NCBI GenBank assembly: GCA_017882505.1
Contig: JADGPJ010000025.1
Coordinates: 1-33,506, forward strand
Origin: Solirubrobacterales bacterium
GTDB lineage: Bacteria > Actinomycetota > Thermoleophilia > Solirubrobacterales > 70-9
Length of the DNA stretch: 33,506 nt
Direction of reading: 5' to 3'
Numbering within the stretch: position 1 is the stretch's first letter; every line of letters begins with the position of its first letter. The translations under genes were made by a program, and so were the position numbers. Below, in pieces: positions 1 to 33,506 of this stretch. Below the pieces are notes generated by a model, which was not told where the DNA came from, ran no database searches, and was given only the letters and a program-made list of their open reading frames with translations.

Positions 1-1
1 A

Positions 2-766
2 TTAGGCGTCGGCCCGGAGCTTGGCGGAAAGAGCGGCGAACTCCGCGGGAGAAAGGGCCTCGGCCCGGGCGTCTTCGGGCAGCCCGAGCTCGGACAGCGC
101 CGCCCGCACCGGCGCCAGCGAGCCTTTGCGCCCGTGCTCGAGCGAGCGCGCCAGGGACTTGCGGCGGTGGGCGAAGGCGGCGCGGATCAGCGCCCGCGTC
201 GCCTCGTCCCCGCCGGGGCCGGTGCGGCGCAGCCGCAGGATCGCCGAGTCGACCCGGGGTCGCGGCCGGAAGACCGCGGGGTCGACCTTGCGGACCAGCT
301 CGACCTTGCAGGCGAGCTGGGCGACGACGCTCGGCGAACCGTAGGTGCGGCTGCCGGGCGCCGCCCGCAAGCGGTCGGCGATCTCGCGCTGGACCATCAC
401 CGTCCAGCTCGCCAGCGAGGGCAGCTTCTCGATCGTGCGCAGGATCAGCGGCGTCGCCACCGAGTAGGGCAGGTTGGCGACCATCGCCGTCGGTGCCGGC
501 TCGAAGGCGTCGAGATCGAGCTTCATCGCGTCGCCCCAGTGCAGGCTGACGTTGGGGAGCGCCGCGACCTCGGCCAGCGCCGGCTCCAGCCCGCGGTCGA
601 TCTCGACCGTGTGCAGGTGCGCCGCGACGGCGGCGAGCCGCTCGCTCAGGACCCCCTCCCCCGCCCCGACCTCGAGCACGACGTCGGCGGGCGAGAGCTC
701 GGCGTCGCGGACGATCGCGTCGAGCAGGTTGGGGTCGGCGAGGAAGTTCTGGCCGAGCCTGACCAA
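2..766 (-). CDS. rsmA: 16S rRNA dimethyladenosine transferase RsmA (KsgA)
   Basis: SAM-dependent methyltransferase that dimethylates two adjacent adenines in the 3'-terminal hairpin of 16S rRNA, a late step in 30S assembly. Seen in the 254-residue product: the opening GQNFL motif at residues 5-9, the SAM-binding motif VLEVGAGEG near residue 30, and the catalytic NLPY motif near residue 99. An Arg/Lys-rich C-terminal helical part follows. The start is TTG at 766, preceded by a G-rich stretch just after the tatD stop and only 9 bases from it, so the two genes are probably co-transcribed. The protein starts very close to the GQNFL motif, so the N-terminal tail is short for the family. The stop codon sits at the very edge of the window and the gene is complete. 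Confidence 0.95.
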   Translation of the reverse strand: MVRLGQNFLADPNLLDAIVRDAELSPADVVLEVGAGEGVLSERLAAVAAHLHTVEIDRGLEPALAEVAALPNVSLHWGDAMKLDLDAFEPAPTAMVANLPYSVATPLILRTIEKLPSLASWTVMVQREIADRLRAAPGSRTYGSPSVVAQLACKVELVRKVDPAVFRPRPRVDSAILRLRRTGPGGDEATRALIRAAFAHRRKSLARSLEHGRKGSLAPVRAALSELGLPEDARAEALSPAEFAALSAKLRADA

Positions 767-775
767 GACCGCCCC

Positions 776-1543
776 CTACCAGCCGAAGAGCGCGCGGGCG
801 TTGGCCTCGACCGTGCGCTCCAGCTGCTCGTAGGTGACGCCGCGCTCCGCGGCGACGACGGCGGCCGTCTCGACCACGTTGGCCGGCTCGTTGCGCTTGC
901 CGCGCATCGCCTGCGGCGAGAGGTACGGCGCGTCGGTCTCGACCAGGATGCGGTCCTCCGGGACCTTGGCGGCGGCGAAGCGGAGGTCCTTCGCGCTCGG
1001 GTAGGTGACGTTGCCGGCGAACGAGCAGTACCAGCCCCGCTCGGCCGCGTCGGCGACCCGCCGCGGCGCCGAGAAGCAGTGCAGGATCACGGTCTGGCCG
1101 GCCGCCCTGGCGTCGAGCGTGGCGAAGATCTCGTCGATCGCGGTGCTCTCGCCCTCGGAGTCGCGGGCGTGGATCACGATCGGCAGGTCGAGCTCCAGGG
1201 CGACCTCGATCTGGGCGGCGAAAGCGCGCCGCTGGTCGTCCGGGGAGGCGGTGTCGCGGTAGTAGTCGAGCCCGGTCTCGCCGATCGCCCGCACCTTCTC
1301 GTGGCCGCCGAGGCGAACGAGCTCGGCGGCGGCCGCGTCGTCGAACCCGGTCGCATCGTTGGGGTGGCGGCCGACCGTCGCGAAGACCGACGCGTTGCGC
1401 TCGGCGCCGGCGATCGCCCCTGCGTTCGTCTCCCCGTCGAGGCCGATGTTCAGCATCCGCCGCACCCCGGCCTCGGCCGCCGCCGCGATCAATTCGGCCT
1501 CCGGCTTCTCGCAGAGAAAGAGGTGGGTGTGGGAGTCGATCAT
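776..1543 (-). CDS. tatD: TatD family metal-dependent hydrolase (DNase)
   Basis: TIM-barrel amidohydrolase of the TatD/YcfH family, whose members act as metal-dependent 3'-5' exonucleases in DNA repair or RNA quality control. The 255-residue product shows the metal-binding DSHTHL at residues 3-8, GETGLDYYRD in the middle, HARD, HCFS and the C-terminal ETDAPYL followed by RGKRNEP. Full length for the family. It lies directly upstream of rsmA, 9 bases away, a common bacterial pairing. Upstream, a TAGGCT hexamer (1555-1560, minus strand) lies 11 bases before the ATG. It overlaps the -10 element of the divergent FMN enzyme. Confidence 0.93.
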   Translation of the reverse strand: MIDSHTHLFLCEKPEAELIAAAAEAGVRRMLNIGLDGETNAGAIAGAERNASVFATVGRHPNDATGFDDAAAAELVRLGGHEKVRAIGETGLDYYRDTASPDDQRRAFAAQIEVALELDLPIVIHARDSEGESTAIDEIFATLDARAAGQTVILHCFSAPRRVADAAERGWYCSFAGNVTYPSAKDLRFAAAKVPEDRILVETDAPYLSPQAMRGKRNEPANVVETAAVVAAERGVTYEQLERTVEANARALFGW

Positions 1544-1554
1544 CGGCGCCGCTC

Positions 1555-1564
1555 AGCCTATCCT
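1555..1564. promoter_or_regulatory. Overlapping divergent -10 elements (tatD / FMN enzyme)
   Basis: The plus strand reads TATCCT at 1559-1564, six bases before the ATG at 1571, so transcription would start at or next to the start codon. The minus strand reads TAGGCT at 1560-1555, 11 bases before the tatD ATG. The two hexamers share the TA at 1559-1560, so polymerase cannot occupy both at once. The intergenic gap is only 27 bases. Called from hexamer match and spacing alone; no clear -35 was seen on either side. Confidence 0.45.
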
Positions 1565-1570
1565 TGCCCG

Positions 1571-2731
1571 ATGGCGGACTTCGCCGACTACTACCGCGAG
1601 ATCTACCTGCGCGGGCTCGGCGGGGAGACGCCGTCGATCCCGGTCTCGATCGCCGAGCTCGAGCGCCGCGCCGTCGAGGCGATGGAGCCCCGGGCGGCCA
1701 ACTACGTCGGCGCCGGCGCCGGCAGCGAGGAGACGATGCGCGCCAACACCGAGGCCTTCCGGCGGCGGCGGATCGTGCCGCGGATGCTGCGCGACGTCTC
1801 CGAGCGTGACCTCGCGACGACCGTGCTGGGGACGGCGATGACGGCACCGCTGATGCTGGCGCCTATCGGCGTCCAGAGGATTCTGCACGAGGACGGGGAG
1901 TTGGCCAGCGCCCGCGCTGCGGCGGCGCTCGGCACGCCGATGATCGCCAGCACCGCCTCGCACTTCACGCTGGAGGAGATCGCCGCGGCCGGCGGCGACG
2001 CTCCGCGCTGGTTCCAGCTCTACTGGGCCAACGACCGCGACCTGGTCGAGAGCTTCGTCGGCCGCGCCGAGCGCGCTGACTACGGCGCGATCGTCGTCAC
2101 CGTCGACACCTTCATTCCCGGCTGGAAGCCGCGCGATCTGCAGCAGGCCTGGCTGCCGTTCCTCAACGGAATGGGCGTCGCCAACTACTTCGAGGACCCG
2201 GTCTTCCGCGCCGGGCTCGAGGAGACGCCGGAGGAGAACCAGGGCGCCGCCACCGGCCACTTCCTCAGCATCCAGGCCAACCCCTCGCTGAACTGGGGCG
2301 ACCTCGCGGAGCTGCGCGAGATGACCTCGTTGCCGATCCTGCTGAAGGGGATCCAGCACGTCGAGGACGCCCGCGAGGCGGCCCGGAGGGGAATCGACGG
2401 CGTCGTCGTCTCCAATCACGGCGGCCGCCAGGTCGACGGCGCCCTCGCCTCTCTCGACGCGCTGCCGGAGATCGCCGCGGCGGTCGGCGACGAGCTCGCG
2501 GTGCTGCTCGACAGCGGCGTCCGCGGCGGCGCCGACGTGTTGAAGGCGCTCGCGCTCGGCGCCGACGCGGTCTGCCTCGGCCGCCCCTACATCTGGGGCC
2601 TGGCGCTGGAGGGTCAGGGCGGGGTCGAAACGGTGCTGAAGATGGTCCTCGCCGAGCTCGACCTGACGATGGCGCTCTGCGGCCTCACCAAGCCCGACCA
2701 GCTCGGCGCCGACTGCCTCGCCGCCGAATGA
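1571..2731 (+). CDS. FMN-dependent alpha-hydroxy acid oxidase (lactate 2-monooxygenase-like)
   Basis: Member of the FMN-dependent alpha-hydroxy acid dehydrogenase family (TIM barrel), which oxidises L-2-hydroxy acids such as lactate. In the 386-residue product, LMLAPIG near residue 95, the lysine in ILLKGIQH (K259), the catalytic histidine motif SNHGGRQVDG (281-290) and a following DSGVRGG with GRPYIWGLA phosphate-binding end are all present. The long insert around residues 188-225 (PFLNGMGVANYF) resembles lactate 2-monooxygenases more than glycolate or mandelate enzymes. The exact substrate is inferred. The reading frame stays open for about 1.4 kb upstream, but the real start is ATG 1571, because homology begins there and a TATCCT element sits six bases before it. 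It converges with metG. Confidence 0.88.
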   Translation: MADFADYYREIYLRGLGGETPSIPVSIAELERRAVEAMEPRAANYVGAGAGSEETMRANTEAFRRRRIVPRMLRDVSERDLATTVLGTAMTAPLMLAPIGVQRILHEDGELASARAAAALGTPMIASTASHFTLEEIAAAGGDAPRWFQLYWANDRDLVESFVGRAERADYGAIVVTVDTFIPGWKPRDLQQAWLPFLNGMGVANYFEDPVFRAGLEETPEENQGAATGHFLSIQANPSLNWGDLAELREMTSLPILLKGIQHVEDAREAARRGIDGVVVSNHGGRQVDGALASLDALPEIAAAVGDELAVLLDSGVRGGADVLKALALGADAVCLGRPYIWGLALEGQGGVETVLKMVLAELDLTMALCGLTKPDQLGADCLAAE

Positions 2732-2734
2732 TCG

Positions 2735-2775
2735 CGCGGTTCTTTTTGCACGTCTTTCGTGCTTAAGGAACCGCG
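2735..2775. terminator. Bidirectional hairpin between convergent genes
   Basis: CGCGGTTC (2735-2742) pairs with GAACCGCG (2768-2775). Inside, GCACG (2748-2752) pairs with CGTGC (2758-2762) around a TCTTT loop, and T/A bases in the internal segment extend the stem. The structure fills most of the 48 bases between the convergent FMN enzyme and metG stops. There is no long T-tract on either side, so its efficiency as an intrinsic terminator is uncertain. Confidence 0.6.
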
Positions 2776-2779
2776 GGCG

Positions 2780-4279
2780 CTAGCTGTCGATCCTCGGGAA
2801 GAGCGCGGGGATCCGCTCGACGCTCTGGCCGCCGGGTCGGGAGCCGAGCTCGGCCAGCGCCCGGCCCTCTTCGCCGAGCGCGGTGAGCAGCGTCTCGCTG
2901 CTGCGCGGCAGGTAGGGAACGAGCAGCAGCGTCGTCACTCGGATGCCCTCGACGAGGTTGTAGAGGACTTCGTCGAGGCGCTCCGGATCGGCCTCGTCCT
3001 TGGCCAGCACCCACGGCTGCGACTCCTCGACGAAGCGATTGAGGCGGCGGACCAGCTTCCAGGCCTCCTCCAGCGCCTGGGTCAGCTCGGCCCGGTCGAG
3101 CAGCTCGCTGAAGCGCGGCACGACCCCTTCGAAGTCTTCGGCGAGGGTGGCGTCGACGGCGGCGATCGGAACGGTGCCGTCGCGGTAGCGCTCGACCATC
3201 GCCAGCACCCGGCTGGCGAGGTTGCCGTAGTCGTTGGCGAGCTCGGTCTCGTAGCGGGCCTCGAAGCCGGCGGTCGAGATCGAGCCGTCCTGGCCGAAGC
3301 TGACCTCGCGGAAGCAGTAGTAGCGCAGCGCGTCGGAGCCGAAGCGGTCGATCACATCGAACGGGTCGAGCACGTTGCCGAGCGACTTCGACATCTTTTT
3401 CTCGCCCATCAGCAGGTAGCCGTGGATCGCCATCCGCCGCGGCGGCTCGAGGTCGGCGGCCATGCAGAGGGCGGGCCAGATCACCGCGTGGAACTTGAGG
3501 ATGTCCTTCGCCATCACGTGCAGGCTGGCCGGCCAGAAGCGCTCGGTCAGATCCTCCCCCTCGCGGGCGAAGGTCAGCGCCGTGACGTAGTTGAGGAGGG
3601 CGTCGAACCAGACGTACATCCGCTGCTCCTGGTCCCAGGGCAGCCGCATCCCCCATTTCAGCTTCGGCCGCGAGAGCGAGACGTCCTCCAGCCCCTGCTT
3701 GATGAACGAGACCGCCTCATTGCGGCGGAAGTCGGGGACGACGAAGTCCGGTCGTTCCTCGTAGAGGCCTTCGAGCTGCCCCTGGAAGGCCGAGAGGCGG
3801 AAGAACCAGTTCTCCTCACGTTCTTTCTCGAGCGGGATCTCATGGATCGGGCAGGTGTTCCCGGGGCCGAGCTCGCGCTCGGTTTTGAAGTCGGCGCAGC
3901 GCGGGCAGTACCAGCCTTCGTAGACGCCCTTGTTGACCCAGCCGTTGTCGTAAACCCGCTGCATGATCGTCGCCACCTGCTCCGCGTGGCGGGGATCGGA
4001 GGTGCGGATGAAGAAGTCGTTGGTGACGTCGATGATCGGCATCAGCGCCTCGAACTTGGCGGCGTTGCGATCGGCCAGCTCCTGCGGCGAGATCCCCTCG
4101 CGCTCGGCCGCGGTCTCGATCGGCTCGCCGTGCTCGTCGGTGCCGGTGAGGAAGAAGACGTCCTCGCCCCGTTGGCGCATGTGACGGGCAAGGACGTCGG
4201 CCGCCATCGTCGAGTAGGCGTGGCCGAGGTGCGGCTCGGCGTTGACGTAGTAGATCGGGGTGGTGATGTAGTAGCTCAT
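2780..4279 (-). CDS. metG: Methionyl-tRNA synthetase
   Basis: Class I aminoacyl-tRNA synthetase charging tRNA-Met. The 499-residue product has the HIGH-type motif HLGH at residues 17-20 and KMSKS at 295-299. A single zinc knuckle is formed by C125, C128, C143 and H146 (CPRC...CPIH). The anticodon-binding helical region follows. It ends near residue 499 without the C-terminal tRNA-binding (EMAP-like) domain of longer enzymes, the compact bacterial form. It starts at ATG 4279, 29 bases after rsmI ends, and looks like the last gene of a ROK kinase-rsmI-metG operon. Confidence 0.96.
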   Translation of the reverse strand: MSYYITTPIYYVNAEPHLGHAYSTMAADVLARHMRQRGEDVFFLTGTDEHGEPIETAAEREGISPQELADRNAAKFEALMPIIDVTNDFFIRTSDPRHAEQVATIMQRVYDNGWVNKGVYEGWYCPRCADFKTERELGPGNTCPIHEIPLEKEREENWFFRLSAFQGQLEGLYEERPDFVVPDFRRNEAVSFIKQGLEDVSLSRPKLKWGMRLPWDQEQRMYVWFDALLNYVTALTFAREGEDLTERFWPASLHVMAKDILKFHAVIWPALCMAADLEPPRRMAIHGYLLMGEKKMSKSLGNVLDPFDVIDRFGSDALRYYCFREVSFGQDGSISTAGFEARYETELANDYGNLASRVLAMVERYRDGTVPIAAVDATLAEDFEGVVPRFSELLDRAELTQALEEAWKLVRRLNRFVEESQPWVLAKDEADPERLDEVLYNLVEGIRVTTLLLVPYLPRSSETLLTALGEEGRALAELGSRPGGQSVERIPALFPRIDS

Positions 4280-4308
4280 CGCTGGTACCCCACGTTAGGG
4301 AGGTGGCG

Positions 4309-5136
4309 CTAGCGCCGCGCCTCGCGCCCGGTCAGGGCTTTGTAGAGGTCGTTGGCGCGGGTCCCGGTCAGCGCCGCGACGACGCTCGCGGCGGCCCGCG
4401 GTCGGGCGCCGGACTGGACCAGGTGGCGCAGCGCGTCGACCGCGAAACCGACGTCTTTGTCGTGCTCGTTCGAGGCGGCCGGGCCGATCACGAGCACGAT
4501 CTCGCCCTTGACGTCGCCGCGGAAGCGCCGCGCCAGCTCGCCCAGCGAGCCCCGGGCGACTTCCTCGTGCATCTTCGTCAGCTCGCGGCAGACCGCCGCC
4601 TCGCGGTCGGGCGCGAGCGAGGCGAGCGCCGCCAGCGACTCGCCGACGCGGCGCGGCGACTCGAAGGCGACGACGGTCTCGGTCGAGCGCAGCACCCGCT
4701 CCATCTCGCCGGCTCGCCGCGGCAGGAAGCCCTCGAAGCGCCAGCGGTCCGTCGGCAGCCCTGAGACGACCAGCGCCACCGGCACCACCGAGGGCCCGGG
4801 CAGCACCGTCACCTCGAGGTCGCGGTCGATGCAACGGCGGATCAGCTTGTAGCCGGGGTCGGATATCGTCGGCATGCCGGCGTCCGAGACGAGGGCGACG
4901 ACTTCGCCGCGCTCGATCCGCTGTGCCAGCTCGGTCGCCCGCGCGGTTTCGTTGCCCTCGTGGTTGGAGACGAGCCGCGGCGCCGGCCGGATGCCGAGCT
5001 TGTCGAGCAGCGAGCCGGTCCGCCGCGTGTCCTCGCAGGCGATGAAGTCGGCGCTGACCAGGGCCTCGCGGACCCGGGGGGTGACGTCGTCGAGGTTGCC
5101 GATCGGGGTTGGGCAGACGACCAGCCTCCCCGCCAT
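4309..5136 (-). CDS. rsmI: 16S rRNA 2'-O-methyltransferase RsmI
   Basis: Tetrapyrrole-methylase-fold SAM enzyme that 2'-O-methylates C1402 of 16S rRNA in the ribosomal P site. The 275-residue product opens with LVVCPTPIGNLDDVTPR. It carries ACEDTRRTG near residue 33, LVSDAGMPTISDPG near residue 82 and VLPGPS near residue 111, all conserved in RsmI. The C-terminal helical tail is typical. The ATG at 5136 shares one base with the stop of the upstream ROK kinase gene (TGATG), which points to translational coupling. Confidence 0.95.
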   Translation of the reverse strand: MAGRLVVCPTPIGNLDDVTPRVREALVSADFIACEDTRRTGSLLDKLGIRPAPRLVSNHEGNETARATELAQRIERGEVVALVSDAGMPTISDPGYKLIRRCIDRDLEVTVLPGPSVVPVALVVSGLPTDRWRFEGFLPRRAGEMERVLRSTETVVAFESPRRVGESLAALASLAPDREAAVCRELTKMHEEVARGSLGELARRFRGDVKGEIVLVIGPAASNEHDKDVGFAVDALRHLVQSGARPRAAASVVAALTGTRANDLYKALTGREARR

Positions 5137-6095
5137 CAGCTGCCCACCTTCTCGAGTTCGGTCCGCGCCATAGCGGCGGCGCCGATCATCCCGGCGTCGT
5201 TGCCGAGGGTCGCTTCCAGGATCGGAGTCTTGTTCATCGGGTTCAGCGCCCGCTCGCGGACCTCGCGACGAACCGGGTCGAGCAGCAGGTCGCCGGCCGC
5301 GATCACGCCGCCGCCGACGACGATCGCGTCGGGCTGGAAGATGTTGGCGAAGCTCGAGCAGGCGACGCCGAGCCGGCTGCCGATCAACCCGAAGACGCCG
5401 ACCGCGGTCTCGTCGCCGTCGATCGCGGCGACGGTGACCGCCTTGCCGTCGATCTTCTCCCCCGCCGCCAACAGCTTCCCGAGCGCCGAGTCCGGCGAGC
5501 TTTCCGCCGCGGCCAGTCCCTCGCGCCCCAGCGCCGTCCCCGACGCGAGCGCCTCGACGCAGCCGTGGTTGGGGCAGTTGCCCTGACAGGGAGGGCCGTC
5601 GGCCTGGATCACGGTGTGGCCGAGCTCGGCGCCGGCGCCGGTGGCGCCGCGGTAGACCTCGCCGCCGAGGATCAGGCCGCCGCCGATCCCGGTGCCGATC
5701 GTCAGCATCACGACGTTGGGTTTCCCGGTCGCGGCTCCGAACAGGTACTCGGCCAGCGCCGCGACGTTGGCGTCGTTGTCGACGAAGACGGGAAGGCCTA
5801 CGCGCTCGCTGATCAGGTCGCGGATCGGCAGGTCTTCGAGGGGCAGGTTGACCGCCGAGACGGCGATGCCGCGATCGTGATCCATCGTCGCCGGAATGCC
5901 GAGGCCCACCGCAGTCGCGTCGGGCCGCGCTTCGCGCGCCTCGCTGACCTCGCGGACCAGCAGCTCGACCAGCTCGTCCTCGCTCTGCCCGGTCGAGGCC
6001 TCGCGACTCTCCCAGAGGGTTTCGGTGCCGTCGAGGACCCCGACGAGCATCTTCGTCCCCCCCAGGTCGACCCCGATCGTCTCGCTTGTTCTCAC
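5136..6095 (-). CDS. ROK family sugar kinase (glucokinase-like)
   Basis: Cytosolic ROK-family kinase, probably phosphorylating glucose with ATP. In the 319 residues: the phosphate-binding motif DLGGTK at 10-15, the catalytic NDAN motif (Asp108), GTGIGGG near residue 134, and the ROK zinc site with H160 and the cysteines C170, C174 and C179 in CQGNCPNHGCVE. This is a variant of the usual CxCGxxGCxE, with a wider gap between the first two cysteines. There is no N-terminal DNA-binding domain, so it is a kinase and not a repressor. The start is GTG 6095; no clear ribosome binding site precedes it. First gene of the run ROK-rsmI-metG; the link between a sugar kinase and translation genes is not obvious. 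Confidence 0.88.
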   Translation of the reverse strand: MRTSETIGVDLGGTKMLVGVLDGTETLWESREASTGQSEDELVELLVREVSEAREARPDATAVGLGIPATMDHDRGIAVSAVNLPLEDLPIRDLISERVGLPVFVDNDANVAALAEYLFGAATGKPNVVMLTIGTGIGGGLILGGEVYRGATGAGAELGHTVIQADGPPCQGNCPNHGCVEALASGTALGREGLAAAESSPDSALGKLLAAGEKIDGKAVTVAAIDGDETAVGVFGLIGSRLGVACSSFANIFQPDAIVVGGGVIAAGDLLLDPVRREVRERALNPMNKTPILEATLGNDAGMIGAAAMARTELEKVGS

Positions 6096-6137
6096 GAGCG
6101 CTTGGGGGCTGGAAGGCGGTCGACCGAATGCATCGGA

Positions 6138-6148
6138 GCTAGGCTAGC
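6138..6148 (-). promoter_or_regulatory. Candidate promoter/operator of the ROK-rsmI-metG operon
   Basis: The perfect palindrome GCTAG-G-CTAGC (6138-6148) contains a minus-strand TAGCCT hexamer (6146-6141) that could serve as a -10 element. This would give a leader of roughly 40 bases before the GTG at 6095. Palindrome and hexamer are seen; the function is inferred, and no -35 was recognised. Confidence 0.3.
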
Positions 6149-6405
6149 CGGGTCTCGAGCTGGAGGGCCGGTCCGCCGAAGCCAACGCGCCGAACGGCAA
6201 TTTGCCTTTCATCCACGCTCCGCGACGCGAGCGATGCTTCGGCCGATCAACCCCACGATCGGTGCATAGGCCATCGCCGCGACAGACCGGGGAAGCGCGG
6301 AGTCCTCCACCCCCTGCTCGATCCGTGAGCCTCCGCCCGCGGCGGAGCGGACGACTTGGCGGACCGCCAGCCCCGCCACCCGCGTTTCACGGTCCACTCA
6401 AGAGG
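6149..6405. other. Intergenic region with two hairpins, no gene recognised
   Basis: About 260 bases between the ROK operon promoter and the LytR-family gene. Two perfect inverted repeats are seen: CCGATC/GATCGG with an 8-base loop (6243-6262) and CTCCGCC/GGCGGAG with a 3-base loop (6331-6347). Open frames cross it but are short, of unusual composition and unsupported by any motif. It could hold a small RNA or a long regulatory leader; I see no direct sign of either. Confidence 0.4.
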
Positions 6406-6411
6406 ATGGGC

Positions 6412-6417
6412 TACGGT
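6412..6417 (+). promoter_or_regulatory. Candidate -10 element of the LytR-family gene
   Basis: TACGGT at 6412-6417 followed by TCT is the same ten-base string (CTACGGTTCT) found just before the glycyl-tRNA synthetase start. The ATG at 6430 would then have a leader of only about 6 bases. This favours ATG 6430 over the in-frame ATG at 6406, which lies upstream of the hexamer. Confidence 0.4.
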
Positions 6418-6429
6418 TCTAGCCCTTTT

Positions 6430-7656
6430 ATGCCCGACGATGATGAGCAGCGCCCCAACGGGCCGCCCGACTACCGCGTCTACCGGTCCCGTAGAGGCTT
6501 CTTCTCGCGCCTAAAATCGGCCGATCTGTCCGGTCTGCGGGACCGTGCGAAGCTGCCTTCACGCCGCCCCAAGGGCGACAAGGAGCCCGGCCGCGAGCGA
6601 CCGCGGCGACAGCGGACGGGCCTGAAGCGGGCGCTCAAATGGGTCGGGTTCGCAGCCTTGGGATGGATCTTGCTGAGCTTTCTCGCCTTCGCCGTCTCCG
6701 CCCAGCTGCAGTCGTTCAAGCTCTCCGGGGAAGTCAGCAACGCGCTGCACGGCAACCCCTTCCTGCTCCCCAGCGCGCAGACGATCCTCGTCCTCGGCAC
6801 CGACGCGCGTCCACCAGACACCAAGGAACCCGGCGCCGCCCCGTCGCAGAAGTGCTTCGACCAGCAAGCCGCCGGCGACGCCCCCCACGACGGCTGCTCG
6901 CAGGGGCAGTTCCGCGCCGACACGCTGATGCTGATCCGGGCCGGCGGCGGCACCTTCAACAAACTCTCGATCCCCCGTGACAGCTACGCCGAAATCCCCG
7001 GCCAGGCGCCGCAGAAAATCAACGCCGCCTTCGCCTTCGGCGGCGCCGCGCTGCAGATCAAGACGATCGAAAAGTTCCTCGGGATCCAGATCGACCACGT
7101 CGCGATCGTCGACTTCACCGGCTTCGAAAAGCTGATCGACGCCGTCGGCGGGGTCGAAGTCAATGTGCCCAACAAGCTCTGCGCCGACATCTCCGGCGGC
7201 GCCGGACACGGCCAGGGCGGCGTCACCCTGCGCCTGCACAAGGGGGAGAACACGCTCGACGGCGAAAAGGCGCTCGCCTACTCGCGAGTCCGCGAGCCGA
7301 GCGAATGCCCGGGCCCCGGCAAGAGCGCCTACACCCTCGGCTACAGCGACTTCAACCGAGCCAAAGCTCAGCAGGCGGTGATCAACGGGGTCAAGGGCCG
7401 CCTCACCGACATCTCCCGCCTTCCGTACAACTTCATCAAGGGCCCGATCATCGGCTGGGACGCGCCGAAAGCCTTCATCAGCGACATGGGCTTCTTCACG
7501 ATGCCGCAGCTGATCCTCGCCGCCGGAATCGGCGGCAGCGCCCCGACCAACGTCCTCTGCGGATCGCCGAAGGCGGGCTGCGGGATCGGCCCCGAAGGCA
7601 GCGTCGAAGTGCCGGAGTCGGTCCGCCGCGCGGCCGTCAAGCGCTTCCTCGGCTGA
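6430..7656 (+). CDS. LytR-CpsA-Psr (LCP) family cell wall transferase
   Basis: Membrane-anchored LCP enzyme. The family attaches wall polymers (teichoic acids, arabinogalactan or capsule) from lipid carriers to peptidoglycan. From ATG 6430 the product has 408 residues: a charged cytoplasmic N-terminus rich in Arg and Pro (1-69), one transmembrane helix (about 70-92), then the extracytoplasmic LCP domain. Conserved acidic/Arg residues appear in ILVLGTDARP (119-128), FRADTLMLIR, LSIPRDSY and a late LAYSRVREP. Several cysteines in the domain (for example in QKCFDQ, DGCSQ, NKLCAD) may form disulfides. The C-terminus ends soon after the domain, without a LytR_C extension. It converges with the FmdB-like gene, stops only 3 bases apart. 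Confidence 0.9.
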   Translation: MPDDDEQRPNGPPDYRVYRSRRGFFSRLKSADLSGLRDRAKLPSRRPKGDKEPGRERPRRQRTGLKRALKWVGFAALGWILLSFLAFAVSAQLQSFKLSGEVSNALHGNPFLLPSAQTILVLGTDARPPDTKEPGAAPSQKCFDQQAAGDAPHDGCSQGQFRADTLMLIRAGGGTFNKLSIPRDSYAEIPGQAPQKINAAFAFGGAALQIKTIEKFLGIQIDHVAIVDFTGFEKLIDAVGGVEVNVPNKLCADISGGAGHGQGGVTLRLHKGENTLDGEKALAYSRVREPSECPGPGKSAYTLGYSDFNRAKAQQAVINGVKGRLTDISRLPYNFIKGPIIGWDAPKAFISDMGFFTMPQLILAAGIGGSAPTNVLCGSPKAGCGIGPEGSVEVPESVRRAAVKRFLG

Positions 7657-7659
7657 GGA

Positions 7660-7989
7660 TCAGTCGCCGGCGGTCGAAGCGGCCGGCTTCGACTCGCTCG
7701 ACTTCGACTCGCTCTTCTTCGAGTCCGAGGAGCCGGAGTCCGAGCTTTTGGACTCGCCCGAGCCCTCGCCTGAGGAGCCGTTGCCCTCCACCGAGGAACC
7801 GCCACCTTTCTTCTTTTTCCCGTAGTCGGTGTTGTAGAAGCCGGAGCCCTTGAAGTGGACCGCCGGGGAGTGCAGAACGCGCACCGCGGGGGCGCCGCAC
7901 TCCTGGCACTCGGTCAGCGCCTCGTCGGTCATCCTCTGCATCACGTCGAAGACGTGGCCGTTCTCGCATTTGTACTCGTAGATGGGCAC
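7660..7989 (-). CDS. FmdB family zinc ribbon protein with Ser/Lys-rich tail
   Basis: Small putative regulatory/zinc-binding protein of the FmdB family (function poorly known). From GTG 7989 it has 109 residues. It starts MPIYEYKCENGH, has a second knuckle CQECG at 28-32 and the family end motif HFKGSGFYNTDYGKK near 45-59. The first knuckle reads C8-ENG-H12 instead of CxxC, so one cysteine is replaced or a histidine serves as ligand. Residues 61-109 are a low-complexity tail of Ser, Gly, Lys, Glu and Asp, likely disordered. The gene is divergent from glycyl-tRNA synthetase with a 36-base gap. A GATAAT hexamer (8005-8000, minus) lies 10 bases before the GTG. Confidence 0.85.
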   Translation of the reverse strand: MPIYEYKCENGHVFDVMQRMTDEALTECQECGAPAVRVLHSPAVHFKGSGFYNTDYGKKKKGGGSSVEGNGSSGEGSGESKSSDSGSSDSKKSESKSSESKPAASTAGD

Positions 7990-8013
7990 GGCGTGCGTGA
8001 TTATCGCAGCCGC

Positions 8014-8019
8014 TACGGT
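8014..8019 (+). promoter_or_regulatory. -10 element of leaderless glycyl-tRNA synthetase gene
   Basis: TACGGT at 8014-8019 lies exactly six bases before ATG 8026, so the transcript would begin at or next to the start codon. No Shine-Dalgarno sequence is present in the six-base gap. Confidence 0.45.
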
Positions 8020-8025
8020 TCTGCC

Positions 8026-9417
8026 ATGGCTACGGCAGAGCAGGGGACGCGCCCGACCGAGGTCTCGATGGAGGAGATCGTCGCCCTCTGCAAGCGGCGC
8101 GGCTTCGTCTTCCCCTCCTCGGAGATCTACGGCGGCCTCGGCTCGACCTACGACTACGGCCACTACGGCGTCCTGCTCAAGGGAAACGTCAAAGCCGAGT
8201 GGTGGCGGGCGATGCTGCAGGAGCGCGACGACATCGTCGCGATCGACTCGGCGATCCTCCAGCACCCGCGGGTCTGGGAGGCGTCGGGCCACCTCGAGGG
8301 CTTCACCGATCCGCTGGTCCAGTGCCTCGGCAAGTGCAAGCGCCGCTGGCGCGAGGATCACCTGCGCGAGGCGGTCGCAGCCGAAGGCGGCGACCCCGAC
8401 GCCGAGCTGCGCTGCCCCGAGTGCGGCGGCGAGCTGTCGGAGCCGCGCCAGTTCAACCTGATGTTCGAAACCCACGTCGGCCCGGTCGCCGGCGAGGGCT
8501 CCGAGGTCTACCTGCGCCCGGAGACGGCGCAGGGGATCTTCATCAACTTCAAGAACGTGCTCGGCTTCGCCCGCAAGAAGCCACCGTTCGGGATCGCCCA
8601 GATCGGCAAGTCCTTCCGCAACGAGATCACCCCCGGCAACTTCATCTTCCGCACCCGCGAGTTCGAGCAGATGGAGATGGAGTTCTTCGTCCCGCCGGAC
8701 CAGGCGGAGCGCTGGTACCGGGAGTGGATAGAGATCCGCGAGCGTTGGTACACCGACCTCGGCCTCCGCCCCGACCACCTGCGGATCCGCCCCCACGACG
8801 CCGACGAGCTCTCCCACTACTCCTCCGGCACCAGCGACGTCGAGTACCTCTTCCCGATCGGCTGGTCGGAGCTGGAGGGGATCGCCAACCGCGGCGACTT
8901 CGACCTGAGACAGCACGCCGAGTTCAGCGGCGAGAAGCTCGAGTACTTCGACCAGCAGACCAAGGAGCGCTACGTCCCCCACGTGATCGAGCCCGCCGCC
9001 GGCGCCGACCGCGCCACCCTCGCCTTCCTCGTCGACTCCTACGAGGTCGAGGAGGTGGAGGGCCGCCAGCGCACCGTCCTCCGCCTGCACCCGCGCCTGG
9101 CTCCGGTCAAGGTCGCCGTGCTCCCGCTCGTCTCCAAGGAGGGCATGCCGGAGAAGGCGCGTGAGGTCTTCCAGGACGTCCGCCGCAAGCTCCCGGCCGA
9201 GTTCGACGAGGGCGGCTCGATCGGCAAGCGCTACCGCCGCCAGGACGAGATCGGCACCCCCTGGGGCGTCACCGTCGACCACCAGACGATGGACGACGAC
9301 ACCGTCACCCTCCGCGACCGCGACTCGCTGGAGCAGGTCCGGGTCCCGGTCGACGGCCTCGGCGACGAGCTGGCCGGACGGCTGAATCAGCCCTGGCGCA
9401 GCCCCAAGCTGGGCTGA
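8026..9417 (+). CDS. glyQS: Glycyl-tRNA synthetase (alpha2 type)
   Basis: Class II aminoacyl-tRNA synthetase charging tRNA-Gly, of the homodimeric type found in archaea, eukaryotes, Gram-positives and Actinomycetota. It is not the alpha2beta2 type of E. coli. The 463 residues include FVFPSSEIYGGLGSTYDYGH (about 28-47), cysteine pairs CLGKC and CPECG in an insertion, YLRPETAQGIF, and class II motif 2 around SFRNEITPGNFIFRTREFEQ. The end contains the anticodon-binding domain (VAVLPLVSKEG, GSIGKRYRRQDEIGTPWGVT). Start ATG 8026 fits both homology and the six-base spacing to TACGGT. Confidence 0.96.
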   Translation: MATAEQGTRPTEVSMEEIVALCKRRGFVFPSSEIYGGLGSTYDYGHYGVLLKGNVKAEWWRAMLQERDDIVAIDSAILQHPRVWEASGHLEGFTDPLVQCLGKCKRRWREDHLREAVAAEGGDPDAELRCPECGGELSEPRQFNLMFETHVGPVAGEGSEVYLRPETAQGIFINFKNVLGFARKKPPFGIAQIGKSFRNEITPGNFIFRTREFEQMEMEFFVPPDQAERWYREWIEIRERWYTDLGLRPDHLRIRPHDADELSHYSSGTSDVEYLFPIGWSELEGIANRGDFDLRQHAEFSGEKLEYFDQQTKERYVPHVIEPAAGADRATLAFLVDSYEVEEVEGRQRTVLRLHPRLAPVKVAVLPLVSKEGMPEKAREVFQDVRRKLPAEFDEGGSIGKRYRRQDEIGTPWGVTVDHQTMDDDTVTLRDRDSLEQVRVPVDGLGDELAGRLNQPWRSPKLG

Positions 9418-9482
9418 GCCGAGCGTCGGACAGCCGTGTACGCAGTCGTTCTTCGTTAATGCAGTGCGTCTGCGTGGCCGAG

Positions 9483-9488
9483 TAGGTT
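9483..9488 (+). promoter_or_regulatory. Candidate -10 element of the DUF4234 gene
   Basis: TAGGTT at 9483-9488 lies 36 bases before ATG 9525. The resulting leader of about 30 bases contains GGAGAG a few bases before the ATG as ribosome binding site. This gene therefore looks leadered, unlike many neighbours. No convincing -35. Confidence 0.3.
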
Positions 9489-9524
9489 CGAAATCGTCCC
9501 TGGATCGAACTTGAACGGAGAGAC

Positions 9525-10007
9525 ATGGCCTACGAGATGAAGATTCGCGGCACCGAGCATGAGGTGAAGGTCCGCAACCCGTGGGCGGTCGCCCTGCTGC
9601 CGATCATCACCCTCGGCATCTACCACCTGGTCTGGTGGTACAAGATCAACAAGGAGCTGAAGGAGTACGGCGAGGCGAAGGGCTACGACCTCGGCCAGAA
9701 CCCGACCAACTCGGTCCTGGCGCTGTTCCCCGGCGGCATCATCATCGTTCCGGCGCTGATGACCTACTGGCGCGGCACCAAGCGCGTCATGGGCGCCTCG
9801 ACTCTCAGCGGCAAGGAGCCGGTCAACGGTTGGATCGCGCTGCTGCTCTACCTCTTCATCTCGCCGGGCATGTGGGCCTACCTGCAGGTCTCGCTCAACC
9901 ACCTCTGGGAAGCCGAGGCCGACCCGCTGCCGGGCCATGAGGCTCCTCCGGCCGCCGACCCGCTGCCGCCGCGCCTGCCGGACGACCAGCCCCCCGCCGC
10001 CTCTTAG
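9525..10007 (+). CDS. DUF4234 family membrane protein
   Basis: A 160-residue inner-membrane protein of unknown function, recognised as DUF4234-like from VRNPWAVALLPIITLGIYHLVWWYKINKEL-type features. That is an Asn-Pro before a first helix ending in YxxxWWYKINKEL. Three hydrophobic segments are visible at about residues 20-41, 64-84 and 104-130. The N-terminus is short and hydrophilic; the C-terminal 25 residues are rich in Pro and Ala and probably disordered. The ATG at 9525 has a GGAGAG ribosome binding site. A strong hairpin follows its stop. Confidence 0.8.
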   Translation: MAYEMKIRGTEHEVKVRNPWAVALLPIITLGIYHLVWWYKINKELKEYGEAKGYDLGQNPTNSVLALFPGGIIIVPALMTYWRGTKRVMGASTLSGKEPVNGWIALLLYLFISPGMWAYLQVSLNHLWEAEADPLPGHEAPPAADPLPPRLPDDQPPAAS

Positions 10008-10022
10008 TCGGCCTCGAGCGCT

Positions 10023-10046
10023 CTGGCGGGCCTACGGGCCCGCCAG
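10023..10046 (+). terminator. Hairpin terminator after the DUF4234 gene
   Basis: CTGGCGGGCC (10023-10032) pairs perfectly with GGCCCGCCAG (10037-10046) around a TACG loop, starting 16 bases after the DUF4234 stop. It also covers the stop codon of the opposite-strand pseudogene (10032-10034), so it may serve both strands. No T-tract. Confidence 0.65.
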
Positions 10047-10449
10047 GAGGCGCTCGACCTCCTCCGCGTCGGCCTCGAGCGCCTTCGCCGCCTTCTTCGT
10101 CACCTTGCCGAGGTGCTCGATCGATACCTTGCCGCGGGCGAACCTCCAGGTCGCGACAGCGCGGCGTGGGCAGGGCCTGCAGCAGCGGATAGTCCTCGCT
10201 GCAGATCAGGTGCAGGGTGCCGCGGTTGAGCCAGGTGATCAGCAGCGAGCGGTCCTGGCTCAGCGCCCGGTCGATGTCCGCCGCGGTCAGGCCCGAGGTG
10301 CGGGCGCGGATCGCCAGGCGGGCGCCGCGCGGGTCCTGCCCCTGCACCGCGAGCAGGCGCTCGGCGACGGCAACCGGATCCCGAGCCGGCTCGCCGGAGA
10401 GGCCCTGCGCCGTCAGGCGCTCGGCGAGGGTCGCTGAGTTGCCACTCAC
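10032..10449 (-). pseudogene. AlkZ-like winged-helix DNA-binding protein (HTH_42), internally deleted
   Basis: The first ~97 residues from GTG 10449 read as the N-terminus of a winged-helix DNA-binding protein (PF06224 type; relatives include the DNA glycosylases AlkZ and YcaQ, usually 350-400 residues). They include RLLAVQGQDPRG, with a QxQ pair (Q36, Q38) like the AlkZ catalytic motif, and LNRGTLHLICSEDYPLLQAL. Just after PTPR the frame stops making sense. In the +1 frame the DNA continues as VATWRFARGKVSIEHLGKV and ends in ERLLAGP and TAG (10032-10034), which matches the usual C-terminal end of the same family. So the middle (roughly 200+ residues) is missing and the two ends are joined out of frame. 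It lies downstream of the alcohol dehydrogenase, on the same strand. Confidence 0.75.
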
Positions 10450-10480
10450 CTTCCGATCATCGCGCGCTCCTCAGCGCATT

Positions 10481-10505
10481 GCGGCGGGCGTGGGCGCCCG
10501 ACCGC
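10481..10505 (-). terminator. Hairpin terminator after the alcohol dehydrogenase
   Basis: GCGGCGGGCG (10481-10490) pairs with CGCCCG (10495-10500) plus CCGC (10502-10505), with one bulged A and a TGGG loop. It starts 9 bases downstream of the dehydrogenase stop (10514-10516, minus strand). No T-tract. Confidence 0.5.
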
Positions 10506-10513
10506 AGGGCGGC

Positions 10514-11542
10514 TCAGGCCGGTATCAGGATGCCCCTTCCGTGCAGGCGCCCGGCCTCGAGATCGTCCATGGCCTCGTTGACGGCGTCGAGGGGATAGGT
10601 CGAGGTGTGGAGCGTGACCCGTCCCTCGGCGGCCAGCGTCATCAGCTCGGCGAGGTCGTTGTAGGTGCCGACCAGGTTGCCGACGACGTTGATCTCGGAG
10701 GAGATGATGTCGATCGCGGGAACGCTGAGCACGCCGCCGTAGCCGATCACGTAGTGGGTCCCGGCCTCGCGCAGCATCGCGATGCTGTCCCCGAGGGCGC
10801 CCCCCTCGCCGACGAAGTCGAGCACCACCTCGGCACCGCGGCCGCCGGTGCGCTCACGCACCGCCTCGATCTCACTCCCGTCGACGAGGATCGTTTCGTC
10901 GGCCCCGCACTCGCGAGCCAGCTCGAGGGACCCCTCGGAGCGATCGAGCACGATCACCCGCGCCGCCGACAGCACCTTCAGCGATTGGATGCCGATGTGA
11001 CCAAGCCCCCCCGCGCCGATCACGACCGCGGTCGTCCCCGGGTAGAGGATCCGAGCAGCCTTCTTCACCGCGTGATAAGCGGTGAGACCCGCGTCGGCGT
11101 GGGCGGCGATGTCCTTGGGCTCGACTCCGTCGGGCAGCCTCACGACCGCCCGGGCGTTCGTCTTCAGCAGCTCGGCGAAGCCGCCGTCGGTGCTGATTCC
11201 TGGGAAGAGGCTGTTCTCGCAGTGCATGTCGTCGCCGGCCCGGCAAGCGCGACAGAGGCCGCAGGTGACCAGCGGGTGGACGATCACCGCGTCGCCGGGC
11301 TCGACGTTGGTGACCGCGCCGCCGACCTCCTGCACCCAGCCGGCGTTCTCGTGGCCGAGGGTGTAGGGAAGCTCGACGTTGCTCTTCTCCCGCCACTGGC
11401 CTTCGATGATGTGCAGATCGGTGCGGCAGAGCCCCGCCCCACCGATCCGCACGATCACGTCGAGCGGGCCCGTCAACTGGGGCTCGCTCACCTCTTCGAC
11501 GACCGGGCGCTGCCCGTAGCCATGCAGGCGAACGGCCTTCAT
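10514..11542 (-). CDS. Zinc-dependent NAD(P) alcohol dehydrogenase
   Basis: Medium-chain zinc alcohol dehydrogenase, 342 residues, reversibly oxidising an alcohol to an aldehyde or ketone. Catalytic zinc ligands C39 and H64 (in GHE, 63-65) are present. The structural zinc site is C94, C97, C100 and C108. An aspartate in HADAGLTAYHA occupies the usual third catalytic-ligand region. The Rossmann motif GAGGLGHIG lies near residue 177. The overall look (long LHIIEGQW start, YHAVKKA) resembles actinobacterial AdhD-like enzymes; the substrate is unknown. The start is ATG 11542, six bases after the stop of the NTF2-like gene, with GAAGGA a little upstream, so the two form an operon. Confidence 0.92.
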   Translation of the reverse strand: MKAVRLHGYGQRPVVEEVSEPQLTGPLDVIVRIGGAGLCRTDLHIIEGQWREKSNVELPYTLGHENAGWVQEVGGAVTNVEPGDAVIVHPLVTCGLCRACRAGDDMHCENSLFPGISTDGGFAELLKTNARAVVRLPDGVEPKDIAAHADAGLTAYHAVKKAARILYPGTTAVVIGAGGLGHIGIQSLKVLSAARVIVLDRSEGSLELARECGADETILVDGSEIEAVRERTGGRGAEVVLDFVGEGGALGDSIAMLREAGTHYVIGYGGVLSVPAIDIISSEINVVGNLVGTYNDLAELMTLAAEGRVTLHTSTYPLDAVNEAMDDLEAGRLHGRGILIPA

Positions 11543-11548
11543 CGCCGC

Positions 11549-11908
11549 TCAGTCCTTCGGGATCAGCGTGTAGCGGACGGTCTGCACGCGGATCAGACCG
11601 TCGCGGAAGACGAAGGTGTCGATCCCGTCCTCCACCTTGACCTTCTCCGACTCCGCCTTCCACTCGAGCAGGAGGACGTCGTCCTCGTAGATCTGGGTCG
11701 GCAACTCCCAGCTCGCTCCGGGAACGTCGCCGAGCAGTTTGACGAACCCCTGGCGCACTCCGTCCTTGCCCTTGAGGACACCGTCGGGGGTGATGAATAG
11801 AGCGTCCTCGGTGTAGTCGCTGACGATCCCGTCGAGATCCTCCGCCATGAGGACCTCGCCGTGGTGCTGGAAGACTTCCTGCGGCGTGCGATCGGTGATG
11901 GCCTCCAT
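11549..11908 (-). CDS. NTF2-like / SnoaL-like protein
   Basis: A 119-residue protein of the NTF2-like (SnoaL) cone-shaped fold. Typical features are the opening helix TPQEVFQHHGEVLMAEDLDGI, then YTEDALFITPDGVLKGKDGV, and the late beta strands VFRDGLIRVQTVRYTLIPKD. Such proteins bind or isomerise small hydrophobic molecules or act as dimerising accessory domains; the sequence does not fix a reaction. ATG 11908 is chosen because GGAGGA sits six bases upstream; a longer frame starts at 11956 but lacks a ribosome binding site. A minus-strand TAATTC (11939-11934) is a possible -10. First gene of a two-gene operon with the alcohol dehydrogenase. Confidence 0.82.
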   Translation of the reverse strand: MEAITDRTPQEVFQHHGEVLMAEDLDGIVSDYTEDALFITPDGVLKGKDGVRQGFVKLLGDVPGASWELPTQIYEDDVLLLEWKAESEKVKVEDGIDTFVFRDGLIRVQTVRYTLIPKD

Positions 11909-12025
11909 TTGCTTCCTCCTTTGTCGACGAAGCGAATTAGCCTGCCCAGAAAGCATCGTGGCACACGGCCGCTGCCGTGAGGCGAAGCGGATGTGAACCC
12001 CGCGATCGGGACCTGAGCGGCGGGC

Positions 12026-12151
12026 CTATTTTACGGCGAGCGGGTCGATCACGAACACCAGGGTGGAGTTCGGGGCGATCGGGCCGACCTGTTCGGAGCC
12101 GTAGGCGAGCCCGGGCGGAATGATCAGCTCGCGGCGGCCGCCGACCTTCAT
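12026..12151 (-). pseudogene. FKBP-type peptidyl-prolyl isomerase, C-terminal remnant
   Basis: The minus strand encodes 41 residues that match only the C-terminal third of an FKBP isomerase: MKVGGRRELIIPPGLAYG, then APNSTLVFVIDPL, ending at TAG (12026-12028). The codons just upstream (CAA GGG) extend the match to QGMKVGG, but the rest of the domain (about 70 residues) is absent. The ATG at 12151 lies inside the end of the PRC-barrel-like gene and overlaps its stop (ATGA). With such a short piece of the fold it is very unlikely to be an active isomerase. It could still be translated by coupling, so a functional micro-protein is not excluded. Confidence 0.7.
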
Positions 12152-12510
12152 CCCTTGCCGGAGAGGCGATCCCAGAAGCGGCGCAGGCCACTCGATTTGC
12201 CGCCGCCGAGGTCAGCCGGATTGAGCGCGAGCGAGCCCGGGTTGGCGTTCGGCTTCGGCAGCGCCGCGGCTTCGGCGGCGCTGATCTTCAGGACCAGGCC
12301 GTTTTCGAAGATCTCCCCCACCTCCGGGGCATCGACGAAACGGTGGCCCCCGGGCCCGGCGGTGGTGTCGAAGACGACACCATCGAACATGTCGAGATTC
12401 GGCGCCGAGAGCACCTTCACCACCCGACCGAGATTCTCGCCGTCGCTCGAGAACACCGGCACGCCTTTGGTCACGGTCAGGTAGGAGCTCGGCTCCCCCA
12501 GGTTCTCCAT
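12148..12510 (-). CDS. PRC-barrel-like domain protein
   Basis: A 120-residue protein with a single PRC-barrel-like domain (about residues 10-80). It reads VTKGVPVFSSDGENLGRVVKVL then FDGVVFDTTAGPGGHRFVDAPEV, the pattern of a small beta barrel seen in RimM C-termini and photosynthetic reaction-centre H subunits. The C-terminal 40 residues are Pro/Gly-rich, then basic (LRRFWDRLSGKG). The role is unknown; free-standing PRC-barrel proteins are usually adaptor-like. The start is ATG 12510, six bases after a TAGGCT hexamer, so probably leaderless. It is divergent from the acyl-CoA ligase (47-base gap). Its stop overlaps the start of the FKBP remnant. Confidence 0.72.
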   Translation of the reverse strand: MENLGEPSSYLTVTKGVPVFSSDGENLGRVVKVLSAPNLDMFDGVVFDTTAGPGGHRFVDAPEVGEIFENGLVLKISAAEAAALPKPNANPGSLALNPADLGGGKSSGLRRFWDRLSGKG

Positions 12511-12516
12511 CCGCCG

Positions 12517-12522
12517 AGCCTA
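12517..12522 (-). promoter_or_regulatory. -10 element of leaderless PRC-barrel-like gene
   Basis: The minus strand reads TAGGCT at 12522-12517, exactly six bases before ATG 12510. No Shine-Dalgarno is possible in this gap except the bases CGGCGG, which abut the ATG. Confidence 0.42.
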
Positions 12523-12540
12523 GCGGACGCGAAACCCGCT

Positions 12541-12546
12541 TAGACT
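12541..12546 (+). promoter_or_regulatory. Candidate -10 element of the acyl-CoA ligase gene
   Basis: TAGACT at 12541-12546 lies 11 bases before ATG 12558, giving a leader of only about 4-5 bases. The promoter lies inside the 47-base gap shared with the divergent PRC-barrel-like gene. Confidence 0.38.
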
Positions 12547-12557
12547 GCGGTCGGGAG

Positions 12558-14057
12558 ATGGATCTGAACCTCGCATCGATCGTCACCGAGAGCGCCGGTC
12601 GGGTTCCCGACGCCACCGCGGTGCGGCTGAACGACGCCGAGCTGACGTACGCGGAGCTCGACGAGTGCAGCGCCCGCCTGGCGACGTTGCTCGTGGAGCG
12701 CGGGCTGGGGCCCGGCGACCGGGTCGGGGTGATGCTGCCCAACGTCCCCGAGTTCCCGATCGCCTACTACGGGGTGCTGCGCGCCGGCGGGATCGTGGTG
12801 CCGATGAACGTGCTGCTGAAGCGGCGCGAGATCGCCTTCCACCTCGGCGACTCGGGAGCGCGGACGCTGCTTGCCTGGCACGGCTTCGCCGCCGAGGCGC
12901 GCGATGGCGCCGAGGACGCCGGCGCCGAGCTGATCGAGGTCGAGCCGGCCGCCTTCGCCGAGGCGCTCGCCGCGCACGAGCCCGCCGCCGGCGTCGCCGA
13001 AAGCGACGAGCAGGACACCGCGGTGATCCTCTACACCTCGGGCACGACCGGCAAACCGAAGGGAGCCGAGCTGACCCACCTCAACCTCTCCCGCAACGCG
13101 GACATCGCCTCGCGAACTACCTGCGAGGTGAACGAGGGGGACGTCATCCTCGGCGCCCTGCCGCTCTTCCACTCCTTCGGGCAGACGGTCAGCATGAACG
13201 CCTCGCTGCGGGTCGGTGCGACGCTGACGCTGCTGCCCCGCTTCGACCCGGGCGAAGCGCTGGCGACGATGCAGCGCGACGGCGTCACCCACTTCTACGG
13301 GGTGCCGACTATGTACGGGGCGCTGCTGCACCACCCCGGCCGCGAGGACTTCGACACCTCGGCGCTGCGAACCTGCATCACCGGCGGCGCCTCGATGCCG
13401 GTCGAGGTGCTGCGCGGCTTCGAACAAGCCTTCGGCTGCATCGTGCTCGAGGGCTACGGCCTCTCGGAGACCTCCCCCGTCGCCAGCTCCACCCACCCCG
13501 GCCGCGAGCGCAAGCCGGGTTCGATCGGCACCCCGATCGAAGAAGTCGAGATGCGGGTCGTCGACGGGGACGACAGCGAGGTCGCCCGGGGTGAGGTCGG
13601 CGAGATCGTGATCCGCGGCCACAACGTCATGAAGGGGTACTGGCAGCGCCCCGACGCCACCGCGGAGGCGATGCGCGGCGGTTGGTTCCACAGCGGCGAC
13701 ATGGCCCGCGTCGACGAGGACGGCTGCTTCTTCATCGTCGACCGCAAGAAGGACCTGATCATCCGCGGCGGCTACAACGTCTACCCGCGCGAAGTCGAGG
13801 AGATCCTCTACGAGCACCCGAAGATCCGCGAAGCGGCGGTGCTCGGCGTCCCCCACGACGAGTGGGGCGAGGAGATCGGCGCCGCCGTCGTCCTCCACGA
13901 GGGCGAGGAGCTGAGCGCGGAGGAGATCAGCGCCTACGTCAAGGACCGCATCGCCGCCTACAAGTACCCGCGCCTGGTCTGGTTCCTCGACGAGCTCCCC
14001 AAAGGCCCGACCGGCAAGATCCTCAAGCGCGAGATCGAGACTCCGGCAGCGGCCTGA
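12558..14057 (+). CDS. fadD: Long-chain acyl-CoA synthetase (AMP-forming)
   Basis: ANL-superfamily adenylating enzyme of 499 residues, activating a carboxylic (probably fatty) acid to its CoA thioester. Motifs in order: the AMP-binding P-loop TSGTTGKPKG at about 160-169, GYGLSETSPV near 302, and GWFHSGDMARVDEDG with DRKKDLIIRGGYNVYP before the hinge. Last comes the C-terminal lysine motif GPTGKILKREI near the end. The set fits medium/long-chain fatty acyl-CoA ligases; chain length cannot be read from sequence. A strong hairpin follows its stop. Its neighbour downstream is a lipid-binding R2lox-SCP2 protein, so a lipid role is plausible. Confidence 0.9.
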   Translation: MDLNLASIVTESAGRVPDATAVRLNDAELTYAELDECSARLATLLVERGLGPGDRVGVMLPNVPEFPIAYYGVLRAGGIVVPMNVLLKRREIAFHLGDSGARTLLAWHGFAAEARDGAEDAGAELIEVEPAAFAEALAAHEPAAGVAESDEQDTAVILYTSGTTGKPKGAELTHLNLSRNADIASRTTCEVNEGDVILGALPLFHSFGQTVSMNASLRVGATLTLLPRFDPGEALATMQRDGVTHFYGVPTMYGALLHHPGREDFDTSALRTCITGGASMPVEVLRGFEQAFGCIVLEGYGLSETSPVASSTHPGRERKPGSIGTPIEEVEMRVVDGDDSEVARGEVGEIVIRGHNVMKGYWQRPDATAEAMRGGWFHSGDMARVDEDGCFFIVDRKKDLIIRGGYNVYPREVEEILYEHPKIREAAVLGVPHDEWGEEIGAAVVLHEGEELSAEEISAYVKDRIAAYKYPRLVWFLDELPKGPTGKILKREIETPAAA

Positions 14058-14059
14058 CC

Positions 14060-14083
14060 GCCCGTCCCCACCAGGGGACGGGC
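14060..14083 (+). terminator. Hairpin terminator after acyl-CoA ligase
   Basis: GCCCGTCCCC (14060-14069) pairs perfectly with GGGGACGGGC (14074-14083), loop ACCA, starting two bases after the stop codon. A ten-base GC-rich stem; no T-tract follows. Confidence 0.7.
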
Positions 14084-14138
14084 CCGTCCTCGTCGAGGAA
14101 GGCGCCGCTCGGATCGCCGGCGCCGAACTGCGCCGCCG

Positions 14139-14304
14139 GACGATCACCTCGGCCCCCTGCTCGACCGGCTTGGTGCCGCGATGTTCGTCGAGGTCGGTCG
14201 ACCGAGTCGACCGTTACCTCGGCGACCGGTACGAAGCCGCCGCCGGCGACGCCGACTCCCTGGCGCTGATCGCGGTCCTCGGGCTACAGCGGATCGGCGC
14301 CTGA
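14139..14304 (+). pseudogene. Decayed coding remnant of unknown family
   Basis: Two reading segments in different frames look protein-like and join head to tail. The first runs from 14139 in one frame (DDHLGPLLDRLGAAMFVEV). The second runs from 14203 to TGA 14302-14304 in the +1 frame (RVDRYLGDRYEAAAGDADSL, then ALIAVLGLQRIGA). The frame break falls at a short repeated GTCGACC tract (about 14196-14212), a plausible slippage site. The family was not recognised. High-GC DNA often gives open frames by chance, so this is a moderate-to-weak call. It lies between the acyl-CoA ligase terminator and the R2lox promoter. Confidence 0.35.
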
Positions 14305-14345
14305 TAGCCCGACCGGCCTTCGTGATCGACCTCACCTGGGGAAAA

Positions 14346-14375
14346 CTGGCCAGGCAGCCAGGATCACGCTAGTCT
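14346..14375 (+). promoter_or_regulatory. R2lox-SCP2 promoter with palindromic operator candidate
   Basis: The inverted repeat CTGGC-N6-GCCAG (14346-14361) occupies the -35 region, and TAGTCT (14370-14375) is a good -10. The leader of about 30 bases ends in AAAGGAG, a strong ribosome binding site seven bases from ATG 14412. The overlap of the palindrome with the -35 position suggests repressor or activator control; the protein is unknown. Confidence 0.4.
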
Positions 14376-14411
14376 CCCCGTGCCGGCTATGCAACACCAA
14401 AAGGAGCAGAG

Positions 14412-15698
14412 ATGAGCGTCGCCTCCCAGAGCTTGATGGACAACGTCACCTACGAGGATCTCTACCGCCGCTGGGAGGGCGGGAACTGGAGCGCCTACGA
14501 CATCGACTTCAGCCAGGACCGCGCCGGCTGGGAGGCGTTGAGCGACATCCAGCGGCGCTCGGCGATGTGGATCTACTCGATGTTCTTCTACGGCGAGGAC
14601 CGGGTCGCCGACACCCTCGCCCCCTACATCACCGCCGCGCCGACCGAGGAGCAGGCCTACTTCCTCGCCACCCAGCAGGTCGACGAGGTCCGCCACTCGA
14701 TCTTCTTCCACCGCTTCTTCAAGGAGGTGATCGGGGTCGGCGGCGAGACGCTGCAGCAGACCCTGGCCTCCACCCTCCCCCAGCTCAACTGGGGCTACCG
14801 CGGCATCTTCGACCGCCTCGACCTGATGGCCGAGGAACTGCGCAAGGACCGCTCGCTGCCCAAGTACGCGCAGGCGATCACGCTCTACCACCTGATCGTC
14901 GAGGGCAGCCTCGCCCAGCCCGGCCAGCACTTCATCGAGGACTTCTTCGCCTCCGAGGAGACGATGCCGGGCTTCAGCTCCGGGATGACCAACGTCTCCC
15001 GTGACGAGCAGCGCCACATCGGCTTCGGCGTCAAGGTCCTCTCCGAGCTGCTCGGCGAGGGGAACCCCGGCTGGGAGGAGAACCGGGCAGCGGTGGTCGA
15101 GCTGTTGCGCGAAACCCTCCCCTACGGCCCCGCGGTCTTCTCGCCGCCCAACCTCGATCGCTCCTACACCGAGTGCTACGGCTTCAGCCTCGAGGACATC
15201 TTCGCCTTCGGCCTCAAACTGATCCGCCAGCGCTGGCGGACGATCGGCTTCCCGACCGAGGAGATGCCCCCCGGGGTCTTCCCCTTCGACCCGGAGATGT
15301 CCGAGGACGAGGTCGCCGAGCGCCAGGTCAAGTTGATGATGGCCGGGATCCTCGGCCCCCCCGACGGGCCCAAGCCCGACTCCTCGCCGGAGACGCAGCG
15401 CCTCTACTTCGACCTGATCAGCCGCGCCGCCGACCCGAAGGCCGCAAACGGCTCGCCGCTGGTCTACCAGTGGCGGTTCAGCGACGCCGATCCCTGGCAC
15501 CTGACGATCGACAACGGCTCGACCCGGGCCGAACCGGGCGAGGCGACCAGCCCCAACCTCGTCATCGAGTCGAGCTGGTCCGACTGGGTCGCCTCCGGCA
15601 AACCGGATGCCAACCAGCTGAAGATGGTCCTGCAGCGCCGCATCCGCCCGCGCGGCAACCTGCGCGAGCTGGCGCGGATGCGCAAGGTCTTCCGCTGA
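14412..15698 (+). CDS. R2-like ligand-binding oxidase (R2lox) fused to SCP2 sterol-carrier domain
   Basis: 428 residues with a ferritin-like di-metal oxidase domain (about 1-300) and a C-terminal SCP2 lipid-binding domain (about 345-428). Metal ligands of the ribonucleotide-reductase R2 fold are complete: E62, E92xxH95, E164 and E199xxH202. The two residues that form the Val-Tyr ether crosslink in R2lox lie at the same offsets here: V65 (three after E62) and Y159 (five before E164). This argues for R2lox rather than a true RNR beta subunit, although such proteins are often named RNR beta. R2lox is known to use a Mn/Fe centre and hold a long-chain fatty acid ligand. The tail shows SCP2-like WHLTIDNGS, SDWVASGKPD and MVLQRRIRPRGNL. 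A cytosolic lipid oxidase is inferred; the substrate is unknown. ATG 14412 has AAAGGAG upstream. Confidence 0.82.
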   Translation: MSVASQSLMDNVTYEDLYRRWEGGNWSAYDIDFSQDRAGWEALSDIQRRSAMWIYSMFFYGEDRVADTLAPYITAAPTEEQAYFLATQQVDEVRHSIFFHRFFKEVIGVGGETLQQTLASTLPQLNWGYRGIFDRLDLMAEELRKDRSLPKYAQAITLYHLIVEGSLAQPGQHFIEDFFASEETMPGFSSGMTNVSRDEQRHIGFGVKVLSELLGEGNPGWEENRAAVVELLRETLPYGPAVFSPPNLDRSYTECYGFSLEDIFAFGLKLIRQRWRTIGFPTEEMPPGVFPFDPEMSEDEVAERQVKLMMAGILGPPDGPKPDSSPETQRLYFDLISRAADPKAANGSPLVYQWRFSDADPWHLTIDNGSTRAEPGEATSPNLVIESSWSDWVASGKPDANQLKMVLQRRIRPRGNLRELARMRKVFR

Positions 15699-15789
15699 GC
15701 GGGGCCTGTGAGGGAGGGGTCCTCCAGCAAACGCACCCCACCAGCTTCTAGATAAGCGGGACGGGACGGGGCGTCTCTCGCCAGGGCTT

Positions 15790-15819
15790 GGGGGAGCGGC
15801 TCCGCTCTCGCACACCCCC
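15790..15819. terminator. Hairpin between R2lox-SCP2 and amidase genes
   Basis: GAGCGG (15794-15799) pairs with CCGCTC (15802-15807), and flanking GGGG (15790-15793) can pair with the C run at 15815-15819 with an asymmetric loop. It lies between the convergent R2lox-SCP2 and amidase genes and may serve either strand. The rest of the 124-base gap holds G/C-rich low-complexity sequence and no gene. Confidence 0.45.
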
Positions 15820-15822
15820 TTG

Positions 15823-17250
15823 CTAGGAGATCGGTGGGCGCTTGTCGGCCCAAGGACGCTCAGACTCGATCTGGGCGGCGAGCGAGAGCAGAGTCGCCTC
15901 GGATCCGGGGCGGCCGACGATCTGGACCGAGAGCGGCATGCCGTCGGCGGCGAAACCGGCCGGCACCGCCATCGACGGGTTGCCGAGGTGGTTCCAGGGG
16001 ATGCAGTACGGATAGAAGCGGCTCATCCCGAGCAGGGTCCAGAGCGCGCCGCGGCCCTCCCAGCGGCGCACCGGCAGCGCCGTCCCCCCCATCACCGGGG
16101 TCATCAGGACGTCGTGGGTGTCGAAGATCGCGTTGACGCGGGCGGCGTCGGCCGCCTCGCCGGCGCGGGCCTTCTCGAAGACCGCGGTCGGGATCAGGCT
16201 GCCGAGCCGCCCCATGCCCCGGGTCCGGCGTTCCAGCCGCTCGGGCAGCGGCACCTTGGCGACGTCTTCGGCGGCGCCGCGCAGGTAGCGGGGCACCATG
16301 TTGTTGCCGATCATTCCCCAGTCGGGGTCCTTTTGCGCGGTCTCGTGGCCGAGCGAGCGCAGGACCTCCGCCATCTCGGAGACCGCGCCTTTGGCCTCGT
16401 CGGAGACCGTCGGCGGCGCCACCGCCCGCGGCGCCGCGGTCGAGAAGGCGACGCGCAGCCCGCCCGGCGCCGTCCTCGCCGCCTCGACGAACGGGCGCTC
16501 CGGCGGCGGCGGCGCGCCCGGCTCCCGCGAGCCGCCGGAGACGACGTCGAGCCACAGGGCCGTGTCGAGCACGCTGCGGCTGACGCAACCGTTGGCGGAG
16601 AGCCCGTTCCAGTGCTCGAGATGGGGCGCCATCGAGACCCGGCCGCGCTGGGGCTTCAGCCCGAACAGGCCGCAGCAGGCGGCGGGGATCCGGATCGAGC
16701 CGGCGCCGTCGGAGGCGGAGGCGATCGGCACCAGCCCGGCGGCGACCGCGGCGGCGGATCCTCCGCTCGAGCCCCCCGGCGTACGCTGGGGGTTCCACGG
16801 GTTGCGGCTGACGCCGTAGGTCGCGGACTCGGTGAAGCCGCAGATCGCGAGCTCGGGCAGCAGCGTCTTGCCGACCACGATCGCGCCGGCCTCGCGCAGC
16901 CGGCGCACCATCTCCGAGTCGGCTGTGGCCGGGTCGGGGAAGGCGTCGGTGCCGCGGGTGGTCAGCTCGCCGGCGAGGTCGACTTCGTCCTTGAGCGCGA
17001 TCGGCACCCCGAGCAGCGGCCGGTCGTCGCCGCCCTTGATGCGGGCCTCGGCCTGTTCGGCTTCGAGCATCGCCCGCTCGGCGAGGACCACGCGGAAGGA
17101 GTTCAGCTGCGGGTCCAGGCGCTCGATCCGCTCCAGGTGAAGTCCGACCAACTCGGTCGGTGAGACCTCGCCGGCCCGCACCATCTCGGCCTGGCGAGCC
17201 GCGCCGGCGAAGGCGATCTCGTCAGCTCCGATTGGCGCTCCCTCGGCCAC
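15823..17250 (-). CDS. Amidase signature family hydrolase
   Basis: Hydrolase of the amidase signature family (amides, sometimes esters), probably cytosolic. From GTG 17250 the product has 475 residues. The Ser-cisSer-Lys triad is visible: K87 in PIALKDEVD, S161 in GGSSGGS and S185 in DGAGSIRIP, with spacings like those of fatty acid amide hydrolase. It is not clearly GatA: there is no gatC or gatB nearby. The frame extends upstream to 17295 inside the channel gene, but homology begins near MAEGAPIGADEIAF. A TAGGAT hexamer (minus) lies seven bases before GTG 17250, which would be a leaderless start formed over the stop codon of the upstream channel gene. Substrate unknown. Confidence 0.87.
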   Translation of the reverse strand: MAEGAPIGADEIAFAGAARQAEMVRAGEVSPTELVGLHLERIERLDPQLNSFRVVLAERAMLEAEQAEARIKGGDDRPLLGVPIALKDEVDLAGELTTRGTDAFPDPATADSEMVRRLREAGAIVVGKTLLPELAICGFTESATYGVSRNPWNPQRTPGGSSGGSAAAVAAGLVPIASASDGAGSIRIPAACCGLFGLKPQRGRVSMAPHLEHWNGLSANGCVSRSVLDTALWLDVVSGGSREPGAPPPPERPFVEAARTAPGGLRVAFSTAAPRAVAPPTVSDEAKGAVSEMAEVLRSLGHETAQKDPDWGMIGNNMVPRYLRGAAEDVAKVPLPERLERRTRGMGRLGSLIPTAVFEKARAGEAADAARVNAIFDTHDVLMTPVMGGTALPVRRWEGRGALWTLLGMSRFYPYCIPWNHLGNPSMAVPAGFAADGMPLSVQIVGRPGSEATLLSLAAQIESERPWADKRPPIS

Positions 17251-17260
17251 ACCGACGATC

Positions 17261-19201
17261 CTATGTGTCGTCGAGCCCTCTTGCCACCACTCCACCCAGC
17301 CCTTCGGCGAGGACGATCACCCGATCGTCCTCCGCGAGGGTCACCCGCTCGGACTTCGCCGGGTTGATGCGGACGCCGAAGCGGCTGCCGGGATCCTCTG
17401 ACCTCGCGCTGGACCGAAAACCGATCGCGCACTCGCCGCGTCGGCGCGCGGCCTCGACCACGGTCGCGTAAGAGACCTCGCGGCCCGGGTGCACGTAGTC
17501 GCTCGCCGGCCGCAGGTAGAGCTCGCTGCCGCCGGCCGAGAAGAGCTCGCCGAAGACTTGCGAGAGCTCGCGGTTCTCGGAGATCTGGGTCAGCATCAGG
17601 CTGATGATCTTGTCGCTGACGATCACGTCGTCGACCCTGGTCACCTCCGCCAGCTGGCGATTGCGATCGTCGATCATCTCGCTGACGATCGTGAACTCGG
17701 CCCGGCGCCGTTCGGCGATGTCGCGCAGCTGCAGCAGGGTGACGAGGGTCCGCGCATCGGCCCGCTGCGCGTCGAGACCGTCGGCCGAGAGCACGATCAC
17801 GTGGTCGACGTGCTCGAGCCCGATCGCCTCCAGGACCTCCCGATCCGTCGGGCTGTCCTCGCGCAGCTCTGCGGTCGCGTTGTGGGGGCTCGCGCGCCGC
17901 AGTTCGATGCACCGTTTTGCCTCCTGCTCGTCGCTGACCACAAGCAGGTCAGAGCCGGCGAGCAGGAACTGGTCGAACTCGCGGATGACGCCGGCGGCGC
18001 CCTGATTCCAGCCGAGGATCAGGATGCTCTCCGGCTGCCGGGCGGACGTCGGGGCGGTGGAGATCGCCGTGGCGTCGACCTCCCCCATGCTCTGCTCCGC
18101 CGCCACCAGGTGGGCGTCGTCGGCAGCGATCGCGACGATCCGCTCGCCGGCTTCGATCGGGCTCTCGGCGGAGGGGTTCAGGCGCACCGTTCCCTCGCCG
18201 TCGACCAGCCCGATCGGCGAGCAGTCCTCGTAGGCGAGCAGGGCGTCAGCGAAGGGCCGCCCGGTGAGGCTCTCGTCCTGGCGGAAGTAGATCTCGTCGC
18301 CTTTGAAATCGAGCAGCTCGATGAAGGCGACCGAGGCTCCCGACTGGCGGGCGCTGTGGACGACGAGCTTGGCGATCGTCTCGCGCTTGTCGATCAGCAC
18401 CACCTCCTTGCCGCCGACGAGGCGGGCGGCGCCGAGGTTGCGCGGCTCCTGGATCTCGGCGACGACGTGGTACGGGTGTTTGCTGTGATCCTCCCCCTTG
18501 GTCAGGGCGAGGATCGTCTTGATCACCTGGGCGTCGGGTTCCTCGTCGGCTTCTGGCGAGAGGACGACGATCGAGCGCGCCCGCTCGGCCCGCACCAGGG
18601 CCAGGTGACCGAGGTCGATCGGCGAGCCGCTGCGGGTCACGATCCGGGTCCGCTTCGGCCGCACCTTCTCGCGGATCAGATCGTCCATCTCGACCTTGTC
18701 GCGGTCCGCGAGAACGACCGCCGAGGGCTTGCGCTGGCTCTCGTTGGCGATCTCGAGCTCGGAGAGCACGGTGAAGATCGTGTCCGACCAGCCGAGGATC
18801 AGCGTGTGGTCTTCCTCGAGCACCATCGAGCGCCCCTTGCGCATCTCTTCGATCCGCGAGTTGAGTCCGGTGGCGAGGACACCGATCAGGGCGCTGACGA
18901 CGAAGAGGCCGCCGAGGGTGACCAGCAACATCACCGCGAGAAAGGGCCAGTGGCCTTCGTCTTCGGCGATCGTGCCGGGGTCGAGAGCGTGCAACAGGCT
19001 TTCGAACGCCTGGCCGACGACGCCGTGGTGAGCGCCGGCGCTGTTCGGGGCGAAGTTTCCGATCAGGACGATCGCGGTGAAGAGCGCGATCAGCGCCAGC
19101 GTCGCCAGCGCCAGCCAGCCGACCAGGGCCGGCGTGCCCCGCGCCATCGTGTTGTCGAAGGCGTAGCGAACGCGCTGGTGCAGGGTCGGGCGTGCCGGCA
19201 T
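17261..19201 (-). CDS. CASTOR/POLLUX-like ion channel with RCK domains
   Basis: 646-residue membrane protein resembling CASTOR/POLLUX/SYM8 channels (plant homologues are nuclear-envelope cation channels; bacterial ones are poorly studied). Seen: a basic N-terminus, TM1 at about 24-48, a pore-loop-like stretch with ALDPGTI at 72-78, TM2 at about 87-111. A large cytosolic part follows with two RCK-like Rossmann repeats beginning HTLILGWSD (132-140) and ESILILGWNQG (about residue 395). Such domains gate channels in response to Ca2+ or nucleotides. The pore loop lacks a TVGYG potassium filter, so selectivity is unknown. ATG 19201 lies eight bases after TATCCT, suggesting leaderless transcription. 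The amidase starts 10 bases after its stop. Confidence 0.85.
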   Translation of the reverse strand: MPARPTLHQRVRYAFDNTMARGTPALVGWLALATLALIALFTAIVLIGNFAPNSAGAHHGVVGQAFESLLHALDPGTIAEDEGHWPFLAVMLLVTLGGLFVVSALIGVLATGLNSRIEEMRKGRSMVLEEDHTLILGWSDTIFTVLSELEIANESQRKPSAVVLADRDKVEMDDLIREKVRPKRTRIVTRSGSPIDLGHLALVRAERARSIVVLSPEADEEPDAQVIKTILALTKGEDHSKHPYHVVAEIQEPRNLGAARLVGGKEVVLIDKRETIAKLVVHSARQSGASVAFIELLDFKGDEIYFRQDESLTGRPFADALLAYEDCSPIGLVDGEGTVRLNPSAESPIEAGERIVAIAADDAHLVAAEQSMGEVDATAISTAPTSARQPESILILGWNQGAAGVIREFDQFLLAGSDLLVVSDEQEAKRCIELRRASPHNATAELREDSPTDREVLEAIGLEHVDHVIVLSADGLDAQRADARTLVTLLQLRDIAERRRAEFTIVSEMIDDRNRQLAEVTRVDDVIVSDKIISLMLTQISENRELSQVFGELFSAGGSELYLRPASDYVHPGREVSYATVVEAARRRGECAIGFRSSARSEDPGSRFGVRINPAKSERVTLAEDDRVIVLAEGLGGVVARGLDDT

Positions 19202-19209
19202 GGGCGGGG

Positions 19210-19215
19210 AGGATA
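19210..19215 (-). promoter_or_regulatory. -10 element of the CASTOR-like channel gene
   Basis: The minus strand reads TATCCT at 19215-19210, eight bases before ATG 19201; the intervening bases are CCCCGCCC, with no ribosome binding site. Consistent with a leaderless or near-leaderless transcript. Confidence 0.42.
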
Positions 19216-19253
19216 TGTCGGCCGGGGGGTTTCCGGGGAGGGCTGTCGGTACC

Positions 19254-19281
19254 CCTCCGCGGGAATTCAGTCGCGCGGAGG
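19254..19281 (-). terminator. Hairpin after the MMPL gene
   Basis: CCTCCGCG (19254-19261) pairs perfectly with CGCGGAGG (19274-19281) around a 12-base loop. It starts about 38 bases downstream of the MMPL stop (19319) on the minus strand and upstream of the channel promoter. No T-tract. Confidence 0.42.
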
Positions 19282-19318
19282 ATGACCGGATCCCTCCGAC
19301 GCAACGCCTGGTCCCGAG

Positions 19319-21535
19319 CTAGGCCTCCGCAGGGCCCGGATCGGCGCCGCTCTCGAAGCTGAAATCGGGCAGCGCCCGGTCCAGCCACGAGGGCATCCAC
19401 CAGTTCCACTTCCCCATCAGCTTCATCGCCGCGGGGACGAGGATCAGCCGCACCAGGGTCGCGTCGAGGGCGATCGCCACCGCGCAGCCGAGGCCGATCT
19501 CTTTGATCGACGGCACCCCGGTGAGGACGAAGACGCCGAAGACGGCGGTCATGATCAGCGCCGCCGAGGAGATCGTCCGGGCGCTCGAGGAGAGACCCTC
19601 CGCAACCGCCCGCTCGTTGTCGCCGTGGCGCCTGTAGCGCTCGCGGATCCGCGACATCAGGAAGACCTCGTAGTCCATCGAGAGACCGAAGACGATGGCG
19701 AAGACCAGCGGCACGTTGATCGTGTCCAGCGCGCCCTGGCCTTCGAAGCCGAGGAAGCCGTCGAACCAGCCCCACTGGAAGATCGCGACGAGGACGCCGA
19801 AGGCGGCGCCGATCGAGAGCAGGTTCATCAGCACCGCCTTCAGCGGCAGGACCAGCGAGCGCAGCATCACCATCAGGACGACGAAGCTGAGCGCCAGGAC
19901 GAAGAGGACGATCTTCCACATCGAGCCGCTGATCTGTTCGCGGACGTCGTGGCTGCGGGCGGTCTCGCCGCCGACGTCGACGGTCGCGACCCGGCTCAGC
20001 GCCGTGCCGGGGACGACGCTGTCGCGCAGCCGCTCGACCAGCGCGGTCGCCGCGTCGGACTCGCTCGGCGCGCTCGGGGTCGCCTGGATCAGAACGCCGG
20101 CGGCGGCGTAGGCCGGTGGCGCGACCGAGCTGATGCCGGCGGCGGTGCCGAGATCGTGAACGAAGGCGGCGACCGCTACACGGTCCGCCGCGGAGGGCGA
20201 GCCGGGGAAGGTGGCGACGATCTGGACCGGGTCCGAACCGCCGCCCAGCTGCTTGGAGGCGAGTTCGTTGCCGACCCGCACGTCGCCGCCCTCGGGGAAC
20301 TGGGCCAGCGCTTCGGTGCCCGTCTGCAGCGAGAGCAGCGGGCTGGCGAGCACGAGAAGGACCGTCGAGACCCCGATCACCGCCGTCCACGGGTGCGCCA
20401 TCACCCGCGCGGCCCAGGCCTCCCAGAACGGGCTCGAGCCAGGGGCGGCGGCCCCGATCTTGCGGCGACGGAAGAACCGCTGCCGCAGCGCCCGCGCGAC
20501 ACGGCCGACGATCCCGCCGGGCAGGACGCGGTCGCCGAGCATCGCGATCAGCGCCGGCAGCAGCGTCGTCGCGGTCAGGATCGAGACCGCGACCACGGTC
20601 ATCGCCCCCAGCGCCATCGAGCGCAGCGCCTGGTTGTCGACCATCCAGAGGCCGGCCAGGGAGATGATCACCGCGAGGCCGGAGAAGCTGACCGCGAGGC
20701 CGGAGGTCGAAAGCGACTTGGCGCGCGCTTCGCGCTTGCCGAGACCGGCTTCGCGCTCCTCGCGGTAGCGGGCGAGGATGAACAGCGAGTAGTCGATCGC
20801 GACCCCGATCCCGATCATCGAGGCCATGTTGGTGACGAAGACCGAGGTCGTCATCTGCAGCGAGATGAAATAGATCAGGGCGCCGGTGACGAGGACGCTG
20901 ACGAAGCCGAGCGCCAGCGGCAGCGCCGCGGCCGCCAGCGAGCCGAAGACGACCAGCAGGATCAGCGCCACGATCGGGAAGCCGCTCGCCTCGGCCTGCG
21001 AGAGGTCGCGCTTGGAGATCTCCTGCATCCCCGCCCAGATCGTCGGCTGACCGACCAGGTAGGGAGTGACCCCGGCGACGGCGGTGCCGGGATCGAGGTC
21101 TTCGCGCAGGGTCGCCGCCGAGTCGATCAGCTGGTCGGAGGACTGGTCACTGCGCAGCGCCAGGACGGCGACGCCGGTGCGCTGGAGCTGGCGCCGGGCC
21201 CGTAGCGCCGCCGGCGGCGGCAGGGTCACGTCGGCGATCGTCGCCACCTCGCGACGGACGCGGTCGACGGCGGCGGCGCGGTCTGCCGGTCCGGCGCCGG
21301 GCGCCGCTTTGAGCAAAACCGAGATCCCGTCGGCCTGGGAGCCGAACTCGTTCTGCAGCGCTTCGCTGACCTGCATCGACTGGCTGCCGGGGACGTCGAA
21401 GCCGCCGCCGCTGAGGTGTTCGGTCTGCCGCGAGGCAAAGGGCAGTGCGCAGACGACGATCACGACCCAGAGGCCGACGACCCAGCGTCGGCGGCGGCCG
21501 ATAACTCCAGCAAGTCGGTTCATCGAGTCGCGCAT
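19319..21535 (-). CDS. MMPL family RND transporter
   Basis: 738-residue inner-membrane exporter of the MMPL branch of the RND superfamily, whose members move lipids or drugs using the proton gradient. Internal duplication is visible: TM1 (about 15-32) followed by an extracytoplasmic loop and a five-helix block containing IGVAIDYSLFILARYREE near residue 245. A second half ends with FGLSMDYEVFLMSRIRERY near 610. The paired Asp-Tyr motifs are the conserved family signature. At 738 residues it is the short type, lacking the extra C-terminal domain of mycobacterial MmpL3. The start at 21535 could be replaced by the in-frame ATG at 21523. Two operator-like repeats lie just upstream, after the TetR gene on the same strand. 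Confidence 0.9.
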   Translation of the reverse strand: MRDSMNRLAGVIGRRRRWVVGLWVVIVVCALPFASRQTEHLSGGGFDVPGSQSMQVSEALQNEFGSQADGISVLLKAAPGAGPADRAAAVDRVRREVATIADVTLPPPAALRARRQLQRTGVAVLALRSDQSSDQLIDSAATLREDLDPGTAVAGVTPYLVGQPTIWAGMQEISKRDLSQAEASGFPIVALILLVVFGSLAAAALPLALGFVSVLVTGALIYFISLQMTTSVFVTNMASMIGIGVAIDYSLFILARYREEREAGLGKREARAKSLSTSGLAVSFSGLAVIISLAGLWMVDNQALRSMALGAMTVVAVSILTATTLLPALIAMLGDRVLPGGIVGRVARALRQRFFRRRKIGAAAPGSSPFWEAWAARVMAHPWTAVIGVSTVLLVLASPLLSLQTGTEALAQFPEGGDVRVGNELASKQLGGGSDPVQIVATFPGSPSAADRVAVAAFVHDLGTAAGISSVAPPAYAAAGVLIQATPSAPSESDAATALVERLRDSVVPGTALSRVATVDVGGETARSHDVREQISGSMWKIVLFVLALSFVVLMVMLRSLVLPLKAVLMNLLSIGAAFGVLVAIFQWGWFDGFLGFEGQGALDTINVPLVFAIVFGLSMDYEVFLMSRIRERYRRHGDNERAVAEGLSSSARTISSAALIMTAVFGVFVLTGVPSIKEIGLGCAVAIALDATLVRLILVPAAMKLMGKWNWWMPSWLDRALPDFSFESGADPGPAEA

Positions 21536-21576
21536 TGCTGGTTGGCCAGCTTCGCCGACCGAGCCGCGCTCAGTGT

Positions 21577-21607
21577 GTGAGTGCCGTCACTCCGTGAGCC
21601 GCGTCAC
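21577..21607. promoter_or_regulatory. Tandem operator-like inverted repeats upstream of the MMPL gene
   Basis: Two copies of GTGA-N6-TCAC, at 21577-21590 and 21594-21607, are spaced 17 bases centre to centre. They lie in the 88-base gap between the TetR gene and the MMPL gene. The first copy has five-base arms (GTGAG/CTCAC shifted by its spacing). Tandem short palindromes beside a TetR gene are typical of TetR operators; binding is inferred. Confidence 0.45.
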
Positions 21608-21623
21608 CCGGCGCCGGAGGCTC

Positions 21624-22232
21624 TTACTCGGAGACGAGCAGGTACCTGGCGGAGGCGGCGCCGGCCTCGAGCGCGGCGCTGTTGTCGCGCGCCGGATCCG
21701 AGAGCGCCTGCAGAGCGAAGCCGTCGCCGACCGCGAACAGGTAGGAGACGACCGCCTCGGCATCGAAGCGGAGGCTGAGCACCCCCTCGTCCTCCTTCGC
21801 CCTCAGCACGTCGCCGACATGAGAGCGGGTGCGCTCGAACAGCTGCCCGACCTCGCGCTGGATGTCGGGGTTGCGGCGGCCGGCGCTGAACAGCTCGTAG
21901 AGGAGCAGGAAGAAGCCGGGGTCGTTCTCGATCGTGTCGGTGAGGCTGGAGACGAGGACGTCGAGGACGTCATCGACGGTCTTTGCTCGGTCGAGCTGCT
22001 TGTCGAGCCAGGCGATCCGCAGCTCGGCGTCGCGGCGGACGACCTCGACCAGGAGCCGCTCCTTGGTCCCGAAGTAGTAGTGCAGAAGGCCGCGGCTGAC
22101 GCCGGCCTCACGGGCGACGTGCTCGAAAGTCGAGGCGGCGGCGCCGCGCTGGGCGACGCTGTCACACATCGCGTTGACGATCCGCTGCGCCTTGTCGCCG
22201 CTCAGCTCGCGCTCTTTGGTTGCGGCCTCCAT
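21624..22232 (-). CDS. TetR family transcriptional regulator
   Basis: 202-residue dimeric repressor type. The N-terminal helix-turn-helix is clear: TFEHVAREAGVSRGLLHYYFGTKERLL at about residues 35-61 matches the TetR DNA-binding domain almost ideally (given here in part). The C-terminal helical ligand domain includes FFLLLYELFSAGRRNP. The gene lies directly upstream of the MMPL exporter on the same strand, with operator-like repeats between them. It is the likely regulator of that exporter; a lipid or hydrophobic inducer is plausible but unproven. ATG 22232 lies seven bases after a TAGACT hexamer (22245-22240, minus), so the transcript is probably leaderless. Confidence 0.9.
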   Translation of the reverse strand: MEAATKERELSGDKAQRIVNAMCDSVAQRGAAASTFEHVAREAGVSRGLLHYYFGTKERLLVEVVRRDAELRIAWLDKQLDRAKTVDDVLDVLVSSLTDTIENDPGFFLLLYELFSAGRRNPDIQREVGQLFERTRSHVGDVLRAKEDEGVLSLRFDAEAVVSYLFAVGDGFALQALSDPARDNSAALEAGAASARYLLVSE

Positions 22233-22239
22233 CGCAGTC

Positions 22240-22245
22240 AGTCTA
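22240..22245 (-). promoter_or_regulatory. -10 element of the tetR gene
   Basis: The minus strand reads TAGACT at 22245-22240, seven bases before ATG 22232. No ribosome binding site is present in the gap, in line with other leaderless genes of the window. Confidence 0.4.
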
Positions 22246-22283
22246 GGAGAGCGGCGGACGGCCAGGCCACCCCCGCCTCCTCG

Positions 22284-22724
22284 CTAGGACCCGTTGATGC
22301 TCGAAGTGCTGGTGTACTCGAACTCCTCTTCGGCCCCGAAGAGAGCGTCGAGCACGGTCTTGCGGGCGTCCTCGCTGACGACGAGGGCGATCGCCGCAGC
22401 GACGAGCGCGAGCAGAATCAGGCGGCCGAGGCGGCTCTTGCGCTTCTTCGGCGCCCGCAGGCGCTCGGAGGCCTCCTGCAGGTTCTCGGCGGCCTTGCGC
22501 AGGTCCTTCTGAACCTTCTTGTCGGTGGTCACGGCCTTGACCGTGCCCTTGCCGTTGCCCGTCGCGCGGCCGTAGGCGCCCTTGGCCGACTCGAAGGCGT
22601 CACGCAGGTTGTCGCGCAGCTCGTCGTCCTCGATCAGCCGCTGCACGTACGGGTTTTCCCTCGCGGCCGAGTAAAGATCCCCGGCGCGGTCCGCCGTCTG
22701 ACTCGCCTTCTTGGTCTTCGACAT
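22284..22724 (-). CDS. Hypothetical single-pass membrane protein
   Basis: Not recognised. The 146-residue product has a charged N-terminal half predicted mostly helical (residues 10-95, rich in Lys, Glu, Arg and Ala), with YVQRLIEDDELRDNLRDAFE and KVQKDLRKAAENLQEASERL. A basic patch KKRKSRLG precedes one transmembrane helix at about 101-117. A short acidic, Ser/Thr-rich tail ends the protein. The arrangement (basic helical domain, stop-transfer helix, short acidic end) suggests a cytosolic domain anchored in the membrane. ATG 22724 follows a G-rich GAGGGAGTGAGAGGGA stretch able to bind ribosomes. A TATCCT hexamer about 38 bases upstream may be its -10. Confidence 0.7.
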   Translation of the reverse strand: MSKTKKASQTADRAGDLYSAARENPYVQRLIEDDELRDNLRDAFESAKGAYGRATGNGKGTVKAVTTDKKVQKDLRKAAENLQEASERLRAPKKRKSRLGRLILLALVAAAIALVVSEDARKTVLDALFGAEEEFEYTSTSSINGS

Positions 22725-22762
22725 TCCCTCTCACTCCCTCGCTCGTCTGCAGTTGGTCTCTG

Positions 22763-22768
22763 AGGATA
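22763..22768 (-). promoter_or_regulatory. Candidate -10 element of the hypothetical membrane protein gene
   Basis: The minus strand reads TATCCT (22768-22763), within GGTATATCCT. A leader of about 33 bases leads to ATG 22724. The hexamer abuts the terminator hairpin of the preceding gene, so the -35 region would fall inside that hairpin. Confidence 0.38.
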
Positions 22769-22769
22769 T

Positions 22770-22798
22770 ACCCGGAGCCTCAGCCGGCTAGTCCGGGT
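22770..22798 (-). terminator. Hairpin terminator after the glycosyltransferase gene
   Basis: ACCCGGA (22770-22776) pairs perfectly with TCCGGGT (22792-22798). Inside, GCC (22777-22779) can pair with GGC (22786-22788). It starts seven bases downstream of the glycosyltransferase stop (22805). Confidence 0.5.
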
Positions 22799-22804
22799 GA
22801 ACGC

Positions 22805-24343
22805 TCAGCCAGGGCCGACGCCGTCAAGCAAGACGCCGGTATTGCGGAAGTTGAGACGGGCTTGGCGCAGAAGCCGCAATCGCAGCGGCGCCAGGCTCGG
22901 TCCCGGCAGCCGGTAGCGGCGGATGAAGAGGGAGCCGGCGTCTTCGTGGGCGCTTTCGCGGAAGCCCGGTCCGAGCAGGCGCCGGGCCGGGCGCGGGACG
23001 CTGCCCTGGGAGACGAAGTCGACTTCGTGGACGAGCCAGGGATATCGCTCAGCGGCCGTGACCTGGATCGCCCCGGTCGAGAGGTAGTGGCGCAGCGGCG
23101 CCTCGCCCAGGGTCCAGGTCACAGTCGCCCGCGGCGCCTGCGGTTCGCCGAGCCGGTTGGCGACCGCGTCCCAGTTGGGCCGCTGGAATTCCGGTGAGAA
23201 GCTGACCCAGACGCAGAAGGCGAGCGAGTAGGCGAGCAGCGCGGCGGCGAGGACCGCGCCGAGTCGCCGCGCCGAGGGCAGGGTGACGGCGATCGCGACC
23301 ACGATCAGCAACGGGATCAGCGCCGGCAGCACGTTGCGGGCGAGGACGTAGTCCATGCTCGAGGAGAGCAGCGCCAGCGCCACCGGGACGCCGACCGCGA
23401 CGACGCCGACGATCAGCGGCCGGGCGGCGGCGCGGCGCTCGTCGCGGTCGGCGCGGGCGGCCAGAAGCGCGAAGGCGGCGAGGCAGAGGGCGAGCGGCAC
23501 GAAGGCAAGCGCCGGGCGCTCGGGCTGGCCGATGATGTCCCCGGTCTCCCCGGTGACGAAGGTCGCGGCGGTTTCCCAGATCCGGTGGCCGAGCGAGAGG
23601 TTGCCGATCCACTCGGCGTGGCCGATCGACATCTGGTGGATCGCCAGCGGCGCCAGCAGCAGGGCGGCGGCGGCGGCGATCCAGATCCCAGCCAGGCTGT
23701 CGCGACCGCGGCGGCGGGCCAGCAGCACGACCTCGGCGAGGATCGGGAAGACAGCAAAGTAGTGGGTCGCGAGAGCCAGCCCGGAGACCACCCCCCAGAT
23801 CGTCAGGTCGCGGCGCCGGCCATGGCGCAGGAAACGAACGCAGTAGAGCAGCGACATGGCGCAGAGCAGGGCCAGCAGCGAGTAGGCGCGCGCCTCCTGC
23901 GAGTACCAGAGCAGCATCGGGTTGACGGCGACCAGGGCCGCCGCCATCAGGCCGGCGCTGCGCCCGCGCAGCTCGATCCCGATCAGGTAGACGAACGGGA
24001 CGGTGGCGACCCCCGCCAGAGCGGAGATCGAGCGCAGGCCAAACTCCCCCGTCCCCGTCACCTGCGTCCAGACCCAGGCCAGTGCGTAGTAGAGCGGCGG
24101 CGCCGACTCGCTGAAGCCGACCGCGTCCATCGCGTGCCCGAAGCTGCCGCGGAGGATGCGACTGGCGGTGACGACCTCGTCGTGGTGGTAGCTCTGGACG
24201 CCGAGGGTGGCGAAGCGCAGCAGCGCCGCCAGCGTCGTCAGTCCGGCGACGATCCAGAAGGCACGGGAGCGGTCTCGGGCCGCCTCCCGAACCGTCTGCA
24301 CATATGACGCAGGGCCCCCCCTGCGAAGGGTTGAGGCCTCCAT
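22805..24343 (-). CDS. GT39-like membrane glycosyltransferase
   Basis: 512-residue polytopic membrane protein resembling the protein mannosyltransferase / ArnT superfamily (GT-C fold), which uses polyprenyl-phosphate sugars. The first loop carries the acidic pair in SYHHDEVVTASR (D55, E56), where GT-C enzymes have their catalytic acid. About ten hydrophobic helices follow (for example FVYLIGIEL and AALLAYSLAFCVWVSF). The last ~130 residues are a soluble extracytoplasmic domain. A HHDE sequence rather than plain DE may also bind metal. The gene starts two bases after the lon stop, so it is in the hsp20-lon transcription unit. The acceptor is unknown. Confidence 0.85.
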   Translation of the reverse strand: MEASTLRRGGPASYVQTVREAARDRSRAFWIVAGLTTLAALLRFATLGVQSYHHDEVVTASRILRGSFGHAMDAVGFSESAPPLYYALAWVWTQVTGTGEFGLRSISALAGVATVPFVYLIGIELRGRSAGLMAAALVAVNPMLLWYSQEARAYSLLALLCAMSLLYCVRFLRHGRRRDLTIWGVVSGLALATHYFAVFPILAEVVLLARRRGRDSLAGIWIAAAAALLLAPLAIHQMSIGHAEWIGNLSLGHRIWETAATFVTGETGDIIGQPERPALAFVPLALCLAAFALLAARADRDERRAAARPLIVGVVAVGVPVALALLSSSMDYVLARNVLPALIPLLIVVAIAVTLPSARRLGAVLAAALLAYSLAFCVWVSFSPEFQRPNWDAVANRLGEPQAPRATVTWTLGEAPLRHYLSTGAIQVTAAERYPWLVHEVDFVSQGSVPRPARRLLGPGFRESAHEDAGSLFIRRYRLPGPSLAPLRLRLLRQARLNFRNTGVLLDGVGPG

Positions 24344-24345
24344 CC

Positions 24346-26729
<2,384 letters not shown>

Positions 26730-26730
<1 letters not shown>

Positions 26731-27173
26731 CACTTGCGGCCGATCGGAACCCGGCGGGTGGTCTCGTCCGGGTCGCGCAGCGGCAGCTCGATCCGCAGGA
26801 CGCCGTCTTCGTAGGTCGCGCTGGCCTGCTCGGCGTCGACCTCGACCTGGAGCTCGACGACGCGGCGGAACGGGCCAGAGGGGATCTCGACCTGCTGGTA
26901 GACACGTCCCTCGGTCTCCTGCACCGGTCGTTCGCCGGCAATCGCCAGGTGGCGGCCGCTGACCTCGATCCCGATCTCGCTCAACGCAACGCCCGAGAGA
27001 TCGACCTTGACGATCGCCCGCTGCGGGTCACCGCAGTAGTAGACGTCGACGTTCGGCGAAAAGCCAATCGTGCGCCTGTGCACGTATCGCGTCCGCCCCC
27101 AGGCATCTCCCAGCATCTGATCCATCTCCCGCCGCATGCGGGCAAAATCCGAAAAAAGGTCGCGCTGAGGCAC
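26730..27173 (-). CDS. Hsp20 family small heat shock protein
   Basis: 147-residue alpha-crystallin-type chaperone that holds unfolding proteins in soluble form. From GTG 27173 the N-terminus is MPQRDLFSDFARMRREMDQM. The crystallin domain follows: FSPNVDVYYCGDPQRAIVKVDLSGV, then VSGRHLAIAGERP and ATYEDGVLRIELP, with a short C-terminal tail ending VPIGRK. The domain's usual I-x-I motif is weak (RVPI). The frame stays open upstream through the palindromic element, giving a longer false protein. The chosen GTG has a TATGTT hexamer six bases upstream, and homology begins there. Expected to be stress-induced. No CIRCE or HAIR operator was seen. Its stop overlaps the lon start. Confidence 0.88.
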
Positions 27174-27179
27174 CCGCAC

Positions 27180-27185
27180 AACATA
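27180..27185 (-). promoter_or_regulatory. -10 element of leaderless hsp20-lon operon
   Basis: The minus strand reads TATGTT at 27185-27180, six bases before GTG 27173. The palindromic element begins about eight bases farther upstream, so the -35 region would lie inside that element. Confidence 0.42.
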
Positions 27186-27192
27186 ACCAGCC

Positions 27193-27560
27193 GAGGCTTG
27201 GGGAGCGACGAGACGAGGCCGGAGGTGGGTGCCCCTCCTGCTTGCTGGGATTTTCGCCGCTAACGTCGCGTCTCTCGCCAAGAGCGCCGCTGCGAAAATC
27301 AGGACGCCGCTGCGCTGGAGGGACACCCACCTCCGGCCCCACGAGCCGCACCGAGTGGCGCAAGCTTCAAAGAACTTCACGAAGCCCGCGCCTCTCGCGA
27401 GCTCGCCATGGCGAAGCGTCCTCGAGTCTGAGAGGAGGAACGGGGTGCCCCTGGAGCGCGCGGCGTCCTGATTTTCGCAGTGCCCGTGCGCGAGAGACGG
27501 CGGGTTAGCGGCGAAAATCCCAGCAAGCGGAAGGGGCACCCCGTCGCTCCCCCAGCGCTC
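27193..27560. repeat. Nested inverted-repeat element (possible MITE-like unit)
   Basis: Left arm 27193-27330 and right arm 27441-27560 are imperfect inverted repeats around a 110-base spacer. The best blocks are 25 identical bases (27240-27264 versus 27504-27528; core TTGCTGGGATTTTCGC) and 21 identical bases (27290-27310 versus 27460-27480; core GCGAAAATCAGG). Each arm also contains its own hairpin, GATTTTCGC facing GCGAAAATC. The left arm has a 15-base insertion relative to the right. The element fills the gap between hsp20 and the Cys-rich gene and has no transposase. Other traces (shared short strings near 15765-15800 and 28530-28610) hint at a dispersed family. Confidence 0.7.
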
Positions 27561-27578
27561 GGGTGATGAGGGAATCGA

Positions 27579-27773
27579 CTACGCCGGCCGCGAAGCCCAG
27601 CGGGGCGCGCGCATCAGCAGGACCGGCTGGCGCGGCGGGACGAGACCCTCGGGGCGGTTGGGCCGGAAGGTCGCGCAGGGCTCGTTCAGCTCGAGCGCGC
27701 AGAGGAGGTTCTTGTGGAAGTAGCAGTCCTCGCAGGTGGGCGGTTTTGGCTTGCGCGGCATCGGCTTGGTCAT
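27579..27773 (-). CDS. Small Cys-rich putative zinc-binding protein
   Basis: From ATG 27773 the product has 64 residues (or 60 from the in-frame ATG at 27761). It carries four cysteines in the pattern C-x2-C-x7-C-x7-C, within CEDCYFHKNLLCALELNEPC, followed by FRPNRPEGLVPPRQ. The spacing suggests one zinc or an iron-sulfur site. Family not recognised; function unknown. A longer frame extends upstream to 27935 but crosses the divergent hydroxylase promoter and has no support. It lies next to the palindromic element and divergent from the hydroxylase. Confidence 0.62.
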   Translation of the reverse strand: MTKPMPRKPKPPTCEDCYFHKNLLCALELNEPCATFRPNRPEGLVPPRQPVLLMRAPRWASRPA

Positions 27774-27898
27774 CCAAGCATCCCGGACGCCCCTGCGCTG
27801 GTCGCTACTTCGCAAATCGCAACCTCTTTGAAACGAGATCGTCACAAGTTCCCCGCGTCTTGCGAGCGGGCCGGGAGCCGCCGCTAACATTGGTCCGG
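27774..27898. promoter_or_regulatory. Hydroxylase promoter region (-35/-10)
   Basis: TTGCGA (27860-27865) and TAACAT (27885-27890), separated by 19 bases, lie before ATG 27899. The eight-base gap to the ATG makes the transcript nearly leaderless. Farther upstream, on the minus strand, TTGCGATTTGCGA forms a short direct repeat (around 27820-27832). No clear promoter for the Cys-rich gene was found. Confidence 0.4.
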
Positions 27899-28519
27899 AT
27901 GGAGGCCCACAGGCGCACCGAGAAGCTCTCGGCATCCCCCCCGCTCTTCAAGAGCGAATTTCTCAATTTCTTCTCCCGCGTGCATCCGGCGGTGCCGGCG
28001 GTGATCTTCGTTCCGGTAGTCGTCGCGATGGAGTGGCTGGGGACCGACCACGGCTTCGGCGTCTGGCAGCTGATCCTGCTGACCCTGGCCGGGATCGGCG
28101 TCTGGACCCTGACCGAGTACTGGCTGCACCGCCTGGTCTTCCACTGGGAGCCCGACAACGCCTTCGGCCGCCGCATGCACTTCATCATCCACGGCATCCA
28201 CCACGACCACCCCAACGACAAGATGCGGCTGGTGATGCCCCCGTCCGTATCGATCCCGCTGGCGGCGCTCTTCCTGCTCGCCTTCTGGCTGATCCTCGGC
28301 TCAGCCGGCTTCCCGATCTTCGCCGGCTTCATCGCCGGCTACCTGTTCTACGACTACACCCACTACTACGTGCACCACTTCGTGCCGAAGACCAGGTTCG
28401 GCAAACGCCTGCGCGAGCACCACATGCGCCACCACTTCCAGGATCACCGCTTCGGATACGGCGTCTCCTCGCCCCTCTGGGACGCGGCCTTCCGCACGCT
28501 GCCGCGCAAGCGCAAGTAG
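27899..28519 (+). CDS. Fatty acid hydroxylase / sterol desaturase family membrane enzyme
   Basis: 206-residue integral membrane di-iron enzyme of the fatty acid hydroxylase superfamily, similar in layout to fatty acid 2-hydroxylases. The histidine clusters are H77-x4-H82 (HRLVFH), H94-x3-H98-x2-HH (101-102), H155-x3-HH (159-160), and H174H175-x2-H178H179 with H183. Two or three hydrophobic segments (about 31-45, 55-72, 112-148) flank them. No cytochrome b5 or other electron-donor domain is fused. It starts at ATG 27899, eight bases after TAACAT. A lipid alpha-hydroxylation role is inferred from the family; substrate unknown. Confidence 0.87.
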   Translation: MEAHRRTEKLSASPPLFKSEFLNFFSRVHPAVPAVIFVPVVVAMEWLGTDHGFGVWQLILLTLAGIGVWTLTEYWLHRLVFHWEPDNAFGRRMHFIIHGIHHDHPNDKMRLVMPPSVSIPLAALFLLAFWLILGSAGFPIFAGFIAGYLFYDYTHYYVHHFVPKTRFGKRLREHHMRHHFQDHRFGYGVSSPLWDAAFRTLPRKRK

Positions 28520-28692
28520 CGCGGGCTAGCCAGCATCCTGCGAGAGGGGAGCCCCACCCAACACGCAGTCAGACAGCGAAAGCAGGCACCACGAGGCCAC
28601 CTCCGGCGACCTGGGAGCGGGAGCTTCTCGCGAAGCCGTCGCTTGCTTTGAGCTTCTGATGGACGGAGGCGATTCGTGGGAGCACACACCTC
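28520..28692. other. Intergenic region between convergent genes
   Basis: 173 bases between the hydroxylase and PucR stops. A five-base hairpin GCTTC-TCGC-GAAGC (28623-28636) and the direct repeat GAGCTTCT (28622 and 28652 area) are seen. Strings such as CCACCTCCGGC recur in the palindromic element. No gene recognised. Confidence 0.35.
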
Positions 28693-29874
28693 CTATCCGG
28701 CAGCACCTGAGCGCAGGGCAAGCTCTATTTCGAAACGGGCATCGGGATCGTCCAACTGGTCGCCCAGCAACTCGCGCAGCCGCGCGACCCGGTAGCGAGC
28801 CGTCTGCGGGTGGACATGCATCTCCGCCGCCATCGCGACCGCGTTGCCGTGGTGGCGGACGTGGGCCAGCGCCGTCTCCCGCATCCTCCCCTGTGCCTTC
28901 TCGGTCAGCGTCCGCAACGGCTCGAGCCGGAGGGCGGCGATCCGCGAGGCCAGCGGCCGCCCCTCGAACAGCAGTAGGTCGGCGAGGTGCTCCTCCGCTA
29001 CCAGCAGGCCCGCCGGCGGCAGCGCGCCCGCGTCGGAGGCGCGCAGCATCGTCAGCGCCAGCGACCACGAGTCGGCCACGCCGGCCGGCTCGGCGGCCGG
29101 GCCCAGCGCCAGCCGCGACCGCGCCGCCGCCCGCGCCAGTGCATCCGAGCGACCCGGTCCCTCCGGGTCGGGCAGCAGTAAGCAACCGGTCCCTTCGAGC
29201 ACGGTCGCCAGCGAGTCCGGTGGCAACCGCCGCCCCACCGCAGCCAGATCCCGCTCGGCGCAGGCAGCCGCCGCGATCCGGCCCGGGATCGGCCACCCCG
29301 CCGCCTGGGCGGCGGCGGCGAGGTCGGCCTGCTCGGCGGGCTGCTCGCGGACCAGCAACGAAGCCAGTTCATGGCGGCGGCGGCGGCGGACGTCCTCGAC
29401 CTCGGCCTGCGCCTCGGCGTAGCCGTCGACCGAGTCGGCCGAGAGCTCGTCGATGTAGGCGAAGATCGCCTCCGCCAGGAGGGTGAGCGGCTCGGCCTCG
29501 AGCTCGGCGCGGCGCCCGGCGGCGGCGATCCGGCGCCAGGCGACCCGGGCGCCGATCCGGTAGGCGGCCTGCAGCGAGTCGAGGGTCCGTCCCTGCCGCT
29601 GCTCGCCGCGGCCGAGCTGCAGGTACACCTCCCGCCCCGGCTCGCGACCGGCGTCGGGGTCGCGGATCAGGGCGACGAACTGGAGCAGCGCCTGTTCGAC
29701 GCCGGTGCGGATCCCGCGGCCGAAGTTGCCCTCGAGCGGGCGCGCGTACTCGGGCACCTCGCGAGCGATCGTCCCGAGGATCTCCTCGGTGATCGCGGGG
29801 AGCTCGGGCTCGATCAGGCCGGCGACGTGGCGCGGCAGGTCCCGCCAGGGCTCGGAATCAAGCTTCTTTATCAT
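28693..29874 (-). CDS. PucR/CdaR family transcriptional regulator
   Basis: 393-residue regulator. The C-terminal helix-turn-helix (about 335-385) is typical of the PucR family: HVHPQTARYRVARLRELLGDQL and a DDPDARFEIELALR tail. The middle carries a GGDEF-like but degenerate domain region; the N-terminal ~180 residues are helical, rich in Arg and Glu, of the kind found in actinobacterial PucR proteins near desaturase genes. It is divergent from the desaturase gene, and the shared region carries two palindromes, so it is the likely regulator of that gene (inference). ATG 29874 lies seven bases after AACTAT (minus), a weak -10. Confidence 0.85.
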   Translation of the reverse strand: MIKKLDSEPWRDLPRHVAGLIEPELPAITEEILGTIAREVPEYARPLEGNFGRGIRTGVEQALLQFVALIRDPDAGREPGREVYLQLGRGEQRQGRTLDSLQAAYRIGARVAWRRIAAAGRRAELEAEPLTLLAEAIFAYIDELSADSVDGYAEAQAEVEDVRRRRRHELASLLVREQPAEQADLAAAAQAAGWPIPGRIAAAACAERDLAAVGRRLPPDSLATVLEGTGCLLLPDPEGPGRSDALARAAARSRLALGPAAEPAGVADSWSLALTMLRASDAGALPPAGLLVAEEHLADLLLFEGRPLASRIAALRLEPLRTLTEKAQGRMRETALAHVRHHGNAVAMAAEMHVHPQTARYRVARLRELLGDQLDDPDARFEIELALRSGAAG

Positions 29875-29881
29875 CTATCTC

Positions 29882-29900
29882 ATAGTTTTCTTGCAAAGAA
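29882..29900 (-). promoter_or_regulatory. PucR gene -10 and adjacent palindrome
   Basis: The minus strand reads AACTAT at 29887-29882, seven bases before ATG 29874. Directly upstream of it lies TTCTT-GCA-AAGAA (29888-29900), a perfect inverted repeat. A bound dimer there would sit against the -10 element. Confidence 0.4.
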
Positions 29901-29924
29901 CGTGGCATAGACGCTAATACATAG

Positions 29925-29944
29925 CGCGAATCTTCGCGTATCTT
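29925..29944 (+). promoter_or_regulatory. Desaturase -10 and adjacent palindrome
   Basis: CGCGAA-TC-TTCGCG (29925-29938), a perfect palindrome with six-base arms, abuts TATCTT (29939-29944). The hexamer lies six bases before ATG 29951, so the transcript would be leaderless. The palindrome covers the spacer between -10 and -35, a classic repressor position. Confidence 0.48.
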
Positions 29945-29950
29945 CTTGAT

Positions 29951-30841
29951 ATGGGCGAGATGACGAGAGTCGAGAAAGGGGCGAACCTGGGCGCAGTGAT
30001 CCTGCCCTTCATCGCCACCATCACCGCGATCGTCCTACTCTGGAACAGCCTGGTCAGCCCGGCCGACCTCGCCATCGCGGCCGTGATGTACCTGTTGACG
30101 GCGGTCGGCATCACCGTCGGCTTCCACCGGCTGCTGACCCACCGCTCCTTCCAGACCGCGAAGCCGACCGAGTACGTGTTCGCGATCCTGGGCTCGATGG
30201 CGGTACAGGGACCCGCGATCTCGTGGGTCTCCGATCATCGCAAGCACCACGCACACACCGATGAAGAGGGCGACCCCCACAGCCCCCACGTCGGGGTGGA
30301 CGGCGGTGCCAGCGGCGTCTTCTCCGGACTCTGGCACGCCCACACCGGTTGGCTGATGTCGACCCAGGGCCGCGCCGACTGGAAGCGCTACGCGCCAGAC
30401 CTCTACGAGGACCGTGGAATGAGGTTCATCAGCCGCCACTTCGTCGCCCTCGTTTACGCCAGCCTGGCGATCCCCGCCCTCGCCGGGTTCCTCGTCACCG
30501 GCACCCTCCTCGGCGCTCTCACCGGCCTCCTCTGGGGTGGGCTGGTCCGCATCTTCTTCGTCCACCACGTGACCTGGAGCGTCAACTCCGTCTGTCACTT
30601 CCTCGGCAGCCGCCGCTTCGACACCGACGATCACTCCACCAACGTGTTCTGGCTGGCCCTGCCATCGCTGGGGGAGTCGTGGCACCACAATCACCACGCC
30701 TTCCCGCGCTCCGCCGTCCACGGCCTCAAACGGTGGGAGCCGGACCCCTCCGCATTCATCATCTCCGTGCTGGAGAAGGTGGGCCTGGCCCGGAACGTGA
30801 TCCGTATCTCACCTGAGCGCCAGGCCGAGCGGGCCCAGTAG
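29951..30841 (+). CDS. Acyl-CoA desaturase (delta-9 type)
   Basis: 296-residue membrane di-iron desaturase introducing a double bond into acyl-CoA chains. The three histidine boxes of the family are present: HRLLTH (59-64), HRKHH (96-100) and HHNHH (245-249), with HHVTWSVNSVCH near 205-216. Hydrophobic pairs flank them (about 14-32, 39-57, 165-200). No fused cytochrome b5. ATG 29951 is supported by the six-base spacing from TATCTT. The gene is divergent from a PucR regulator. Control of membrane fluidity is a reasonable role; regiospecificity is assumed from family resemblance. Confidence 0.92.
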   Translation: MGEMTRVEKGANLGAVILPFIATITAIVLLWNSLVSPADLAIAAVMYLLTAVGITVGFHRLLTHRSFQTAKPTEYVFAILGSMAVQGPAISWVSDHRKHHAHTDEEGDPHSPHVGVDGGASGVFSGLWHAHTGWLMSTQGRADWKRYAPDLYEDRGMRFISRHFVALVYASLAIPALAGFLVTGTLLGALTGLLWGGLVRIFFVHHVTWSVNSVCHFLGSRRFDTDDHSTNVFWLALPSLGESWHHNHHAFPRSAVHGLKRWEPDPSAFIISVLEKVGLARNVIRISPERQAERAQ

Positions 30842-30908
30842 CAGCGGGCGCCCTCTCACCCTCACCAGTTGGCCGTTTATACAGACTGTCGATGGGAAGA
30901 GCGATCCT

Positions 30909-30941
30909 TGACTAAATAGATAGTCACAGTGAGGTTAGGCT
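30909..30941 (+). promoter_or_regulatory. Promoter and palindromic operator of the nucleoid-protein-like gene
   Basis: TGACTA-N6-TAGTCA (30909-30926) is a perfect inverted repeat overlapping a TTGACT (30908-30913) that would serve as -35. TAGGCT (30936-30941) is the candidate -10, though 22 bases from TTGACT is too long a spacer. The leader contains CTGCC-ACTAA-GGCAG (30950-30964), a small hairpin. Confidence 0.42.
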
Positions 30942-30992
30942 CTGCCACACTGCCACTAAGGCAGAAACTACTTTTGGATGGAAAGGAATTCG

Positions 30993-31376
30993 ATGCCCAG
31001 CACTAGGAACGTACTCGACGAGGCCAGGCACCTGGTTCAAACGCGCCTTGCCGACCTTGACGAGGAGCGCAAACGCCTCGAGCGCGCCCTCGCGGAGCTC
31101 GGTGGCAAATTCGTCAAACGCGCCCCCGGTCGCCCACGCGGCAGCTCCAACGCCAAACCGGCCGGTACCAGCACCGCTCCCCGCCGCCGCAAACGACGTG
31201 GCGGCACCCGCGCCGACCAGGCCGTGAACCTGATTACCAAGGAGCCTGGCATCAGCGCTTCGGACGTCGCCAAGCAGATGAAAATCAAGCCGAACTACCT
31301 GTACCGGGTCCTCGGCGACCTCGAGAAAGAGGGCCGGGTGAAAAAGGACGGCCGTCAGTACTACCCGGCCGGCTGA
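30993..31376 (+). CDS. Small DNA-binding protein: coiled coil, AT-hook, winged helix
   Basis: 127 residues from ATG 30993, chosen because GGAAAGGAATTCG places AAAGGA about seven bases upstream; ATG 30978 is an in-frame alternative. Three parts are seen: a charged coiled coil (6-37, DLDEERKRLERALAELG), an AT-hook-like GRPRG (46-50) followed by the basic patch RRRKRRGG (64-71), and a winged-helix-like end with ISASDVAKQMKIKPNYLYRVL and GRVKKDGRQYY. This resembles actinobacterial nucleoid proteins (Lsr2-like in logic, not in sequence). A self-associating DNA-bridging or silencing role is inferred; no known family was assigned with certainty. A strong hairpin follows its stop. Confidence 0.72.
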   Translation: MPSTRNVLDEARHLVQTRLADLDEERKRLERALAELGGKFVKRAPGRPRGSSNAKPAGTSTAPRRRKRRGGTRADQAVNLITKEPGISASDVAKQMKIKPNYLYRVLGDLEKEGRVKKDGRQYYPAG

Positions 31377-31399
31377 GCCCGACCAGCTTCAGTTCACGC

Positions 31400-31424
31400 G
31401 AGGCCGGCCACATGGGCCGGCCTC
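31400..31424. terminator. Bidirectional hairpin terminator
   Basis: GAGGCCGGCC (31400-31409) pairs perfectly with GGCCGGCCTC (31415-31424), loop ACATG. It stands between the nucleoid-protein-like gene and the convergent mdh stop, and may serve both. No T-tract, but the ten-base GC stem is very stable. Confidence 0.7.
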
Positions 31425-31440
31425 TCCCGTCGGGGGACGC

Positions 31441-33506
<2,066 letters not shown>

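What the first reader, a model, noticed from the sequence alone, without database searches (positions are those of the whole stretch)
14412..15698. R2lox-type oxidase fused to an SCP2 lipid-binding domain
Seen: the di-metal ligands E62, E92, H95, E164, E199 and H202 are all present. V65 and Y159 fall exactly where R2lox proteins carry the Val-Tyr ether crosslink (+3 from the first Glu, -5 from the third Glu). A C-terminal ~85-residue segment resembles SCP2. From memory, characterised R2lox proteins of Mycobacterium and Geobacillus are about 300 residues with a buried fatty acid ligand and no SCP2 domain. Inference: the SCP2 domain could deliver or receive the lipid. The acyl-CoA ligase upstream fits a lipid substrate. 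Automatic annotation as ribonucleotide reductase beta is probably wrong, since no alpha subunit is nearby.
Basis: partly seen in the sequence, partly recalled or inferred. Interest (0 to 1): 0.78.

Follow-up and report, generated by a model that had tools for sequence, protein, structure and literature searches.

The report
Metal oxidase fused to lipid-binding domain
This bacterial genome encodes a protein that joins a metal-containing, oxygen-using enzyme core to a lipid-binding domain in one chain, which suggests an enzyme that carries its own fatty substrate and gives a direct way to ask what this poorly understood enzyme group oxidises.

Summary
Window 14412-15698 (+) encodes 428 residues: an R2lox-superfamily di-metal oxidase core with all six ligands and the Val65/Tyr159 pair, then a domain with the SCP2 fold. 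It is not a ribonucleotide reductase subunit: the only R1-like gene found in the genome is a B12-dependent class II enzyme.

It is not a canonical R2lox: it has Arg94/His160/Gln172 where 12 of 12 canonical rows have Lys/Asn/Tyr and forms a separate lineage. The fusion is old: by my count 61 of 299 sampled genomes of the class carry it full length, all in one order; it recurs elsewhere in the phylum.

Lipid context comes from relatives only. Canonical R2lox on some Rhodococcus plasmids clusters with a separate SCP2 gene and an acyl-CoA ligase. In a distant family the fused gene lies beside acyl-CoA dehydrogenase genes in 10 of 12 genomes with a match, but in none of 36 loci of the window's order. 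There, five copies lost the site-1 Glu and cross-link Tyr together. The ligase upstream of this copy is a local neighbour. Substrate and cross-link are untested. A new variant of a known kind.

The parts
14402..14406 (+). ribosome-binding site AGGAG, 5 bases before the ATG
   Evidence: read directly
14412..15698 (+). whole gene: R2lox-like oxidase fused to SCP2, 428 aa plus stop
14412..15266 (+). R2lox-superfamily helical core (residues 1-285)
14595..14597 (+). E62, metal site 1 ligand (E69 of Geobacillus R2lox)
14604..14606 (+). V65, position of the cross-linking Val (V72 of Geobacillus)
14685..14696 (+). E92 and H95, bridging and site 1 ligands; R94 between them replaces the R2lox Lys
14886..14891 (+). 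Y159, position of the cross-linking Tyr (Y162 of Geobacillus), and H160 (Asn in canonical R2lox)
14901..14903 (+). E164, metal site 2 ligand
14913..14927 (+). A168, the small residue that opens the ligand tunnel in R2lox (A171), to Q172, which replaces the cavity Tyr175
15006..15017 (+). E199, R201 and H202: bridging ligand, R2lox-type Arg and site 2 ligand
15267..15386 (+). linker, residues 286-325, with a helix predicted at 298-310
15387..15695 (+). SCP2-like domain (residues 326-428)
12558..14057 (+). long-chain acyl-CoA ligase (NF004837, 486.5 bits, cut-off 476), upstream neighbour; local association only

Best explanation
A two-domain lipid oxidase. The R2lox-like core binds a Mn/Fe or Fe/Fe pair with E62, E92, H95, E164, E199 and H202, activates O2 and, as in characterised R2lox proteins, links V65 to Y159. 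It then performs two-electron oxidation (hydroxylation or desaturation) of an acyl or alkyl chain that enters the tunnel kept open by A168. The fused SCP2 domain binds the hydrophobic substrate or product and hands it to, or takes it from, the core. Electrons come from a ferredoxin and reductase encoded elsewhere. Shown here: predicted fold, ligands, cross-link positions, SCP2 fold, age and conservation of the fusion, and lipid-type gene context in some relatives. Inferred: metals, cross-link, substrate, reaction, direction of lipid transfer and electron donor.
For: Ligands and V65/Y159 invariant in A1 and present in 45 of 45 intact fused rows, 44 of them distinct. Foldseek of the full model (pLDDT 89.4, pTM 0.88) gives R2lox entries as the first 34 matches, before RNR R2. 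The tail is SCP2 by profile and by fold, including human MFE-2 SCP-2L and the C-terminal parts of alkylsulfatases. One fused clade (37 rows, 99/90; 15 rows, 83/96). Canonical R2lox in R. opacus lies in a cluster with NDMA-dependent alcohol dehydrogenase, FAD oxidoreductase, ferredoxin, aldehyde dehydrogenase, a separate SCP2 protein and fatty acid-CoA ligase, with a related arrangement in R. oxybenzonivorans and a weak SCP2 match beside R2lox on Mycobacterium plasmids. The fused gene lies beside acyl-CoA dehydrogenases in 10 of 12 f13 genomes with a match. Literature, passages only: fatty acid in the R2lox tunnel and A171 opening it (PMC6399176, PMC4118035); alkane loss with crude GkR2loxI lysate (PMC10867098).
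Against: The cavity Tyr (Y175), proposed to take part in substrate oxidation, is Gln in this lineage, so the chemistry may differ. In the window's own order no acyl-CoA dehydrogenase like those of f13 lies in the 36 fused loci examined (35 distinct), and three second copies in f13 lack them too (L126-L128). No ferredoxin, reductase or acyl-CoA dehydrogenase like those of the relatives was found in the window. The acyl-CoA ligase neighbour is not conserved. In 13 of 13 other genomes with an R2lox-like gene no SCP2 match lay near that gene, apart from one fused copy (draft contigs). The separate Rhodococcus SCP2 is not recognisably close to the tail by BLAST or by the tail profile. Two papers caution on substrate: the co-purified fatty acid may be an expression artefact (PMC4118035 passage), and octadecanoic acid and fatty aldehydes are argued not to be substrates of the R2lox tested (PMC10867098 passage). 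The alkane activity rests on crude lysate.
Confidence: 0.45

Rival explanations
1. It is the beta subunit of a class I ribonucleotide reductase, as a Pfam-only annotation would say.
For: Pfam Ribonuc_red_sm matches over its cut-off (55.1 bits).
Against: The only R1-like gene found in this genome is a B12-dependent class II enzyme (NF005122, 1378 bits, cut-off 859). RNR beta models score at most 23.7 bits. E. coli NrdB, NrdF and a NrdF of the phylum have Leu-Asp at the G61-E62 site and no Val at 65; the query groups with R2lox against them (96/96).
Confidence: 0.01
2. The core is a lipid oxidase, but the SCP2 tail is only a dimerisation, membrane-docking or regulatory part and does not deliver the substrate.
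For: Two paralogues in the same genome and many relatives have no tail. The tail evolves faster than the core (dN higher in SCP2 in 6 of 6 comparisons).
Against: SCP2 genes are separate neighbours of R2lox in some Rhodococcus plasmids. The tail is kept even where the metal site is partly lost (3 of 3 such copies scanned).
Confidence: 0.25
3. It oxidises a non-acyl hydrophobic compound (isoprenoid, quinone, polyketide or other natural product) or oxidises nitrogen, as other R2-like oxygenases do.
For: Unfused relatives L099 and L102 lie in natural-product-like regions of Streptomyces plasmids, and L102 keeps both Val and Tyr. Q172 replaces the cavity Tyr. The tail fold also resembles UbiJ, an SCP2 protein of quinone synthesis.
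Against: L099 and its sister in the tree L078 have lost the Val and Tyr of the cross-link, while intact fused rows keep both in 45 of 45. Acyl-CoA dehydrogenase context in f13.
Confidence: 0.25

Closest known systems
R2-like ligand-binding oxidase (R2lox: M. tuberculosis Rv0233, G. kaustophilus GkR2loxI, S. acidocaldarius SaR2loxI/II)
   Same: Fold, six metal ligands with Glu at the first site, Gly before it, Val and Tyr at the cross-link positions, Ala at the tunnel, Arg before the last His
   Different: R94 for Lys, H160 for Asn, Q172 for the cavity Tyr; SCP2 tail; scores below NCBIfam R2lox cut-offs
Rhodococcus opacus plasmid R2lox cluster
   Same: R2lox and SCP2 linked with a fatty acid-CoA ligase
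   Different: SCP2 is a separate 135-aa protein not close in sequence to the tail; the R2lox is canonical and has ferredoxin, reductase and dehydrogenase genes beside it
SdsA1 and Pisa1 alkylsulfatases with an SCP2-like C-terminal part (matches; its role in binding alkyl chains is recalled)
   Same: Catalytic domain followed by an SCP2-like tail; SdsA1 is the best Foldseek match of the tail
   Different: Unrelated catalytic domain (zinc hydrolase, recalled)
SCP2 domains of eukaryotic MFE-2 and SCPx (1ikt and others)
   Same: SCP2 domain of a fatty-acid enzyme
   Different: Fused to dehydrogenase/hydratase or thiolase (recalled), not to a di-metal oxidase

Membership tests
R2lox | Six carboxylate and His ligands, first one Glu rather than Asp | tested here: met
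   E62, E92, H95, E164, E199, H202 invariant in A1; NrdB and NrdF have Asp at the first
R2lox | Val and Tyr at the cross-link positions | tested here: met
   V65 and Y159 in 45 of 45 intact fused rows, 44 distinct; the residues only, not the bond
R2lox | Val-Tyr ether bond formed | not testable with these tools
   needs mass spectrometry or a structure
R2lox | Gly, Pro, Ala and Arg of the six R2lox-unique residues listed in PMC3824934 | tested here: met
   G61, P71, A168, R201; my mapping by offset from the ligands
R2lox | Lys and cavity Tyr of the same six | tested here: not met
   R94 and Q172 in 45 of 45 intact fused rows; Lys and Tyr in 12 of 12 canonical rows. The paper notes rare exceptions
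R2lox | Score above NCBIfam R2lox cut-offs | tested here: not met
   124.6 bits against 194 for the best of five models; the Rhodococcus and Geobacillus R2lox used as controls pass
R2lox | Groups with R2lox away from RNR R2 in a tree | tested here: met
   96/96 with three RNR rows as outgroup
R2lox | Inside the canonical R2lox clade | tested here: not met
   separate lineage: 59 rows, 99/92; 30 rows, 91/99, with the branching among R2lox groups weak at 81/57
R2lox | Mn/Fe cofactor and bound fatty acid | not testable with these tools
   needs purified protein
SCP2 domain | Pfam SCP2 match | tested here: met
   25 of 27 rows at E<=0.01; the query alone is under the cut-off as a protein (19.3 against 21.3) and over it in the genome search (22.7)
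SCP2 domain | SCP2 fold | tested here: met
   Foldseek of the predicted tail: alkylsulfatases from 5.4e-7, SCP2 chains from 1.2e-6
SCP2 domain | Lipid binding | not testable with these tools
   needs a binding assay
Class I RNR beta subunit | Class I alpha partner in the genome | tested here: not met
   only class II NrdJ found in a genome rated 93% complete
Class I RNR beta subunit | RNR-type residues around the site | tested here: not met
   differs from NrdB and two NrdF at 61, 62, 65 and 201

The most novel reading that the evidence does not exclude
A second R2lox subfamily, defined by Arg94/His160/Gln172 and a permanently attached SCP2 lipid carrier, forms a self-loading lipid oxygenase across Solirubrobacterales and another part of the phylum, where it serves acyl-CoA metabolism. 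In the latter, a version that has lost metal site 1 and the cross-link Tyr together, but kept site 2 and the lipid domain, works as a mononuclear enzyme or as a lipid-binding partner of an intact copy.
Probability: 0.25. Interest if true: 0.8.

Novelty: new variant of a known kind. Interest (0 to 1): 0.6.

Why it matters
A 2019 paper says the physiological function of R2lox has not been identified (PMC6399176 passage); a 2024 paper reports alkane loss with crude lysate (PMC10867098 passages). A covalently attached lipid-carrier domain, a separate-gene counterpart in some Rhodococcus clusters, and acyl-CoA dehydrogenase neighbours in one family narrow the question to acyl or alkyl lipids and give a protein in which the carrier domain may retain the natural lipid on purification. 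The joint loss of the site-1 Glu and the cross-link Tyr in one clade is a natural test of the reported tie between the cross-link and site-1 metal choice.

Tried and rejected
RNR beta subunit: rejected. Acyl-CoA ligase as a conserved partner: rejected as a general rule (10 of 12 near loci, 1 of 14 farther ones). Antisense ORF of 483 aa (14364-15815 -): set aside as a by-product of composition, because the + frame encodes the conserved protein; its own conservation was not tested. A second copy in L025: judged a likely assembly artefact, since it repeats the first copy almost letter for letter from about residue 163. Similarity search of the window for ACAD, ferredoxin and reductase of the relatives: none found.

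Rows dropped: the residue table leaves out 6 of 97 rows (L025 second copy, L071 and L086 truncated, L089 and L090 very distant, L096 second hit); L027 and L038 are the same gene, so 45 intact fused rows are 44 distinct; three further fused rows of a second type (L070, L072, L074) also have V65, Y159, R94 and Q172. The first tree used 74 of 97 rows. The second used 42 of 97 plus three RNR rows. Counts of 34 of 50 and 61 of 299 full-length fusions are mine from the listings (one match from residue 12 or earlier to 416 or later). Of six Rhodococcus plasmid records I opened four (H9, H10, H12, H20); H13 and H21 were not opened.

Papers: PMC6060897, PMC6399176, PMC4118035, PMC10867098 and PMC3824934: passages only; others only in search listings. 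Two further papers were not held. No paper in the library held both 'R2lox' and 'sterol' or both 'ligand-binding oxidase' and 'sterol'; R2lox occurred in none of the 20 of 416 papers listed or the 10 of 32 listed. That is not proof that the fusion is unreported.

Full report
WHAT IS THERE. Window 14412-15698 (+) encodes 428 residues behind a good ribosome-binding site. Residues 15-234 match Pfam Ribonuc_red_sm, and residues 341-427 match SCP2 weakly. NCBIfam ranks five R2lox models first (best 124.6 bits, cut-off 194), with RNR beta models at 23.7 bits or less. Against solved structures the best matches are R2lox chains: 7qbk at 1.2e-21, 6qrz at 3.8e-20, GkR2loxI 4hr0 at 4.6e-19.

THE TAIL. 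25 of 27 rows of that alignment match PF02036 at E<=0.01, best 3.7e-9. A profile of the tails finds human MFE-2 SCP-2L at 5.2e-6, alkylsulfatases and SCP2 itself. The predicted tail (pLDDT 92.3) matches alkylsulfatase SdsA1 (5.4e-7) and SCP2 chains such as 1ikt (1.8e-6). The full-length model has pLDDT 89.4 and pTM 0.88, and its first 34 Foldseek matches are R2lox entries. The PF02036 search found one match in the whole genome, this one.

NOT A REDUCTASE SUBUNIT. The genome search finds three R2-like genes: this one and two without a tail (39% and 33% identical). Its one R1-like gene is a vitamin B12-dependent class II enzyme, 1378 bits against a cut-off of 859, a class that needs no R2 subunit (established knowledge). 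The genome is rated 93% complete, so a missed gene is possible but unlikely.

RELATION TO R2LOX. Published R2lox-unique residues (PMC3824934 passages) map to G61, P71, A168 and R201 (met) and to R94 and Q172 (not met: Lys and Tyr expected). In my residue table (91 of 97 rows) canonical R2lox rows have Lys, Asn and Tyr at 94, 160 and 172 in 12 of 12; intact fused rows have Arg in 45 of 45, His in 44 of 45 and Gln in 45 of 45 (44 distinct rows). V65 and Y159 are kept in both sets. E. coli NrdB and NrdF and a NrdF of the phylum lack the R2lox residues at 61, 62, 65 and 201. With these three as outgroup, the query's lineage and R2lox stand together (96/96), and the query's lineage is a branch of its own (91/99); how the R2lox groups branch is weakly supported (81/57). 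In the larger unrooted tree the lineage is 59 rows at 99/92, and the fused rows form one clade of 37 at 99/90, in the smaller tree 15 at 83/96, which suggests one fusion event. The lost Tyr is the one that hydrogen-bonds the water on metal 1 and lines the cavity in GkR2loxI (PMC6060897 and PMC4118035 passages), so the chemistry may differ. The kept Ala is the one that opens the ligand tunnel (PMC6399176 and PMC4118035 passages).

DISTRIBUTION. In the window's family 43 of 50 genomes have some match; by my count 34 of 50 show one match spanning core and tail, six more show pieces of the gene and three show only tail-less relatives. In the class 97 of 299 have a match; by my count 61 of 299 span core and tail, all in the same order. 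In the phylum 44 of 396 have a match, with full-length fused copies in two more families, f13 and f18, outside the class, and a fused piece at a contig end in f49 (L086). No plasmid record held a match over 80% or more of the query (34 records matched). The 27 named loci are metagenome assemblies, most titled Solirubrobacterales, Thermoleophilia or Actinomycetota and some only 'bacterium'.

GENE CONTEXT. The upstream acyl-CoA ligase is found in 10 of 12 loci nearest in sequence (L004-L015; one of the ten only 53% identical) but in 1 of 14 others (L016-L029). The glycyl-tRNA synthetase gene lies upstream in 10 of those 14, so this neighbourhood is mainly conserved gene order. Two other contexts are informative. 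First, canonical R2lox genes on two Rhodococcus opacus plasmids lie with NDMA-dependent alcohol dehydrogenase, FAD oxidoreductase, ferredoxin, aldehyde dehydrogenase, a separate SCP2 protein (PF02036 1.4e-7 in the one scanned) and fatty acid-CoA ligase. R. oxybenzonivorans has the same genes with two regulators between. Two Mycobacterium plasmids share a 136-aa protein with a sub-threshold SCP2 match next to R2lox, and a ligase. Rhodococcus sp. 008 has no SCP2 annotated in the stretch seen, and the Geobacillus and a Streptomyces plasmid have no SCP2 match. In 13 of 13 other genomes searched no SCP2 match lies near the R2lox-like gene, apart from the fused copy of G454. So the link is real but limited to some clusters, and the plasmid records are not independent of each other. 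The separate SCP2 and the tail are not recognisably close by BLAST or by the tail profile. Second, in family f13 (16 genomes searched, 12 with a match) the fused gene has at least one closely similar acyl-CoA dehydrogenase gene beside it in 10 of those 12, and one on each side in 7 (some loci end before the second). Second copies elsewhere in three of these genomes have none (L126-L128), and none is seen in 36 fused loci (35 distinct) of the window's own order.

A PARTLY DISARMED VERSION. At that same place five genomes (G395, G513, G531, G464, G444) carry a copy that has lost E62 (Val or Ile, 5 of 5) and Y159 (Cys or Thr, 5 of 5) and, in 3 of 5, H95. The other ligands, E92, E164, E199 and H202, are kept in 5 of 5. 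Three of these five were scanned with Pfam and all three keep the SCP2 domain. Four genomes have the intact version at that place, and G395 and G444 have an intact copy elsewhere. The frames are open over some 420 residues and the other four are 60-64% identical to the G395 copy, so these look like retained genes. Joint loss of a site-1 ligand and the cross-link Tyr fits the reported effect of cross-link mutations on site-1 metal choice (PMC6399176 abstract passage).

MECHANISM. Shown: predicted fold, ligands, cross-link positions, tunnel Ala, SCP2 fold, one old fusion, lipid-type neighbours in some relatives. Inferred from R2lox literature: Mn/Fe or Fe/Fe assembly, O2 activation, Val-Tyr bond. 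Inferred from anatomy: the SCP2 domain binds an acyl or alkyl lipid and exchanges it with the core, which hydroxylates or desaturates it, with electrons from a ferredoxin system encoded elsewhere. Against: two papers caution that the co-purified fatty acid may be an artefact and that octadecanoic acid and fatty aldehydes are not substrates of the R2lox tested (passages). I put the whole chain at about 0.45. That the protein is an R2lox-superfamily core fused to an SCP2 fold is near certain.

NOVELTY. In the held library no paper holds both R2lox and sterol, or ligand-binding oxidase and sterol. This does not cover subscription journals or architecture databases. I rate it a new variant of a known kind.

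Noticed in passing
L114-L118 (also L053, L055, L056), genomes G395, G513, G531, G464, G444: Fused R2-SCP2 copies that lost the site-1 Glu and cross-link Tyr together but keep the site 2 and bridging ligands and, in the three scanned, the SCP2 tail, beside acyl-CoA dehydrogenase genes.
   Followed up: partly
L070, L072, L074, L086: A second, more distant type of R2-SCP2 fusion with Lys or Arg at position 173 and clear Pfam SCP2 tails (3.2e-14 to 5e-9) in families f18, f13 and f49.
   Followed up: partly
L101 3753-10867 and L113: Canonical R2lox in an apparent oxidation gene cluster (alcohol and aldehyde dehydrogenases, ferredoxin, reductase, SCP2, acyl-CoA ligase) on Rhodococcus opacus plasmids.
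   Followed up: partly
L099 5929-6918 and L078: R2lox-like proteins that lack the Val and Tyr of the cross-link; L099 lies in a natural-product-like region of a Streptomyces plasmid, while L102 in another such region keeps both.
   Followed up: no
L002 (G000:C37) and L003 (G000:C110): Two tail-less R2lox-like paralogues in the window's own genome; L003 has Ile at the cross-link Val position.
   Followed up: partly
window 17261-19201 (-): A 646-aa protein matching Castor/Pollux ion-channel and RCK/TrkA-N domains in Pfam, with no NCBIfam match at E<=0.01.
   Followed up: no
window 134-2731 (+): 865-aa frame whose FMN-dependent dehydrogenase domain begins only at residue 515; the true start is probably downstream.
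   Followed up: no
L025 6795-8219 (-): An apparent second fused copy that repeats the first almost letter for letter from about residue 163; likely an assembly artefact.
   Followed up: partly
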